Below, piece by piece: positions 1-64,000 of a stretch of DNA of 64,000 bases (position 1 is its first letter; each line of letters starts with the position of its first letter). The stretch lies in NCBI GenBank assembly GCA_902622245.1, contig CACNPC010000001.1, positions 248,001 through 312,000 on the forward strand, read 5' to 3'. The position numbers and the translations under genes were made by a program. The stretch is from an uncultured Pelagibacteraceae bacterium. GTDB lineage: Bacteria > Pseudomonadota > Alphaproteobacteria > Pelagibacterales > Pelagibacteraceae. A model generated the notes under the pieces. The model was given only the letters and a program-made list of their open reading frames with translations. It ran no database searches and had not been told where the DNA came from.

Positions 1-108
1 ATTATCATCAAAAAATTTTTTAAAAATTTGTGTTAATTCATTTCTAGCATTGATTTGTAATCTAGAAGGTATTTCTTCACTAAATAATTCAAGGAAAAAT
101 TCTGACAT
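1..108 (-). CDS. glyS: Glycyl-tRNA synthetase beta subunit, N-terminal fragment
   Basis: Partial gene cut by the left edge. Read on the minus strand from the ATG at 108, the first 36 residues begin MSEFFLELFSEEIPSRLQ, which matches the conserved start of bacterial GlyS. The beta subunit supplies tRNA recognition for the alpha2-beta2 glycyl-tRNA synthetase. It lies one base downstream of the glyQ stop, so the two subunits are almost certainly co-transcribed. Only the N-terminus is visible, so integrity of the rest cannot be judged. Confidence 0.85.
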   Translation of the reverse strand, partial: MSEFFLELFSEEIPSRLQINARNELTQIFKKFFDDN

Positions 109-109
109 T

Positions 110-994
110 TTAATTTTGTGTTTCTACCCAGATTTTTCCAATTTCTCTTGTCAGATCTCTGATCCTTGCAATATACTCAGCTCTTTGAGCAACACTTATA
201 ACTCCTCTAGCATCTAAAATATTGAATACGTGACTTGATTTTAAACATTGATCATATGCTGGAAGAGAAATTTTCTTTTCAATTAATGATTTTGCTTCTT
301 CTTCGAGCATATCAAAAATTTTAAATAATTTATCTGTGTTTGCATACTCAAAATTATAGGCTGAAAATTCTTTTTCAGCTTGGTGAAAAACATCTTTGTA
401 TAAAACTCCCTCATCATTCCAAATTAAATCAAAAACATTTTTTTTACCTTGAATAAACATACATAATCTCTCTAAACCATAAGTAATTTCAACAGATATT
501 GGATTGCATTCAATACCCGCCATTTGTTGAAAATAAGTAAATTGAGTAACTTCCATACCATCACACCATACTTCCCATCCAAGACCAGCGGCACCTAAGG
601 TTGGACTTTCCCAATCATCCTCTACAAATCTGATATCGTGCTCTTCGTATTTAATACCTACTGATGAAAGGCTATTAAGATACATTTTTTTAATATCTTT
701 TGGTGAAGGTTTTATTAAAACTTGAAATTGATAATAGTGTTGCAAACGATTAGGATTTTCTCCATACCTTCCATCTGTTGGTCTTCTTGATGGTTGAACG
801 TAAGCTGTTTTCCATGGTTTAGAACCTAATGATCTTAGAGTTGTTGCTGGGTGAAATGTTCCTGCTCCAACTTCTAAATCATAAGGTTGTAAAATAACGC
901 AACCTTTTTTTGACCAATACTTTTGAAGATTTAAAATTGTATCCTGAAAAGAAATAAATGATTTTGGATTTTTTGTTTTTTTTTTAGAAACCAT
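110..994 (-). CDS. glyQ: Glycyl-tRNA synthetase alpha subunit
   Basis: Catalytic subunit of the bacterial heterotetrameric glycyl-tRNA synthetase, which charges tRNA-Gly with glycine using ATP in the cytoplasm. The 294-residue protein is close to the usual family length and carries the family blocks: [14 protein letters not shown] near residue 37, [20 protein letters not shown] near residue 65, and the ATP-site region ending [19 protein letters not shown] short basic N-terminal extension ([11 protein letters not shown]) precedes the core. It overlaps the start of the upstream S49 peptidase reading frame's end by 11 nt and is followed at once by glyS. The family assignment is unambiguous. Confidence 0.97.
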
Positions 995-1790
995 ATTTTT
1001 GCCAAATAGATCTTTCTTCTAAAACACTTATCAATTTATCCGCATGGTCTTCAGAAGACGAAAGTTTTTTGGCAAGCCATCCTTTAGACTTTTCAAATTT
1101 TTTAATTTCAACATCTTCACCAAATTTTTCTCTCAATATCTGTTCTGCATTCCCTATTCCATCTATCAAACCAAGTTTTAAAGATGTTTTGCCAGACCAA
1201 AATTCTCCAGAAAAAAGTTCAACATCAGTTTTGTTTAGTTTTGTTGATCTACTTTCCTCTACAACATTAATAAATTCTTGGTGAAGTTCCAGTTGAATAT
1301 TTTTTAATCTTTGAATGTCCTCTTCTTTCTCATCTAAAAAAGGGTCTAGAGTACTTTTATTTTTTCCAGCTGTATAAACCCTTCTTTTAACACCTATTTT
1401 TTGAATTAAATCTTTAAAACCAAAAGAAGAATAAATTACTCCTATTGATCCGATTATAGAACTTGCATTAGCATAAATCTCATCACCTGCGCATGCAATT
1501 AGATAGCCTCCAGATGCAGCAACATCTTCAGCAAAAACTATTACTTTTTTTTTGTTTTTCTTAGATTGTTCTCTAATAAATTTATATATTAGATGTGATT
1601 GAACGGGTGAACCACCTGGTGAATTAATTGAAATTGCAACAGCCTCTGCTTTTTTTAATGAAAAAGCTTTTTTTATCATTTCTTCTTGAGAGGAATATTC
1701 TATTCCTTGTTTAAACTTTCCGACATTTCCTATGACACCGGTAAGTCTTAAATGACTAACAATTTTTTTTTTTTTAAAAAATGAAAACAT
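984..1790 (-). CDS. sppA: S49-family signal peptide peptidase (SppA/SohB-like)
   Basis: Serine peptidase of family S49, which cleaves leftover signal peptides in or at the inner membrane. At 268 residues it is the short single-domain form, about half the length of E. coli SppA. The catalytic serine is Ser93 in AASGGY and the lysine general base is Lys145 in [10 protein letters not shown], both in the expected places. There is no long N-terminal transmembrane segment, only a short hydrophobic start and a Lys run, so membrane attachment is uncertain. It is the first gene of the sppA-glyQ-glyS run and overlaps glyQ by 11 nt. The fold assignment is firm; the exact physiological substrate is inferred. 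Confidence 0.88.
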
Positions 1791-1898
1791 ACAAATGATT
1801 ATAAAAATTTTACTTAATTATAAAGCTACTTATAGTTGAAGAATTAGGTGCGTCAATTGATAAGTATATTAATAAACTTAATGTAATATTTTGAATTT

Positions 1899-2912
1899 AT
1901 GGGTTCAGTAGTTCAATTAAAAAAGCAAATAACGAATGCGTATACAGATTTAGTAAATTCTGTTGATGAAAAACTAAGTTTAGTTGAAGACAAAATTTCT
2001 TATAAATTAGATAGTAAAGTTGAGCTTGTTAAAGAAATGACAGCTTACCACATGACTAGTGGAGGTAAAAGATTAAGAGCATTGCTTACTTTGGAGTGTG
2101 CTAAATTGTGTGGATATACAAAAGGTAGTAGAGATGTGAACCTAGCTGCATGTGTTGAACTTATACACGCGGCAACTCTTATGCATGATGATGTAATTGA
2201 CAGCGCAGATTTAAGAAGAGGCAAAAAAACTACAAATAAAATTTGGGGAAATCATTCATCAATTCTTGTTGGGGACTATTTATTAAGTAGATGTTTTGAA
2301 ATGATGGTTGAGGACGGAAGTATTGAAGTATTAAAACTTTTATCTTCTACATCATCAACTATTGCTCAAGGAGAAGTTTTACAATTACAACATAAAGGTG
2401 ACTCTGAAATGTTAGAAGATACATATTTGAATATAATTTCTTCTAAAACTGCAGCTTTATTTTCAGCATCTTCAAAAGTTGGATCGATAATTACTGATAA
2501 AGACAATAAATTTAAAGATGCACTAGAATTCTATGGAAAGAACCTTGGATTAACATTTCAGATTGCAGATGACACACTTGACTATAACTCAGAATTAAAA
2601 ATGTTTGGTAAAGAGATAGGGAAAGATTTCTTTGAGGGCAAGGTTACTCTCCCGATTATTCTATTACATCAAAAATTATCTTCAGATGAAAAATTAGTTT
2701 TAAAAAAAATATTTGAACAAAATATCAGATCTAAAGAAGAATTTGACTATGTGCTTACATTGGTAAAAAAATATAACATAATTAATGAGTGCTACAAAAA
2801 AGCGGAGCACTATATAAGTTTAGCATCAAATTCATTAAGTATATTTCAAGATTGTGAAGAAAAAACTATACTCAAAAATTTAACTTCATTTAGTATTAAT
2901 AGAAAATTTTAA
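1899..2912 (+). CDS. ispB: Trans-polyprenyl diphosphate synthase (octaprenyl/decaprenyl type)
   Basis: Long-chain prenyl transferase making the isoprenoid tail of ubiquinone from IPP and an allylic diphosphate. The protein has 337 residues, usual for IspB. The first aspartate-rich motif is DDVID at 97-101 followed by LRRGKK, and the second is DDTLD at 224-228 in FQIADDTLDY; small residues before the first motif fit a long-chain product. It diverges from sppA across a 108-base gap (1791-1898) that must hold both promoters; I see no convincing -35/-10 pair there. It converges on pdxH with a 4-nt overlap. Chain length cannot be read from sequence alone. Confidence 0.9.
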   Translation: MGSVVQLKKQITNAYTDLVNSVDEKLSLVEDKISYKLDSKVELVKEMTAYHMTSGGKRLRALLTLECAKLCGYTKGSRDVNLAACVELIHAATLMHDDVIDSADLRRGKKTTNKIWGNHSSILVGDYLLSRCFEMMVEDGSIEVLKLLSSTSSTIAQGEVLQLQHKGDSEMLEDTYLNIISSKTAALFSASSKVGSIITDKDNKFKDALEFYGKNLGLTFQIADDTLDYNSELKMFGKEIGKDFFEGKVTLPIILLHQKLSSDEKLVLKKIFEQNIRSKEEFDYVLTLVKKYNIINECYKKAEHYISLASNSLSIFQDCEEKTILKNLTSFSINRKF

Positions 2913-3532
2913 GGTGATAAGAGAATTTTTTTCCAATCATTATTTTCTTTAATATATTTTAATCTTTCGTGAATTCTATTTTTACCATCTAACCAAAATT
3001 CAATTTCGTGGTGTTTTAACCTCCATCCTGACCAATGATCAGGTCTTGGAACATTATTTTCATCTTTATAGAGATCTTTAAATTTTTTTATAGATTGGTT
3101 TAGCTCTTCTCTATCTTTTAAAATTGAACTCTGATTTGATGCCCATGCACCAATTCTACTTCCGTAACTTCTGGATTTATAATAATTATCAGCTTCTTCA
3201 TCAGATACTTTTTCAGCAGTACCAACTATTCGAATTTGTCTGAGTAAACTTTTCCAATGAAAGCACATCGAAATGTTTGGATTCTGCTTTATAGAGTTTC
3301 CCTTATTACTATTAAAGTTAGTGTAAAAAACAAATCCATCCTCTCCATAATCTTTGAGTAATACCATTCTTACATTCGGATAACCTTTTTCGTTAATAGT
3401 GCCTAGAGCTAATGCATTTGGATCATTTATTTCTGTTTTCTTTGCCTCGTTGTACCATTCAGTGAATAATAGTATTGGATTATCGAGATCTAGAAAGCAT
3501 TTATCTAACCCTAAAGAATTTTTTTCGTTCAT
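2909..3532 (-). CDS. pdxH: Pyridoxamine/pyridoxine 5'-phosphate oxidase
   Basis: FMN enzyme oxidising pyridoxine or pyridoxamine 5'-phosphate to pyridoxal 5'-phosphate, the PLP cofactor. At 207 residues it is of normal length. Recognisable blocks are FVFYTNFNSNKGNSI (FMN phosphate contact region), the SRSYGSRIGAWASNQSS stretch, and the C-terminal substrate-binding region DHWSGWRLKHHEIEFW with RIHERL, equivalent to the usual RLHDR box. It converges on ispB with a 4-nt overlap and diverges from aroC across 32 bases. PLP is needed by the ColD-like enzyme in the island, though that link is general. Confidence 0.95.
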   Translation of the reverse strand: MNEKNSLGLDKCFLDLDNPILLFTEWYNEAKKTEINDPNALALGTINEKGYPNVRMVLLKDYGEDGFVFYTNFNSNKGNSIKQNPNISMCFHWKSLLRQIRIVGTAEKVSDEEADNYYKSRSYGSRIGAWASNQSSILKDREELNQSIKKFKDLYKDENNVPRPDHWSGWRLKHHEIEFWLDGKNRIHERLKYIKENNDWKKILLSP

Positions 3533-3564
3533 AATTTAACCAAAATAATTTATATAATAATATA

Positions 3565-4650
3565 ATGTCTTTTAATACATTTGGAAAATTTTTTCGATTT
3601 ACTACTTGGGGTGAGTCTCATGGTCCAGCAATAGGATGTGTTGTTGATGGTTGTCCTCCGAATATTAAGCTTAATATCAGAGACATTCAGTTAGAATTAA
3701 ATAAAAGAAAGCCTGGTCAGTCAAAATTCACAACCCAAAGAAAAGAGGATGATAAAGTAGAAATTTTATCAGGGACATTTGAGGGCAAAACAACTGGTAC
3801 ACCTATCTCAATGATTATCTTCAATAAAGATATGCGTTCTAGGGATTATAAAAATATTAAAGATAAATTTAGACCTGGTCATGCTGATTATACATATTTT
3901 AAAAAGTATGGAATTAGAGATTATAGAGGTGGAGGCAGACAATCAGCGAGAGAGACTGCTTCAAGAGTAGCAGCAGGGGCAATAGCGAAACAAGTTTTGC
4001 AAAATATTATTGGGAAAAAGTACAGTGTAATTGGAGCCGTAACACAATTAGGAATACTAGGATGCGATACAGAAAAATGGAATGACAGTTTCATCACAAA
4101 AAACCCTTTATTTTGTCCTGATAAAACAGTTTTAAAATTATGGGAAAAATATTTACTTGGGATAAGAAAAGCTGGTTCATCATGTGGGGCTATTATTGAA
4201 GTAAGAGCAAGAGGTGTTCCTGTCGGATTAGGAGCTCCAATTTATTCAAAATTAGATATGGATTTAGCATCAGCAATGATGAGTATTAACGCAGTAAAAG
4301 GAGTAAATATAGGATCAGGAATGAACTCTGCTCAACTTTCTGGTGAACAAAATTCAGATGAAATGTCCCAAACAGGAAAGAAAACAAAATTTAAATCGAA
4401 TAATGCTGGAGGAATTCTTGGAGGTATTTCTAGTGGTCAAGAAATAATAGTTTCTTTTGCAGTAAAACCAACTTCATCAATTCTTTCTCAAAGAAAAACA
4501 ATTAATAAATTTGGAAAAAATACTTCAATTTCAGTCACAGGGAGACATGATCCATGTGTAGGTATTAGAGCAGTTCCTATTGGCGAAGCAATGATGCATT
4601 GTGTAATTCTTGATCACTACTTAATGAATAAAGCTCAATGTGGCAATTAA
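3565..4650 (+). CDS. aroC: Chorismate synthase
   Basis: Last enzyme of the shikimate pathway, converting EPSP to chorismate with reduced FMN. The 361-residue protein has family signatures including [17 protein letters not shown] near the N-terminus, [21 protein letters not shown] in the centre, [15 protein letters not shown], and near the C-terminus [18 protein letters not shown]. All are intact. It overlaps the end of dxs, on the opposite strand, by 4 nt. No regulatory site is evident in the 32-base gap upstream, shared with pdxH. Confidence 0.97.
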
Positions 4651-6557
4651 TTAGTTTTTTTAATTAAAACTTTAGAATTTAGAGTTTCCAAAACCTTAGC
4701 TTCAATAGATTTAGCATCTAGACCAGCTTCTTTATACATTTCTTCTGGTTTATCTTGGTCTAAAAATTTATCAGGCAAAATCATTGATCTAAATTTTATA
4801 TAATTATCTAATAAATTCTTTTCATTTAAGAAATGATTTACATGAGCTCCAAAACCTCCTATAGAGCCTTCTTCCAACGTAATGAGCACTTCATGATTTG
4901 TTGCAACTTGCCACATAAGATTTTCATCCAGAGGTTTTGCAAATCTAGCATCTATAATTGTTGGATTAATTCCCATTTTTTTTAAACCTTCTTCAGCCAA
5001 TAAACATTCTTTTAATCTGTTACCAAAACTTACTAAGGCAACTTTCTTACCTTCTCTTATAACTCTACCTTTTCCAATATCTATTTTTTCGTTGATATCA
5101 GGTAATTCTAAACCTGTTCCATTTCCTCTTGGATATCTAAATGCACATGGTTGATTATTAATATCTACTGACGTATTGACCATTCTTACCAATTCTGCTT
5201 CATCACTTGCTGCCATAACAATAAAATTAGGTAAAGTTGATAAATATGTAATATCAAAAGCACCTGCATGAGTAGCTCCATCGGCGCCAACTAAACCAGC
5301 TCTATCAATTGCAAATCTTACTGGTAAACTTTGAATTGCAACGTCATGAACTACCTGATCATAAGCTCTTTGTAAAAATGTTGAATAAATTGCTGCATAA
5401 GGCTTATAACCCTCTGTTGCTAAACCTGCAGCAAAAGTAACAGCATGTTGTTCAGCAATTCCAACATCAAAAGTTCTGTCCGGGAAAACTTTACTAAATG
5501 CGTCCATTCCTGTCCCAGATGGCATAGCAGCAGTTATACCTACAATTTTACTATCTTTCTTTGCATGCTCTATTAATGTATTTGCGAATACCTTTGTAAA
5601 AGCAGGAGTCTTAGTTGTTGATTTTTGTTGAACTCCAGTTTGAACATCAAATTTTGTAACTCCATGATACTTATCATCAGATTTTTCAGCAAAACTATAT
5701 CCTTTCCCTTTTTGAGTTTTTATATGAATTAGTATTGGACCATTATGATTGCTTTCTTTTGCATTTTTTAAAATTGGCAATAGTACATCTAAATCATGAC
5801 CATCAATTGGACCAACATAATAAAAACCTAATGAATTAAATAATGTACCACCTGTGACAGCCGATCTCAAAAAATCTTCAGCCTTTCCAGCCTTTTTGCT
5901 AAATCTTTTTGAAAATGATGAAATAATCATTTTAACTGTTTCTCTGAAACTAAAATAAATCTTACCTGAAAAAATTTTAGCAAGATAAGATTTCATTGCG
6001 CCAACTGGTTTTGCAATTGACATATCATTGTCATTCAAAATTACGATCATTTTTGTTTTTGAGTCTCCAGCATTATTCATAGCTTCATATGCCATTCCTG
6101 CGCTCATGGCACCATCACCAATAACTGCTATAACCTGATCTGATTTATTTGATAATTTATTTGCTGTTGCAATACCAAATCCAGCAGAAATAGAAGTGGA
6201 ACTATGAGCTGCACCAAAAGGGTCAAATTCACTTTCCGATCGCTTTGTAAAACCAGATAATCCACTTCCTTGTCGTAAAGTTCGTATTTTATCTTTTCTT
6301 CCTGTTAAAATTTTATGAGGGTATGATTGATGACCAACATCCCATATCAATTTGTCCTTAGGTGTGTCAAAAACATGATGAAGTGCTACTGTTAGTTCTA
6401 CAACACCTAAGCCCGCACCTAGATGACCACCTGTTTTTGAAACTGCATCAATCATTTCTCTTCTTACTTCTTCTGATAGAACTTTTAATTCTTCATTATT
6501 GAGTTTTTTTATATCTGAAGGAAAATTAATATTATTTAAATATTTATAATTCTGCAT
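4647..6557 (-). CDS. dxs: 1-deoxy-D-xylulose-5-phosphate synthase
   Basis: Thiamine-diphosphate enzyme condensing pyruvate and glyceraldehyde 3-phosphate to DXP, the first step of the MEP isoprenoid route and a thiamine/PLP precursor in many bacteria. The 636-residue protein shows His45 in [20 protein letters not shown] at 73-81, the ThDP motif starting [13 protein letters not shown] at 147 and ending at NDNDMSI, and the transketolase pyrimidine-domain region [14 protein letters not shown]. It lies one base upstream of nothing but directly abuts ispA (gap zero), so xseB-ispA-dxs form one operon dedicated largely to prenyl precursors. Confidence 0.97.
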
Positions 6558-7427
6558 TTATTTATTTCTACTTAATATAAATTCAATTGTCTCTTTTAAA
6601 TCACTAGCATTATTTCCATAGTTAACTAAACTATTAAATATTTCTTTTTTTAGTTTTGATGCATATTTAATAGCATTTTTATATCCTAGTAAACTTATTA
6701 ATGTTGCTTTTCCCCTTTTTGAATCTTTATTTGTTTTTTTTCCTGCAGTTTTTGATGTACTGCTATAATCAATTAAATCATCTGCAATTTGAAAAAGTAA
6801 ACCAATTTTTTCACCAATAATTGAGAATTTTTTTATTTGATCTTTTTTATTTGTCAAAATAACTGGAGACAAACAGCTGAATGAAAATAATTTTCCAGTC
6901 TTTTTAATCTCCATATCTATAACTTTTTGTTTAGAAACTTTTTTTCTTTCATAATTTAAATCCAAAAATTGACCTCCAGCTATTCCTTGGTGACCTGATG
7001 ATTGAGATATTAGATTTATTAGGGATATTTTTTTATTGTTATTTATATTGAACTTTGGATCAGATAAAATTTCAAAAGCTAATGTCAAAAGGGAGTTTCC
7101 AGCTAAAACAGCTGTTGATTCTCCAAATTTTTTATGTGTAGTTAATTTACCTCTTCTAATATCATCATCATCCATACACGGTAAATCGTCGTGTATTAGT
7201 GAATAAGCGTGTATACATTCAACAGCTGAACTTAAATATAAAAGATATTTTTTTTTGACATTAAAAATTTTTCCAACATCAAAAATAAGCTTAGATCTTA
7301 TTTTTTTTCCTCCAGGAAATAAACCATACTTAATAGGTATAATTAGATCTGTTTTTTTTTGTTTTGCTAAGTAATTTTTTAAAAATTTATTTACTTCATT
7401 AACAGTTTTAACTAATCTTTTTTTCAT
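6558..7427 (-). CDS. ispA: Short-chain polyprenyl (farnesyl/geranyl) diphosphate synthase
   Basis: Prenyl transferase of the FPP synthase class, supplying farnesyl diphosphate to IspB and to undecaprenyl diphosphate synthesis. The 289 residues are usual for IspA. The first aspartate-rich motif lies within HDDLPCMDDDDIRRG, with the two-residue insertion typical of the bacterial FPP class, and the second is FQIADDLIDY. Its start overlaps xseB by 20 nt and it directly abuts dxs. Order xseB-ispA-dxs is widely conserved in proteobacteria, which supports the assignment over a long-chain enzyme. Confidence 0.93.
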   Translation of the reverse strand: MKKRLVKTVNEVNKFLKNYLAKQKKTDLIIPIKYGLFPGGKKIRSKLIFDVGKIFNVKKKYLLYLSSAVECIHAYSLIHDDLPCMDDDDIRRGKLTTHKKFGESTAVLAGNSLLTLAFEILSDPKFNINNNKKISLINLISQSSGHQGIAGGQFLDLNYERKKVSKQKVIDMEIKKTGKLFSFSCLSPVILTNKKDQIKKFSIIGEKIGLLFQIADDLIDYSSTSKTAGKKTNKDSKRGKATLISLLGYKNAIKYASKLKKEIFNSLVNYGNNASDLKETIEFILSRNK

Positions 7428-7662
7428 TTTTTTTTGAGGTTAATTCATCAATTTTTAGCTTAGTACTTTCAGATATATTTTTTGAATCCTTTTGAAATTT
7501 TTTCTCTATTAAATTATTTAACTTTATTAAATATTGATAATCATCAATAGATTCTTCCAAATTTTTTTTACTTTCTAATTCTTGTATTAAACGATCTGCT
7601 ATATCTGTGAGTTCACTCAAAGATTTTGATTCAATATCATCTGGCAAAATTTTTTCATTCAT
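7408..7662 (-). CDS. xseB: Exodeoxyribonuclease VII small subunit
   Basis: Small acidic helical subunit of exonuclease VII, which degrades single-stranded DNA with XseA. The 84-residue protein contains the XseB core around residues 15-55 (SLSELTDIADRLIQELES then NLEESIDDYQYLIKLNNL), which forms the helical hairpin that wraps XseA. A Lys-rich tail follows. Its position at the head of an ispA-dxs operon is the standard context. It diverges from the Sua5-type gene across only 20 bases (7663-7682). Confidence 0.88.
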   Translation of the reverse strand: MNEKILPDDIESKSLSELTDIADRLIQELESKKNLEESIDDYQYLIKLNNLIEKKFQKDSKNISESTKLKIDELTSKKNEKKIS

Positions 7663-7682
7663 ATAATAATTTGTAATATTAT

Positions 7683-8618
7683 ATGAAAATTAATGATTCA
7701 AATATTAAAAAAGCAGTAAAATATTTAAATAATCACGAATGTGTTGGAATACCTACGGAAACTGTCTATGGATTAGCTGCTAATGCCTATTCTGATAAAG
7801 CTACCAAAAGAATATTTAAATTAAAAGGAAGACCTGCCGATAACCCCTTAATTGTTCATTACTATAATATTAAAGATTTGGAGAAAGATTGTAAGACTAA
7901 TACTTTGTTTTATAAACTTTATAATTCATTATGCCCTGGTCCAATTACATTTATATTAAAACTAAAAAATGAAAGCAAAATTTCAAAAAACGTTACTAAT
8001 AACAAAAAAACGTTAGGTATAAGATTTCCAAGTCACCGAACCGCTAGAAAGTTATTAAAATCTTTAAAATATCCTTTAGCAGCGCCAAGCGCAAATATTT
8101 CTGAAGGGATAAGTCCAGTAACAAAAGATGATGTATATGATGAATTTGGAGAAAAAATTAAATTTATTCTAGAAGGCGGAAGATCAAAAATTGGTGTTGA
8201 ATCTACGATTATAAGTTTAGTAAAAAAACCCCAAATCTTAAGATTGGGTGGTTTAAATATTTCTATATTAAATAAAAAATTAAAAACAAATTTAAAAACT
8301 AAATTGTATGCTAAAAGTAACATAAGTTCTCCAGGGAGAAGAAGAATTCATTATTCACCTGGTATACCTATTAGATTAAACGCAGTTAAAATAAAAAAAG
8401 ATGAGGCTTTTATCCTAATTAAGAAGAGAAAAGAAAATAATAAGAATTATTTTTACTTAAGTAAGACAAATAACCTAATGGAGAGTGTTAAAAATTTATA
8501 TAAAACATTAAGAAAAATTAAGAAGTTAGGTTACAAAAAAATAGCTGTACAAAGAATACCAAACCAAAACTTTGGATTAGTGATTAACGATAGACTTTTT
8601 AGAGCATCAAAAAAATGA
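7683..8618 (+). CDS. tsaC: L-threonylcarbamoyladenylate synthase, Sua5 type
   Basis: Makes L-threonylcarbamoyl-AMP from threonine, bicarbonate and ATP for t6A37 modification of ANN-decoding tRNAs. The YrdC domain spans about residues 1-185 with GIPTETVYGLAANA, KGRPADNPLIVH, and LAAPSANISEG. The linker SPGRRRIHYSPGIP leads to a shorter second (Sua5) domain reaching residue 311, so this is the long Sua5 form rather than the short TsaC form. The stop overlaps the start of the following ABC ATPase by 4 nt, suggesting shared transcription without shared function. Confidence 0.9.
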   Translation: MKINDSNIKKAVKYLNNHECVGIPTETVYGLAANAYSDKATKRIFKLKGRPADNPLIVHYYNIKDLEKDCKTNTLFYKLYNSLCPGPITFILKLKNESKISKNVTNNKKTLGIRFPSHRTARKLLKSLKYPLAAPSANISEGISPVTKDDVYDEFGEKIKFILEGGRSKIGVESTIISLVKKPQILRLGGLNISILNKKLKTNLKTKLYAKSNISSPGRRRIHYSPGIPIRLNAVKIKKDEAFILIKKRKENNKNYFYLSKTNNLMESVKNLYKTLRKIKKLGYKKIAVQRIPNQNFGLVINDRLFRASKK

Positions 8619-9352
8619 AGAATTTAGTGGAAGTTAAAAATATAAAAAAAAATTACGGAAAGAATGAAGCTGTCAAAGGTATAAGTTTTAACATAAAACA
8701 AGACGAAATTTTAGGTCTATTAGGTCCAAATGGCTCGGGCAAAACAACAACGATAGGCATGTTATTGGGACTTTTAAAACCAACTAGTGGAGAAATTTTA
8801 ATAAACGGTCAAAAATTGGAAGGGAATAGAATTGAAATCTTGGAACAGATTAACTTCATATCTCCATATATTGAATTACCAAAAAAACTTACAGTTAAAC
8901 AAAATCTAACTGTTTATGGAAAATTATACAAAATAAATAATATTAATGAGAGGATCGAATTTTTATCAGAAAAATTAAGATTAGAAGATTTGCTTAATAG
9001 CATTACCGGTGAATTATCATCTGGACAAAAAAATAGAGTAAGTTTGGCAAAAGCATTAATCAACGAACCAAAAGTATTGCTATTAGATGAGCCAACTGCA
9101 TCATTAGATCCAGAAGTAGGTGATTTTGTTAGATCTTTTTTGGAAGATTATAAAAAAGAAAAAAAAATATCTATACTTCTTGCCTCTCATAATATGAATG
9201 AAGTCACTAGGCTTTGTAAATCAATTCTAATGATGAAGGATGGGATTATTATCGATGAAGGAAATCCTAAAGAATTAATCAATAAACATGGCAGAAAAAA
9301 CCTAGAGGAAGTTTTTTTAAAATTATCAAGGAGCAAAAATGAGCTTAACTAG
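8615..9352 (+). CDS. ABC transporter ATP-binding protein (ABC-2 type)
   Basis: ATPase of an ABC-2 exporter. The 245-residue protein has Walker A at 37-45 (GPNGSGKTT), the ABC signature ELSSGQKNRVSLAKAL, and Walker B VLLLDEPTASLDP followed by the switch His in ASHNMNE. Its last 14 bases overlap the permease gene, so the two are translationally coupled. Substrate is unknown; NodI/YadG/CcmA-like multidrug or lipid-type exporters share this architecture. No dedicated substrate gene is nearby. Confidence 0.9.
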   Translation: MKNLVEVKNIKKNYGKNEAVKGISFNIKQDEILGLLGPNGSGKTTTIGMLLGLLKPTSGEILINGQKLEGNRIEILEQINFISPYIELPKKLTVKQNLTVYGKLYKINNINERIEFLSEKLRLEDLLNSITGELSSGQKNRVSLAKALINEPKVLLLDEPTASLDPEVGDFVRSFLEDYKKEKKISILLASHNMNEVTRLCKSILMMKDGIIIDEGNPKELINKHGRKNLEEVFLKLSRSKNELN

Positions 9353-10130
9353 AATGTATGGTCTTTTTTTAAGACATTTTTATTTAATTACCAGATCTTT
9401 CCCAAGAGTTTTAGATCTTGTTTATTGGCCAACTATTCAAATTACTTTATGGGGATTTATCTCAAATTTTTTTGCTACACATACAACATATTATAATAAT
9501 GCGGTAGGAGTTATATTAACGTGCGCAATCCTTTATGATTTTCTTTTCAGAACAAGCATTGGATTTAATATGCTATTTCTTGAAGAGATTTGGAGTAGAA
9601 ACTTTACAAATTTATTTATTGCGCCAATGAAAATTGGTGAAATATTAACTTCACTTGTTGCTACAGCTTTGATTAGAGCTCTTATAGGTTTAATACCAGC
9701 AGTGCTTTTAACTTCTCCATTATTCGGTATTTCAATTTTAGATTTAGGAATATTTTTATTCTTTTTATTTTTGAGCCTATATTTATTTGGAATAACACTT
9801 GGCATCCTGGTATCTGCTGGTCTATTAAGATATGGACCCTCTTTTGAAAATATTGCATGGTCTACAATGTTTTTATTAGCTCCATTTGGATGCATTTATT
9901 ATCCAATTGAAATATTGCCAGAGGTGTTCCAGAAGATAGCTTATCTACTACCATTGGTATATATATTTGAAGAAGCAAGAAATATTTTGATTAATCAAAC
10001 TGTAGATATTCAAAATATCTATTATGCTTTCGTGTGGAATGGAGTTTACTTTGTATTATCAATTGCATTATTCTATTATTCTTTCAATGTCGCAAAAAAC
10101 AAAGGAACGCTTATTAATATGGGCGAATAA
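9339..10130 (+). CDS. ABC-2 type transporter permease
   Basis: Integral membrane partner of the preceding ATPase. The 263 residues carry about six hydrophobic segments, and the conserved ABC-2 C-terminal block is visible as AWSTMFLLAPFGCIYYPIEI followed by LPEVFQKIAYLLPLVY, which resembles the YPxxxLP motif of NodJ/YadH-like permeases. It overlaps the ATPase gene by 14 nt. Its stop codon directly touches the 3' CCA end of a tRNA-Arg encoded on the other strand. Transported substrate unknown. Confidence 0.87.
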   Translation: MSLTRMYGLFLRHFYLITRSFPRVLDLVYWPTIQITLWGFISNFFATHTTYYNNAVGVILTCAILYDFLFRTSIGFNMLFLEEIWSRNFTNLFIAPMKIGEILTSLVATALIRALIGLIPAVLLTSPLFGISILDLGIFLFFLFLSLYLFGITLGILVSAGLLRYGPSFENIAWSTMFLLAPFGCIYYPIEILPEVFQKIAYLLPLVYIFEEARNILINQTVDIQNIYYAFVWNGVYFVLSIALFYYSFNVAKNKGTLINMGE

Positions 10131-10207
10131 TGGTGCGCCCGCAAGGAGTCGAACCCTGAACCTCCAGAGCCGAAATCTGGCGCTCTATCCAGTTGAGCTA
10201 CGAACGC
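10131..10207 (-). tRNA. tRNA-Arg (anticodon TCG)
   Basis: 77-nt tRNA on the minus strand with an encoded CCA. Acceptor GCGTTCG pairs with CGGGCGC; D-arm GCTC/GAGC; anticodon stem CCAGA/TCTGG encloses loop TTTCGGC giving anticodon TCG; T-arm CAGGG/CCTTG encloses TTCGACT. This reads CGA and other CGN arginine codons. It sits opposite in strand to both neighbours and its 3' end abuts the ABC permease stop at 10130, so it needs its own promoter near 10208-10230 or inside rluD. Confidence 0.95.
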
Positions 10208-10230
10208 ATAATAATTTAATATAATAATTT

Positions 10231-11211
10231 ATGAAAAATATCATCAATTTTATTATTAAAGAGGATGATAATAACAAGAGAGTAGACACAATATTAGCAA
10301 ATCATGATAAGAGTTTAAGTAGATCTAGAGTAAAAAATTTAATATTAGATAGTAAATTAAAAATTAACGAGAAAATTATACAAGACCCTTCAATTAAAAC
10401 TAAATTAAATGACAAAATTGAGCTTGAAATTGTTGAACCTAAGAAACAAAGCTTAAAACCTTATAATTTTAAATTAAACATAATTCACGAAGATGAAGAT
10501 TTAATTGTGATTGACAAACCATCTGGAATTTCAATGCATCCTGGTGCTGGTAATTATGATAATACGATAGTTAATGCGTTAATGAATTATGATAGCAAAA
10601 ATTTATCTGATATTGGAGATGAACTGAGACCTGGTATAGTTCATAGAATTGATAAAGATACTTCTGGATTAATTGTAATAGCAAAAAATAACTCAACTCA
10701 TGAAAAATTATCTCTTCAATTCTCTGAACATTCTATAACTAGAGTTTATCTAACTTTAATTTGGGGAAAATTAAGGCCTCAAAAAGGAACAATTGAAACA
10801 TTCATAACCAGAAGTTCGAAAAATAGACAGATCATGGAAGTATCATCAACCAAAGGCAAAAAAGCAATTACACATTATGAAACATTAGAGCTTTTTGAGA
10901 ATGATAATGTTCCAACTTTTAGTTTTATACAATGTAAATTAGAAACTGGGAGAACTCATCAAATAAGAGTTCATATGTCATACAAAGGTAACAATATTCT
11001 TGGAGATAAAAAATATAAAAAAAAATTTAAAAAATTAAAAAATATTGATGAAGATCTTAATAATAAAATTTCCAATCTTGAGAGACAATTTTTACATGCA
11101 AAACAGCTAGGTTTTGAGCATCCAAGGACAGGGGAAAGATTAGAATTTTCATCAAATATCCCAAACGAATTAAATGATATCTTAAAAAAACTAAGAAAAT
11201 TAAGTAAATAA
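10231..11211 (+). CDS. rluD: Large-subunit rRNA pseudouridine synthase (RluD family)
   Basis: RluA/RluD-family pseudouridine synthase, in E. coli modifying helix 69 of 23S rRNA. The 326-residue protein begins with an S4 RNA-binding domain (about residues 15-65) and then a catalytic domain with LIVIDKPSGISMHPGAG and the hallmark HRIDKDTSGL at 138-147, in which Asp141 is the catalytic residue. The C-terminal KLETGRTHQIRVHM motif is intact. The short insertion KKYKKKFKKLKNID is Lys-rich, as usual in this genome. RluD rather than RluC is favoured by the S4 domain and by its position before rpoH, common in alphaproteobacteria. Confidence 0.9.
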   Translation: MKNIINFIIKEDDNNKRVDTILANHDKSLSRSRVKNLILDSKLKINEKIIQDPSIKTKLNDKIELEIVEPKKQSLKPYNFKLNIIHEDEDLIVIDKPSGISMHPGAGNYDNTIVNALMNYDSKNLSDIGDELRPGIVHRIDKDTSGLIVIAKNNSTHEKLSLQFSEHSITRVYLTLIWGKLRPQKGTIETFITRSSKNRQIMEVSSTKGKKAITHYETLELFENDNVPTFSFIQCKLETGRTHQIRVHMSYKGNNILGDKKYKKKFKKLKNIDEDLNNKISNLERQFLHAKQLGFEHPRTGERLEFSSNIPNELNDILKKLRKLSK

Positions 11212-11254
11212 AACGATTGTAAAAAAAAATTTCTCTATTACATAAATACTTCCT

Positions 11255-12145
11255 ATGAGTAATAATACATACAATTTGCCTACTCTTTCAAATGAAGGTG
11301 GTTTAGCTGCATATCTAGCTCAGATAAAAAAATTTCCTATGCTAGATGCTGAAGAAGAATATATGCTCGCTAAAAACTGGCAAACTACAGGAAATGTTAA
11401 ATCAGCTGAAAAACTCGTTACAAGTCATCTTAGACTAGTTGCTAAAATAGCAATGGGGTACAAAGGTTATGGTTTGCCTCTTAATGAAATGATTTCAGAA
11501 GGTAACGTAGGTTTAATGCAAGCTGTTAAAAAATTTGAACCAGAAAAAGGTTTTAGACTTGCAACTTATGCGATGTGGTGGATTAAAGCTTCAATTCAAG
11601 AATATATTCTAAGATCATGGAGCTTAGTAAAAATTGGAACCACAACAGCTCAGAAAAAGCTTTTTTTCAACTTGAAGAAGTTAAAAAATCAAATTGCACC
11701 TAGAACTGAGGGTGACTTACGTGATGAACACGTAAAAGATATAGCAAACAGATTAGATGTTAGTGAACAAGAAGTTGTATCTATGAATAGAAGGCTTTCA
11801 GGAAAAGAGCAGTCATTAAATGCACCTATTGGAGAAGATGGTGATGAATGGCAAGATTGGGTTGTAGACAATGAAATGGATCAAGAACTTAAATTTGCAC
11901 AAAATGAAGAAATGGAACAACGAAAAGATCTTCTTCAAGATTCTATTAAAATTTTAAATGAAAGAGAAAAAGAAATACTTTACTCGAGAAGATTAACAGA
12001 TGATCCAATAACTTTAGAAGATTTAAGTAAAAAATTCAAAATAAGTAGAGAGAGAATAAGGCAAATTGAAAATAAAGCATTTGAAAAACTTCAAAAACAT
12101 ATGCTGAACTCTGCTAAATCAAAAAATTTGTTACCAGCTAATTAA
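11255..12145 (+). CDS. rpoH: RNA polymerase heat-shock sigma factor (sigma-32)
   Basis: Alternative sigma factor directing RNA polymerase to heat-shock promoters. The 296-residue protein has region 2 (GNVGLMQAVKKFEPEKGFRL through TYAMWWIKASIQEYILRSW, about 83-122), the diagnostic RpoH box QKKLFFNLKK at 133-142, and region 4.2 ISRERIRQIENKAFEKLQ near the C-terminus. Standard rluD-rpoH order. It ends 5 bases from the convergent stop of the outer-membrane protein gene, and no hairpin terminator is evident in between. The 43-base leader (11212-11254) contains an A-tract but no clear promoter. Confidence 0.96.
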   Translation: MSNNTYNLPTLSNEGGLAAYLAQIKKFPMLDAEEEYMLAKNWQTTGNVKSAEKLVTSHLRLVAKIAMGYKGYGLPLNEMISEGNVGLMQAVKKFEPEKGFRLATYAMWWIKASIQEYILRSWSLVKIGTTTAQKKLFFNLKKLKNQIAPRTEGDLRDEHVKDIANRLDVSEQEVVSMNRRLSGKEQSLNAPIGEDGDEWQDWVVDNEMDQELKFAQNEEMEQRKDLLQDSIKILNEREKEILYSRRLTDDPITLEDLSKKFKISRERIRQIENKAFEKLQKHMLNSAKSKNLLPAN

Positions 12146-12150
12146 GCTTA

Positions 12151-13956
12151 TTAAAATTCTTTTCTAATATTTGCAGTTAAACTGGTATTAAATGCTTCGT
12201 TATCATTTCTATAATGATCGACCATGAAACTTATATTTAAACCATCTTCCAACGCAGCCCCTAATCCAAGGGTTAGTTTTGCATGTGATGTATTTTGATC
12301 AGATATTGCATTAGCATAAATAGTTGAAGAATCATTCACATAATAAGCTTCTGATAGTGAATTTATTGTTTTATTTTTACCAATTTCAAACTGTATTAAA
12401 GGAGTAATAAATCCTTGATCTATCTCTAATATATTTGAAAAATTAAATCCAAAAGATAATGACGAACTTTTTATATTTTGATCATTGTAATTAATTGAAT
12501 CACCATCGCCACTTTCAATATAATCGTCTAATATAGTAAAACCTAAATCTATCCTAGAATAGTAATTTAAGTTTTTATTTTCTTTTTGTTCTAATGGTTC
12601 GTACAAGTAAGTGAAACTTCCAAATAATTGTTTTCCATCTCTTAAGCCTTTATTATTTCCTCCAGATACTTTTCTATTGATATCGATTTCTGTTTCTCCA
12701 AATCCAATGGCAGCCTCAAAATATCGATTTTCAAAAAATTGGTTGCTTCCATAGATTAATAAAGATTTTGCTGTTGCATCCATATATGCATCATTACTTC
12801 CAATTTGAGTTTCTTGCTCAGATTGATTTAATGCCAAACCTATAGTTTTTAGATCTGTAATTTTTTTATCAAATCCTAACGTAAAACCCTTGGTGCTAAG
12901 ATCCTGACCTAAGTCTTTACCTTTGTTGTTTATTCTACCAAAAGAAAGGTTGCCTTCACTCCAAAAAGCAAATTTTCTCTCCTTTTTTTCATATTTTATT
13001 AAGTTAGTTGTTAAAGCATCAACTATTTTGTTTGCGTATGGGTCATTAAAATTTAATGCTATTTTATTTCTTGAAGTGTTACTATTTTGAATTGGTCTTA
13101 TAAAATTTAAGCGGCTATTTACTCTATTTAATGACTGAGTCATTGATTGAATTGAGGCTGTTGTTTGATTTTTTACTAAAGTTTTTACAGTATCGTCAAA
13201 AATTTGACCTTTTGCAGTAGTAAAATTTATAGTTGTTGTGTTTGAAATACCAGCATAAGAGTTTCCAACTGCATCATCAAATGCGGTTGAATCTATTTTT
13301 ACATGATAGGATGTGTCATTTTCTAAGTCAGATGACGGATTAATAGTAATTTCAGTTGTTCCACTTCCAGATAGTAATGATCCTGTTACATCAATCTCTA
13401 TCGCTTCGCCTGTTGATGTATTTATTATATCAATATTTCCACTTTCGGCATCTACAGCTTCATTAAATGTAAGAACTATATTTGATGATATGCTAACATT
13501 AGATGCATCATCAGATGGCGAAGAAGATGTTAAAGTAGGATTATTATTATCTACTGTTTTAAAATTTAATTCTGTTTTACTTGAAATACCATCAAAATTA
13601 TTAAATGCTGCACTATCTACTAAGATATAATATTCAGTATCCTCATCTAAATTTGATGATAAAGCAAATGTAGCTGTAACTGTTGCTGGAGCGGACAAAC
13701 TCATAGCTAAAAACATTCCATTAGTTGAAAAAGTTTCAACAGTGCTGTCATCTGATGTTTTTTTTAAAATTACATTTCCGTTATTTGCTGTTACAGACCC
13801 TGATGCTAGCCACACGAGATCTATTCCAGTATTCACTGTAATCTGTGTTGCATTATCTGCAGGAGTAGTTGATGATAAATCAACAGCGTATACATGCTTA
13901 GAGTTGATTAAAATAACACAAAAAATAATAAATATATGAATATATTTATTGATCAT
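12151..13956 (-). CDS. Predicted outer-membrane protein: two Ig-like (SbsA/Big_5) domains plus autotransporter-like beta-barrel
   Basis: 601-residue exported protein not recognised as a named gene. An apparent Sec signal peptide ends near residue 24 (VYA before VDLSS). Two tandem repeats follow, about 27-132 and 134-247, each opening with a TTPADNA/SSPSDDA motif and containing VDSAAF/IDSTAF and FKT/FTT strands, typical of bacterial SbsA Ig-like (Big_5) domains. From about 325 to 601 alternating polar/hydrophobic strands and a terminal aromatic (NIRKEF) suggest an outer-membrane barrel of autotransporter type. The middle segment (about 250-320) is Asn/Gln/Thr rich. It is the only clearly surface-exposed protein in the core half. 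Role unknown: adhesion, or display of the Ig domains, is inference. Confidence 0.75.
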   Translation of the reverse strand: MINKYIHIFIIFCVILINSKHVYAVDLSSTTPADNATQITVNTGIDLVWLASGSVTANNGNVILKKTSDDSTVETFSTNGMFLAMSLSAPATVTATFALSSNLDEDTEYYILVDSAAFNNFDGISSKTELNFKTVDNNNPTLTSSSPSDDASNVSISSNIVLTFNEAVDAESGNIDIINTSTGEAIEIDVTGSLLSGSGTTEITINPSSDLENDTSYHVKIDSTAFDDAVGNSYAGISNTTTINFTTAKGQIFDDTVKTLVKNQTTASIQSMTQSLNRVNSRLNFIRPIQNSNTSRNKIALNFNDPYANKIVDALTTNLIKYEKKERKFAFWSEGNLSFGRINNKGKDLGQDLSTKGFTLGFDKKITDLKTIGLALNQSEQETQIGSNDAYMDATAKSLLIYGSNQFFENRYFEAAIGFGETEIDINRKVSGGNNKGLRDGKQLFGSFTYLYEPLEQKENKNLNYYSRIDLGFTILDDYIESGDGDSINYNDQNIKSSSLSFGFNFSNILEIDQGFITPLIQFEIGKNKTINSLSEAYYVNDSSTIYANAISDQNTSHAKLTLGLGAALEDGLNISFMVDHYRNDNEAFNTSLTANIRKEF

Positions 13957-14004
13957 ATTAGTAGTATATGATGGATTTTATAGTTAATTAAATTAATTCT
14001 AATA

Positions 14005-15294
14005 TTAATTAAATGGATCTATTAAGAGAATGGTATCTTCTCTCTCTGGACTTGTTGAAATACTAGATATTTTTGTCTCAATGAAGTCTTCAACAGCTTT
14101 TACATAAATTTTTGCATTATTAGGTAAATCGTCAAATTTTTTAATACCTTGTGTTTTAGATTTCCAGCCTTTGAATGTTTTATATACGGGTTTGACATTT
14201 AATTGATCTTCAACGGCAGCAGGGAAATAATCTATTTCTTTGCCATTTAGTTCGTAAGCTACGCAAAGATTTATTTCATCAAGTTCATCTAATACATCTA
14301 ATTTTGTTAATGCTATACCATTGATGCCTGAAATCTTTATAGTTTGTCTAACTAGAACTCCATCAAACCAGCCACATCTTCTTTTTCTGCTTGTAACAGT
14401 TCCAAATTCATGTCCTTTTTCACCTAAATGATTACCAATGTCATCTGTCAATTCTGTTGGGAAAGGTCCTTCACCTACCCTAGTTGTGTATGCTTTTGTA
14501 ATTCCTAATACATAATTTATTGAGTTTGGACCACATCCAGATCCTGTTGCTGCTGAAGCTGCAACCGTATTGGATGAAGTTACATATGGATATGTTCCAT
14601 GATCAACATCAAGTAATATTCCTTGAGCTCCCTCGAATAATATTTTTTTATTTTCTGATTTAAATTGATCTATCTTTCTCCAAACAGGTGCAGAATATTT
14701 TAAAATATTTGGAGCTATTTTTAATAATTCTCCAATTAGTTTATCTTTTTCATATATTGGCTTACCCAATCCTTTTCGGATAGCATTATGATGTTCAAGT
14801 ACTAGTGATAATCGATTTTCTAGATTTTTTTTGGATGCAAGGTCCATTACTCTTATAGATCTTCGTCCTACTTTATCTTCATAAGCTGGGCCAATTCCTC
14901 TTCTTGTAGTACCAATTTTTGATTTACCAGCAGAGTCTTCTCTTATTTCATCCATTTCTTTATGAAATGGTAAAATTAGTGTGGCAGCCTCAGATAAAAT
15001 CAGATTATTTTCATTGATTTCTACAGCTTTAGATTTAGCTTCCTCGATTTCATCTAGCAACGCCCATGGATCTACCACAACTCCATTTCCTATAATAGAA
15101 ATTTTATTTTTTCTGACAATCCCAGATGGTAACAATCTCAGTTTATAAGTAACACCATCTATGACTAGGGTATGACCAGCATTATGTCCTCCCTGGAATC
15201 TTACAACTACGTCTGCTTCGCTTGATAACCAATCAACTATCTTACCTTTTCCTTCATCTCCCCACTGCGATCCAACAACAACTACATTATTCAT
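14005..15294 (-). CDS. purA: Adenylosuccinate synthetase
   Basis: Joins IMP and aspartate with GTP hydrolysis, the first committed step to AMP. The 429-residue protein has GDEGKGK at 12-18 with Asp13, GGHNAGHT with His41, the IMP site region [14 protein letters not shown], and the switch-like [10 protein letters not shown]. All catalytic residues are present. It overlaps the end of thiD by 4 nt and ends the run folP-glmM-thiD-purA. The 48 bases to the next gene start (13957-14004) are very A/T-rich and hold no clear terminator. Confidence 0.97.
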
Positions 15295-16103
15295 CTAAAT
15301 TTCTTTTTTATAGTAAAACTATTTAAATGGTTAATTGGTCCATTTCCTTTTCCAAAGTTTGGTCTTGTTTTAATGGCATTGTTTACATATCTAATACCTA
15401 ACTCACAAGATTTCTTTAGAGTTTTTCCACATCCATAATATGTTGCAATTGCACTTGATAATGTACATCCAGTTCCGTGAGTATTTTTTGTATCAATTTT
15501 TTTATTAACAAATATTGCAGTTTCTTTTTTATTTACAAAAATATCTTTTAATTTTTTAGAGCTTAAATGACCACCTTTAATTAAAACATTCTTAGCACCT
15601 AAATCTAATAATATTTTGGCAGCATTTTTCATATCTGTTATAGATTTAATTTTTATTTTTGTTAGTATTTCAGTTTCAGGAATATTTGGTGTTATTAAAT
15701 CAACTTTTTTTATTAGTTTTTTTTTCAATACTAAAATGGCTTTATTGTCTATAAGCTTGGTTCCACCTTTAGCCACCATAACAGGATCTAATATTATTTT
15801 TTTTAATTTTGATTTTTTTATTGATTTTAATACTGAATTTATAACCTCAGTAGAATGTAGCATTCCTATCTTTACTGAATCTGGCCTAATATCTTTTGAC
15901 GTAAATTCAATTTGATTAGAAATTTCTTTACTACTCATTGGTATTATAGACATTATACCAGTAGTATTCTGAGCTGTAATTGCTGTTATTGCAGTCATAG
16001 CGAAAGAGCCAAGAGAAGTAACTGATTTAATATCTGCTTGGATACCCGCTCCTCCAGAGGAGTCTGATCCTGCAATAATTAATATTTTAGATTTGATTTT
16101 CAA
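15291..16103 (-). CDS. thiD: Hydroxymethylpyrimidine/phosphomethylpyrimidine kinase
   Basis: Phosphorylates HMP and HMP-P to HMP-PP for thiamine phosphate synthesis. The 270-residue ribokinase-fold protein has [16 protein letters not shown] starting at 12 and the anion-hole motif [13 protein letters not shown] with its catalytic Cys near the C-terminus. SAR11 cells are known to lack thiC and to depend on external HMP, so ThiD is the entry point of scavenged pyrimidine. The partner ThiE-like gene lies at 35133. It is sandwiched between glmM and purA with a 1-base gap and a 4-nt overlap. Confidence 0.94.
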
Positions 16104-16104
16104 T

Positions 16105-17436
16105 TTACCGAATAGATTTTTTAATTATGTTAACACACATTTTATTTAAATTTGTATCCTCTGACTCGCTCATAATTCTTATTTTTGGTTCAGTACCAGA
16201 TTTTCTAACTAAAATTCTACCTCTGTTTTTAATTATTTTATTTGCTTCGTTAATTGCTTTTTTGCATTTTGGCGAATAAATAATTGATTTATCTTTAACC
16301 TCTATATTTTCTAATATTTGAGGGGTGGGTTTAAATTTGTTAAAAAGCTCACTTGCTTTTTTTGTTTTTCTTAAAGAGAAAAGGATTTCTAGTGCGACTA
16401 ATAAACCATCTCCAGTTGTCGCAAACTTTCCAAGAATAATATGACCAGACTGTTCCCCCCCTAAATTAAATTTATTTTTTTTCATTTTTTCTTTTACATA
16501 TCTATCTCCCACATCTGATCTTAAAAATTTAATACCATTGTTTTTAAAAAAATTTTCTAAACCATAATTTGACATTAATGTACCAATGACGCCTCCTTTT
16601 AAAATTTTTTTTCTTTTCCATCTCTCACCTAACATTGCAAGAATTTTATCTCCATCAATAATCTTTCCTTTTTCATCACAGACAATTATTCTGTCAGCAT
16701 CTCCATCCAATGAAATACCTATATGAGCTTTATTTTTTTTTGTAATTTGACAAATTTTACTTGGGTAAGTAGATCCAGATTTAAGATTTATATTTAAACC
16801 ATTGGGAGATGTGCCAGTGTCATATACTTTAGCACCTAATGATTTAAATAAATCAGGTCCAGCTTTATAACCGGCACCGTTGGCACAGTCTAAAGCAATT
16901 TTAATACCTTTTAAACTGAAAGAGGATGGAAAATTTTGTTTTAAAATTTTTATATAATTTTCATTAGCATCCTCTAATCTTTTAACTCTCCCTAATTCTA
17001 TTGGTTTTGATAGATTTTTAGTAATCTTTGAATCAATTAGCTTTTCAATTTTCTTCTCAATTTTATCAGATAATTTAAGTCCATCAGGTCCAAATAACTT
17101 TAATCCATTGTCGTGATATGGATTATGAGATGCAGTAATCATTATACCCATATTAGCTCTCATTTTTTTTGTTAGCATCGCTAAACCATTTGTTGGTAGA
17201 GGTCCCAAAGTATAAATATGCATTCCTGCTGATGCCAATCCAGATACTAAAGCTGGTTCAAGCGTATATCCTGATAATCTAGTGTCTTTTGCAATAATTG
17301 CTGTTTGTTTACTTTTTTTTAAATTTTTAAAGTATGTTCCCGCTGCTAAGCCAAATTTGAAAAACATTTCTCCATTTATCTTAGATCCATTAACTTTTCC
17401 TCTAATTCCATCTGTTCCAAAATATTTTTTAATCAT
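16105..17436 (-). CDS. glmM: Phosphoglucosamine mutase
   Basis: Interconverts glucosamine 6-phosphate and glucosamine 1-phosphate on the way to UDP-GlcNAc for peptidoglycan and LPS. The 443-residue protein has the phosphoserine loop TASHNPYHDNG with Ser103, the metal loop DGDADR, the sugar loop GGEQSGH and the C-terminal phosphate loop RKSGTEPKIR. Complete and of normal length. Order ftsH-folP-glmM is conserved in proteobacteria and supports GlmM over other phosphohexomutases. Confidence 0.96.
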   Translation of the reverse strand: MIKKYFGTDGIRGKVNGSKINGEMFFKFGLAAGTYFKNLKKSKQTAIIAKDTRLSGYTLEPALVSGLASAGMHIYTLGPLPTNGLAMLTKKMRANMGIMITASHNPYHDNGLKLFGPDGLKLSDKIEKKIEKLIDSKITKNLSKPIELGRVKRLEDANENYIKILKQNFPSSFSLKGIKIALDCANGAGYKAGPDLFKSLGAKVYDTGTSPNGLNINLKSGSTYPSKICQITKKNKAHIGISLDGDADRIIVCDEKGKIIDGDKILAMLGERWKRKKILKGGVIGTLMSNYGLENFFKNNGIKFLRSDVGDRYVKEKMKKNKFNLGGEQSGHIILGKFATTGDGLLVALEILFSLRKTKKASELFNKFKPTPQILENIEVKDKSIIYSPKCKKAINEANKIIKNRGRILVRKSGTEPKIRIMSESEDTNLNKMCVNIIKKSIR

Positions 17437-17438
17437 TT

Positions 17439-18488
17439 TTAGTTTTGTAATTCTTTAAATACTTTAAATGCTTGATTAATTTCTTTAATATCATGAACCC
17501 TGAGAATTTGAACTCCTTGAAGGTATGCTTGAATGCATGAGGATACAGTTCCACCAATCCTTTCTTTAGTGTCATTTTCACTTGAAATATCCTTAATAAA
17601 ACTTTTCCTAGACAATCCCAACATTACAGGAAGGCCTAATGAATGAAAAATAGAAATATTCTTTAAAAGAGTAATATTATGTTTCAAATTTTTTCCAAAT
17701 CCAATACCTGGATCTAATATAATATTATTATGCTTAATACCTTCGGTTCTTAAGTATTTTAATTTATTTTCAAAGAAATCATAAATATCAAGCAATACAT
17801 TATTGTACGATGGTTTTAATTGCATATTTTTTGGTGTTCCTTTCATGTGATGAATAACAAAAGGTTTTTTCGTTTTTTTTAAATAATTTATAGTCTCAGG
17901 ATCATAACTTAGTCCAGACACATCATTTATAAGATCTACTTTTATTTTGGAAGCTTTATCCATAACAAAACTTTTTCTAGTATCTAATGAAACAAAAGTT
18001 TTTTTATTTTTTAAAATTTTTAAAATAATCTTTATTCTATCCCATTCTTTTCTAGGATTAATATCTTTTGCACCTGGTCTTGTAGACTCTCCTCCAACGT
18101 CTATTATCTTTGCGCCATTTGATAATAAATTATTTACATGTTTTAACGCTAAATTATTTTTATTATATTTACCACCATCTGAGAAACTATCTGGAGTTAA
18201 ATTAACTATGCCCATCAAAATAGGGATATCGGATAAATTTATTTTTTTAAAAATTTTCTTTTTTTTTATATTTTTTAAATCTCTATAAACTTTTTTTTTT
18301 AATTTAGTTGAAAGTTTACTAATATCTTTAATATTGATTATTTTGTTTTTTTTTCTGTCAATGATTTCTAATTTATCAAAGGAAATATGATTGTAACCAT
18401 TGAGAGGAATAGATTTTTTTTTTTTAATGTATGTTTTTGATGTTGTTCCGTAATAAAAATTACACGCTCTAGTGTAATATTTATTCAT
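17439..18488 (-). CDS. folP: Dihydropteroate synthase
   Basis: Condenses p-aminobenzoate with dihydropterin pyrophosphate in folate synthesis. The TIM-barrel core starts near residue 88 with ILMGIVNLTPDSFSDGG and shows VGGESTRPGA, FVSLDTRKS, DLINDVSG, LDPGIGFGKN, LGLSRKSF and the final LRVHD. The 349-residue length exceeds the usual about 280 because of a basic N-terminal extension of about 85 residues before the barrel; such extensions occur in other alphaproteobacterial FolP. It lies 6 bases from the ftsH stop and 2 from glmM. Confidence 0.95.
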   Translation of the reverse strand: MNKYYTRACNFYYGTTSKTYIKKKKSIPLNGYNHISFDKLEIIDRKKNKIINIKDISKLSTKLKKKVYRDLKNIKKKKIFKKINLSDIPILMGIVNLTPDSFSDGGKYNKNNLALKHVNNLLSNGAKIIDVGGESTRPGAKDINPRKEWDRIKIILKILKNKKTFVSLDTRKSFVMDKASKIKVDLINDVSGLSYDPETINYLKKTKKPFVIHHMKGTPKNMQLKPSYNNVLLDIYDFFENKLKYLRTEGIKHNNIILDPGIGFGKNLKHNITLLKNISIFHSLGLPVMLGLSRKSFIKDISSENDTKERIGGTVSSCIQAYLQGVQILRVHDIKEINQAFKVFKELQN

Positions 18489-18494
18489 TAATGT

Positions 18495-20387
18495 TTAGTG
18501 CACTATCTTTGGTTTTAGGCCCATTGAGCCAAGTGCTGAGCTTTGATCATCATCTTCAACTTTAAGATCTTCTTTGTTCTTAGGATATATATTTTTATTT
18601 ATTAAATCTTCAATTTCAGCACCTGTTAAAGTTTCATAAGTAAGTAAGGCTTTTGCTAGTTTATGCAGATCATCAATTTTTTCAGTCAATACTTTTCTTG
18701 CTCTCTCGTAACCCATATCAACAAATTTTCTAATTTCGCTATCAACTTTTCTAGCTGTTTCCTCAGACATATTTTGCTGTCTTGCAACAGACCTTCCTAA
18801 AAATACCTCTTCTTCATTTTCACCATAAGCAACTGGTCCCATCTCTTTACTTAGTCCAGCTCTCATAACCATAGCTCTTGCTCTTTTAGTAGCTTGTTCA
18901 ATATCGCTTGCAGCTCCTGTAGTTACTTTGTCATCTCCAAAAATTATTTCTTCCGCAACTCTTCCACCCATTGCTATAGCCATTTGTGCATGAAGTTGTT
19001 CTCTTGTTTGAGAGACTTCGTCTCTTTCAGGTAATTGCATAACCATTCCTAGAGCTCTTCCTCTTGGTATTATTGTTGCTTTATGTATAGGATAAGCAGC
19101 TTTTTCATTAATTGTTACAATTGCATGTCCAGCCTCATGATAAGCAGTTAATTTTTTCTCCTCTTCTGACATAACCATAGACCTTCTTTCAGATCCCATC
19201 ATCACTTTATCCTTAGCCTCCTCAAATTCTTGATATGTAACAATCCTTTTATTTTTTCTTGCAGCTAACAATGCAGCCTCGTTTACAAGGTTTGCTAAAT
19301 CTGCTCCAGAAAATCCTGGGGTTCCTCTAGCAACTGTTCTTAAATTAACATCAGGCGCCATCGATATTTTCTTTGCATGGACTTTTAAAATCTTTTCTCT
19401 CCCTATTAGATCTGGATTTGAAACAACAACTTGTCTATCAAATCTTCCTGGTCTTAAAAGAGCTGGATCTAATACATCTGGTCTATTAGTTGCAGCAATA
19501 ATGATTACACCTTCATTAGTATCGAAACCATCCATCTCAACTAATAGCTGGTTAAGAGTTTGCTCTCTTTCATCATTTCCACCACCAAGACCTGCACCCC
19601 TACTTCTTCCTACAGCATCAATCTCATCAATGAAAATTATACATGGAGAATGTTTTTTACCTTGTTCAAACATATCTCTAACTCTTGAAGCTCCAACACC
19701 AACAAACATTTCAACGAAATCTGATCCAGATATCGTAAAGAATGGAACTCCTGCTTCTCCAGCAATTGCTCTTGCTAATAATGTTTTTCCTGTACCAGGG
19801 GGACCCACTAATAAACATCCTCTAGGTATCTTGCCACCTAGCCTACTGAATTTTCTTGGATCTTTTAAAAATTCTACTACTTCTTCTACTTCTTCTTTAG
19901 CCTCTTCAACACCAGCAACATCATTAAAAGTCACTTTACCTTTTACTTCATTCATCATTTTTGCTTTCGATCTTCCAAAGCCCATGGCTCCACCTTTTCC
20001 TCCTTGCATTTGTCTCATAAAGAAAATCCATACTGCAATCAATAAAAGCATTGGGAACCATGAAAGAAGTATTCCTAATAATGAAGGCATTTTTTCCTCT
20101 AATGGACTAGCGGAGATGCTAACACCTTTATCACTCAACTTCTGAATTAAGTTCGGGTCCTCAGGTGCATAAGTGGTAAATTGGTTTCCATTTGATAATA
20201 CACCTTTTATATTTTTTCCTTGTATCTCTACTTTAACTACTCTTCCATTATCGACTTCTGTTAAGAATTCTGAGAAAATAATTTTATTTTTTTGAGAAAT
20301 CGAACCTTGTGGGTTCTTAAACATATTATAAAGACCAATCGTTAAAATAACGATTATTCCCCACATAGCTAAGTTTTTAAAATTCAT
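18495..20387 (-). CDS. ftsH: ATP-dependent zinc metalloprotease FtsH
   Basis: Membrane-anchored AAA+ protease that removes misfolded membrane proteins and regulators such as RpoH. The 630-residue protein has two transmembrane segments (about 6-22 and 103-124) around a periplasmic domain, Walker A GPPGTGKT at 195-202, Walker B IIFIDEID, the second region of homology RPGRFDRQ and the zinc motif HEAGH at 417-421. Upstream at 20425-20430 a perfect minus-strand TTGACA lies in the 65-base gap, but I see no good -10 at the right distance. Gene order tilS-ftsH-folP-glmM is the classical one. Confidence 0.97.
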
Positions 20388-20452
20388 AGAGACTTAAATT
20401 AAGAATTATTAGTAAATTAACAAGTGTCAATTTGATCATTTAACAAAAAAAA

Positions 20453-21505
20453 TTATCGTTTTTCTGGGTAAATAATCACCGAATCTTGAATTTTTTCAAT
20501 AATACATCCAGAAAGTGTCAATTTCACGTTTTTGTTTGAAAACTTTAAAGAATCTATAAGACTATTCACCTTTTTGCCTCTTGGATAGTTTTTTTTCCTA
20601 CTAATGCGTTTAATTACTTGCATAATACTTCTCAAAATAATTTCCTCGGGATTATTAAAAAAGGATTGGTTTAATATTATTTTTTTATCTTTCTCAAAAT
20701 ACTTTGAGTTTTCTAAAATATTTTTATCAACATAAAATTCGATTACTTGATCACTTTTTGATAAATTTTTTAAAGTTAAATAGAATTTATTAAACTTTAG
20801 ACCTTCTTTATCTAAATTTATTAAAAGTTTCCTAATTCTACTCCTCAAAAATTTATCATCATTATTTGTGGGATCATCTATAAAAAATCCAAAAGTTTTT
20901 TTATTTATTTTTAGTAGATCTTTTTTTGAAGTGGATAGAAATGGTCTAATAACATTAATTCCATTATAAATTATTACGTTTTTGTCAAAAGAAACAAGTC
21001 CTTTTAAACCAGAGCCTCTCAGAAATCTTATGAAAAAATTTTCAATTAGATCATCTTTATGATGACCTAATATAAGATAGTCTATTTTTTGTTTATTGCA
21101 CTCTTCAAAAAATAAATCATATCTTAAGTCTCTTGCATAAGATTGTATATTTTTATTAATTTTAACAATTTTTTTTGAGAGAATTTTACAATTAATTTTA
21201 AAGTTTTGTTTAAGTTTATACTTCAAGTTTTTAGCTTCGATTGTAGATTCTTTTCTTAGTTTATGATCTATTATTACAGGGTACAATTTAGAATGATGTT
21301 TTAAAGCATAGCACTGAGAGAAAAATAAAACTGCTAAGCTGTCAGCACCACCAGATACTCCAACCATAATCTTTTTATTGGTCAAATCGATAGATGCGAG
21401 ATTATTTGAAAATAGGCTGTATAATTTTCTTACCTGGGGATCCTTTAATTTTGTTAGGTAAAAATTAAGAGTTTTCTTTGTTACACTCAAACTTTTTCTC
21501 TTCAT
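20453..21505 (-). CDS. tilS: tRNA(Ile)-lysidine synthase
   Basis: Converts the wobble C of tRNA-Ile(CAU) to lysidine, changing decoding from Met to Ile. The PP-loop ATP site VGVSGGADSLAVLFF is intact, followed by DHKLRKES, YARDLRYDLFFEECNK and LGHHKDDLIENFFIR, all typical. Start is uncertain: the frame stays open upstream to an ATG at 21565, deep in cpoB; I chose the ATG at 21505 (MKRKSLSV), which still overlaps cpoB by 41 nt, because a 100-nt overlap is less likely. No strong Shine-Dalgarno marks either. About 350 residues, shorter than E. coli TilS because the C-terminal domain is reduced. Confidence 0.9.
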   Translation of the reverse strand: MKRKSLSVTKKTLNFYLTKLKDPQVRKLYSLFSNNLASIDLTNKKIMVGVSGGADSLAVLFFSQCYALKHHSKLYPVIIDHKLRKESTIEAKNLKYKLKQNFKINCKILSKKIVKINKNIQSYARDLRYDLFFEECNKQKIDYLILGHHKDDLIENFFIRFLRGSGLKGLVSFDKNVIIYNGINVIRPFLSTSKKDLLKINKKTFGFFIDDPTNNDDKFLRSRIRKLLINLDKEGLKFNKFYLTLKNLSKSDQVIEFYVDKNILENSKYFEKDKKIILNQSFFNNPEEIILRSIMQVIKRISRKKNYPRGKKVNSLIDSLKFSNKNVKLTLSGCIIEKIQDSVIIYPEKR

Positions 21506-22469
21506 ATTTAGCTTTTTGAAGAACTGATTGAGTAGCATTTGGATACTGTTTTTTAACACCAGCAATCATCAAGCAACCCTGATCTTTCTCTCCTATTTGA
21601 ACTAAAGATACACCAAGCTTCAAAAGGTTAATAGGTGCTTTTTCACTCTTTGGATATTTTTGATAACCTTCTAAATAAGCGGATGCTGCATCTGTATAGA
21701 GCTGTCTTATTCTAAAAGTCTCTGCATACCAATATTGTGCATTTCCAGAAAGATCATTATCTGGATTTGTATCCACAAATTCTCTAAACGCTCTTTCTGC
21801 CATATTATAATCTCCAACTTTTAAAAAACTTGTTGCAAATTCATATTGTTCTAATGGAGATGCATCAGGTAAAATTTTTTCCTCACTAATAAAATTTTCT
21901 GTTAAAATAGTTTTAGTTGTCTCAACAGATTTAATTGCTTGTGTCTCACTTGTGTCAGTCATATCTTTATAAGATATTGTTCCTAAATCTTGAGGTTGAG
22001 ATGTGCCCGGCATAATTTTTTTGCTGGCTAGATTTGTCTCTGAATTTTCATTTGTTAATAAATTTTGTTCATTAATTTCATTTTTTTGAGTGAGGCTAGA
22101 ATTGTTTTCTAAATCTTGAAATCTTAATTGGTTATCAGCTTGTGTTTTGGACAGTCTAGACGATAATTTGTCTACTTTAAAATTAATTTCCTCAAATTTG
22201 TTAGTCAAATTTTGAAATTGTTTTTCTATTTCAGATAATTTTAACAAATGTCTTGTCAAGACATCTTCTGTTTCTTTATTTGTTAAAGAGGTTTCTGCTC
22301 CAGTTTTTTTCTGAAATGACTCTGAATAAACTGCTCTTTCCAATGTTCTAAGATCTTTTTGAATAATTTCTAAGATTTCTCTCATATTTAATTCCTCAGA
22401 ACCTGCACTAAATGTAATAAAAAAAATAGAAATTATATAAATAAAAATATTAATAAACTTTTTAAACAT
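21465..22469 (-). CDS. cpoB: Tol-Pal system periplasmic coordinator CpoB/YbgF
   Basis: Periplasmic protein that links Tol-Pal constriction to septal peptidoglycan synthesis. The 334 residues begin with a signal peptide (hydrophobic stretch about 6-24), continue with a predicted coiled coil (about 85-125, IEKQFQNLTNKFEEINFKVD and following), an Asn/Thr-rich linker, then TPR-like helices from about 205 (YEFATSFLKVGDYNMAERAF, GNAQYWYAETFRI) to the C-terminus. It follows pal but is separated from it by a strong terminator, so it may rely on read-through or a local promoter. Its 3' end overlaps tilS. Confidence 0.9.
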   Translation of the reverse strand: MFKKFINIFIYIISIFFITFSAGSEELNMREILEIIQKDLRTLERAVYSESFQKKTGAETSLTNKETEDVLTRHLLKLSEIEKQFQNLTNKFEEINFKVDKLSSRLSKTQADNQLRFQDLENNSSLTQKNEINEQNLLTNENSETNLASKKIMPGTSQPQDLGTISYKDMTDTSETQAIKSVETTKTILTENFISEEKILPDASPLEQYEFATSFLKVGDYNMAERAFREFVDTNPDNDLSGNAQYWYAETFRIRQLYTDAASAYLEGYQKYPKSEKAPINLLKLGVSLVQIGEKDQGCLMIAGVKKQYPNATQSVLQKAKYEEKKFECNKENS

Positions 22470-22494
22470 TAAATTATTCTTTAATTATAATGAT

Positions 22495-22541
22495 GGCAAA
22501 AAAAAGACCCTTAAATTATTTATAATAATTTTAGGGTCTTT
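22495..22541 (-). terminator. Rho-independent terminator downstream of pal
   Basis: On the minus strand an inverted repeat at 22503-22541 forms an approximately 17-bp stem with one mismatch (AAAGACCCT arms at the base) and a 5-base loop, immediately followed by eight U residues (plus-strand A run 22498-22505, partly in the stem). It starts 18 bases past the pal stop. This is the clearest hairpin terminator in the window and separates pal from cpoB-tilS. Confidence 0.85.
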
Positions 22542-22558
22542 AAATATTTAAAATAGCT

Positions 22559-23047
22559 TTAATTAGCTTTTACAGTTACAGATCTTCTATTCTTAGACCA
22601 AGAAAGCGGATTTGAACCTGAGTCAACTGGTCTTTCTTTTCCATAACTTATTACTGAAATTCTATCTGCGGATATTCCATAAGTGATCAGATAATCTTTG
22701 GCAGCATTTGCTCTTCTTTCGCCTAAAGCCAAGTTATATTCTCTTGTTCCTCTTTCATCGGCATGACCTTCGACCACAACATTGATGCTAGAATTTTCTC
22801 TTAACCAATTTGCTTGTTTTCTTAATGTGTCTCTTGATTTAGTTGTTAAAATAGATTCGTTTGTCGCAAAAAATACTCTGTCCGGAACACCGTCAGCTAA
22901 ATATTTAACTGTATCAGTTCCTGTGTAGACATCACCTTGCATTTGACCCTCAACTGTCGTAGTGGTTTTTTTCGTGGCACAAGCCGATACGATTAAACTT
23001 AATAATATAACTAGAAAAGTATTTCTAAATGATTTGCTAAAATTCAT
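22559..23047 (-). CDS. pal: Peptidoglycan-associated lipoprotein Pal
   Basis: Outer-membrane lipoprotein that binds peptidoglycan and the Tol complex. A lipoprotein signal peptide ends at Cys23 (LIVSAC). The OmpA-like domain covers the C-terminal two thirds with VVVEGHADERGTREYNLALG and RRANAAKDYL, the diaminopimelate-binding region. 162 residues, normal for Pal. The start has a strong Shine-Dalgarno, AAGGAG, 5-6 bases before the ATG. With its own promoter-like sequence upstream and the terminator downstream, pal can be transcribed alone, sensible for an abundant envelope protein. Confidence 0.95.
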   Translation of the reverse strand: MNFSKSFRNTFLVILLSLIVSACATKKTTTTVEGQMQGDVYTGTDTVKYLADGVPDRVFFATNESILTTKSRDTLRKQANWLRENSSINVVVEGHADERGTREYNLALGERRANAAKDYLITYGISADRISVISYGKERPVDSGSNPLSWSKNRRSVTVKAN

Positions 23048-23085
23048 TAATGCTCCTTAATAATTTATTAGAACTTTTTCACAAC

Positions 23086-23114
23086 TAATTAGATGTTTCA
23101 AGCATAAAAATCAA
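23086..23114 (-). promoter_or_regulatory. Predicted sigma70-type promoter for pal
   Basis: Minus-strand TTGATT (23109-23114) and TAATTA (23086-23091) separated by 17 bases, about 40 bases upstream of the pal ATG, in the 99-base gap between tolB and pal. The -10 match is modest, and in sequence this A/T-rich such pairs arise by chance; support comes from placement and from the paired terminator after pal. Confidence 0.45.
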
Positions 23115-23146
23115 CTTAATTTATATTAAAAATTAATAAAAAAGCC

Positions 23147-24493
23147 CTAATTACTTAATAAAGACGACCAAGATGGGTCAGAGGCATCCGTCTCTGTTTG
23201 AACTTGCCTTTCATTATAACCTGTAAGATCTATAGACCATAACTTGGCACTAAATCCTTCACCTTTATCATTAGATTTGGTCTCTCTATAAAAAATTAAC
23301 ACTCTTCCATTTGGAGACCAAGAAGGAGCTTCTTGATAGTAATTTTCAGTCAATAATCTTTCCCCAGATCCATCGGTTCGCATAACACCGATATAAAATT
23401 TTCCTTTATGTAGTTTTGTAAACGCAATTAAATCACCTCTTGGAGACCATACAGGTGTGCCATACAATCCTTTACCAAATGAAATTCTTTTTACATTTGA
23501 ACCATCAGATTTCATTACATAGATTTGTTGAAATCCACTTCTATCAGAATTAAATGTTATAAATCGATTATCAGGTGAGTAAGAAGGCGATGTATCAATT
23601 GATGGATGATTAGTTATTCTTTCAACAATTCTATTTTCCAAATCCATTGTGTAAATATCTGAGTTTCCGTCTTTTGCAAAACTCATTATAATTTTTTTTC
23701 CATCTGGTGAAAATCGTGGAGCAAATGTCATTCCCGGAAAATCACCAACTACTTCTTGGGTACCAGTTTCAATATCTAATAAATATACCCTTGGTAAATT
23801 TTTAAAATAAGATAGGTAAGTCACCATTTGACTTGTCGGATTAAATCTAGGAGTTAAAACTAATTCATTTCCTAGTGTTAAATATTTTGTGTTAAAACCA
23901 TCTTGATCCATAATAGCTAACTTTTTAACTCTTGCAGTCTTAGGTCCTTCTTCAGATACATAAATAATTCTGGTATCAAAATATCCTTTTTCTCCGGTTA
24001 ATCTTTCGTAAACTTTATCAGAAATTATATGTCCAACCCTCCTCCAATTACTTGGAACCGTTGTAAATGCTAAAGCCATCATTTCTCTTCCGGCTAAAAT
24101 ATCCCATAGTCTAAATTCAACTTTTAATTTTTTGTCCTCAATTGTTACTTTGCCTGTAATTAAAGCTTGAGCTTTAATCAATGCCCAATCCTCAAATCTT
24201 GGTTTTAAATGAGCAATATCTGGCTTTTGTAAAAATGCTTCTTTACTAAGAGGATTAAATAAACCTGAAATTTTCAAATTATTCTCCACAACTAATGAAA
24301 TCTCAGATCCAACATTTTCAATTTTAAGTTCATTAATTGAATTTCTTTTTGAATTGTCATCTTGAAACAATGGAGAAACTGCAATTGGTAAAGGATCTAA
24401 ATTACCCCTTGTTATATCAATCTCTATTAATGAATAAGCCTTAGCTGACAATAAAAAAAATATAATAAAAAATAAATTAATTATTCTAATCAT
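23147..24493 (-). CDS. tolB: Tol-Pal system beta-propeller protein TolB
   Basis: Periplasmic component of the Tol-Pal machine that binds Pal and TolA. The 448-residue protein starts with a signal peptide ([14 protein letters not shown]), then an N-terminal alpha/beta domain to about residue 170, followed by PD40 propeller repeats with recurring FSPDGKK, YSPDNRF, WSPRGDL and WSPNGRV motifs. Its start overlaps the tolA stop by 1 nt, so translation is coupled. Length and repeats are standard. Confidence 0.96.
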
Positions 24494-25461
24494 TATCCTC
24501 CAAGCATATCACGAGCGTCAAAATTTAAAATCATATTTTTCCATCTTTCATAACCACTTGTAGGAACTTTTAATGGATTACACAACTGAATAGCTCGTCT
24601 TACACTATCTGCTAGTGTTCTAAATTTTTCTTTACCAGGTGTGTTCATTTTTACATGATCTAACATTTCAAGTTTTTCAATTGTTCCGTCTGGTTTTAAT
24701 TGGAGTTTAACTCTAACTAATAAATCTTCACTAAATGGCAAACCTATAGGAACACTCCAGCATGTAAATATTTGGGCCTTTAATGCGTCCTCTTCACTTA
24801 GGGTTAATTTTGAATAATCCATAGTCTCATCAGTCGATTGAGAAATCTTATCAACTTCTTTTTTTGTTTCTGCCAAATTTTCTTTTTTTTTATCAATTAA
24901 AGCTGCAATTTCATTTAAATCCAATTTTTCTTTTTTTTCAAATTCAGAAACTTGTTTAACTTTTTTTTCATCTAAAATAGGTTTTTTAGTTTGAACTATT
25001 TTTTTGATGTTTTCATCATTGATTTCTTTTGAAGGTTTCTGCTTTTTTTCTTCTTTAGGTTGAATTTTTTGTTTATCTTCATCTGGCATAGGCACAGCAT
25101 TTAATTTTTCTTTTTTTAAATTTTCTATATTATTTTCACTTGTTGGTGTTTTTTTTGATGCAACCTTAGAAATTTCATTTTTTTTTTTATCTGTCTGAAC
25201 TTCTTTTTTTTTATCTTTTTTTACTTTTTTAGGAGGAGCCTGTTCAGACAAAAGCTTTTCATTTTCTTTTTTTGCCTTCTCAATTATTTTTGATGCTTTT
25301 GGCGCGAAAGGAATATTTGTCTTTTCAGCTATTTGAATAAGCTCAACAGAGATAAGAGGTGGAATATCCAGAGGTTTTTTTGCAACAAATGGTAAAGCCA
25401 AAATACTCACCATAACAATAGCGACATGAAATCCAGATGAGATTAAAAGACCTCGATACAT
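24493..25461 (-). CDS. tolA: Tol-Pal system inner-membrane linker TolA
   Basis: Spans the periplasm and transmits proton-motive energy from TolQR to TolB-Pal. Of 322 residues, an N-terminal transmembrane helix (about 8-28) is followed by a long Lys/Glu-rich helical stalk (about 60-215) and a C-terminal TolA/TonB-like domain (about 225-322, with [14 protein letters not shown] and [15 protein letters not shown]). The stalk is low-complexity poly-Lys encoded by A-rich DNA. It lies 5 bases downstream of tolR. The identity is secure from architecture and neighbours, although stalks evolve fast. Confidence 0.93.
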
Positions 25462-25466
25462 AATCT

Positions 25467-25883
25467 CTATCTCTCTTTATTCGGTTCAGATATTAAAGCA
25501 ACTTTTGTAAATCCCGACCCTGAAAGCATTCCCATAATTTCAAGAACCCTTCCATAGTTAATAGCTTTGTCTCCCCTAACATAAATTCTTGTATCAGTTC
25601 TATTATTTGACACTGCCAATATTTTTACAATCAAATTGTTAAACTCAACTTTTGTTTCCTGAATAAAAATTTCACCTTTAGAATTAATTGTTAAAGTTAA
25701 TGGTTCATTTTCCTCAGGAAGTGTATCAGCAGAAGTTTCTGGCAGATCTACCTGGACTCCAACTGTAAGTAATGGTGCAGTGACCATGAATATAATTAGC
25801 AAAACCAACATTACATCAACAAATGGTGTTACATTAATTTCACTCATCGGATCGTTTTTTGAACTTTTGAGCTTAAATCCCAT
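25467..25883 (-). CDS. tolR: Tol-Pal system proton-channel protein TolR
   Basis: ExbD/TolR-family inner-membrane protein forming the proton-driven motor with TolQ. The 138 residues start with a short cytoplasmic segment, then one transmembrane helix at about 18-40 that includes the essential protonatable Asp in TPFVDVMLVLLIIFMV, then a periplasmic domain ending in LISEPNKER. It directly abuts tolQ (no gap) and precedes tolA by 5 bases. Confidence 0.95.
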   Translation of the reverse strand: MGFKLKSSKNDPMSEINVTPFVDVMLVLLIIFMVTAPLLTVGVQVDLPETSADTLPEENEPLTLTINSKGEIFIQETKVEFNNLIVKILAVSNNRTDTRIYVRGDKAINYGRVLEIMGMLSGSGFTKVALISEPNKER

Positions 25884-26558
25884 TTAAATAATTGATAAGA
25901 ATCTTTTTGAAAAATTTTCTAATTTTTGTGAGTATTTTCTAGAGTCTGAATTAAATTTATTGTACGCAATTACAGCAGGAATTGCTGCTAATAATCCAAG
26001 TGCAGTTGCAAATAAGGCTTCAGCAATACCTGGTGCAACTATTGCAAGGCTAGTGTTTCTTGAAATTGCAATCGATTGAAATGAATTCATAATTCCCCAA
26101 ACAGTTCCAAACAATCCTATAAATGGAGCTGTCGATCCAACAGTTGCCAAAAAACTATTATACTTTTCAACTGCTACCATTTGTTTTTCAATATTTACTT
26201 CTAAAACACTAGATAGTCTCTCAGATAAATTTGATTTTGATCTAGTTTTCATAACTGTTTGCATAGAACTTTTAAATAATTTTGCCATAGGATCCTCAAT
26301 ATTTGAAGGCAGACTGTTATAAAATGTTTCAGCAGACTTTGATTTCCAGAATTTCTCTTCAAATTCCTCTGCACTTTTATTAATTTTTCTAAACATTCTT
26401 ATTTTTTCAAATATTATTGCCCATGAATAAATAGAACTTAAAATTAATATTATGATTACTGACTTGACAATAATATCCGCACGTAAAAATAAACTAATTA
26501 AAGAAAAATCTGTATTACTTGCTAAACCTAAACTTTGCGTTGCAATATCTGCTTCCAT
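25884..26558 (-). CDS. tolQ: Tol-Pal system motor protein TolQ
   Basis: ExbB/MotA-family inner-membrane channel. The 224 residues show three transmembrane segments: about 27-48 (ADIIVKSVIIILILSSIYSW), about 134-160 (FLATVGSTAPFIGLFGTVWG) and about 170-196 (IAEALFATALGLLAAIPAV), the latter two carrying the conserved Thr/Gly residues of the pore. First gene of the tol cluster. ybgC, which usually precedes tolQ, is absent here. The 56 bases upstream hold no clear promoter. Confidence 0.95.
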   Translation of the reverse strand: MEADIATQSLGLASNTDFSLISLFLRADIIVKSVIIILILSSIYSWAIIFEKIRMFRKINKSAEEFEEKFWKSKSAETFYNSLPSNIEDPMAKLFKSSMQTVMKTRSKSNLSERLSSVLEVNIEKQMVAVEKYNSFLATVGSTAPFIGLFGTVWGIMNSFQSIAISRNTSLAIVAPGIAEALFATALGLLAAIPAVIAYNKFNSDSRKYSQKLENFSKRFLSII

Positions 26559-26614
26559 TCAATCGTTTCCCATTAAAATATGTCATTAATTTGTCTTCAA
26601 AAAACTCTAATAGT

Positions 26615-27112
26615 CTAGTTATCGTTGTTTTCCCTTGTGTTTTCAAAATACTGAGCAATTAAAATAGCATCTGCTTTATTATTATCTTTTTTTCTTGATA
26701 ACTTATTAGAAATTCTAGGAAACATATCTATTACTTTAGTTCGACTGGCATCTTTTTCAGAATTAATCAAATTAAAATGTTTTTTCCATTTTGCTGGTCT
26801 AACATAAAAAATGGGAAGTTCCATTGCAGAACATATTCCTTTAATTACTCCAAATGATTGTCCAAAATTAAACATACTTGTTACTCCTTGTCCTGGCATA
26901 GCAGAAACTTGTTCGACTATTACACTCATTTTTTCATTCTTAAATTTATTTTTTATTAGCATTATTTCATTATAAATTTGCCTACCATTAACTTGTTTTT
27001 TATTTTTTTTTCCTTCAGCCATTGTAGGCATGTCGATTACATCAATAACATTACCACCAGAAAAAAAACAGATAGCACCTGCTATTCCTGGATCAATTCC
27101 AACAATTATCAT
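26615..27112 (-). CDS. ruvC: RuvC-fold Holliday-junction nuclease, divergent type
   Basis: RNase H-fold nuclease in the place normally taken by ruvC, between yebC and tolQ. The 165 residues have acidic residues in RuvC-like positions: Asp7 in VGIDPG, Glu67 in VIVEQV and Asp148 in NKADAILIA. Between them, MPGQGVTSMFNFGQSFG and the RPAKWKKHF block resemble phage-borne and organelle-like RuvC resolvases more than the canonical E. coli RuvC. The residue matching the fourth acidic position seems to be Asn145. It abuts yebC with no gap. Gene symbol is by position and fold; the biochemical role as the housekeeping resolvase is inference. Confidence 0.72.
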   Translation of the reverse strand: MIIVGIDPGIAGAICFFSGGNVIDVIDMPTMAEGKKNKKQVNGRQIYNEIMLIKNKFKNEKMSVIVEQVSAMPGQGVTSMFNFGQSFGVIKGICSAMELPIFYVRPAKWKKHFNLINSEKDASRTKVIDMFPRISNKLSRKKDNNKADAILIAQYFENTRENNDN

Positions 27113-27835
27113 TTAATCTTCAAAGTTAACATTTGTATAAACATTTTGCACATCATCCTCATCGTCAAGAGTTTCTAAAAATTTTACCATATTTTGATTT
27201 TCTTCACCTTTAAGAGATACCTTATTAATGGGTAGCCACTCGATTTCGGTAGAAAGAAAATTTGCAATAACTTTTTCAAATTTTTTTTTTACCTCATATA
27301 TTTCATCGATATTCGTATGCACTTCATGAAATTCGTCACGAGAAATACAATCATTTGCGCCCGACTCGATTGCTAATTCAAAAATTTTATCTTGTTCAAT
27401 TTCATTTTTATCTATTTTAATTACACCCAATCTTTGGAAATTATGTGATGCAGATCCCTGGGTTCCTAAAGAGCCGTTATTTTTCGAAAATATTGTTCTT
27501 ATATTAGAAGCAGTTCTATTTTTATTATCAGTCAATGCTTCAACTATTACAGCAGATTTGCTAGGTCCAAAACCTTCATACCTAATATTTTCAAAATTTG
27601 ATTGATCATTGTTAGAAGACTTTTCAATTGCTCTCTCAATATTTTCTTTTGGCATGTTAGCTGATCTGGCTGCTTGTATTGCTGATCTTAATCTCGAATT
27701 CATATCAGGATTCTTATCTCCTAGTTTTGCAGCTACAGTGATTTCTCTGGAGAGTTTAGAAAAAATTTTTGATCTCTGTTTGTCAGCTTTGCCTTTTTTA
27801 TGTTTAATACCCGCCCAATGTGAGTGTCCAGCCAT
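27113..27835 (-). CDS. yebC: YebC/PmpR family protein (TACO1-like)
   Basis: Widely conserved cytoplasmic protein, reported as a transcription regulator or as a translation factor easing ribosome stalling on proline runs. The 240 residues begin with the signature MAGHSHWAGIKHKKGKADKQ, followed by IFSKLSREITVAAKLG and RYEGFGPSKSAVIVEALTDN. Full length, with an acidic C-terminus. It lies 2 bases after the YmdB-like gene and directly abuts the RuvC-fold gene; yebC-ruvC is a conserved pair. Confidence 0.95.
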   Translation of the reverse strand: MAGHSHWAGIKHKKGKADKQRSKIFSKLSREITVAAKLGDKNPDMNSRLRSAIQAARSANMPKENIERAIEKSSNNDQSNFENIRYEGFGPSKSAVIVEALTDNKNRTASNIRTIFSKNNGSLGTQGSASHNFQRLGVIKIDKNEIEQDKIFELAIESGANDCISRDEFHEVHTNIDEIYEVKKKFEKVIANFLSTEIEWLPINKVSLKGEENQNMVKFLETLDDEDDVQNVYTNVNFED

Positions 27836-27837
27836 AA

Positions 27838-28644
27838 TTAATTTACGTTATTTAAACTCCCACCAAAAATGAAACTTTCTATATTTTTTGCTAAACCATT
27901 TCTTACATCACAATCTACAACTACCCCACTCAGAGAAGCTTCTCCATTGGCAGGAAAATGTTTTACAGCTTCTTTTTTTAGAAATCTGTTAATTGAATTT
28001 TGTGCATTCATACCAATTACCGAGTCATAGTCGCCACACATTCCAGCATCAGTAATATAGCTAGTTCCATTTTTTAGGACTCTTGCATCATTTGTTGGCA
28101 CGTGTGTATGGGTACCTACAACTAAAGTTGCATATCCATCAAATAGATTACCTATAGCCATTTTTTCACTTGTTATTTCTCCATGAAAATCCACTATTAA
28201 AAAATCATAATCTTTTGATTTTTTGTTTTCTGCAATAAATTCAGTAGCAATTTTAAAAACATCATCACACTTTTTCATAAAAACATTACCCATAAGATTT
28301 AGTACACCAACTTTTAGATTTTTTTTTGAATTGAATATGGAGAAACCTTTACCAGGTAAATTTCCGCTCATATTTATTGGTCTTAATAATTTTTTTTCAG
28401 TTTTTATATATTCATAAATTTCTTTTTGATCCCAGACATGATTGCCTGTTGTAATCACATCTACACCTACATTAAAAAGTTCATTAGCAATATTTTCAGT
28501 TAGACCCACACCTTCACTGGCTGCATTTTCACCGTTAACACAAACAAAATCTATACCTTTTTTTGAGACTATATTTGGCAAGTTTTTTTTTACTGATTTA
28601 AAGCCTGCGTCTCCAACTATATCACCTAAAAATAAAATCTTCAT
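27838..28644 (-). CDS. YmdB-family metallophosphoesterase
   Basis: Calcineurin-like phosphoesterase of the YmdB family (TIGR00282), shown in Bacillus and Deinococcus to hydrolyse 2',3'-cyclic nucleotides. The 268 residues have all metal-binding blocks: LGDIVGDAG at the N-terminus, VNGENAASEGVG, TTGNHVWDQ, VDFHGEITSEK and VGTHTHVPT. It sits 2 bases from both the cyclo-ligase gene and yebC, a context conserved in alphaproteobacteria. The physiological substrate in this lineage is not known. Confidence 0.9.
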   Translation of the reverse strand: MKILFLGDIVGDAGFKSVKKNLPNIVSKKGIDFVCVNGENAASEGVGLTENIANELFNVGVDVITTGNHVWDQKEIYEYIKTEKKLLRPINMSGNLPGKGFSIFNSKKNLKVGVLNLMGNVFMKKCDDVFKIATEFIAENKKSKDYDFLIVDFHGEITSEKMAIGNLFDGYATLVVGTHTHVPTNDARVLKNGTSYITDAGMCGDYDSVIGMNAQNSINRFLKKEAVKHFPANGEASLSGVVVDCDVRNGLAKNIESFIFGGSLNNVN

Positions 28645-28646
28645 TT

Positions 28647-29186
28647 TTACATTAATTTCTCTGTCAAAATTAAATCTAATTTTCTATCAAAATTTTCAAT
28701 ATTAATTTTATTAACTTTTTGATGTGAAAAAGCCAGTCCAATTGTTGTACATTTTTTAATTTGAGAAATTTTTTCTAAATATCTATCATAAAATCCACCA
28801 CCATAGCCAATTCTGTTCCTGAATTTATCAAAAGCAACTATTGGTACAAATATTATATCTGGGTATACTTTTTTCAATTTTAATGGCTGAGGAATTCCTA
28901 ATGAGCTTATTGTTAAAGAATCATTTGGACTCCATTTATAAAAATCCATTTGATGATTTCTTTTTATAACTGGTAACGAAATACAATAACCGTTAGAATA
29001 AAATTTTTTTAGTATTTGCAAACAATCAAATTCAAAATTTATTGGAAAATAACCTCCAATAATTTTATTTTTTGATAGATTAATTTTATTATGTAAACTA
29101 TTTATAATATCATTGCCTATTTTGATTTCAAAATATTTTTTTTTTCTTAAGTTAATAATTTTTTTTCTTAATTTAAATTTTGACAC
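28647..29186 (-). CDS. ygfA: 5-formyltetrahydrofolate cyclo-ligase
   Basis: ATP-dependent conversion of 5-formyl-THF to 5,10-methenyl-THF. Signature features are KLRKKIINLRKKK at the N-terminus (ATP site), FVPIVAFDKFRNRIGYGGG and GFYDRYLE. The frame is open to an ATG at 29231, which would overlap zapA by 38 nt and add 15 residues not typical of the family; I prefer the GTG at 29186 (MSKFKLRKK), 7 bases past the zapA stop, giving 179 residues. Neither start has a strong Shine-Dalgarno. The zapA-ygfA junction is where many proteobacteria encode 6S RNA; none fits here. Confidence 0.88.
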   Translation of the reverse strand: MSKFKLRKKIINLRKKKYFEIKIGNDIINSLHNKINLSKNKIIGGYFPINFEFDCLQILKKFYSNGYCISLPVIKRNHQMDFYKWSPNDSLTISSLGIPQPLKLKKVYPDIIFVPIVAFDKFRNRIGYGGGFYDRYLEKISQIKKCTTIGLAFSHQKVNKINIENFDRKLDLILTEKLM

Positions 29187-29193
29187 TGATATT

Positions 29194-29640
29194 TTATGAA
29201 ACAGAAGTATTTGTGCTATTTTTTTTGACAAAGTCTTCTATTTCTAAAGTTACTTTGTCTATTAAATTTTCATAACTTATTTTGTAGTTTTCAATATCAT
29301 TCTCAAGTTCTTCTTGTGTTGAGCTTAAATTTTTAATTTCATTTTCTTTTCCATCTTTGTACTGATAAACTAAAGATTTTAATTCTTTAAATTTTTCTTT
29401 TAATTCTTTAAGCTCTTTTTTTTGCGCGTCTACTTTTTTTTTGGTTTCAAAATACTCATCCATGACTTTTATAGAAGATATTAGTAATAATTTATTCTCT
29501 CCGATATTTCCAAGGTCAAATTTTAGATCATTAAATTTTTTATTTAAACTCAATGATAATTCTTCCAAATGTTCCTCTTGACCATCTTCACAAGATAATA
29601 AATATTCTTTACCATTAAATTTTATATTTACATTTGCCAT
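29194..29640 (-). CDS. zapA: Cell division protein ZapA
   Basis: Z-ring associated protein that bundles FtsZ filaments. The N-terminal ZapA domain is seen in ANVNIKFNGKEYLLSCEDGQ and the following LSLNKKFNDLKFDLGNIGEN with LLLISSIKVMDEYFE; the C-terminal half is a long coiled coil (about 75-140). 148 residues, longer than E. coli ZapA (109) because of the extended coil. It overlaps the upstream coiled-coil gene by 13 nt. Confidence 0.87.
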   Translation of the reverse strand: MANVNIKFNGKEYLLSCEDGQEEHLEELSLSLNKKFNDLKFDLGNIGENKLLLISSIKVMDEYFETKKKVDAQKKELKELKEKFKELKSLVYQYKDGKENEIKNLSSTQEELENDIENYKISYENLIDKVTLEIEDFVKKNSTNTSVS

Positions 29641-29951
29641 TTATCTAATTCTTCCAATAAATTATCTGTTTCTTGATTTAATTCATCAATTTTTTCATTA
29701 AATTGATTTTCTTTTCTTTTTGAAGTTTCGTAATCCTTTTTTAATTCATTTATTTGACTTCTAAGTTTTAAGTTTTCTTCTTCTAAGTTTTGGAGAGATG
29801 TAGTTAACTGTTTTTTTTCAATTTCTAATTGATTTTTTTGATCTTTTAAAATTGCAACTTTATCAAATTCTTCATTATGTTGAATGTTTATCTCTCCTAA
29901 TTTTTTTAGAGTATCCTTTAATTTTTTTTCTTTTTCATCAATGTTTTTCAT
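29628..29951 (-). CDS. Small coiled-coil protein next to zapA (DUF4164/ZapB-like)
   Basis: About 107 residues, nearly entirely a charged Glu/Lys/Leu coiled coil (heptads from about 10 to 95), no membrane segment. The start chosen is the ATG at 29951 (MKNIDEKEKKLKD); an upstream ATG at 29981 would add ten hydrophobic residues that break the coil pattern. Alphaproteobacteria often carry a DUF4164 coiled-coil gene before zapA, and ZapB is a functional analogue, so a Z-ring role is plausible from context; sequence alone proves only the coil. Confidence 0.7.
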   Translation of the reverse strand: MKNIDEKEKKLKDTLKKLGEINIQHNEEFDKVAILKDQKNQLEIEKKQLTTSLQNLEEENLKLRSQINELKKDYETSKRKENQFNEKIDELNQETDNLLEELDKWQM

Positions 29952-30003
29952 ATATATATCTATATTAATAAATTGAATCACCTAAGTCTAGATAGGATAC
30001 TTT

Positions 30004-31959
30004 TTGAAAAATATAGAAAAAAATTTATCAAATGCTATTCGTTTTTTATCAATGGATGCGGTTCAAAATGCTAATTCTGGTCACCCAGGTATGCCAATGG
30101 GAATGGCTGATGTTGCAACAATTTTATTTAAATATTTTCTAAAATTTAATCCAAAAAACCCAAACTGGCTTAATAGAGACAGATTTATTTTATCAGCTGG
30201 ACATGGATCAATGTTACTTTACTCGCTTTTGTACTTGACTGGGTATAAAAGTGTATCACTTAACGACATCAAGAAATTTAGACAACTAAATTCAATTTGT
30301 GCTGGGCACCCAGAGTATCACCCAAACTCAGGTATTGAAACAACAACTGGTCCTTTAGGTCAAGGAATTGCAAATTCTGTAGGTTTTGCAATTGCAGAAG
30401 AAATTTTAAAAAAAAAATTAGGTAAAAATTTAATTAATCACAAAACCTATGTCTTGGCTGGTGATGGGTGCCTTATGGAAGGAATAAGTCATGAAGCAAT
30501 GAGTTTAGCCGGTCACCTTAGGCTTAATAATCTTATAATGCTTTTTGATAATAATTCTATTTCAATAGATGGTCCCACTAGTTTGGCAGTCTCAGATGAC
30601 TATAAAAACAGATTTAAAAGCTATGGATGGAATTATATTTTGATCAATGGTCACAATTACAGAGAAATTTATAATGCTTTAAAAAAAGCGCAAACATCAA
30701 AAAAACCGACTGTGATTTCGTGTAAAACAAAAATAGGATTTGGATCTCCAAATAAAGGTGGAAAGGCCTCTTCTCATGGAAGTCCTCTTGGAATAGATGA
30801 AATTAATTTAGTTAGAAAAAAATTAGATTGGGATTATAAACCATTTAAAATACCTCAAAGAGTCTTAATTGATTGGAGAAAAATTGGAAAAAAAGGTGTC
30901 AAAAAAGAAAAAATATGGAATAAAACTTTTAGCAAACACAAACAAAAATTTAAGAGTATTATAAAAAATAAATTCTCGAGTTCAATTATAAAACAAAAAA
31001 AAAATGCAATAAGAAATTTTAAGACTATAGCTACAAGAAAATCCTCAGAAGAGTTTTTATCAGCTATATTAAAAGAGAGAAATACTTTGATTGGTGGCTC
31101 TGCTGATTTAGCGGGATCAAACAATACAAAAACTAAGTTACATAAAATTATTAATTCAAGTAACTTTGGTGGTAATTATATTCACTATGGTGTTAGGGAA
31201 CACGCAATGAGTGGAATAATGAATGGATTAGCTCTTCATAGTAATTTTATTCCTTATGGAGGTACTTTTTTAATATTTTCAGACTATTGCAAACCTTCAA
31301 TAAGACTTTCTGCTATAATGAAACAGAAGGTAATTTATATAATGACACATGACTCAATAGGACTTGGAGAAGATGGACCTACGCATCAACCAGTAGAGCA
31401 ACTTGCTGCTTTAAGATCTATTCCAAATTTAAATGTTTTAAGGCCAGCAGATCAAACTGAAACAATTGAATGCTGGGATATTGCTTTAAACAGCAACAAA
31501 ACACCTAGCATATTAGCTTTAACTAGACAAAACTTAAAACCCATAAGAAAGAGTTTTAGCAAAAAAAATCAATGCTCTATGGGAGCTTACGAAGTTTTAA
31601 GGACTGGAAAAAATATAAATTTAACTATTTTAGCCTCAGGATCAGAGGTTAATCTTGCAATTGAGACTAGTCATAAATTGGCCAAACAAAAAATTTATTC
31701 AAAAGTAATATCAATGCCTTGCCAAGAAATTTTTGACAAACAAAACAAGAGCTATAAAGATAAAATTTTAAAAGAAAGCAAAAACACTTTTTCAATTGAG
31801 GCAGGATCAAATATGTCTTGGGAAAAATATATTGAAAAGGGCTTGTCTTTTTCAATAGAAGACTTTGGTAAAAGTGCTCCTTATAAAAAAGTATACGATC
31901 ATTTTGGTTTAAGTAGTGAAAAAATTAGTAAAAAAATTAAATTTTATTTAAAGAAATGA
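30004..31959 (+). CDS. tkt: Transketolase
   Basis: Thiamine-diphosphate enzyme of the pentose phosphate pathway transferring two-carbon ketol units. The 651-residue protein has SGHPGMPMGMA, the ThDP motif beginning GDGCLMEGISHEA, YGVREHAMSGIMNGLALH and HDSIGLGEDGPTHQP, all canonical. The start is TTG at 30004, supported by an AGGA Shine-Dalgarno at 29994-29997 with 6-base spacing. It heads a plus-strand chain tkt-gap-pgk-fba with 0-4 nt junctions, suggesting an operon for triose/sugar-phosphate flow, probably gluconeogenic. Confidence 0.96.
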   Translation: MKNIEKNLSNAIRFLSMDAVQNANSGHPGMPMGMADVATILFKYFLKFNPKNPNWLNRDRFILSAGHGSMLLYSLLYLTGYKSVSLNDIKKFRQLNSICAGHPEYHPNSGIETTTGPLGQGIANSVGFAIAEEILKKKLGKNLINHKTYVLAGDGCLMEGISHEAMSLAGHLRLNNLIMLFDNNSISIDGPTSLAVSDDYKNRFKSYGWNYILINGHNYREIYNALKKAQTSKKPTVISCKTKIGFGSPNKGGKASSHGSPLGIDEINLVRKKLDWDYKPFKIPQRVLIDWRKIGKKGVKKEKIWNKTFSKHKQKFKSIIKNKFSSSIIKQKKNAIRNFKTIATRKSSEEFLSAILKERNTLIGGSADLAGSNNTKTKLHKIINSSNFGGNYIHYGVREHAMSGIMNGLALHSNFIPYGGTFLIFSDYCKPSIRLSAIMKQKVIYIMTHDSIGLGEDGPTHQPVEQLAALRSIPNLNVLRPADQTETIECWDIALNSNKTPSILALTRQNLKPIRKSFSKKNQCSMGAYEVLRTGKNINLTILASGSEVNLAIETSHKLAKQKIYSKVISMPCQEIFDKQNKSYKDKILKESKNTFSIEAGSNMSWEKYIEKGLSFSIEDFGKSAPYKKVYDHFGLSSEKISKKIKFYLKK

Positions 31960-32963
31960 CAATAAAAGTTGGTATTAACGGTATGGGTAGAATTGGCAGA
32001 ATGATTATGAGGTCAATTTATGAAAATTATAAAGGTAAAATAATTATCAAACATATTAATAATAGATCGAGCTCTGAAATTTGTGCAAATTTATTAAAAT
32101 ATGATTCAATTCATGGTAATTTTAGTTCTCTAGTAAAATCTGGAGGAAATTACATAAAAATAAATAAAGAAAAAATATCTTACACGCAACACTCTATGAT
32201 TAATGACATAAAGTGGAAAAAATATGGTGTAGATTATGTTTTTGAGTGCACAGGTAAGTTTAACTCTAAAGATCAATTACTACCACATATAGAAAATGGG
32301 GTAAAAAAAGTTATTGTATCGGCTCCATGTAAAATGGCAGATAAAACTATAGTTTTTGGCGTTAATCATAAGAAGATCAACAAGAATGATAGGATTATTT
32401 CAGCAGCTTCTTGCACAACAAATTGCTTAGCTCCTGTTGCAGACGTAATTAATAAAAATTTTATAATTCTTAATGGTTTTATGACAACCATACATGCTTT
32501 TACAAGCGATCAAAGAATATTAGATAATTCTCACAAAGATCCAAGAAGAGCGAGATCTGCAAGTCAATCAATTGTACCCACATCTACTGGTGCATCAAAA
32601 GCTATTGGTGAGATTATACCATCATTAAAAGGCAAATTAGAGGGGATAGCAATGAGAGTGCCAACACCAAATGTTTCATTAATAGAATTTATATTCAATG
32701 TAAAAAAAAATATTACCTTAAAAAAATTAAATAACTCTTTATTTTCAGCTTCTAAAACAAAACTTAAAAATATTCTAAATGTTACAGATGAGAAGCTAGT
32801 CTCAGTTGATTTTAATCACAACAGTGCGTCTGCAATCATAGACTCTTCACTTACTAATGTAGTTGGTAATAAAATGGGTAAAATTTCAGCTTGGTATGAT
32901 AATGAGTGGGGTTTCTCGAATAGAATGTGTGATATTGCTATTTATGCAAGCAAGATCAAGTAA
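31956..32963 (+). CDS. gap: Glyceraldehyde-3-phosphate dehydrogenase
   Basis: Interconverts glyceraldehyde 3-phosphate and 1,3-bisphosphoglycerate. The 335-residue protein has the Rossmann motif GINGMGRIGR, catalytic Cys153 in AASCTTNC, PTSTGASKAIG and the final WYDNEWGFSNRM. At the end of the second beta strand, where NAD-specific enzymes have IND, it has INNR (Asn36), and the S-loop reads DNSHKDPRRARSA; both are changes seen in enzymes that accept NADP. It overlaps tkt by 4 nt and abuts pgk by 1 nt. Confidence 0.95.
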   Translation: MTIKVGINGMGRIGRMIMRSIYENYKGKIIIKHINNRSSSEICANLLKYDSIHGNFSSLVKSGGNYIKINKEKISYTQHSMINDIKWKKYGVDYVFECTGKFNSKDQLLPHIENGVKKVIVSAPCKMADKTIVFGVNHKKINKNDRIISAASCTTNCLAPVADVINKNFIILNGFMTTIHAFTSDQRILDNSHKDPRRARSASQSIVPTSTGASKAIGEIIPSLKGKLEGIAMRVPTPNVSLIEFIFNVKKNITLKKLNNSLFSASKTKLKNILNVTDEKLVSVDFNHNSASAIIDSSLTNVVGNKMGKISAWYDNEWGFSNRMCDIAIYASKIK

Positions 32964-34135
32964 TGAAATCAATTGAAAATTTAGGAAATATTGAAAATAG
33001 AAGTGTAATTTTAAGACTCGATTTAAATGTTCCAATAAAAAATGGAAAAATAACAGATTCTAACCGGATTGATAAGGTTATGCCTACGCTAGAATTTTTA
33101 TTAAAAAAAAAAGCAAAGATTATAATAATTTCTCATGTTGGAAGACCTAAAGGCAAAATAGTCAATGAACTTTCACTGGAACCAGTATTAATATATTTAA
33201 AAGATAAATTAAAAAAAAAAATTTCACTAGTTAAAGAAAATATTTTTAATTTAGATAAAAAGGATATTTTTAAGAATACAAATGAAAAACTAGCATTAAT
33301 AGAAAATATTAGATTTTATCCTGAAGAAGAGTCTAATGATGAAAATTTTTCACAAAAATTAGCCAGTTTGGGGGAAATATATGTTAATGATGCATTTTCA
33401 TGTTCTCATAGAAACCATGCATCTGTATCTAAAATAACCAAATACATACCATCTTATAGTGGATTTCAAATTAACTCAGAAGTAGATGCTCTCAATAAAA
33501 TAACATCAGAAATAACAAAACCTGTAACATGTATAATCGGAGGTTCTAAAATTTCTTCGAAAATTAATATAATTAAAAATCTAATACCAAGATTTAATAA
33601 TATTATAATTGTTGGAGCTATGGCAAATAATATATTTAAATTTCAGGGTCTAAACATTGGTAACTCTATTTATGAGAAAGGCATTGGTAATATAATTCAA
33701 GAAATTTTTTTATATGCTGAAAAAAATAATTGTAAAATCTACTTTCCAAAAGATGCTAAGACTGGAAAAAAATTAAACGATACATCTGTTGAAAAAGATT
33801 TAAGAGATATCGAAAACGATGACATTATTCTAGACGTAGGATCAAAAACTTTAGTAGAAATAAAAAAAATTATTGATGTCTCTTCAACTATACTATGGAA
33901 TGGGCCGCTAGGTTACTTCGAGAATCAGCATTTTTCACAAGGAAGCTATGAAGTAGCAAAATATATTGCAAGTAAAGGTGAAAAAATTTTTTCTGTAGTT
34001 GGGGGTGGTGATACAGTGGCAGTAATTAATTCACTAAAGATAAACAAAAAATTTAATTTTGTTTCAACTGCAGGTGGAGCTTTTCTAGAATATCTTGAAG
34101 GTAAAGATCTGCCTGGTATAAAAGCATTAAACTAA
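32963..34135 (+). CDS. pgk: Phosphoglycerate kinase
   Basis: Reversible phosphate transfer between 1,3-bisphosphoglycerate and ADP. The 390-residue protein has LRLDLNVPIKNGKITDSNRI, ISHVGRPKGK, ENIRFYPEEESND, a central hinge, and the C-terminal VVGGGDTVAVIN with STAGGAFLEYLEG. It is complete and shares one base with gap. The following aldolase starts immediately after its stop. Codon use is strongly A/T-biased, like its neighbours. Confidence 0.97.
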   Translation: MKSIENLGNIENRSVILRLDLNVPIKNGKITDSNRIDKVMPTLEFLLKKKAKIIIISHVGRPKGKIVNELSLEPVLIYLKDKLKKKISLVKENIFNLDKKDIFKNTNEKLALIENIRFYPEEESNDENFSQKLASLGEIYVNDAFSCSHRNHASVSKITKYIPSYSGFQINSEVDALNKITSEITKPVTCIIGGSKISSKINIIKNLIPRFNNIIIVGAMANNIFKFQGLNIGNSIYEKGIGNIIQEIFLYAEKNNCKIYFPKDAKTGKKLNDTSVEKDLRDIENDDIILDVGSKTLVEIKKIIDVSSTILWNGPLGYFENQHFSQGSYEVAKYIASKGEKIFSVVGGGDTVAVINSLKINKKFNFVSTAGGAFLEYLEGKDLPGIKALN

Positions 34136-35149
34136 ATGTCTGAACTACGCAAAATTGCTCTACAAATATTATCAAAAGGCAAAGGTATTCTAGCAGCTGA
34201 TGAAAGCACAGCTACAATGACAAAAAGATTAAATTCAGTTAACATAAAATCTAACGAAACTAATAGATTAATTTTTAGAGAAATTTTATTTTCATCTTCA
34301 TCAGTGAAAGAATGTATAGGTGGAGTTATACTTTACGATGAAACGTTGAGACAAAAAACTTCATCAGGAAAAACTATACCAGACCTAATTAACTCGAGTG
34401 GATCTTTAGCAGGAATAAAAGTTGATACTGGAGCAAAAGTTTTAGCAGGTTCTAAAGAAGAAAAAGTTACAGAAGGTTTAGATGGTTTAAGAGAAAGACT
34501 AAAAGATTATTATAATCTTGGTGCAAGATTTACAAAATGGAGAGGAGTCTTTTCAATTTCAGATAAATATCCAAGCAATCTGTCAATTTCTGTGAATGCT
34601 CACGCCTTAGCTAGATACGCTGCATTAGTTCAAGAAGCTGGTATGGTACCTATTATTGAGCCAGAAGTTTTAATGGATGGAGGACATTCTGCTGAAGTTT
34701 GTTTAAAAAAAACGTCAGAAGTAATTAAAAGATGCTACGAAGAATTAGAATTAAATAAAGTAGATTTAAAAGGGACAATTTTAAAGCCAAACATGATCCT
34801 GCCTGGTAGTAAATCAGATAATAAAATTTCAAATGAAGAAACTGCTGAGCTTACTTTAAGATGTTTGAAAGATAGTGTGCCATCAGAAGTGCCTGGAATA
34901 GCTTTTCTTTCTGGTGGTCAAACTGAAATAGAGGCAACAGCCAATCTTAATCAAATAAATATTAAAAATGATACAAATTTTATAATTACTTATTCCTATG
35001 GAAGAGCTCTACAACAAAGCGCCTTAGAATTTTGGTCTAAGGATATTAGTAATAAAGTTGGAACCCAAAAGATATTTGATCATAGAGCTAAAATGTGCAC
35101 TCTTGCTGCTCAAGGGAAATGGTCTAAAAATCTTGAAAATCCTAAATAA
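34136..35149 (+). CDS. fba: Fructose-bisphosphate aldolase, class I
   Basis: Schiff-base aldolase joining dihydroxyacetone phosphate and glyceraldehyde 3-phosphate. The 337-residue protein shows the animal/plant-like class I pattern: ILAADESTATMTKRL near residue 19, FTKWRGVFSI, and the Schiff-base lysine in GTILKPNMILPG, with FLSGGQTEIEAT after it. It is a metal-free enzyme, in contrast to the zinc-requiring class II type. It begins directly after the pgk stop and overlaps the thiE-like gene. Confidence 0.95.
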   Translation: MSELRKIALQILSKGKGILAADESTATMTKRLNSVNIKSNETNRLIFREILFSSSSVKECIGGVILYDETLRQKTSSGKTIPDLINSSGSLAGIKVDTGAKVLAGSKEEKVTEGLDGLRERLKDYYNLGARFTKWRGVFSISDKYPSNLSISVNAHALARYAALVQEAGMVPIIEPEVLMDGGHSAEVCLKKTSEVIKRCYEELELNKVDLKGTILKPNMILPGSKSDNKISNEETAELTLRCLKDSVPSEVPGIAFLSGGQTEIEATANLNQINIKNDTNFIITYSYGRALQQSALEFWSKDISNKVGTQKIFDHRAKMCTLAAQGKWSKNLENPK

Positions 35150-35750
35150 AAAATTTGTATATCTAATTTCGCCAAATAAAATTAAGCACAATTCTTTTTT
35201 TGTTAATTTAAACTTAATTTTAAAAACTAATAAAGTAAGTTTTTTTCAACTAAGACTAAAAAATGAAAATTTAGAAAAAAAAATCTTAATTGCAAAAAAG
35301 ATAAAAAAAATTTGTAAAAAAAACAAGGTTAAATTTATAATAAATGATGATCCATATATAGCTTTGAAAGTTAATGCTGATGGCTGTCATTTAGGTCAGA
35401 AAGATATGAATATAAAAAAAGCAAAAAAAATTTTGAAGAATAAATATATAGGCATCACATGTCATAATTCATTAAGACTAGCAAAAATTGCATCTTTAAA
35501 TGGTGCTAATTATGTTGCTGTTGGGGCCTTTTACAAAACAAAAACAAAAAAAGTGATACATAAGGCTAATATTAAAGTCCTAAAAAAAATTAAAAAGTCT
35601 GTAAATTTACCAGTTGTGGCTATTGGAGGGATAAATGAAAAAAATTATAAAAATCTATTATTGAATAAAGCTGATTTTTTAGCTATCTCAAGCTACATTT
35701 GGAATAATAAAAAATTTAAACCAATCCAAGCTATTGAAATTTTAAAATGA
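35133..35750 (+). CDS. thiE: Thiamine phosphate synthase-like protein
   Basis: TIM-barrel enzyme predicted to join HMP-PP and thiazole phosphate. Family blocks are KFIINDDPYIALKVNADGCHL, GQKDMNIKKAKKIL, the ITCHNSLRLA equivalent of the STH motif, ANYVAVGAFYKTKTKK and VVAIGGINEKN. The frame is open to an ATG at 35058 inside fba (92-nt overlap); I prefer the TTG at 35133 (KILNKKFVYLIS), overlapping by 17 nt, where the barrel begins. Several motifs are divergent (THS reads CHN, GPIFPT reads GAFYKT), so a regulator of the TenI type is an alternative. With ThiD in this window it fits a thiamine pathway fed by scavenged HMP. Confidence 0.8.
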   Translation: MKILNKKFVYLISPNKIKHNSFFVNLNLILKTNKVSFFQLRLKNENLEKKILIAKKIKKICKKNKVKFIINDDPYIALKVNADGCHLGQKDMNIKKAKKILKNKYIGITCHNSLRLAKIASLNGANYVAVGAFYKTKTKKVIHKANIKVLKKIKKSVNLPVVAIGGINEKNYKNLLLNKADFLAISSYIWNNKKFKPIQAIEILK

Positions 35751-36307
35751 AAATCAACGCCACAGAAATTAGAGTAGGTATGATTATAGAGCATAAAGAT
35801 GATTTATGGGAAATTCTGAAAACAAATCATGTTAAACCTGGTAAGGGTGGAGCATTCGCTCAAGTTGAGATGAAAAGTTTGAATAAAAATACCAAGTTAA
35901 ATGAAAGATTTCGATCTAGCGAAACAATAGAGAAAGCCTCATTAGAGGAATTAAAATATAATTTTTTATACAAAGACGAAAATGATTTTTACTTTATGAA
36001 TCCTGAAACTTTTGATCAGATTAATTTAAATAAAAGTATTGTGGGAGAAAAAGGTAAGCTTCTTTCTGAAAACTTAGAAGTAAGTATAAATTTCCATAAT
36101 GAAAAACCCTTAAATATAAATCTACCTAATCAAATCATTTGTAAAATTGAGACAACAGATGCTGCTATTAAAGGGCAAACAGTTTCTTCTTCTTATAAAC
36201 CTGCAACCCTCGAAAATGGTTTAAATATACAAGTACCTCCGTTTATTGAAAGTGGAGATACTGTGATAATAGATACTAGAACAATGGAGTATATAAAAAA
36301 AGTTTAA
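35747..36307 (+). CDS. efp: Elongation factor P
   Basis: tRNA-mimic that promotes peptide bond formation at polyproline stalls. The 186 residues consist of three beta-barrel domains; the KOW-like N-terminal domain has the loop VKPGKGGAF with Lys33 at the position that is beta-lysylated in E. coli. No epmA/epmB gene is visible in this window. The C-terminal QVPPFIESGDTVIIDTRTME is typical. It overlaps the thiE-like gene by 4 nt and is followed after 1 base by suhB. Confidence 0.96.
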   Translation: MKINATEIRVGMIIEHKDDLWEILKTNHVKPGKGGAFAQVEMKSLNKNTKLNERFRSSETIEKASLEELKYNFLYKDENDFYFMNPETFDQINLNKSIVGEKGKLLSENLEVSINFHNEKPLNINLPNQIICKIETTDAAIKGQTVSSSYKPATLENGLNIQVPPFIESGDTVIIDTRTMEYIKKV

Positions 36308-36308
36308 A

Positions 36309-37052
36309 ATGAATTCAATCTCACCAAATTTAAATTTAATGATAAAGGCTTCTGAAAAAGCATCAAAAATCATTATAAGAGATTTTGGGGAGTTAGAAAA
36401 TTTGCAGGTATCAAAAAAAGGACCAAAAGATTTTGTAACAAAAACTGATAAAAGAGTGGAAAATATACTGATTGAAGAATTATCAAAAACAAAAAAAAAT
36501 TATTCATTTATTACTGAAGAGACTGGAAAAATAGTCAATAAAAATAAAAATACTTTTTGGGTAATTGACCCAATTGATGGAACTACCAATTTTTTACATG
36601 GTGTACCTCATTTTGCAATATCAATAGCTTTGCTAAAAGATGATGACATAATAAGCGGCTTAATTGTTGATCCAATAAAAAATGAAATATTTTACGCTGA
36701 AAAGAATAGTGGCTCTTTTTTTAATAACTGCAGAATAAGAGTCTCAAAAAAGTCAAATATCGATGAATGTTTATTTGCTTCAAATAATGACGGTATTAAA
36801 TCCATTCATCCCAAATTAAACTTAAGAAATACAGGGTGCGCTGCTTTAGATTTGGCTTATGTTGGTTGTGGAAGACTAGATGGATATTTTCATAATAAAA
36901 TAAATTTATGGGATATTGCTGCTGGAAAAATAATAATTGAAGAGGCTGGAGGTAAAGTCAATGAAATTGATTACTCAAGAAAAAAAATTGACGTAAGAGC
37001 TGCGAATCCAAATATTTATGATAAAATGCTAAACAAATTAGACAACTTTTGA
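36309..37052 (+). CDS. suhB: Inositol monophosphatase family protein (SuhB-like)
   Basis: Mg2+-dependent sugar phosphatase. The 247 residues show the family metal motifs: FITEETG, WVIDPIDGTTNFLHG and near the C-terminus INLWDIAAGKIIIEEAGG. The efp-suhB order is common in alphaproteobacteria. Members act on inositol-1-phosphate or other phosphorylated sugars and SuhB also binds the rRNA antitermination complex in E. coli; which applies here is not shown by the sequence. Confidence 0.92.
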   Translation: MNSISPNLNLMIKASEKASKIIIRDFGELENLQVSKKGPKDFVTKTDKRVENILIEELSKTKKNYSFITEETGKIVNKNKNTFWVIDPIDGTTNFLHGVPHFAISIALLKDDDIISGLIVDPIKNEIFYAEKNSGSFFNNCRIRVSKKSNIDECLFASNNDGIKSIHPKLNLRNTGCAALDLAYVGCGRLDGYFHNKINLWDIAAGKIIIEEAGGKVNEIDYSRKKIDVRAANPNIYDKMLNKLDNF

Positions 37053-37053
37053 A

Positions 37054-37081
37054 TTGTTTTTAAAATAATTTTTGTTATAAG
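37054..37081 (+). promoter_or_regulatory. Possible promoter immediately before rpmE
   Basis: TTGTTT (37054-37059), 16 bases, TATAAG (37076-37081) in the 36-base gap between suhB and rpmE. The -10 ends only 7 bases before the rpmE ATG, which would give a nearly leaderless mRNA; the overlapping AAGG (37079-37082) could instead be a Shine-Dalgarno on a longer transcript. The two readings exclude each other, so this is weak. Confidence 0.3.
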
Positions 37082-37088
37082 GCTGGCC

Positions 37089-37319
37089 ATGAAAAAAAAT
37101 ATTCATCCAAAATACCATAAAATAAAGGTGGAGATGACAGATGGAACACATTTTGAGACTATGTCAACTTGGGGTTCTGAGAATGAAGTTTTAAAACTTG
37201 AGATAGACCCTAAATCTCATTCTGCTTGGACTGGTGGAAAACAAAAAATTTTGGATAAAGGAAGAATAAGTAAATTTAATAAAAAATTTCAAAATTTTAG
37301 AACTGATAATAATAAATAA
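37089..37319 (+). CDS. rpmE: 50S ribosomal protein L31 (bL31), zinc-free form
   Basis: Ribosomal protein bridging the subunits at the central protuberance. The 76-residue protein starts [20 protein letters not shown] and contains [14 protein letters not shown], as in alphaproteobacterial L31. It has no cysteine at all, so it lacks the zinc-binding CxxC of the C+ form. Its stop overlaps the start of the TrcR gene by 1 nt. Confidence 0.95.
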
Positions 37320-37894
37320 TGTCTAAAGCTCCATTAATGCCAATGGCTACAGCAGTATGGCTAGTCGAAAATACTTCTTTGACTTTTAAACAAATTGCAG
37401 ATTTTTGTAAATTGCATGAAGTTGAAGTACAAGGAATTGCGGATGGTGAAGTGGCAAAAGGAATTGTAGGTTATAATCCAATTATTTCAGGTCAATTGAC
37501 ACAAGAGGAGATAAAATTGTCATCACTAGATGAGGGTAGATCTTTGAATATAATTGACGAAGAAGTTGAAGTAAAAAATTCTCATAATAAAATAAAAAAA
37601 TATATTCCATTATCAAAAAGACAAGATAAGCCTGATTCAGCGCTGTGGCTACTTAAAAACCATTCAATTTTAAAAGATTCCCAAATTGCAAAATTAGTTG
37701 GTATTACAAAGAATTCAGTTAGCTCAATTAGAAGTAAAAGTTATTGGAATTATAATAGTTTGAATGCAAAAGATCCTGTGGCAATGGGATTATTCTCCCA
37801 GAAAGATTTACTTTCAGCTATTGATAGAGCAGAAAGAAGAATTAAAAGAGAAAAGAAAGATAAAGAAAAAATGAATTTATCTAACAAAAATTGA
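37319..37894 (+). CDS. trcR: TrcR/DUF1013 family cell-cycle transcription regulator
   Basis: 191-residue cytoplasmic protein of the alphaproteobacterial DUF1013 family, named TrcR (cell cycle transcriptional regulator) in Caulobacter relatives. Recognisable features are the N-terminal APLMPMATAVWLVENTSLTF, QIADFCKLHEVEVQGIADGE and a second helical repeat KPDSALWLLKNHSILKDSQIA with LVGITKNSVSSIR, which looks like a helix-turn-helix. The two halves share the xxWLxxNxxLxxxQIA pattern, suggesting an internal duplication. It shares a base with rpmE, a linkage typical of alphaproteobacteria. Confidence 0.87.
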   Translation: MSKAPLMPMATAVWLVENTSLTFKQIADFCKLHEVEVQGIADGEVAKGIVGYNPIISGQLTQEEIKLSSLDEGRSLNIIDEEVEVKNSHNKIKKYIPLSKRQDKPDSALWLLKNHSILKDSQIAKLVGITKNSVSSIRSKSYWNYNSLNAKDPVAMGLFSQKDLLSAIDRAERRIKREKKDKEKMNLSNKN

Positions 37895-37919
37895 TTTTAA
37901 AGATATAGACAAATATTAT
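37891..37919 (+). promoter_or_regulatory. Predicted sigma70-type promoter for rpsU
   Basis: TTGATT at 37891-37896 (overlapping the trcR stop codon) and TATTAT at 37914-37919, spaced exactly 17 bases. Expected initiation near 37926 gives a leader of about 30 bases to the GGAGG and start of rpsU. It is the best-scoring pair by eye in this gap and would make rpsU and the downstream tRNA-fMet independently expressed. Confidence 0.5.
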
Positions 37920-37956
37920 TTAAAATGTTAACAAATCGCACTTTTTGGAGGTTGTT

Positions 37957-38151
37957 ATTAAAATAGAAGTAAAAGATAATAATGTAGAACAAGCACTGAG
38001 AGTTTTAAAAAGAAAGCTCCAGAGAGATGGTTTTTTTAAAATAATTAAACTTAAGAATAATTATGAAAAACCTTCTGAAAAAAAGAAAAGAATTCTTCAG
38101 GAAAATATTAAAAGAGTTAAAAAACTTAACAAGCTCAAAAATAGGATTTAA
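37957..38151 (+). CDS. rpsU: 30S ribosomal protein S21 (bS21), probable AUU start
   Basis: Small basic protein of the 30S subunit that aids mRNA recognition. With the start at the ATT at 37957 it has 64 residues, KIEVKDNNVEQALRVLKRKL onward, ending in a Lys/Arg-rich tail. No in-frame ATG or GTG exists near the start. A perfect GGAGG sits at 37947-37951, 5 bases before this ATT, and alphaproteobacterial S21 typically reads M-x-x-x-x-[RK]-D-N-N with Asp at position 7, exactly as given by ATT. An in-frame TTG at 37945 lies upstream of and partly inside the GGAGG, so it is a poor alternative. Confidence 0.85.
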   Translation: MKIEVKDNNVEQALRVLKRKLQRDGFFKIIKLKNNYEKPSEKKKRILQENIKRVKKLNKLKNRI

Positions 38152-38155
38152 ATAT

Positions 38156-38232
38156 CGCGGGGTGGAGCAGCCTGGTAGCTCGCAAGGCTCATAACCTTGA
38201 GGTCGGCGGTTCAAATCCGTCCCCCGCAACCA
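38156..38232 (+). tRNA. Initiator tRNA-fMet (anticodon CAT)
   Basis: 77-nt tRNA with encoded CCA. Acceptor CGCGGGG faces CCCCGCA, leaving the C1-A72 mismatch diagnostic of formylatable bacterial initiators. Anticodon arm CAAGG/CCTTG encloses CTCATAA with anticodon CAT. T-loop TTCAAAT closed by GGCGG/CCGTC-type pairs. It follows rpsU by 4 bases, so it is probably in the same transcript, and points toward pntB on the other strand. Confidence 0.96.
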
Positions 38233-38251
38233 ATTTAGTATAAGTTAGGTT

Positions 38252-39646
38252 CTATATATTTTTTACTATTTCTTCTGTCATTTTTTTTGCATCTGAAAAT
38301 AACATAAGGGTATTATCTCTATAGAACAAATCGTTATCTATTCCTGCATAACCAGGGGATAAACTTCTTTTAACAAACAACACAGATTTGCTTTTTTCTA
38401 CATCTAAAACTGGCATTCCATATATTGGGCTTTGTGGATCTGTCTTTGCGACTGGGTTAGTAACATCATTTGCTCCAATAACATAAGCTACATCACAATT
38501 TGCAAAATCATTATTAATTTCCTCTAATTCAAAAACCTCATCGTAAGGAACATTCGCCTCTGCAAGAAGAACATTCATGTGGCCAGGCATTCGACCAGCT
38601 ACAGGATGTATTGCATAAGATACTTTTACTCCATTTTTTTTTAATGCATCTACCATTTCTCTAAGTGCATGTTGCGCTTGAGCTACAGCCATACCATAAC
38701 CTGGAACAATTATTACAGATGAAGCATTCTTCATTAAAAAGGCAGCATCATCTGCATTTCCATTTTTTACAGGTTTTTGTTCTTTATCTTTAGAACTGGA
38801 AGTCTCTTCATTTGCACCCCAACCTCCTAATATGACATTAAAAAATGATCTATTCATTCCTTTACACATAATATAAGAAAGAATTGCTCCTGATGATCCA
38901 ACTAATGCTCCAGTAATTATTAAAGCAGTATTTTCTAATGTAAAACCTATCCCTGCAGCAGCCCATCCAGAGTATGAGTTTAACATTGAAATAACAACTG
39001 GCATGTCTGCTCCACCAATTGGAATAATTAATAACAGACCAACTATAAAAGATATTAATACAAGTGACCAAAATACATTAGATGCTTGGGTGTTGCATAA
39101 ATAATAAATTAGAAAAATTATTGTCAATCCTAGTAGCAAATTAAGATAGTGCTGACCTTTGAAGGTTATAGGTGAACCTGACATTATTCCTCTTAATTTT
39201 AAAAATGCGATTATAGAACCAGAAAAAGTTATTGCTCCGATTGCAGCTCCTAAAGACATTTCTATAAGACTTGCAAGCTTTATTTGTCCAACAACCCCTA
39301 AATTAAATGCCTCTGGTTTCAAAAATGCTGATACAGCTACAAATACCGCTGCAAGACCTACTAAACTATGAAATCCAGCAACTAATTCTGGCATTGCTGT
39401 CATTGGTATTCTAAAAGCTATAAATGCCCCAACAGCTCCACCAATCAATAAAAAAATCAATACATAAATAAATCCAGGGCCAAAATTTCCAACGGAAAGA
39501 AAGGTGACAATTATTGAAATAGTCATACCAGCGATTCCAAAATAGTTTCCTTGCCTTGAGGTTTCTGGGGAAGATAATCCCCTTAAAGCTAAAATAAATA
39601 AAATTCCTGAAATTAAATAAAATATTGCTGATAAATTTGCAGACAT
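38252..39646 (-). CDS. pntB: NAD(P) transhydrogenase subunit beta
   Basis: Proton-translocating transhydrogenase beta subunit, which uses the proton gradient to make NADPH from NADH. The 464 residues have an N-terminal region with about nine transmembrane segments (to about residue 260), a linker of charged residues (SSSKDKEQKPVKNGN) and the C-terminal NADP-binding dIII domain with VPGYGMAVAQAQHALREM, HPVAGRMPGHMNVLLAEANV and the final RSLSPGYAGIDNDLFY. Complete. Last gene of the pnt set, 19 bases from the tRNA-fMet end. Confidence 0.96.
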   Translation of the reverse strand: MSANLSAIFYLISGILFILALRGLSSPETSRQGNYFGIAGMTISIIVTFLSVGNFGPGFIYVLIFLLIGGAVGAFIAFRIPMTAMPELVAGFHSLVGLAAVFVAVSAFLKPEAFNLGVVGQIKLASLIEMSLGAAIGAITFSGSIIAFLKLRGIMSGSPITFKGQHYLNLLLGLTIIFLIYYLCNTQASNVFWSLVLISFIVGLLLIIPIGGADMPVVISMLNSYSGWAAAGIGFTLENTALIITGALVGSSGAILSYIMCKGMNRSFFNVILGGWGANEETSSSKDKEQKPVKNGNADDAAFLMKNASSVIIVPGYGMAVAQAQHALREMVDALKKNGVKVSYAIHPVAGRMPGHMNVLLAEANVPYDEVFELEEINNDFANCDVAYVIGANDVTNPVAKTDPQSPIYGMPVLDVEKSKSVLFVKRSLSPGYAGIDNDLFYRDNTLMLFSDAKKMTEEIVKNI

Positions 39647-39648
39647 AA

Positions 39649-39948
39649 TTATTTTTTCTTTTTCTTGTACATTTGAAGCATTCTTTGAGTAACTAAAAAG
39701 CCACCAAAAATATTAACAGCTGCTAAAATTATAGCGAGAAAACCAAATATATTAGAAATTTCAAATATATTATTTGAGCTTGCAAGAGCCGCTATTATTG
39801 CGCCAACAATAATAACTGATGAGATTGCATTTGTAACAGACATGAGTGGAGTATGAAGAGATGGAGTAACACTCCAAACTACATAGTATCCTACAAATAT
39901 TGATAAAATAAATATACTTAGTCTGAATATAAAAGGATCGATTTCCAT
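39649..39948 (-). CDS. pntAB: NAD(P) transhydrogenase alpha subunit, membrane part
   Basis: 99-residue membrane protein that corresponds to the C-terminal membrane segment of E. coli PntA, encoded separately in many alphaproteobacteria (three-subunit transhydrogenase). Three to four hydrophobic helices are seen; the central TPSLHTPLMSVTNAISSVI motif is the conserved dII signature. It shares one base with pntAA and lies 2 bases before pntB, so strict stoichiometric co-expression is likely. Confidence 0.95.
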   Translation of the reverse strand: MEIDPFIFRLSIFILSIFVGYYVVWSVTPSLHTPLMSVTNAISSVIIVGAIIAALASSNNIFEISNIFGFLAIILAAVNIFGGFLVTQRMLQMYKKKKK

Positions 39949-41036
39949 TATTTAACCATTGTTTTTTCTATTATTTCGTCATCTAAATTAATTTCAAAAA
40001 TTTTTTTTTCTTTATTAAATAAGTTTACTATAAAATTAAATATATTTTTTGAGTAAAGATTGGAAGCTGAAACTGGTAAATTATTTAGTATATTTCCTTC
40101 GCCCATAATTTTAACACCATTATTATTAATAATTTTATTAACTTCAGTTAATTCTGCATTGCCACCTTGTGAAGCTGCCAAATCATAAATTATTGAACCA
40201 TTTTGCATATCGTTAATCATTTCTTTTTTAATTATAAGTGGGGCTTTTTTTCCTGGAATTAACGCAGTGCATATTACAATATCAATTTTTTTTAGAGTTT
40301 CTCTTAGTAAATCCTCCTGTTTTTTTTTAAAGTCCTCTGAGGTTTCTTTTGCATAACCTCCTTCAGTTTCTAAATTTTCTGCCCCTTCCACTGTTAAAAA
40401 TTTACCACCTAGACTTTCAACTTGTTCTTTTGATGCTGATCTTACATCTGTAGCAAAAACAATAGCTCCTAATCTTTTAGCAGTTGCAATTGCTTGTAAA
40501 CCTGCAACACCGGCGCCAACAACCAATACTTTAGCAGCCGAAATAGTACCCGCTGCAGTCATCATCATAGGTATTGCTCTTTGATAATAAGCAAAAGAGT
40601 CAACCACAGCCTTATATCCCGCTAAATTTGCTTGAGAAGATAAAACATCCATAGATTGCGCTCTGGTTATTCTTGGCAAAAGTTCCATTGAAAAACAGGT
40701 AATATTTTTTTTTATAATTTCTTTTAATTTTTCCTTATTATTGTAAGGGTTTAATATGCCAATAAAAATTTGTTTGCTTCTTAGTTTGTTTAAATTATCG
40801 TCGGTTAAGATATTCATTTGTGCAATAACATTTGAATTAGATAATACTTCATCGTTACTGTTTAAAATGTTTGCTCCCTCCGATTTATATTGTTCGTCGT
40901 TGTAACCTAAATGGGTGGCATAATCTTTACATAAATAAATTTCTAGTCCTAAAGATTTATATTTTTTTACAATTTCAGGAGTTATAGCAACTCTTTTTTC
41001 AATTTTCTTATCTTCAGTTATTGATCCTATTATCAT
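39948..41036 (-). CDS. pntAA: NAD(P) transhydrogenase alpha subunit, NAD-binding part
   Basis: Soluble dI domain that binds NAD(H). 362 residues related to alanine dehydrogenase, with EKRVAITPEIVKKYKSLGL at the start, the dinucleotide-binding VLVVGAGVAGLQAIATAKRL and the RSASKEQVESLGGKF stretch. The split into PntAA and PntAB is the alphaproteobacterial arrangement. Its ATG overlaps nothing but is one base from the coxIV-like stop (TAATATG). Confidence 0.96.
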   Translation of the reverse strand: MIIGSITEDKKIEKRVAITPEIVKKYKSLGLEIYLCKDYATHLGYNDEQYKSEGANILNSNDEVLSNSNVIAQMNILTDDNLNKLRSKQIFIGILNPYNNKEKLKEIIKKNITCFSMELLPRITRAQSMDVLSSQANLAGYKAVVDSFAYYQRAIPMMMTAAGTISAAKVLVVGAGVAGLQAIATAKRLGAIVFATDVRSASKEQVESLGGKFLTVEGAENLETEGGYAKETSEDFKKKQEDLLRETLKKIDIVICTALIPGKKAPLIIKKEMINDMQNGSIIYDLAASQGGNAELTEVNKIINNNGVKIMGEGNILNNLPVSASNLYSKNIFNFIVNLFNKEKKIFEINLDDEIIEKTMVK

Positions 41037-41037
41037 A

Positions 41038-41148
41038 TTACAAAAGAAATATTGCCATTAGAATTAAAACAACAACTACAGCAATTGACCCCCAAAGAAC
41101 AAATTTAGTAAAATTATTCCAGGTATTTTTATGGCTTTCGTTATCCAT
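41038..41148 (-). CDS. Small aa3-type cytochrome c oxidase subunit IV-like membrane protein
   Basis: 36-residue ORF, too short for normal gene-length cut-offs. Sequence begins MDNESHKNTWNNFTKFVLWG and continues with one transmembrane helix rich in Val/Leu/Ile. This matches the pattern of alphaproteobacterial aa3-type oxidase subunit IV (short soluble head with TWxxF, then one helix), and that family is frequently found directly upstream of pntA. It is packed between rpmJ (7-base gap) and pntAA (1-base gap). The oxidase role is inferred from resemblance and context. Confidence 0.72.
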   Translation of the reverse strand: MDNESHKNTWNNFTKFVLWGSIAVVVVLILMAIFLL

Positions 41149-41155
41149 ATTTAAT

Positions 41156-41281
41156 TTATTTTTGTCTAGCTTTAAATTTTGGGTTTTTTTTATTTATTAT
41201 GTAAACTCTCCCTCTCCTTCTAACTAATTTAGAATTAAGATCTCTTTTTTTTAGGGATTTAAGTGAACTTGCAATTTTCAT
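41156..41281 (-). CDS. rpmJ: 50S ribosomal protein L36 (bL36), zinc-free form
   Basis: 41-residue ORF too short for normal gene-length cut-offs, clearly L36: [20 protein letters not shown] then [20 protein letters not shown]. This is the longer alphaproteobacterial type with SLKSLKxRD; the usual Cys/His zinc ligands are absent (no Cys, no His). The ATG at 41281 lies 3 bases past the epimerase stop and its stop lies 7 bases before the coxIV-like ATG, so it sits inside a polycistronic chain. Confidence 0.92.
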
Positions 41282-41284
41282 AAT

Positions 41285-42172
41285 TTAAATTTTCAGTTTT
41301 TTAATAAACGAACTTACGTAATCTTTCAAATTTATTTTTCCATAATATCTTCTTACTTTGTTATTATATGCTATATTCGTCAAAGCAGAGGCATATCTTT
41401 CGCCTGATCTTGGTGGTAAATATCTTATTTTTGATCCAAACATTTTTGCCACATCTTTTATTGAGTATGATTTCTTATGACTAATACTGTAATGCCTGCA
41501 TCTATTTAATTTCCAGGCTTTCAAACAAATTTCAATGGTATCAGTAATATGAGTGAATCTTCTTGTTTGCGTACCTGGTTTTACAATAGTAAGAGGCTTC
41601 TGATTAATATATTGATGTTGAAAAATTCCAATTACAGTTGCCATTGCACCTGTTTGAATTTGCTTCTCTCCATACACATTATAAAAATAAATTACCTCAA
41701 ATTTAAAATCAAACCACTTTTTTAAATTTTCTAATAATTCTAGATTTTTTGATTTAGTAAAAGCATATGGAGATAAATTTTTGTCGTTACCACGATTTCC
41801 CAATGTTGCTGAGGTTGCTGAGTAAATTAATTTAATTTTATTTTCAAGGCAAAACTTAAATACCTCTTGGGTACCCAAAGAATTTGACTCAAAACATTTG
41901 TCAAAATTTTTAAAACTTTGATAAATTCTAGAAAATTCTCCAAAATGAAATAATGAAAGTATCTTAGATTTTTTTTTTTTTAAAATTTTTGAAATATTAG
42001 TAGTTTGTCCTTTTAAATATTTAACTTTTTTATTTTTTATATGATTTTTTTTTGAACCTGAGGAATAATTATCAATACTTATAATTTTATAATTTGTTTT
42101 TTTTAATAATGCTTTGATTAAATTTGCACCTACAAAACCTGCACCACCAGTTACTATAAGTAGATTTTTCAT
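41285..42172 (-). CDS. NAD-dependent nucleotide-sugar epimerase/dehydratase (GalE-like SDR)
   Basis: Extended short-chain dehydrogenase, 295 residues. The Rossmann motif is TGGAGFVGANL at residue 8, with acidic Asp in SIDNYSSGS, catalytic Ser/Thr in SATSATLG and YxxxK as YAFTK. RRFTHITDTIEICLKAW and YLPPRSGERYAS match UDP-hexose 4-epimerase-type enzymes. The substrate is not determined. It starts 8 bases after the 3' end of the 5S rRNA and ends 3 bases before rpmJ, so this surface-sugar type gene lies on the core side of the island boundary and may be co-transcribed with the 5S rRNA. Confidence 0.85.
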   Translation of the reverse strand: MKNLLIVTGGAGFVGANLIKALLKKTNYKIISIDNYSSGSKKNHIKNKKVKYLKGQTTNISKILKKKKSKILSLFHFGEFSRIYQSFKNFDKCFESNSLGTQEVFKFCLENKIKLIYSATSATLGNRGNDKNLSPYAFTKSKNLELLENLKKWFDFKFEVIYFYNVYGEKQIQTGAMATVIGIFQHQYINQKPLTIVKPGTQTRRFTHITDTIEICLKAWKLNRCRHYSISHKKSYSIKDVAKMFGSKIRYLPPRSGERYASALTNIAYNNKVRRYYGKINLKDYVSSFIKKLKI

Positions 42173-42180
42173 TTAGATTA

Positions 42181-42296
42181 GCCTGGCAATGTCCTACTCT
42201 TCCAAGTCTTAAGACTAAGTACCATCGGCGCAGAAAGGCTTGACTTCCGAGTTCGGTATGGGATCGGGTATGACCCTTTCGCAATAATCACCAGGC
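42181..42296 (-). rRNA. rrf: 5S ribosomal RNA, detached from the rrn operon
   Basis: 116-nt gene. Terminal helix arms GCCTGG (5') and CCAGGC (3') pair; internal blocks GGGTCATACCCGATCCCATA, CCGAACTCGGAAGTCAAGCC and GCGCCGATGGTACT are canonical 5S elements. No 23S rRNA lies upstream: the next 21.7 kb on that side are polysaccharide genes. This is the arrangement described for SAR11, where HVR2 separates 23S from 5S. The exact ends may differ by a base or two. Confidence 0.96.
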
Positions 42297-42302
42297 ACAA
42301 AA

Positions 42303-42331
42303 CATATACAAAGGTAATTTATTGATGTCAA
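42303..42331 (-). promoter_or_regulatory. Predicted dedicated sigma70-type promoter of the 5S rRNA
   Basis: On the minus strand, a perfect TTGACA (42326-42331), a 17-base spacer (42309-42325) and TATATG (42303-42308). The first base of the 5S gene, 42296, is 7 bases past the -10, which is the standard initiation distance, so transcription could begin at or near the mature 5' end. It is the best -35 with ideal spacing found in the window. Confidence 0.75.
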
Positions 42332-42388
42332 TTGTAATAAACATATATTTAATTGGTAAAATTCAAATATTTTATTAAATATTTCTTA

Positions 42389-43438
42389 GTGAAAAAAAAA
42401 AAAATATTATTAGTTACTGGTTCTACAGGTTTAATTGGATCTGAAATAGTATATGAACTTAACAAGGAATATGACGTTGTTTATGGTATAGACAATAATG
42501 AGAGGTCAAAATATTTTGGTAGTCAGGGTAGTACTAGCAAAATTAAAAGTTTTTTAATTAAAAATATTAAAAATTATAAACACTTAGATCTAGATATTTC
42601 AAATAAGAAAAAAGTATTTGATTTAATAGACAGTATAAAGCCAAATAATGTTGTTCATTGTGCAGCTCAACCAAGTCATGATACTGCAGCCAGAATTCCT
42701 ATCAGAGACTTTGAAGTAAATGCATTTTCTACTTTAAATTTAATGGAAGCGTTAAGAAAAAAATCAAAAAATTCTAGCGTAATTTATTTTTCAACGAATA
42801 AAGTATACGGAGATAATCCGAATAAGATAAAATTGAAAGAAAAGAAAAAGAGATATGATTATTTACAAAAAAAGTACAGGAATGGAATCAATGAAAGTTT
42901 CAGTATAGATAATTGCTTACATTCCCTATTTGGAGCTTCTAAATTATCAGGTGATATAATAGTACAAGAATATGGACGATATTTTGATATGAAAACAACT
43001 TGTCTACGGGGAGGTTGTTTGACTGGTCCAAATCAATCAGGTGTAGAACAACATGGTTTTTTAAATTATTTGGTTAAATGTAATTTAAATAGAAAGTCAT
43101 ATACCATTAATGGTTACAAGGGCAAACAAGTCAGAGACAATATACATTCAAAAGATATAACAAATTTTGTAAAATTGTTTTTTGAATATCCGAGAATTGC
43201 AGAGATATATAACATAGGTGGAGGAAGATCCAACTCTATTTCGATCTTAGAGGCAATTGAATTAATTGAAAAAAAAACAGGAAAAAAAATGATATACAAC
43301 TATAGAAATGTACCAAGAATTGGGGACCACATATGTTATATAAGTGACTTACGAAAAATTAAGAAGCATTATCCAAAATGGGAAATAAAATATAGCTTAA
43401 GTGCAATAATTGATGATTTGATAAATGGTTTAATGTGA
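42389..43438 (+). CDS. CDP-paratose 2-epimerase (CDP-tyvelose synthase)-like SDR
   Basis: Extended SDR of the RfbE/Tyv type, interconverting C2 epimers of CDP-3,6-dideoxyhexoses. Typical blocks: TGSTGLIGSE at the start, GIDNNERSKYFG, HCAAQPSHDTAARIP, STNKVYGDNPN, SLFGASKLSGDIIVQEYGRY, CLRGGCLTGPNQSG and GYKGKQVRDNIHS. The catalytic pair is the unusual SLFGASK version, in which Phe stands near the usual Tyr, as I recall for this family. I take the GTG at 42389 (followed by 13 A) as start, since the longer frame from a TTG at 42353 adds an unrelated Lys/Phe stretch. No CDP-glucose synthase or 4,6-dehydratase is in view, so the real substrate may differ. Confidence 0.75.
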   Translation: MKKKKILLVTGSTGLIGSEIVYELNKEYDVVYGIDNNERSKYFGSQGSTSKIKSFLIKNIKNYKHLDLDISNKKKVFDLIDSIKPNNVVHCAAQPSHDTAARIPIRDFEVNAFSTLNLMEALRKKSKNSSVIYFSTNKVYGDNPNKIKLKEKKKRYDYLQKKYRNGINESFSIDNCLHSLFGASKLSGDIIVQEYGRYFDMKTTCLRGGCLTGPNQSGVEQHGFLNYLVKCNLNRKSYTINGYKGKQVRDNIHSKDITNFVKLFFEYPRIAEIYNIGGGRSNSISILEAIELIEKKTGKKMIYNYRNVPRIGDHICYISDLRKIKKHYPKWEIKYSLSAIIDDLINGLM

Positions 43439-44334
43439 TTATTGTTAATATTAAGGATGGCCTTGGAAATCAAATGTTTCAGTATGCGACAGGGTATGTT
43501 CTAGCAAAAAAAATAAATACTTCTGTAATTTGTGATACAAGATATTTGATAGAGAAAAAAAAAAATCCACCAAAAGACTACGTAATTAGAGAATTTGATT
43601 TAGATATTTTTGGGATAAAGGCTCCAAGAATAGAAACTTTTAAACTTTTACCAACATTTCAATTTTTTAAAAATTATGTAGTCCGTCACAATGTAACAAA
43701 ATTACTAGATAAATTTAATCAAAATGTTTTAATGGAAAGATCAAGAAAGATAGACCTTAGGATTATTAAAAATAAAAGAAAAAATCTTTATATTGATGGT
43801 TATTGGCAATCTGAGGAATATTTTAAAGAATATAGAAATGATATAATAAAATTGTTTAACTTTGATGATTTAATACATAAAAAAAACAACATAATATTTA
43901 AAAATGAAATTAATTTTGAGTATGATGTTTGCTTAAATGTCAGAAGGACAGATCATCTTAAAAGCAAAGAATTAGATGCTGTTACAATAAATTATTATAT
44001 AAATTCAATAAATTATTTTAAAAAAATACTAAATAAGTCTTTTAAAATTTATGTTTTTTCAGATGATCTAGAATGGTGCAGAAAAAATTTTAATAAAAAT
44101 GATAATTGTATATTTGTTGAACATGTTTTAGCAGGAGAAAAATTTAAAAATTATCTTTACTTAATGTCATGTTTCAAAAATTTTATCATACCAAATAGTT
44201 CTTTTGCCTGGTGGGCTGCCTGGCTATCAAAATTTGATAATAAAATTATTATCGCTCCAAAAAATTGGAGTGGTTTGATAAAAGAAAGTGAAATCGATAC
44301 TGTGCCTAAAAATTGGGTTAGAATTGATAATTAA
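43435..44334 (+). CDS. GT11 alpha-1,2-fucosyltransferase-like protein
   Basis: Glycosyltransferase family 11 enzyme, transferring fucose (sometimes galactose) from a nucleotide sugar. 299 residues starting at GTG with the family opener IVNIKDGLGNQMFQYATGY, then YIDGYWQSEEYF, the HxRRxD-type motif as CLNVRRTDHLK, and the C-terminal IPNSSFAWWAAWLS and IAPKNW. It overlaps the preceding epimerase by 4 nt and lies directly before gmd, which together with fcl would produce GDP-L-fucose, the expected donor. Specificity is inferred from family and neighbours. Confidence 0.85.
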   Translation: MIIVNIKDGLGNQMFQYATGYVLAKKINTSVICDTRYLIEKKKNPPKDYVIREFDLDIFGIKAPRIETFKLLPTFQFFKNYVVRHNVTKLLDKFNQNVLMERSRKIDLRIIKNKRKNLYIDGYWQSEEYFKEYRNDIIKLFNFDDLIHKKNNIIFKNEINFEYDVCLNVRRTDHLKSKELDAVTINYYINSINYFKKILNKSFKIYVFSDDLEWCRKNFNKNDNCIFVEHVLAGEKFKNYLYLMSCFKNFIIPNSSFAWWAAWLSKFDNKIIIAPKNWSGLIKESEIDTVPKNWVRIDN

Positions 44335-44392
44335 ATGGAATTATTAAATATACTTATTTAAAAAATTATCTATTAGTATATAGAATTATTTA

Positions 44393-45409
44393 ATGAAAAA
44401 AACTGCTCTTATTACCGGTATATCAGGTCAAGATGGTGCTTACCTAGCAAAACTTTTACTAAATAAAAATTATAAAGTTATAGGATCGGATAGAAGATCT
44501 TCAAGAGCAAGTTTATGGAGATTGAAGAGGCTTGGAATTGAAAAAAAAGTTATTATGGAAGAATTAGAATTAAGCGAGCTGTACGATATAAAAAGGTTAG
44601 TTCAAAAATATAAATTTAATGAGATATATAATCTTGGAGCTCAATCGTTTGTAAAAAGTTCCTTTAATAGTCCTCTATATACATCAAACGTTACTGGTAC
44701 ATCAGTTTTAAAGATACTGGAAACAATTAGAGAAATAAATCCTAAAACTAAATTTTATCAAGCCTCATCTTCAGAAATGTATGGCAAAGTTGTTGAAAAA
44801 ATTCAAAATGAAAATACAAATTTCAACCCTCAAAGTCCCTATGCAATTGCAAAAGTATTTGGACATTATACAACAAAACTTTACAGAGAATCTTACAATA
44901 TTTTTGCAGTATCTGGCATTTTATTTAACCATGAATCTCCATTAAGAGGTGAAGAATTTGTGACTAGAAAAATAACATTAGGACTTGTTAAAATCATAAA
45001 GGGAGATCTTAAATGTTTAGAACTTGGAAATATATATGCTAAAAGAGATTGGGGTTATGCCAAAGAATATGTTGAGGCAATATGGAAAATGCTTCAACAA
45101 AAAAAACCTGAAGATTTTGTAATTTCTACTGGTAAAACATTTTCAGTAAAACAATTCATAAATGAAACTTTAAAGTTTCTTAAAATAAATGGAAAATGGA
45201 TTGGTAAAGGTCTTAATGAAAGATTAATTAACAAAAGAAATGGAAAAACAATTATTAAGATAAATCCTAAATTTTTTAGACCAGCTGAGGTAGATATTTT
45301 AATTGGAGATTCTTCCAAAGCACACAAAGTTCTAAAGTGGAAGCCGAGGGTTAAACTTAAAGAATTAGTTAAAATAATGCTAGAGTCCGAATTAAAATTT
45401 TATAACTAA
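44393..45409 (+). CDS. gmd: GDP-mannose 4,6-dehydratase
   Basis: Converts GDP-mannose to GDP-4-keto-6-deoxymannose, the branch point to GDP-fucose, perosamine and colitose. 338 residues with ITGISGQDGAYLAKLLL at the N-terminus, YNLGAQSFVKSSF, QASSSEMYGK with the catalytic Ser/Glu, SPYAIAKVFGH with the Tyr-Lys pair, NHESPLRGEEFVTRK and KRDWGYAKEYVEAIW. It is preceded by a 58-base gap and converges on fcl with a 4-nt overlap. All active-site residues are present. Confidence 0.93.
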   Translation: MKKTALITGISGQDGAYLAKLLLNKNYKVIGSDRRSSRASLWRLKRLGIEKKVIMEELELSELYDIKRLVQKYKFNEIYNLGAQSFVKSSFNSPLYTSNVTGTSVLKILETIREINPKTKFYQASSSEMYGKVVEKIQNENTNFNPQSPYAIAKVFGHYTTKLYRESYNIFAVSGILFNHESPLRGEEFVTRKITLGLVKIIKGDLKCLELGNIYAKRDWGYAKEYVEAIWKMLQQKKPEDFVISTGKTFSVKQFINETLKFLKINGKWIGKGLNERLINKRNGKTIIKINPKFFRPAEVDILIGDSSKAHKVLKWKPRVKLKELVKIMLESELKFYN

Positions 45410-46350
45410 AGATATTTTTTATAATTTTTTTGAAAATCATCTAAAGTTTCTCTAAGGCCCTCATAAATACTATATTTTGGTTTCCATTTATAGGATTTTG
45501 CAATACCACAATCTAAAACTTTTCTAGGTGTACCAGTGAGCGTTTTATTTATATATTTGATTTTAGTCTTAAATTGTAAAATTTTCATGATATTTTTTGC
45601 GTAATTTTCAATACTCATTTCTTTTTCAGTTCCAATATTAATTAAATTATGTTTTGTTTTAGTAAATAAAAAATGAATAACAGCATCAGCTATATCATCA
45701 ACGTATATAGCTTCTCGCAAGGTTTTGCCGTTTCCCCATAATTCAACATGTTTTTTTTTTTTAATTTTTGCTAAGTAAATTTTTTTAATTAATGCTGGTA
45801 AAAAATGAGATTTATCTAAATCATAATTATCATTTTTTCCAAAAGTATTACATGGCATCAAACTAATGAAATTAGTTGAATATTGTTTGTTATAATATTC
45901 GCACATTTTTACACCAGCTATCTTTGCAATAGCATAAGCTTCATTTGTTTTTTCTAAAATACCAGTCAATAAATATTTTTCTTTAATTGGTTGTCTTGAT
46001 AATCGTGGGTAAATACAACTAGAACCTAAAAAAATTAGTTTTTTAACACCAATTCTATATGCTCCGTCGATTAAATTATTTTGAATAGCGAGATTTTCAT
46101 ATATAAATTGTCCCGATAAGTCATTATTTGCTTTAATACCACCTACTTTTGCAGCAGCTATAATTATATATTCTGGTTTTTTTTTTTTTAAAAAATTAAA
46201 AACTTTTTTTGAATTTTTTAAATCTAAATCTTTTCTATTCTTAACAATTATTTTTTTATAACCTTCTAATTTAAGTTTATTATAGATGGCAGAACCAACT
46301 AATCCATTATGGCCTGCTATGAATATTTTTGAATTTTTATATTTTTTCAT
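45406..46350 (-). CDS. fcl: GDP-L-fucose synthase
   Basis: Epimerase/reductase turning the Gmd product into GDP-L-fucose. The 314 residues closely follow E. coli Fcl/WcaG: FIAGHNGLVGSAIYNKL, AAAKVGGIKAN, GSSCIYPRLSRQPIKE, TNEAYAIAKIAGVKMCEYYN and GTPRKVLDC. The catalytic Tyr-Lys pair is in YAIAK. It is on the opposite strand from gmd, tail to tail, unlike the usual gmd-fcl operon. ColC, an Fcl homologue in colitose synthesis, is a less likely alternative. Confidence 0.9.
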   Translation of the reverse strand: MKKYKNSKIFIAGHNGLVGSAIYNKLKLEGYKKIIVKNRKDLDLKNSKKVFNFLKKKKPEYIIIAAAKVGGIKANNDLSGQFIYENLAIQNNLIDGAYRIGVKKLIFLGSSCIYPRLSRQPIKEKYLLTGILEKTNEAYAIAKIAGVKMCEYYNKQYSTNFISLMPCNTFGKNDNYDLDKSHFLPALIKKIYLAKIKKKKHVELWGNGKTLREAIYVDDIADAVIHFLFTKTKHNLINIGTEKEMSIENYAKNIMKILQFKTKIKYINKTLTGTPRKVLDCGIAKSYKWKPKYSIYEGLRETLDDFQKNYKKYL

Positions 46351-46406
46351 ATTATAATATAAGATAAATATTCTTATAAAAAATTTATAATAAAATAAAC
46401 TAAATA

Positions 46407-47117
46407 ATGTCTGATATAGGGATTGTAATTCCAGCTTACAATGAAGAAAAAAATATTATTAAACTTATAAAAAAAATCAGAAAATATATTAATTGCTACA
46501 TTGTTATTGTTGACGATTCTGAAAATGATAAAACAGAAAAAGTGATAATGAGCAATAGTATCCAAAAATTAGGATATTTTAGACGAAATAAAAAACTTGG
46601 ACGAGGTTCTGCTGTAATTTATGGTCTTAAGAAATTGTTTAAAAGAAAAAATATTAAATACTTCATTGAAATGGACAGTGATTTTTCACATAAACCAATT
46701 GAACTTAAAAGAAATATAAAAGTTTTGATTAAAAATAATTTAGATTTACTTGTTGGGAGTAGATATCTGAAAAAAAGTAAAATTATAAATTGGCCTTTAA
46801 GTAGAGTATTATTTTCAAGTTTAGCAAATATAATTTTAGAATTTTTGTTTAAATTAAAAATCAAAGATTATACAAATGGATATAGATTTTACAGCAAAAG
46901 AGCTGTCAAAGTTATAATTAACAAAAAAAAATTTGTAAGTGAACAATTTTTAATTTTATCTGAAATTTTGATTATTTTAAAAAATAAAAATTTTAAAATA
47001 AATGAAATTGAGTCAGTTTTTATAAATCGAATTAGAGGCGAAAGTTCAGTAGATTTAAGATTAATACTGAATTCCTTTTTTAGTATGCTAAAACTATATT
47101 GGATTTATAGAGGGTAG
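46407..47117 (+). CDS. GT2 glycosyltransferase, dolichol-phosphate-mannose synthase-like
   Basis: 236 residues with the GT-A fold: IGIVIPAYNEEKNIIKLIKK, the nucleotide-contact VIVDDSENDKTE, KLGRGSAVIYGLKKL and FIEMDSDFSHKP with the DxD-type DSD. Such enzymes usually load a sugar on undecaprenyl phosphate for later use by GT-C transferases. The predicted C-terminus is soluble or weakly hydrophobic, without a second membrane domain. It diverges from fcl over 56 bases rich in TATAAT-like words. Confidence 0.83.
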   Translation: MSDIGIVIPAYNEEKNIIKLIKKIRKYINCYIVIVDDSENDKTEKVIMSNSIQKLGYFRRNKKLGRGSAVIYGLKKLFKRKNIKYFIEMDSDFSHKPIELKRNIKVLIKNNLDLLVGSRYLKKSKIINWPLSRVLFSSLANIILEFLFKLKIKDYTNGYRFYSKRAVKVIINKKKFVSEQFLILSEILIILKNKNFKINEIESVFINRIRGESSVDLRLILNSFFSMLKLYWIYRG

Positions 47118-47122
47118 ATATT

Positions 47123-48379
47123 TTATTTAAACTTATCGATATGTAATAATTTATTAATTAAATAATTAACTTTTGCATTAGAGTACTTCTCGGTTGGTAT
47201 ACCTATAAAAAAACCTCTTTCATCAATTTCGTCTGCAACTTTAAATTTTTTATTTGTTTTGTTTAATTCGTACAATGAAACACATGGTTGTTTTAAAAAA
47301 TTTCCACTGAGTATTGGTCTAGTTTCTATTTTGCAATCATTTAAATATTTTATGAATAATTTTTTTTTTTTTACTTTATTTTTATTCAACAAAATCGGAA
47401 ATCCAAACCAGCTTGGATCTAAGTTTTCTCTAGCATTAAAAAATTCAAATTGATTATTCCAATTTGGTAATTGCTTTATAGAATTTATAATTTTATTTTT
47501 ATTATATTGTCTAATTTTCTTCATTTTATTTAATCTTTTTAATTGGCTCAATCCAATTGCAGCAGTTAAATCTAGTGGTCTTAAATTAAATCCAGAGTTA
47601 ACGAAATTAAATTTTTTTGAATTTTTGGAAGATATATTTCTATCCCATCCATGTGATCTTAATATTTTTAAAAGTTCATAATCTTTTTTTGATTTACAAA
47701 TTATCATGCCACCCTCACCAGAGGTAATCTGGTGTGAATAATAAAAAGAAAATGTTCCAAAATCTCCAAATGTTCCTAAAGATTTATTTTTAAATTTTGA
47801 ACCTAATGCTTCGCAATTATCCTCAATCAGATATATGTTTTTTTCCTTACAAATTTTTTGTAGTGATAATATATCAGGACTGTTTCCTAATATGTTTATA
47901 GATAATATTAGTTTTATTTTACTTAAATCTTTTTTTTTGAGTTGCTCTACATCGATACAAAAATCATCTTTAGAAACATCTACAAAAACTGGCTTCAAAC
48001 CACTTTGTATAAAAGGCCACAAAGAAGTGGACCAACAAATTGCTGGTACTATGAACTTATCATTATAGTTTAGTTTGTTTTCTTTAATTGGATTGACTAG
48101 TGCAAAAGCGGTTAGCAAATTAGCTGATGAGCCTGAATTAACCATCACAGCATAATTTGCTCCAACATATTTTGCAAATTTTGACTCAAATTCCTCAGTG
48201 ATTTTAGACATAGTAATTTTTCTCGACAATAGAACTTCTAAGCCTTTGAAAATATCTTCATCGGTAAAACCATCCTCTAAGAGTGGAAAGTTATAATTTG
48301 TATTTTTATTTTTTATATTTTTAAAACTAGTTGTTTTTATTAATTTTTTGATTTTACTATTATAATTTAAAAGTTTCAT
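47123..48379 (-). CDS. PLP-dependent sugar 3-dehydratase of the ColD type (DegT/DnrJ fold)
   Basis: 418-residue DegT/DnrJ/EryC1-fold protein in which the PLP-anchoring lysine is replaced by His216 (FSFYYSHQITSGEGG). That substitution marks 3-dehydratases (ColD, RfbH) rather than aminotransferases. Further ColD-like stretches: VMVNSGSSANLL, VPAICWSTSLWP, RSHGWDRN, GFNLRPLDLTAAIGL, PSWFGFPIL and TRPILSGNFLKQP. The cysteine cluster of the iron-sulfur enzyme RfbH is missing at the matching place, favouring ColD (GDP-4-keto-6-deoxymannose 3-dehydratase). Gmd nearby would make that substrate. The reaction is inference. Confidence 0.82.
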   Translation of the reverse strand: MKLLNYNSKIKKLIKTTSFKNIKNKNTNYNFPLLEDGFTDEDIFKGLEVLLSRKITMSKITEEFESKFAKYVGANYAVMVNSGSSANLLTAFALVNPIKENKLNYNDKFIVPAICWSTSLWPFIQSGLKPVFVDVSKDDFCIDVEQLKKKDLSKIKLILSINILGNSPDILSLQKICKEKNIYLIEDNCEALGSKFKNKSLGTFGDFGTFSFYYSHQITSGEGGMIICKSKKDYELLKILRSHGWDRNISSKNSKKFNFVNSGFNLRPLDLTAAIGLSQLKRLNKMKKIRQYNKNKIINSIKQLPNWNNQFEFFNARENLDPSWFGFPILLNKNKVKKKKLFIKYLNDCKIETRPILSGNFLKQPCVSLYELNKTNKKFKVADEIDERGFFIGIPTEKYSNAKVNYLINKLLHIDKFK

Positions 48380-48461
48380 ATTTACTATTAGTTAAATGTA
48401 AACCTACAATTAAAGTATTTAAATGTCTAAATTAAAAGTTATAAGTATATTTTAGCAAGAA

Positions 48462-49397
48462 ATGAAAAGATTAATAATAAAGCTTTACGATTTGTTTTTA
48501 TCTATTTTTGTGTACATTGCAGCATGGATCCTTGTGAAATATAGAAAAAGAGGACCAGAAAATTTAAAATTAACAAAAAATGTTCTTAACAAAATTGGTG
48601 TATTTCCACTAATCGATCACTATTACGAACCTAAATTTAATTTTACAGAAAATGAAAAAGATAATTATCAAAACAGGGAGCTTTTATCAATAAAGCTTAA
48701 CCCTCATGAGCAGGTTAGATTTTTAAAAAATCTAAAATATGAAAAAGAATTACTGGATTTAAATTTAAAGAAGGGATCAAAAAGGTTTAATTTTTACATT
48801 AATAATGGATCTTTTGAAGAAGGAGATGCAGAAATTTATTATCAATTAATAAGGTATACAAAGCCAAAAAAAATAATTGAAGTGGGTAGTGGATATTCAA
48901 CTTTAATAGCTTTGGAAGCTTTGAAGAAAAATAATTCTTCAGCCAAGATAAGTTGCATAGAGCCTTTTGAGAATAAGTGGCTTGAAAAATTAGATGTTGA
49001 AGTTATTAGAAAGCCTTTGGAAAGTTTAAAAATAAATTGGAAAAATGAGTTAGAATGTAACGATATTTTTTTTTTAGACAGTTCACATATTATAAGACCT
49101 GATGGTGATGTGTTAAAATTTTATCTAGAAATTCTTCCAAATCTCAAAAGTGGGGTGGTTATTCACATACATGATATATTCACACCAAAAAATTACTTGC
49201 CCAATTGGACATTTGATAAAATGCGATTATGGAATGAGCAATACCTGCTTGAAGGAATTTTACTCAATTCGGATAAATATGAAATTCTTTTATCACTAAA
49301 TTACCTGAAAAATAATTATTATGATGAATTATTAAAAAAATGTCCTTATTTAAAAAAAGAGAATGAACCTGGTTCAATTTACTTAAGAGTAATTTAA
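48462..49397 (+). CDS. Membrane-anchored class I SAM-dependent methyltransferase-like protein
   Basis: 311 residues: an N-terminal hydrophobic segment (about 8-25) followed by a positively charged stretch, then a Rossmann-like domain from about residue 130 with IIEVGSGYSTLIALEAL (SAM motif I), ISCIEPFENKWLEKL (motif II acidic) and IFFLDSSHIIRPDGDVLKF with HIHDIFTPK. This resembles the Methyltransf_24 group often found in polysaccharide loci. Target and product unknown. It diverges from the ColD-like gene over 82 bases and converges on the next GT with a 15-nt overlap. Confidence 0.75.
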   Translation: MKRLIIKLYDLFLSIFVYIAAWILVKYRKRGPENLKLTKNVLNKIGVFPLIDHYYEPKFNFTENEKDNYQNRELLSIKLNPHEQVRFLKNLKYEKELLDLNLKKGSKRFNFYINNGSFEEGDAEIYYQLIRYTKPKKIIEVGSGYSTLIALEALKKNNSSAKISCIEPFENKWLEKLDVEVIRKPLESLKINWKNELECNDIFFLDSSHIIRPDGDVLKFYLEILPNLKSGVVIHIHDIFTPKNYLPNWTFDKMRLWNEQYLLEGILLNSDKYEILLSLNYLKNNYYDELLKKCPYLKKENEPGSIYLRVI

Positions 49398-50522
49398 CCT
49401 TATCTCTTGTATATTTTTTCTATACTGATTTTCAAAATTAAATTCATTTTTAAATGATTTTTCACAATTCTTTTTTAATTTATTATATTTATTTTTATTT
49501 TTGTAAATTAAATTAATATTTTTTGCAATAATGTTTGGTTGCAAAGTTGTGCAAATTCCACATTTATATTTCTTAATGAAATTTCGGTTATCTTTAGAAT
49601 TTGATATTAATATAGGTACTTTTGCAGCAATATATGCATTTATTTTTTGAGATGCTGGAAACATAAATTTATGACTTAAGTTGGAATTATCATACAAGGC
49701 AATGCCTAAATCACTATCTAACATTTCTTGTTTCCATTCAAAATCTTTCAAATTTATTTTAAATTTAACTTTTTCTTCTAAATTATTTTTTTTTATTAAT
49801 TTTAAAATTTTTATATAATAATCTCTGTCAACAACCCATCCATAAATAGTTAGAATTATATTTTTATCAAAATAAACAGAAGCATTTATAATTTCAGTGA
49901 GGCCATGACCGGGACCAATAGATCCAAAATAAATTATTTTTTTTTCACTCTTTAGATTTTTACTTTTATTATAATTATTAAAATATTTTCTTGGTAACGA
50001 GTTATAGAAAATTAAATATTTCTTTTTAGCATTTGTATCCTTAAGAAACCTTTTTGCTCTTTTCTCGTGTGGGAAAATTAATAAATCTAAATAATTTACT
50101 GAGTTGATTTCAAATTTTCTTACTATTTTCTGAAAAAATGTTTTGGGATTGGGGTCATAATCAAGATTATGGTAAATTATTTTTATCTTTAAAAAAAATT
50201 TTATAAGACCAACAATAATCAATGGATATTTATTTATAATATAAACACACTTGGGCCTGTTTAAAATTATATAAAAAAATGAAATTAATAAAAAAACTAA
50301 TAAACAAATTTTATTTAATATTTTAAATTTTTTTGAAGAAAAAATTTGATTATGCACACAATATTTATTGTAATTACTGTCTCTCTTTTCAAGTTTATCA
50401 ATTTCTTCATTTGCTTGTGAGAAAAGATAAATTTTGTTGTTTTTTGATATTTCTTTTATTAAAGGCAATATAACCTGATGAGATTTTGGATTTTCCCAGA
50501 TTAAAAAGAATAATTTATTCAA
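49383..50522 (-). CDS. GT4-type (GT-B fold) glycosyltransferase
   Basis: 379 residues. The N-terminal half has a membrane-associating hydrophobic segment (about 55-75 and 87-105) and IIYHNLDYDPNP; the C-terminal half has KIIYFGSIGPGHGLTEIINA, YGWVVDRDYYIKIL and FPASQKINAYIAAKVPIL, where the usual E-x7-E is degenerate. The general look recalls ALG1-like enzymes. It ends 15 nt into the methyltransferase gene on the other strand and is 8 bases upstream-coupled to a GT2 gene. Donor and acceptor are unknown. Confidence 0.7.
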   Translation of the reverse strand: MNKLFFLIWENPKSHQVILPLIKEISKNNKIYLFSQANEEIDKLEKRDSNYNKYCVHNQIFSSKKFKILNKICLLVFLLISFFYIILNRPKCVYIINKYPLIIVGLIKFFLKIKIIYHNLDYDPNPKTFFQKIVRKFEINSVNYLDLLIFPHEKRAKRFLKDTNAKKKYLIFYNSLPRKYFNNYNKSKNLKSEKKIIYFGSIGPGHGLTEIINASVYFDKNIILTIYGWVVDRDYYIKILKLIKKNNLEEKVKFKINLKDFEWKQEMLDSDLGIALYDNSNLSHKFMFPASQKINAYIAAKVPILISNSKDNRNFIKKYKCGICTTLQPNIIAKNINLIYKNKNKYNKLKKNCEKSFKNEFNFENQYRKNIQEIRLNYS

Positions 50523-50530
50523 ATTGATAC

Positions 50531-51235
50531 CTAGCGCCTAGAAAAAAATTTATATTTTATTAAAGTTTTTATCGCTTCAATTCCATCAGTATATCTAATT
50601 TTTTTTCCTTCCTCAAAAGATCTACCTTTATAAGATATTGGAATTTCAGTAATATAATATCCCATATTTGATAGTTTTGTTGTTAATTCGGGGCAAAAAC
50701 TAAATTTTTTCTCTTGAAGATTAATCTTTTTAAAAATTTTACTTCTAACTAATTTATAGCAAGTATGAGCATCAGTTAAGTTTTGAAAGTTAATTAAATT
50801 TGAAAAAATTGTAAGAACATGGTTAAAAAAGACCCTATCTAAAGACAAAAAATCTTTTGATTGATATCTTTTTTTTTGAAGAACTCTTGATCCATATAAG
50901 ACATCAATTTTTTTATTTTTTATTATTTTTTTTAACATAACTAATATATCTTTTGGATTATATTCTAAATCAGCATCCTGTATTATCACATATTCACCTT
51001 TTATAAATTTTTGAGCACTTTTTATTGCAGCACCCTTACCCAAATTTTTTTTATGACAAATAATTTTATCTATTTTTTTTTTAAATTTTAAAATTTTGTC
51101 TTTAGTATCATCAGAAGAATTATCATCAATTACAATGACTTGTTTTTTAATATTAAGATTGAATATCTTAGTTAATAATTTAGATATAGTTCTTGTTTCA
51201 TTATATGCTGGTATTATGATAGTAAGTAATTTCAT
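50531..51235 (-). CDS. GT2 glycosyltransferase, polyprenyl-phosphate sugar synthase-like
   Basis: 234 residues with LTIIIPAYNETRTISKLLTK, VIDDNSSDDTKDKI, KKNLGKGAAIKSAQKFIKGE, IQDADLEYNPKDIL (DAD metal motif) and CPELTTKLSNMGYYITEIPI. This pattern is typical of DPM1/ArnC-like enzymes. Its ATG is back to back with the ATG of the next plus-strand gene (CATATG, no gap), so each must draw its ribosome-binding and promoter signals from inside the other gene, or one starts further in. Confidence 0.85.
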   Translation of the reverse strand: MKLLTIIIPAYNETRTISKLLTKIFNLNIKKQVIVIDDNSSDDTKDKILKFKKKIDKIICHKKNLGKGAAIKSAQKFIKGEYVIIQDADLEYNPKDILVMLKKIIKNKKIDVLYGSRVLQKKRYQSKDFLSLDRVFFNHVLTIFSNLINFQNLTDAHTCYKLVRSKIFKKINLQEKKFSFCPELTTKLSNMGYYITEIPISYKGRSFEEGKKIRYTDGIEAIKTLIKYKFFSRR

Positions 51236-52912
51236 ATGCTTGAAGTGTTTTTTTATTCTTTTTTAATAACAATCCTCTTTACACCATTTGGAGTTATTTT
51301 TACAGGGCATGGAGATAATTCTATACTTGTATATAGCAAACAACTACTTTTTGGTTTGTTTGTTTTATCTTTTATTGCTGTATTTCTAAATTTTTTCTTT
51401 CCACTCGGAAAAGTTTTAAATTCAGTTTCAATACCTATATCAATTTTTATTATAATTTATTTTAGAAAAAACTTTTTAAATTTAAAATTTATAAAGTTTT
51501 GTATTCTAAGTAGTTTTATTATAACACTACTTATTTTAGAAAGTGAAGTTTATAGACCAGATGCAGGTCTTTATCATTTACCATATATAGGTATATTAAA
51601 TTCAGAGAAAATTATTGCCGGAATCACAAATCTTCATTCAAGATATGGTCATATCTCTATAATTCAATATTTGTCAGCATACTCACAAAATATGTTATTT
51701 GATACAAATGGAATTGTTTTTCCTGCGGCTCTTATTGCAAGTTCTGTAATTATAAATTTTGTATATCAGATTTATAAATATAATATTAAACAACATTTTA
51801 ATTTTCACTTTTTCTTTTTACTGTTTGTTTCAATTTATATTTTCTATAAAATGAACAGATACAGCGAATACGGAAATGATGCCCCTGCACATTTCTTAGT
51901 ATTTTTTTTAATATCTGAACTGATTTTATATAAAAATAAGTCGTCAATTTCAGATATTGCAAATAATTTGGCACTTTGTCTTTTCATAGCACTCAATAAA
52001 GTTATGTTAGTAGTAATAGGACTGACAAGCTTATTGATTATTTCAAAAAAAAAAATTTTAAGTTTATTAAAAAATATAAAATTTGTTTTCGTTGTATTGT
52101 TTTTTATTGTGTATATTTTAAAAAATATCATATCTACCGGATGTATTCTTTATCCACTAAAATTTACATGCTACAATAATCTTAGTTGGGTAACAATCTC
52201 AGAAATTAAAGAAATTTCTGCAGCAGGAGAAGCTTGGTCAAAAGGAATATCTGATTTAAGCGCATTAGAAAAAAATAAATATTTAACATATGAAGATTTT
52301 AACAAAAATTTTAATTGGGTCAAAGCTTGGTCAAAAAAACATTTAATTGTCATTCTTGAGATACTTATTCCGTATCTAATAATTTGTTTTATAGTTATGT
52401 TCTTTATTCTCAAAAAAGATCAATTAAAAAAAAGTAAGCTTGATAAATATTATATAAATTTATTTATATTATTATTAATTTGTAATATAATATGGTTCTT
52501 AAAAGCACCCTTATATAGATACGGGTACTCTTTGATAATTAGTTTATTAAGTATCTCTTTTGCATTATTAATATTAAAATTTCACCTAAATAAAAAAAGA
52601 TTATTTTTGATATCAAATTTTATTTTAATATTTGGTATAACAATTTTAACAATAAAAAATATATATAGGATTTATGGAAATACCAATCAATATTATAATT
52701 ATCCTTGGCCTAAGTATTATTCTATGGATGGAAGTAATAAAAAAAGGAATAATTTTAAAGTAAGTTATGTTAATACTCAAAAAGTCTTAATACCTCATAA
52801 AGGATATTGTATGTATATAAAGAGTTTATGTAACCATTATGAAATAAGTTCAAAATTAAAGTTAAAAATTAATAATAATTATAAAGTTTTTTTCTTGCTA
52901 GATGAAAAATAA
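51236..52912 (+). CDS. Multi-pass membrane protein, LIC_10190-like / possible GT-C or polymerase
   Basis: 558 residues with about ten or more hydrophobic helices. A conserved-looking loop after the early helices reads SEVYRPDAGLYHLPYIGI followed by LHSRYGHISIIQYLS, which resembles the LIC_10190 membrane family of surface polysaccharide loci; the Asp/His-containing first loop is also a feature of GT-C enzymes. It could act as a polyprenol-dependent transferase or as an O-antigen polymerase. It starts back to back with the GT2 gene and overlaps the next epimerase by 11 nt. Confidence 0.65.
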   Translation: MLEVFFYSFLITILFTPFGVIFTGHGDNSILVYSKQLLFGLFVLSFIAVFLNFFFPLGKVLNSVSIPISIFIIIYFRKNFLNLKFIKFCILSSFIITLLILESEVYRPDAGLYHLPYIGILNSEKIIAGITNLHSRYGHISIIQYLSAYSQNMLFDTNGIVFPAALIASSVIINFVYQIYKYNIKQHFNFHFFFLLFVSIYIFYKMNRYSEYGNDAPAHFLVFFLISELILYKNKSSISDIANNLALCLFIALNKVMLVVIGLTSLLIISKKKILSLLKNIKFVFVVLFFIVYILKNIISTGCILYPLKFTCYNNLSWVTISEIKEISAAGEAWSKGISDLSALEKNKYLTYEDFNKNFNWVKAWSKKHLIVILEILIPYLIICFIVMFFILKKDQLKKSKLDKYYINLFILLLICNIIWFLKAPLYRYGYSLIISLLSISFALLILKFHLNKKRLFLISNFILIFGITILTIKNIYRIYGNTNQYYNYPWPKYYSMDGSNKKRNNFKVSYVNTQKVLIPHKGYCMYIKSLCNHYEISSKLKLKINNNYKVFFLLDEK

Positions 52913-53891
52913 AAAGAGAAGTATTGTTACAGGGGGGCTAGGTTTTGTTGGTAGCCATTTAGCTGAAAAATTAGTGAATTTGAATCATAAGGTAACAATA
53001 ATTGATAATTTTTCAAATGGAAAATTAGAGAATATCAAAGAGTTTAAGAAAAAAGTAACACTTATAAAAGCTGATATTTCTAAAAAAGGAGTTTGGCAAA
53101 AAAAGTTTAAAGATAATGATTACGTTTTTCATTTTGCAGGATTGGCAGATATTGTTCCTAGCATAAACAACCCTTCTAAATATTTTGATACTAATGTAAA
53201 AGGAACTTTGAATGTGCTAGAAGCTTCTAGAAAATATAATATTAAAAAATTTTTATATGCTGCATCATCCTCAAGTTATGGCATACCAAAAAAATATCCG
53301 ACAAAAGAAAATGAAATTTTAGATCCTAAATATCCTTATTCATTAACAAAAAAACTTGGTGAAGATCTAGTTTTGCATTGGGGTAATGTATTCAATTTAA
53401 ATGTAATATCTTTAAGGTTTTTTAATATTTATGGAGAAAGATCTAGAACAAACGGAAATTATGGAGCAATGTTTGGTGTATTTTTAGCACAAAAATTAAA
53501 AGGTAAACCATTTACAATAGTTGGAAACGGAACACAAAAAAGAGATTTTACTTATATAAGTGATGTTATTGGTGCAATTATAAAAGCTATAAAAATAAAA
53601 AAAAGTAATGTTGTTTTAAACATTGGAAGTGGAAAATGTTACAGTATTAATTATATAGTTAAATTATTAAATGGTGACATAATCTATATACCAAAGAGAC
53701 CTGGTGAGCCTGAGATAACTTGGTCAAATATTAATAAGGCCAAAAAAATATTAAAATGGAAACCAATTGTATCAATTGAAAGTGGTTTAGAAATTTTATT
53801 AAAAAATATTCATTTGTGGAAAACCGCTCCTTTGTGGAATAAAAGAAATATAAATATTGCAACAAAAAATTGGTTTAAATATTTAAAATAG
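52902..53891 (+). CDS. NAD-dependent nucleotide-sugar 4-epimerase-like SDR
   Basis: 329 residues of the extended SDR class: TGGLGFVGSHLAEKLV at the start, TIIDNFSNG, FHFAGLADIVPSI, AASSSSYGIPKKYPTKE with catalytic Ser, YPYSLTKKLGEDLVL with Tyr-Lys, and RRFF-like RFFNIYGERSR. Similar to UDP-glucose/UDP-GlcNAc 4-epimerases. First member of a tightly spaced co-directional set (epimerase, PfkB fragment, MDR, E1 alpha, E1 beta, GT2), suggesting it prepares the sugar that the set then modifies. Substrate not determinable. Confidence 0.85.
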   Translation: MKNKKRSIVTGGLGFVGSHLAEKLVNLNHKVTIIDNFSNGKLENIKEFKKKVTLIKADISKKGVWQKKFKDNDYVFHFAGLADIVPSINNPSKYFDTNVKGTLNVLEASRKYNIKKFLYAASSSSYGIPKKYPTKENEILDPKYPYSLTKKLGEDLVLHWGNVFNLNVISLRFFNIYGERSRTNGNYGAMFGVFLAQKLKGKPFTIVGNGTQKRDFTYISDVIGAIIKAIKIKKSNVVLNIGSGKCYSINYIVKLLNGDIIYIPKRPGEPEITWSNINKAKKILKWKPIVSIESGLEILLKNIHLWKTAPLWNKRNINIATKNWFKYLK

Positions 53892-53899
53892 GTAACAAA

Positions 53900-54202
53900 T
53901 TGAAAAAAAAAAAAATATTATTTGATCCTGCTGATTTAACTAAAGTAGTAAAAAAAATCAAAGTCAAAGGGGAAAAAAAATTCTATTCTTGCCCAGCAAT
54001 AGAATTTAAAGTTATAAATAAAGTTGGTGCTGGAGATGCCATGTTGTCCATGGCCTCTATTTGCATTAAGAACAAAATACATCCACTAAAAATTTTATTA
54101 GACTGCTCTATTGCAGCTTCAAAAGTAGTTTCAGGGGCTGGAAATTATAAAAGCATAAACAAAAAATATTTTTTAAAGAGCTTTTCACATTTTAGTAAAT
54201 AA
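53900..54202 (+). pseudogene. Truncated PfkB/ribokinase-family sugar kinase remnant
   Basis: 100 residues covering only the C-terminal part of a PfkB kinase: FYSCPAIEFKVINKVGAGDA with the GAGD anion hole and catalytic Asp, then IAASKVVSGAGNYKS. The substrate-binding N-terminal two thirds, about 200 or more residues, are missing; the frame opens at a TTG followed by 13 A, and the first 30 residues (MKKKKILFDPADLTKVV) are not a recognisable kinase start. It sits 8 bases after the epimerase and 9 before the MDR gene. Either a deletion remnant or a reduced protein with another role; loss of kinase activity is the simplest view. Confidence 0.65.
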
Positions 54203-54211
54203 TAATTACAT

Positions 54212-55246
54212 ATGTATAAAAAAAATAAGAAATTTAAATCAGCTGTTTTAGTAAAACAGAAAAAAAAATTAAGAATTTTAGATATAATCTCGCCTAAAAA
54301 GTTAAAAAAAGGACAAGTTTTTGTAAAGCTTTTATCTTCTTCAATATGTGGTGCACAAATTGGTGAAATAAATGGAATAAAAGGTAAAGACAAATGGTTG
54401 CCTCATTGTTTAGGCCATGAAGGATTTGGTGTAATTGTTGATAAAAATAATTCTGTTAATAAGGTAAAAATAAATGACCAAGTAATTTTGCATTGGAGAG
54501 TATCTAAAGGCATGAATTCGTTGCCAATTAATTATTTAAGCCGAATTGGAAAAATAAATGCAGGACAAGTTACTACATTTCAAGAATATGCTATAATATC
54601 AGAAAATAGAATTACCAAAATAAATAACTTTTATAAATTTAAAAAAATAGCACCTTTGATGGGATGTGCGCTACCAACGGCATGGGGAATATTAAACAAA
54701 GAAACAACTTTTAAAAAGGAAAATAAAATTTTAATATTTGGTGCTGGTGGTATTGGATTAACTTTAGGAGCTTTAGCTAAAATTCAAGAAACAAAATTTT
54801 TACATATTTATGATAGAAAAAATAAAAGTAAACTTACTAAATTACTAAATCTTAAATTAAAAAAATTTAAAGACATAAAAAAACAAAAATATGATTTAGT
54901 CATTGAAACAACTGGTAATTTAGAAAATATTCAAAATGGTTTTGATTTTCTCAATAAGAATGGTAAGCTTATTTTAGTTGGACAGCCAAAATTAAACTCG
55001 GTACTTAGATTAAAAAATCCATTAAGACTATTCAATCCACCGTCTGACAATATAAAGATAATATCTTCTGATGGAGGGAAATTTAATCCAGATAATGAAA
55101 TGAAAATTTTAATTAATATAGTTAAAAATAATTTCAAATATTTAAAAAAACTGATTACACATGAAATTAAATTATCTGAAATAAATAAAGGTATTGATAT
55201 AATTAAAAAAGGTGAAGCAGGTAGAGTGGTTATTAATTTTAAATAA
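54212..55246 (+). CDS. Zinc-type medium-chain dehydrogenase (MDR), sugar-locus type
   Basis: 344 residues. The GroES-like N-terminal domain shows SSSICGAQIGEI with the catalytic-zinc Cys and LGHEGFGVIVD with the His/Glu pair; the four-Cys structural zinc lobe is missing. The Rossmann half has ILIFGAGGIGLTLGALAK and DLVIETTGN. The sequence is thus an NAD(P)-dependent oxidoreductase acting on an alcohol or polyol. It directly precedes the E1 alpha gene (no gap), so it may supply or reduce the aldehyde intermediate of that step. Substrate unknown. Confidence 0.82.
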   Translation: MYKKNKKFKSAVLVKQKKKLRILDIISPKKLKKGQVFVKLLSSSICGAQIGEINGIKGKDKWLPHCLGHEGFGVIVDKNNSVNKVKINDQVILHWRVSKGMNSLPINYLSRIGKINAGQVTTFQEYAIISENRITKINNFYKFKKIAPLMGCALPTAWGILNKETTFKKENKILIFGAGGIGLTLGALAKIQETKFLHIYDRKNKSKLTKLLNLKLKKFKDIKKQKYDLVIETTGNLENIQNGFDFLNKNGKLILVGQPKLNSVLRLKNPLRLFNPPSDNIKIISSDGGKFNPDNEMKILINIVKNNFKYLKKLITHEIKLSEINKGIDIIKKGEAGRVVINFK

Positions 55247-56191
55247 ATGAAAATTAAAAAAATAATTTATAAAAAAGCATTTGATACAATTATTAAAATA
55301 AGAATATTAGAGGAAAATATTTCTAAGGAATTCAAAAAAAATAAAATTTTGTCTTTCTTGCATTTATCTATTGGACAAGAGGCGTGCGCAGCAGGAGTTG
55401 CTCTAGCGTTAAAAAAAGAAGATATTTTTTTTGGAAATCATAGGTCACATGGTCATTACCTAGCAAAAGGTGGGGATATAAAAAAAATGATATTTGAAAT
55501 ATTTGGAGATGAAAGAGGTTGTTGTCGAGGAATAGGTGGATCAATGCACATGTTAGATAAGAAAGTAAACTTTTTAGGCTCAGTCCCTATTTTGGGTTCT
55601 GCAATATCTATTTCTAGTGGAATTGCTCTAGCAGAAAAAATAAAAAAAAAATCAAATTTAACTGTGGTCTTTATAGGAGATGGAGCGGCTGAGGAAGGAT
55701 CATTTTATGAAACAATAAATATGGCTGGTCTTTATAAGATTCCATTGCTAATAGTGATAGAAGATAACAAGTATGCAGTAGAAAGTGATTTTGTTAAAAG
55801 AAAAGTTAAAGGTTATAATTTAAATAACATAACTTCTGGATTTAATGCACTATATAAAAGAATCAGCGGACAAGATTTTAAAAAAGTTTTTAAAGAAACC
55901 AAAATTCTAAGGGAAAAAATAATAAAAAATCAATGTGTTGGTGTTCTTCATTTAGATTGTTTAAGATTTTCAAAGCATAGTGGTGCTGAAGTAAGCGAAA
56001 AAGAACAAAAATCAAAATATAGAAAAAATGAATACTATGAAATAATCAAAAATGATCCAATAGATATAATTAAAAAGGATCTTAAAGAAAATGGTTATAA
56101 AAAAAAAGAAATATTGAATTTAGAAAAAATTTTTGTATCTAAGTATAATTCAATTTTTAGCAAAGTATTTAAACAAATTAAAATAAGATGA
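55247..56191 (+). CDS. Thiamine-diphosphate dehydrogenase E1 component, alpha subunit
   Basis: 314 residues of the E1 alpha family (pyruvate/branched-chain/acetoin dehydrogenase). Seen are LHLSIGQEACAAGVALAL, GNHRSHGHYLAKGGD, RGIGGSMHMLDKK and the ThDP motif starting GDGAAEEGSFYETINMAG at 144 and ending at EDNKYAVES (Asn174). The E1 phosphorylation-loop region is short. No E2 lipoyl or E3 gene is in sight, so this E1 probably does not feed a lipoyl complex but transfers an acyl or aldehyde group within sugar synthesis. Overlaps E1 beta by 4 nt. Confidence 0.88.
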   Translation: MKIKKIIYKKAFDTIIKIRILEENISKEFKKNKILSFLHLSIGQEACAAGVALALKKEDIFFGNHRSHGHYLAKGGDIKKMIFEIFGDERGCCRGIGGSMHMLDKKVNFLGSVPILGSAISISSGIALAEKIKKKSNLTVVFIGDGAAEEGSFYETINMAGLYKIPLLIVIEDNKYAVESDFVKRKVKGYNLNNITSGFNALYKRISGQDFKKVFKETKILREKIIKNQCVGVLHLDCLRFSKHSGAEVSEKEQKSKYRKNEYYEIIKNDPIDIIKKDLKENGYKKKEILNLEKIFVSKYNSIFSKVFKQIKIR

Positions 56192-57201
56192 AATTTAATG
56201 AGGCAATCAAAGAGGCAACGATAAAGGCTTTAAAGCAAAATAAAAAAAATTTACTATTTGGACTTGAAGTTACTAACCAGGGTGCAGGATTTATTGAAAA
56301 ATTTCCAAATCAGGTTTTTGAAACTCCAGTTTCTGAATTATCAAGCACAGGTTTGGTTGTAGGTTTGGCATCAAGAGGTTTTAAACCAACAATTGTTTAT
56401 GGTAGAATTGAATTTGCTTTACTAGCTATGGACCAAATTTTAACACAAGCAGGCAGATGGGAATATATGTTTGGAGGTAATTATCCTTGTCCAGCAAAGT
56501 TCAGGATTCAGATAGGTAGACAATGGGGAAATGGCCCTCAACATACAGCAAATTATCACTCAATCTTTTTTCAAGCTTTAGAATTTGATATTTTTATACC
56601 CTCAACTCCCAAGGAAGCTTATTATCAAATTCTTTATATGTCTCATTCGAGTATTCCATCTATATTTTTAGAACATAGATACTTAAATTTAATAAATCAA
56701 AATTTTAAAACCTCAAAAAAAAAAATAAATATAAAAAATTCTAAAATTTATGGAAAAAAAAAGGATGATATTTTAATCATTACTTACGCTGATACTTTAC
56801 CAATTACTCTTAAAGCCAAAGAAATTTTAGAAATAAATAATATATTTCCAACTATAATGAATTTATCTTTTTTTCCCAGGAGAAATAGAATTTCAAAAAA
56901 GGATATAATTTTTATAAATAATTTTAGTAACATACTTTTTATAGATAGTGCCCCTTTCGACTTTGGAATATTAAGTGGTGTAAATTCAATTCTATCAATG
57001 AAATTAAAAAATAAAAATTTTTATAAATTATCCTCTAAGAATATGCCAGCTCCATCTTCTCCAAAATTTATGGGTAATTATTATATAAATAAAAATAATA
57101 TTATAAATTATGTTACGAATATTTTAAAAAAAAAAAGAATTAAGCTAAAAAAACTTAGTTTTGAAGAAGAAATACTCTGGCCAAATTTTACTCTAAAATG
57201 A
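56188..57201 (+). CDS. Thiamine-diphosphate dehydrogenase E1 component, beta subunit
   Basis: 337 residues partnering the E1 alpha. Transketolase-like pyrimidine domain with LLFGLEVTNQGAG, VFETPVSELSSTGLVVGLA (catalytic Glu in TPxSE), RIQIGRQWGNGPQHTANYHS and PSTPKEAYYQIL; the C-terminal transketolase domain has DILIITYADTLPITLKA. The C-terminus (about 270-337) is Lys/Asn-rich and diverges from pyruvate dehydrogenase E1 beta. The pair is complete with its ThDP residues, so activity is likely; its substrate is open. Confidence 0.87.
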   Translation: MKFNEAIKEATIKALKQNKKNLLFGLEVTNQGAGFIEKFPNQVFETPVSELSSTGLVVGLASRGFKPTIVYGRIEFALLAMDQILTQAGRWEYMFGGNYPCPAKFRIQIGRQWGNGPQHTANYHSIFFQALEFDIFIPSTPKEAYYQILYMSHSSIPSIFLEHRYLNLINQNFKTSKKKINIKNSKIYGKKKDDILIITYADTLPITLKAKEILEINNIFPTIMNLSFFPRRNRISKKDIIFINNFSNILFIDSAPFDFGILSGVNSILSMKLKNKNFYKLSSKNMPAPSSPKFMGNYYINKNNIINYVTNILKKKRIKLKKLSFEEEILWPNFTLK

Positions 57202-57209
57202 TACTCTAA

Positions 57210-57941
57210 ATGAGAAATAGTAAGATTTCTGTTGTTATTCCTTTTTACAATGAGGAAGACGAATTGGATAAGTTACTTTTTAATATAAGAAAATTTGAAA
57301 ATAAATCAAATCAGGTCAGCGAGTACTTATTTATTGATGATTGTTCAAAAGACAATTCACTAAAAATATTAAAAAATTTTAAAAAAAAACAAAAAATACT
57401 ACTAAGTAAGAAAATTATAATTATTAAAAATAAAGTTAATCTTGGTTGGGCCAAAACGCTTAAAAAAGGATATAAAAAATCGAAATCTGAGTTAACTTTA
57501 TTTATTCCAGGTGATGGAGAGGCAGATTTAAATCAATTTTTAAGAAAATTTGATCCAGAATTTGATGTTATTATTTTTCAAAGAAAAGATATGAGTTCAA
57601 GACCACTTTTAAGGAAAATAATTTCAAAACTATACAAATACTTAATATGTAAAATTTTTTTTATTAAAGTGTTGGATTTGAATGGATTGATTATGATTAA
57701 AACAAAAAAAATAAATAAATTAAAACTTTTTTCTAATTCTTTTTTTATAAGTGCTGAGATAATATTGAAAAGTCATCTTTTAAAATTAAATATTGATCGG
57801 GATAAAAATTTTAAACTTTTAATAAAAAATAAATATAAATCATCATCATTAAATTTAAAGCAATTATTTTTAACTCTGTTTGATTTTATCAAAATGATTT
57901 TGTTCTGTTTGAATATTTTTTTTAAAACATTCATAAAATAA
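57210..57941 (+). CDS. GT2 glycosyltransferase
   Basis: 243 residues with SVVIPFYNEEDELDKLLFNI, FIDDCSKDNSLKIL, KVNLGWAKTLKKGYKKSKSE and IPGDGEADLNQF, where GDGEAD takes the place of the DxD motif. The C-terminal part is Lys/Phe-rich and ends in hydrophobic residues. It closes the MDR-E1 set (8-base gap after E1 beta). Its last 72 bases overlap the 3' end of a membrane-protein gene on the opposite strand, so both C-termini are encoded by the same DNA. Confidence 0.8.
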   Translation: MRNSKISVVIPFYNEEDELDKLLFNIRKFENKSNQVSEYLFIDDCSKDNSLKILKNFKKKQKILLSKKIIIIKNKVNLGWAKTLKKGYKKSKSELTLFIPGDGEADLNQFLRKFDPEFDVIIFQRKDMSSRPLLRKIISKLYKYLICKIFFIKVLDLNGLIMIKTKKINKLKLFSNSFFISAEIILKSHLLKLNIDRDKNFKLLIKNKYKSSSLNLKQLFLTLFDFIKMILFCLNIFFKTFIK

Positions 57942-59141
57942 ATATAATATACATATACTATAAATTGGAACTAAATGTCTTGTGTACACAAATCCAATCA
58001 TGAATGGAAACAAATAAGAGATACAAAATGTTAATAAAAAAATTTCTTTTTTTTCAATTTTTCTTGAAATAAATTTTTTTAAAATTATAAATATAGTATA
58101 ATATAAAATTGGTAAATTTATAAAATTTGAAAGACGAAACTTCCCAACTTTTTCTGATTTTAGATCTAAAGCATCATTTTTTAAATTAAAAAATATTACA
58201 TAAATTTTTTTTAGAAGACCTTTTGTGAATTCTATTTTATTGTTTTTTATATAATCTATATTGTAATTTTTAAAATAATCATCTATTTCAAATTCATTTG
58301 TTAAATTTTCATAATTTTTTTTATGCTTACCTAATATATAAGGATATGTTAAATCAGGATTATATTCTGGGTAATAATCATTAAATTTTTCATTATTTGC
58401 GCTTGAAAGTGTAATTCCGCCAATTGAAACTAATGACACAGGCGATATAATTTTATCTGTTTTTATATAGCCATAAGATGCCCAAGTTAAGTAACATAAG
58501 ATGATAGAAATAATTGGTAATTTTTTTTTTTCTACAAATAAAAAATAAAAACTAATTGAATAAATAAAAAAACAAAGTGATCCCTTTGTAAAAAATAAAG
58601 CAACTAATATTAAGCAAATGGTCTGTATTCTAAATTTTACATTTGATTGAAAAACTATGAATAAGCAAATAATAAGGTAATTTATATATCCCTCTTCTGG
58701 TACTATCATTAACGATATTTGTAAATTGTAAGGAATAATGAATAAAAAAGTTATTAAAAATAAGATTTGAAGGTTATTTTTTAAAGAAATTTTGGCCAAG
58801 GATAAAATAATCAGAAAGAAAAATAGATTTTTGATTATTAGCAAAATTAAATATTTTTCAGTAATATACATTATATTGAAATACAAAAAGTAAGGAATTA
58901 AGGGCAATCTACCAAGATAAAATTTTGCATCAAAATCAAAAAAATTTGAAAAATATCCCCTTTGCTCCAATAAGTTATTAACAATACCTGCATAAGCATG
59001 AGTGAGCTGATTTATTATTAAAATACCATCCGTATCAATAAAATTAGGATATTTAATTATAAATAATGAATAAAATAATACATTAATTAAAATATAAGAA
59101 AAAATTAATATAGAAAAAAAAAAATAATTATTATTTATCAA
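57870..59141 (-). CDS. Multi-pass membrane protein, possible GT-C transferase
   Basis: 423 residues with about ten hydrophobic helices. After the first helix a loop has FIDTDGILIINQLTHAYAG with paired acidic residues, as in GT-C enzymes that use polyprenyl-phosphate sugars; a large polar region (about 245-325) lies between helices, and the end has FVYTRHLVPIYSI. No family signature is certain. The two GT2 enzymes of the DPM1 type in the island would supply a suitable lipid-linked donor. It overlaps the GT2 gene by 72 nt at its end and the next small membrane gene by 4 nt at its start. Confidence 0.6.
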   Translation of the reverse strand: MINNNYFFFSILIFSYILINVLFYSLFIIKYPNFIDTDGILIINQLTHAYAGIVNNLLEQRGYFSNFFDFDAKFYLGRLPLIPYFLYFNIMYITEKYLILLIIKNLFFFLIILSLAKISLKNNLQILFLITFLFIIPYNLQISLMIVPEEGYINYLIICLFIVFQSNVKFRIQTICLILVALFFTKGSLCFFIYSISFYFLFVEKKKLPIISIILCYLTWASYGYIKTDKIISPVSLVSIGGITLSSANNEKFNDYYPEYNPDLTYPYILGKHKKNYENLTNEFEIDDYFKNYNIDYIKNNKIEFTKGLLKKIYVIFFNLKNDALDLKSEKVGKFRLSNFINLPILYYTIFIILKKFISRKIEKKEIFLLTFCISYLFPFMIGFVYTRHLVPIYSICILYLFYECFKKNIQTEQNHFDKIKQS

Positions 59142-59629
59142 ATTAAAAAATATTTAATTAATTTATATATAAATAATATAAATTTACCTTTTAAATTCAT
59201 ATTACCTAAACTTTTTTTTGTTTCTGTTATTGTTTTAGAATCTATTAATCGATTTAATCTTTTGTAATAAATAATTTTATCATTATAAGCGTTTATCAAA
59301 TTACTATAACTAATCTTATTATTATTATTATAAATAATATTAAGTATTTTAAATCTTATTGAACTTTTGGGTGTATAAATAATCACAGAAAATATATAAA
59401 AAATATTTATTATACAAATCAAACTTATAATAGTTAAAAAGATATCATTTGAATAAATAATACTTAATATAATAAAAGTTATTAAAGATATAAAAATTGA
59501 TAAATTTATACTTTCAAGAAATTTTATTTTAAAAAGAGAACACATTGAAAAATATAAAATTAAAAAAATAATCGAGGGTATAATTATTACTATAATTAAA
59601 TTAAAATACAGACTATCCATTATTTTCAC
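59138..59629 (-). CDS. Small membrane protein with C-terminal winged-helix-like tail (second of a pair)
   Basis: 163 residues not recognised as a named family. Three transmembrane segments (about 8-33, 37-58, 63-85) are followed by a soluble tail: SSIRFKILNIIYNN, ISYSNLINAYND, YYKRLNRLIDSKTITE, LKGKFILFIYKLIKYF. The order helix, turn-helix, helix, beta-type end suggests a winged helix. The same layout occurs in the adjacent upstream gene, with which it overlaps by 17 nt. Function unknown. Confidence 0.62.
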   Translation of the reverse strand: MKIMDSLYFNLIIVIIIPSIIFLILYFSMCSLFKIKFLESINLSIFISLITFIILSIIYSNDIFLTIISLICIINIFYIFSVIIYTPKSSIRFKILNIIYNNNNKISYSNLINAYNDKIIYYKRLNRLIDSKTITETKKSLGNMNLKGKFILFIYKLIKYFLI

Positions 59630-60098
59630 CTGAATTTTGAATTTTTTCTATAAATAAAATAATATTTAATAATATTATACTCTTTTGTCTAAGTTGTACT
59701 TTATGGTTTTTTTTAAGTAAATATTTTTTTTTTCGAAGATCCTGAAATCTAGACTTAAAAAATAATTCTTTTTTAAAACTTTTTAATAAATTTTTTTTTT
59801 GGCAATTTTTTTTTTTAGAGATTAATTCTAAAATTTTTAAACTAGGACTTCCTTCAAATCCCATTATCATTGTAAATGTGTAAACTCCAAAGAAACTAAA
59901 ATATATTATTAAATAAAATATTATTTCAAAAATATTGTTTAAATTAATATTTATAAAAATTATATAAAATAAAAATATTAAGATAAATATAAAAAGTTCA
60001 ATTATTAATTTTTTTTTTTTGTATATTTTTAGAATTACTAAATTTAGTAAACATGATAAAATTACCGCGATAATTAAAAAAAAAATATTATTATACAT
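59613..60098 (-). CDS. Small membrane protein with C-terminal winged-helix-like tail (first of a pair)
   Basis: 161 residues, three hydrophobic segments (about 5-25, 31-51, 57-82), then a basic tail: EGSPSLKILELISKKKNC, LLKSFKKELFFKSRFQDLRK, KYLLKKNHKVQLRQKSIILL. Layout parallels the downstream neighbour (three helices, S-x-S-x-KIL motif, basic recognition-like helix, hydrophobic end), so the two look like diverged paralogues. It lies 4 bases after the stop of the CapD-type gene and is presumably co-expressed with it. A regulatory or scaffolding role in polysaccharide assembly is inference only. Confidence 0.62.
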   Translation of the reverse strand: MYNNIFFLIIAVILSCLLNLVILKIYKKKKLIIELFIFILIFLFYIIFININLNNIFEIIFYLIIYFSFFGVYTFTMIMGFEGSPSLKILELISKKKNCQKKNLLKSFKKELFFKSRFQDLRKKKYLLKKNHKVQLRQKSIILLNIILFIEKIQNSGENNG

Positions 60099-60102
60099 TT
60101 TG

Positions 60103-61944
60103 TTATTTAATAATAAGAGTTTTTTTTATCATATCCTCATTAAAATTTTTTGAGCTTATAGCTAATTGTATTTTTTCAAATTTATTATTTATGTTTATTT
60201 TTTTCATTTTTTCATCACAAATCATAATTTTTGAATTGGATGTAGAACTTAGATTTTTTCCCAATGTTATTTCCTCAGAAATTTTTTCACCCTTTTTTAA
60301 GCCTATAACCTTTATTCTTACATCACCCCTGGGATAATTTTTATCGATAAATGTGTTGCCACTTAATTTTATTATTCTTTTTGCAATATCATAGATTTTT
60401 AGCTGTTTTCCCATGTCTAATGCAAAAATTTTGGTTCCTTTTTTATTTAGATAACTTGAGTTTATAACCAGTTGTACTGCTTCGGAGATAGACATGAAAT
60501 ACCTCTTAACTTTTTTATGAGTTACAGTTAATGGAAGGTCTTTATTAATTTGATCTAGGAAAATAGGAATTACAGAACCACTAGATCCAATAACATTCCC
60601 AAATCTAACTATAGTAAAATTAACACTAATATTTTTATTAGTTTTTTCTATATTTCTAATAAGAAATTCACCAAACCTTTTGGTATGACCTAAAAGACTT
60701 TTTGGATTTACTGCTTTGTCAGAACTTATAAATGTGAAATTTTTAATTTTTTTTTTTAATGCAAGATCTATAATGTTTTTTGTGCCAATAATATTATTTT
60801 TTACCATAGCATAAGGATTATTTTCGCCAAAGTTAACATGTTTGTAGGCTGCTGTATGATAAATTTCATCAAGACTCTTATTTTTGAAAAAAAATTTTAA
60901 AAATTTTTCATCACAACAATCACCAAGAATAGGTTTAACTTTTTTTTTGTTTTTTTTAAATAATTGTTCAATTTTGTTTAAAATATTAAATAAATTTATT
61001 TCAGAAGTTTCTAATATATATAATTTTTTTGGAGAATGTTTTAATATTTCAATACAAAGTTCTCCACCAATTGAACCTCCTCCACCAGTGACAAGTATAT
61101 TTTTATTGTAAATTTTTTTTTTTAAAATTTTGCTATCTACTACTATTTTTGGTCTATTAACAATATCATAAAAATCAATTTTATTTTCTAATCCCTTTTT
61201 TATAAAGTTTTTTAAATAATTTTTTGTATCCGCGATTTTTCTAATTCTTATATTATATTCATTTAATGAGTTGAACAATTCTGATAATTTTTTTTTTGAA
61301 TAATTTTTTGGTCCGATTATTATTTCATTAATTTTTTTTTCATTTATTAATTTATTAAGTTCATCTTTTCTATATATTTTTATTCCGTTAACTTCCCTTT
61401 TTTTAAAATTTTTTAGATTATCAATAAATCCTATCACTGTTCCATAATTTGGTGTTTGTCGAAGACTATTTAAAAGTGAGACTGTATTTTCGTTTATTCC
61501 ATAAATGATAATATTATTTTGATAACTAATATTACCTTTACCAGAATTTATAAGATAATTTAAAATAATCCTATGTATAATAATAAGAATTCCAATAAAA
61601 ATTGGTGCAATAAATGACACTGATCTTGGAAAATATATATATTTATAAATAAGCAAATTAATCACAATTAAAATTACTTGGAAAATGAAAATTGCTTTTA
61701 CAATTTTAAAAATTGAAAAGTTATCAAAATATCTAATTAAAATTTGGTAAATATTAAAAATAGAAAAAACAATTAATAATACCAAAGAATACAATACATA
61801 TATTGCAATATCTATTTTCCAGAAAGGGTAAAGCTCTTCTAATCTTAGCGAAAATGCTGCTGATAAAGATACGATAATTATTACTAGATCGCTTAAAAGT
61901 AAAATTATTTTTTTATTTAAATTAGATATTTTAACTTTTAACAT
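60103..61944 (-). CDS. Membrane-bound nucleoside-diphosphate sugar 4,6-dehydratase (WbpM/CapD type)
   Basis: 613 residues of the long WbpM/CapD/PglF family, making UDP-4-keto-6-deoxy-sugars, often from UDP-GlcNAc. Four transmembrane helices (about 10-115), a CoA-binding-like domain with IIYGINENTVSLLNSLRQ and VIGFIDN, then the SDR catalytic domain with VTGGGGSIGGELCIEIL, HTAAYKHV, SSDKAVNPKSLLGHTKR and NFTIVRFGNVIGSSGSVIP. In this long form the usual Tyr is replaced; here Leu-Gly occupies the LLGHTK position. It lies 9 bases downstream of a GT4 gene and upstream of the small membrane pair. Confidence 0.88.
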   Translation of the reverse strand: MLKVKISNLNKKIILLLSDLVIIIVSLSAAFSLRLEELYPFWKIDIAIYVLYSLVLLIVFSIFNIYQILIRYFDNFSIFKIVKAIFIFQVILIVINLLIYKYIYFPRSVSFIAPIFIGILIIIHRIILNYLINSGKGNISYQNNIIIYGINENTVSLLNSLRQTPNYGTVIGFIDNLKNFKKREVNGIKIYRKDELNKLINEKKINEIIIGPKNYSKKKLSELFNSLNEYNIRIRKIADTKNYLKNFIKKGLENKIDFYDIVNRPKIVVDSKILKKKIYNKNILVTGGGGSIGGELCIEILKHSPKKLYILETSEINLFNILNKIEQLFKKNKKKVKPILGDCCDEKFLKFFFKNKSLDEIYHTAAYKHVNFGENNPYAMVKNNIIGTKNIIDLALKKKIKNFTFISSDKAVNPKSLLGHTKRFGEFLIRNIEKTNKNISVNFTIVRFGNVIGSSGSVIPIFLDQINKDLPLTVTHKKVKRYFMSISEAVQLVINSSYLNKKGTKIFALDMGKQLKIYDIAKRIIKLSGNTFIDKNYPRGDVRIKVIGLKKGEKISEEITLGKNLSSTSNSKIMICDEKMKKININNKFEKIQLAISSKNFNEDMIKKTLIIK

Positions 61945-61953
61945 TTGTAGATA

Positions 61954-63075
61954 TTATGATTTATATAAGATTTTTATAATTGACCTAACAGTTTTATCAA
62001 TACTGTATTGTTTAATTTTATATTTAACATTTCGTCTTAATTTTGTTTGTAATTTTCTATTTTTTACAAGTAATGAAATAATTTTTATTAAGTGATTAGG
62101 GGTTCTAAAAATATATCCATTTTTGTTATGTTTAATTAAATCGTGAGCAGCTCCAGAGTTAAGAGATGTTATAACTGGCAAGCCTGAAGCCATTGCTTCA
62201 TTAATTACTAAACCCCAGGTTTCATAGTGTGAAGTCATGACAAAATAATCATTTCTGGAATAAATCTTTTTTAGTTCAATTTGATTTTTAAATCCTAACA
62301 TCCTTACATTTTTTAATTTCTTTTCTTCTATATATTTATAACAATATTTTTCTAATGGTCCGGATCCAACAATATTAAAAATTATATTTTTTTTTTTCTT
62401 AAATTTTTCAGCAAGCTCTAAAAAAAGTATAGGATTTTTCCTTTCTATTAATTTACCAACAAAAAGAAATCTAACTTTTTTATTTTTTTTTTTATTTTTT
62501 TTTTTTCCTGAAAAAAAATTATTATCTACAAAATATGGTGCACTGTATAATTTAAAATTTTGAATTTTAAATCTTTTATAAAATTTAAAATTTAACTTTC
62601 CTATAAATAAAAAAAAATCTATCTTTGAGAACAAATATTTTAAAAAAAAAAACTTAATAAAATTTTTTAAAAAAGAATTTGTAGAAAATAAGTTTGTTTC
62701 TACCCTAAGTATACTTTTAATATTTAACTTTCTTGCTAAATATAATGCTTTTAAATAAAGAATATTTGACCATCCAAAAATTAATATTGCATTATAATTT
62801 TTTTTTTTTAAATAGCTTTCAAGATTATTAAATGAAACACTCCAACTATCTACGTCTTCGTAATTTTTATTTGAAAAATAATAATTATAATTATCTAGTA
62901 AATTAATATTCCAGTTAAATTTTTTGTTAAAACCTTTATCTTTTATTTTGGAATCTAGTCCATGCTTTGATGAAAAAAAAACGTCTACTTCAATATTTTT
63001 TTTTGATAATTCTCTAAATAGAGGTACTTGATATTGAATAGGATGAGTTGAAACAATTGCAATTTTTTTTTTCAA
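61954..63075 (-). CDS. GT4 glycosyltransferase
   Basis: 373 residues, GT-B fold. N-terminal IAIVSTHPIQYQVPLFRELS is typical of a GT4 subgroup acting in O-antigen loci; the C-terminal domain has VRFLFVGKLIERKNPILF, NIVGSGPLEKYC, VRMLGFKNQIELK and the retaining-enzyme motif ETWGLVINEAMASGLPVI with the two Glu. It overlaps the phosphoglycosyltransferase gene by 4 nt and is followed by the CapD-type gene, a standard order for a first glycosyl transfer onto the lipid-linked sugar. Sugar specificity unknown. Confidence 0.85.
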   Translation of the reverse strand: MKKKIAIVSTHPIQYQVPLFRELSKKNIEVDVFFSSKHGLDSKIKDKGFNKKFNWNINLLDNYNYYFSNKNYEDVDSWSVSFNNLESYLKKKNYNAILIFGWSNILYLKALYLARKLNIKSILRVETNLFSTNSFLKNFIKFFFLKYLFSKIDFFLFIGKLNFKFYKRFKIQNFKLYSAPYFVDNNFFSGKKKNKKKNKKVRFLFVGKLIERKNPILFLELAEKFKKKKNIIFNIVGSGPLEKYCYKYIEEKKLKNVRMLGFKNQIELKKIYSRNDYFVMTSHYETWGLVINEAMASGLPVITSLNSGAAHDLIKHNKNGYIFRTPNHLIKIISLLVKNRKLQTKLRRNVKYKIKQYSIDKTVRSIIKILYKS

Positions 63076-63632
63076 TGCCTTATATCCTGTCCTTTTAAAA
63101 CAACAAATAATGTTTTTGCTAATATTTTAAGATCAAATAAAAACGAGATCTTGTTCTTATATTTTAAATCATAATAAATTTTTTTTTCTAGATCAATTTT
63201 ATCTCTTCCATTTATTTGTGCTAAGCCTGTTATTCCAGGTTTTAGAGTATTAATTTTTAAATCTTCTCTTTTTCTTATTAAATCATATTGATTAATTAAA
63301 GCAGGTCTAGGACCAACTATTGACATATCTCCAATAATTACATTTAATATTTGTGGTAATTCATCAATACTAAATTTTCTTAATACTCTGCCAACTCTAG
63401 TTATAAATTTATTTGCGTCATGTAAATCATTTGTATTCACTTGAGGTGTATTTACTAGCATCGTCCTGAATTTTATCATATTGAATAATTTTTTATTTTG
63501 CCCAACTCTTTTTGAAATATAAAAAATTGGCCCTTTGCTCTCAAGTTTAATGATGAAGCCAATTATTAAAAACGGAATAAATAATATTAATAGTAATATA
63601 AGAGATATTGATAAATCAGTGATTTTTTTCAA
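63072..63632 (-). CDS. Undecaprenyl-phosphate sugar phosphotransferase (PglC/WcaJ-type)
   Basis: Monotopic phosphoglycosyltransferase that starts repeat-unit synthesis by moving a sugar-1-phosphate onto undecaprenyl phosphate. The 186 residues comprise only the catalytic domain: re-entrant helix LILLLILFIPFLIIGFIIKL, GPIFYISKRVGQNKKLF, MIKFRTM, LRKFSIDELPQILNVI with the catalytic Asp-Glu, MSIVGPRP and KPGITGLAQINGR. It is of PglC length rather than WcaJ (no five-helix N-terminal part). Preceded by a WecA-like gene with a 17-nt overlap. Confidence 0.92.
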   Translation of the reverse strand: MKKITDLSISLILLLILFIPFLIIGFIIKLESKGPIFYISKRVGQNKKLFNMIKFRTMLVNTPQVNTNDLHDANKFITRVGRVLRKFSIDELPQILNVIIGDMSIVGPRPALINQYDLIRKREDLKINTLKPGITGLAQINGRDKIDLEKKIYYDLKYKNKISFLFDLKILAKTLFVVLKGQDIRH

Positions 63633-64000
63633 TTTTTTTTTTTTTTAATTTCAGTAAATAAGTAATAATTATAATATATCCAATAATGTAGCAAATTATA
63701 TAATTCAATTTATTTTGAAAATAGTAATACAATAAAATTGATAGAATTATAAAAATTAAAATTGTTAAAAAAGCTACCATCTTTGAAAAATGATCAGCAA
63801 TCAAATGGTGGATGTGATTTGTATCAGGTTTAAACGGGTGCTTGCCAGAAATTAATCTAGCAATGAAGAGTCTAAACATGTCTAGACCGGGTATGGCCAT
63901 GATTATAAATATTTCATCTGCATAAAATGTAAAATTTTGAAAATTAGTTGATTTAATAAAAATATACGAAATTAAAAAAGCTAAAAATTGAATACCACTT
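63616..64000 (-). CDS. WecA/MraY-family polyprenyl-phosphate GlcNAc-1-phosphate transferase, C-terminal part
   Basis: The reading frame stays open from the stop at 63616 to the right edge, so this is the C-terminal about 127 residues of a longer protein; an ATG at 63900 is internal. Diagnostic are PGLDMFRLFIARLISGKHPF and DTNHIHHL, the conserved WecA-family cytoplasmic loop that contacts the nucleotide, followed by two hydrophobic helices and a Lys tail. It would initiate a glycan on undecaprenyl phosphate, as does the overlapping PglC-like gene. The rest lies outside the window. Confidence 0.85.
   Translation of the reverse strand, partial: SGIQFLAFLISYIFIKSTNFQNFTFYADEIFIIMAIPGLDMFRLFIARLISGKHPFKPDTNHIHHLIADHFSKMVAFLTILIFIILSILLYYYFQNKLNYIICYIIGYIIIITYLLKLKKKKIEKNH

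Follow-up and report, generated by a model that had tools for sequence, protein, structure and literature searches.

Once a set of ribosomal RNA genes has been split, 5S has to be balanced against 16S and 23S by some other means. How SAR11, the commonest bacteria of the ocean, might do so is the question raised by this locus, and the answer that we suggest is two promoters of one design. The window (the whole 64,000-nt stretch analysed, bases 248001–312000 of contig C1 in a 1.34-Mb assembly of 17 contigs) holds a 5S gene at 42181–42296 on the minus strand, where a first-pass annotation had put it; a full-model RF00001 match covers 42181–42295 (minus strand, 91.2 bits) and is the sole 5S match in the assembly, each SAR11 genome with a 5S match in this analysis having one. 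The same annotation saw polysaccharide genes in place of a 23S upstream, which our scans bear out. No 23S lies in the window or in the other 21.4 kb of the contig, which are free of N, so at least 43 kb separate 5S from 23S; from 24 upstream ORFs of at least 90 aa, 17 were scanned, giving 12 in sugar-nucleotide or glycosyl-transfer families, three other enzymes and two without a family. A 23S search of the whole assembly came back empty, which proves little because the search also missed 23S in 7/18 relatives, five of them single-contig. Where a single contig holds 5S and 23S together, which is so in six relatives (G154, G107, G205, G203, G201 and G207), 23S lies about 46–62 kb upstream of 5S on the same strand. 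A 5S parted from 23S by a surface-polysaccharide island, as found here, is the split rrn arrangement of SAR11 at HVR2. Some genomes (for example G011, G065, G075, G078, G095, G012 and G082) give part-only 16S matches, with one break near model position 873, or, among certain single-contig genomes, no 23S match; this may be a masking, assembly or filter effect.

Directly before the 5S gene, on the minus strand, stand a −35 hexamer TTGACA (42326–42331), a 17-base spacer and a −10 hexamer TATATG (42303–42308) with no T at −7, just as first annotated. An A/T-biased, weakly UP-element-like stretch at 42338–42350 (minus strand) corresponds to about −42 to −54, where family columns −54 to −52, like columns −41 to −40, hold 0.17–0.29 bits against at most 0.14 in 55 flank columns. 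TTGACA-N17-TATATG has one exact match in the window, at the 5S. With up to two mismatches the pattern is not enriched within the window (10 found versus 14.4 expected), so the case rests on position and conservation; scanning the window for the consensus was discarded as promoter evidence, being uninformative in such AT-rich DNA. The family form, with a spacer of 16 or 17 and most often a TATAA that has A, G or C behind it as the −10, is stronger than the window's own −10 and T-rich discriminator.

Conservation was assessed in the family with unlinked 5S, where 5S matches came from 195 genomes and 171 loci were taken (24 left out irrespective of upstream sequence), 170 of them distinct when compared over the final 80 upstream bases, and in a sister family with 23S and 5S joined, from which 27/30 loci were taken. 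These counts rest on genomes with a 5S match; 58/201 and 28/117 had none, many being incomplete. Matches to 5S and to rpmJ are both lacking in two genomes of genus g4 in the same family, G229 and G291 (given as 99% and 95% complete), whose assemblies may be missing the HVR2 edge. The zone before each 5S was scored for TTKACA, a spacer of 16–18 and TATAA (11 points, threshold 9); the scorer, with its TTK and threshold of 9, was set after viewing the sequences, and the same scoring was applied to shuffles, to distant windows and to the linked family. At the expected place, 160 of the 170 distinct upstreams (relatives, and so not independent events) reach at least 9 and 129 reach at least 10, the remaining ten scoring only 8. 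Ten control windows further upstream give 4–21 loci at 9 or more and 0–3 at 10 or more (n = 170; 169 in the last two), and when the last 60 bases are shuffled 50 times, 17.4 loci on average and never more than 26 reach 9. No linked upstream reaches 9 (0/27, best 8). Members of the sister family in which both models matched, G204 and G222, have 23S–5S gaps of 89 and 96 nt; the 27 upstreams are alike, with a stretch around GTATTGATTTCACGTTTTGTTGA, and all were therefore taken as linked. This conserved stretch before the linked 5S (L164–L190) is possibly a processing site.

Ten of the 12 hexamer columns hold 0.6–1.5 bits (the best 1.0–1.5) at scorer-chosen sites, compared with the low values of the 55 flank columns given above. 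When flanks from −200 to −45 were clustered by BLAST, they fell into 69 clusters, 54 of them singletons; the motif is kept in 63/69 clusters (median) and in 48/54 singletons, whose flanks have no detectable similarity. The first-pass annotation had proposed checking whether the hexamers are kept across SAR11 while the flanking island differs. Such is the behaviour of the general motif; the exact TTGACA-N17-TATATG proved not to be the common form, the −35 reading TTTACA in 109/170 versus TTGACA in 10/170. A scan of genome records for 5S–rpmJ adjacency returned at least 120 stretches, the 80 listed titles all being Pelagibacteraceae, Pelagibacter or Pelagibacterales; 117 of those 120 loci had a 5S and enough upstream sequence, and all 86 that were distinct and new score at least 9, a set that was picked by adjacency alone and is uninformative on other arrangements. 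A −35 and a −10, 16–18 bases apart and conserved above their flanks, thus lie directly upstream of the unlinked 5S, stay as its neighbours change and are absent from all 27 linked loci. The annotation's private promoter is thereby strengthened: the SAR11 5S very probably has its own sigma70-type promoter.

The start that this promoter predicts falls on the RNA's own edge. In the window the predicted first base is G42296 (minus strand), 7 nt after the −10 and the first paired base of helix I, which fits the sigma70 rule of 6–8 nt. Across the 170 loci the offset between predicted start and first paired base is 0 in 114, +1 in 48, −1 in 5 and elsewhere in 3, so the placement noted in the annotation, with initiation predicted on or next to the 5S 5′ end, is kept to within one base in 167/170; the first paired base is G in 169/170. 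The annotation's proposal that 5′ processing becomes unnecessary goes no further than what the motif predicts; maturation of the 3′ end would still be required.

On the downstream side the first-pass annotation was silent. Here the strand that carries the 5S has an ORF beginning 8 nt downstream of it, encoding an NAD-dependent sugar epimerase (41285–42172; PF01370, 4.3e-29), and behind it, all on the minus strand, come rpmJ for type B ribosomal protein L36 (41156–41281; PF00444, 2e-16; NF002021, 9.2e-22), a 36-aa aa3 oxidase subunit IV-like protein (41038–41148; PF07835, 3.4e-12), pntAA for the transhydrogenase alpha part (39948–41036; PF01262, PF05222), pntAB for the 4TM part (39649–39948; PF12769) and pntB (38252–39646; PF02233, 7.2e-197), which ends this gapless run. 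From 5S to pntAA the gaps are, in order, 8, 3, 7 and 1 nt; pntAA and pntAB overlap by 1 nt, and 2 nt separate pntAB from pntB. The Rfam 'pntA sRNA' RF01810 (41091–41149, minus strand) lies almost wholly within the 36-aa gene. Across 120 distinct copies of that gene, single-base codon differences from the consensus are synonymous in 935 cases versus 288 that are not, so the conservation of RF01810 is partly protein coding.

The same genes recur across the family. The 170 loci form three groups, with rpmJ directly after 5S in 105 (gap 6–25 nt), the epimerase in 58 and something else in 7. Among the 57 epimerase loci with a full ORF, the gap from 5S is 6–15 nt in 55 and 26 and 28 nt in the other two, and rpmJ follows the epimerase in 52, overlapping or within 8 nt in 45, at 42–45 nt in 6 and at 806 nt in one. 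Downstream of 5S, rpmJ then pntA occurs in 160/170, with the small coxIV-like gene detected between them in 123 of these. The seven other loci (L045, L068, L075, L076, L108, L158 and L159, of which L068, L075 and L076 look closely related) have other DNA after the 5S or an rpmJ pointing away, and keep the promoter with scores of 9–10. A same-family epimerase gene stands upstream of 5S in 49 loci; under a stricter test (a full ORF ending no more than 260 nt before 5S, at least 50% identical to a downstream one) the number is 41, so the 5S piece and the epimerase occur in both orders. In the linked family rpmJ is elsewhere, apparently behind another ORF (matches in 10/11 genomes searched), and neither pntA nor coxIV was matched in the flanks examined at an E-value below 0.05.

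Altogether a protein gene starts 6–28 nt after the 5S in 163/170 loci, and the output of 5S is thus probably tied to that of the gene behind it. The annotation had supposed that a private promoter would uncouple the 5S level from 16S/23S; the promoter is supported, but the 5S is not free-standing. Between 41000 and 43500 of the window no terminator-like site was found, weak terminators being easily missed. Minimum-free-energy folding of the 5S–epimerase junction was no better than shuffles (z 0.33). An argument from Shine–Dalgarno sites was dropped: an SD-like 4-mer occurs in 2/105 5S–rpmJ spacers, but also in only 2/45 window genes (a hand-picked set of longer ORFs); two loci searched for the 16S anti-SD string both lacked it.

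Where the epimerase intervenes, rpmJ appears to have a promoter of its own. Zone scoring finds a candidate, TTGAAA-N17-TATTAA, inside the epimerase end of the window (41301–41329, minus strand). The equivalent zone scores 9 in 51/57 loci of the 5S–epimerase class, compared with at least 9 in 10/41 of the epimerases upstream of 5S, and the 85 nt before rpmJ score 9 in 48/48 loci with the epimerase abutting rpmJ. The L108 genome has a similar site before rpmJ (locus L252); there, to judge by eye, no more than a short epimerase-like remnant survives. Eleven parted loci scoring 9–10 (L068, L075 and L076 being near-identical in that stretch) had suggested that rpmJ acquires its promoter solely upon separation from 5S, an idea broken by the 48/48 control. 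In the window's class, then, rpmJ–pnt probably also starts on an embedded promoter, which weakens the case for a single operon spanning 5S to pntB in the window. The 8-nt 5S–epimerase junction and the 105 5S–rpmJ junctions are unaffected. For these 105 loci the best site inside 5S plus spacer scores no more than 8 (a score partly lowered by the GC-rich 5S), which makes the 5S promoter the most likely source of rpmJ transcription in this class.

Other accounts of the hexamers have to be weighed against this reading. Chance matches are expected in very AT-rich DNA, and the lack of enrichment within the window alone would suit them; 160/170 loci against 17 by shuffling, a fixed position and none in the 27 linked upstreams contradict such an origin, to which we give practically no credence. 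Production of 5S by read-through from the 16S–23S promoter across the island is also rejected as extremely improbable: the six relatives noted above do have 5S downstream of 23S on the same strand, but here the distance is at least 43 kb, the conserved hexamers would be left unexplained and the nearest upstream gene is divergent in 32/170 loci and in the window, where it encodes a sugar epimerase/dehydratase-family ORF (42353–43438, plus strand; PF01370, 2.9e-33) whose opposite strand means that no read-through can reach 5S from that neighbour. It is very unlikely, too, that the promoter belongs to the downstream mRNA and that 5S merely landed between promoter and gene. The constancy of rpmJ then pntA behind 5S (160/170) speaks for that history; against it, the hexamers stay whichever gene follows (rpmJ in 105, epimerase in 58) and remain with 5S in the seven loci with other DNA or an rpmJ pointing away, the predicted start tracks the first 5S base, and the linked family keeps rpmJ elsewhere, with no pntA or coxIV match in the flanks examined.

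The remaining alternatives accept the 5S promoter and differ over its transcript. If it made only 5S, the RNA ending or being cut before the next gene, the protein genes would need embedded promoters of their own. The epimerase class, where rpmJ seems to have one, fits this, but the 105 rpmJ loci have no site of 9 or more inside 5S plus spacer, their 6–25 nt gap is too short for another promoter and the window yielded no terminator-like site; we regard a 5S-only transcript as unlikely. An RNA that starts a few bases upstream and still has its 5′ end trimmed is conceivable but doubtful: the distance from a −10 to the start varies by a few bases in general, but at these loci the distance from −10 to stem stays within one base in 167/170. 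Our preferred reading remains a promoter whose RNA begins with the 5S and continues into the gene behind it.

Matching of the two rRNA units could follow from the form of their promoters. The base after TATAA in 128 intact 5S boxes is A in 65, G in 45, C in 18 and T in none, and among all 170 it is T in 3, against a T content of 35% in the 5S flank; this absence of T at the last −10 position is what marks alphaproteobacterial −7A/C/G promoters of the CarD type. By alignment the 16S promoter reads TTGATT-N16-TATAAG, and 39 of 42 distinct 16S upstreams from the unlinked family hold TTG(A/C)NN, a spacer of 15–18 and TAT(A/T)AN, with TATAAG in 31 and TTGATT in 30. It misfits the 5S scorer, any site of at least 10 being present in 10/44 upstreams, mostly at scattered places. 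Discriminator G+C is 0.38 for 5S versus 0.26 in its flank, and 0.50 for 16S, the window's own being T-rich. The genome carries a DksA-type gene and a CarD gene (L403, 1126–2022, minus strand; 298 aa, with CarD domains within residues 118–269). A lysine-rich N-terminal stretch of about 117 residues precedes the CarD domain. Loss of −7T in most alphaproteobacterial promoters analysed has been tied to CarD (PMC8407463, from the part available), and the promoters so linked have A, C or G at −7 as the 5S promoter does, in a genome that has the CarD gene; the name 'Pelagibacter' is absent from the accessible text of that paper, and action of CarD on the 5S promoter is our extension of it. Given that −7T is missing from the −10 of both the 5S and the 16S promoter, and that both discriminators are raised in G+C, the same cofactors may keep the two units matched. 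After all seven unlinked 23S genes whose 3′ flanks were read (L202–L208), TGCACTGAAAAAA is followed by T's of varying number, perhaps the end of the 16S–23S transcript.

We propose that the SAR11 5S, which the HVR2 polysaccharide island separates from 16S–23S, has a sigma70 promoter of its own, whose RNA starts at the first paired base of helix I or right beside it and probably runs on into the next gene (rpmJ in most loci examined, the sugar epimerase in the window). This would make 5S the leading cistron of an mRNA, to be released by a cut at its 3′ end; L36 would depend on the 5S promoter in the rpmJ class, and in the epimerase class rpmJ would have a second, embedded promoter. The 5S and 16S units may be kept matched by the same polymerase cofactors, CarD and perhaps DksA. 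Initiation, co-transcription, 3′ processing and coordinated control are predictions from sequence, and we consider this explanation as a whole, from own promoter and run-on to dependence or embedding and matched control, to be likely. A further step is more speculative and rather doubtful: that 5S serves as the mRNA's 5′ leader, so that in the majority class the 3′ cut leaves a nearly leaderless L36 mRNA and couples 5S maturation to L36 synthesis, with the epimerase class having the embedded rpmJ promoter and the epimerase in rpmJ's place behind 5S. If true, two large-subunit processes, 5S maturation and L36 synthesis, would be joined through one RNA. Even without this further step the data suggest an odd consequence, one transcript that would carry both a ribosomal RNA and the message for a ribosomal protein. 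Promoter plus 5S make a compact piece whose form is kept as neighbouring genes change, which shows how the island can be exchanged.

Bacterial 5S genes scattered away from 23S are found in Leptospira and some mycoplasmas, where they are thought to have their own promoters, a likeness to SAR11; we know of no fixed 5S–rpmJ arrangement in either. Uncoupled archaeal 5S genes with their own promoters (reviewed in PMC3608112) are likewise transcribed apart from 16S/23S, but on archaeal promoters, and the part of that review available describes no junction with a ribosomal-protein gene. Earlier papers describe the split of SAR11 at HVR2 (Wilhelm et al. 2007, PMC2217521; PMC4053759; PMC12421898; PMC7318151; PMC6018831, all in the portions accessible), and as in the window the sole 5S lies on one side of the polysaccharide island and 16S–23S on the other (PMC2217521); one rRNA operon is reported for subclades IV and V (PMC7318151), and a 5S translocation for one isolate (PMC12421898). 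In the available text the word 'promoter' is absent from PMC2217521, PMC12421898 and PMC7318151, and PMC6018831, which has the phrase '5S rRNA gene operon', uses it for proVWX only. Meyer et al. 2009 (PMC2704228), describing the pntA motif that in the window overlaps the 36-aa protein gene, place rpmJ before it in HTCC1062 and find that the metagenome gene annotated 5′ of it is most often 5S or rmlB; the accessible portion does not treat 5S–rpmJ as a transcription unit, nor does 'promoter' occur there. A search of the open-licence PMC literature found no study of a SAR11 5S promoter, its transcription start site or 5S–rpmJ co-transcription. The 5S–23S split and the presence of 5S and rpmJ near pntA are already known; new here, as far as that search reaches, are the predicted 5S promoter and the probable co-transcription of 5S with rpmJ.
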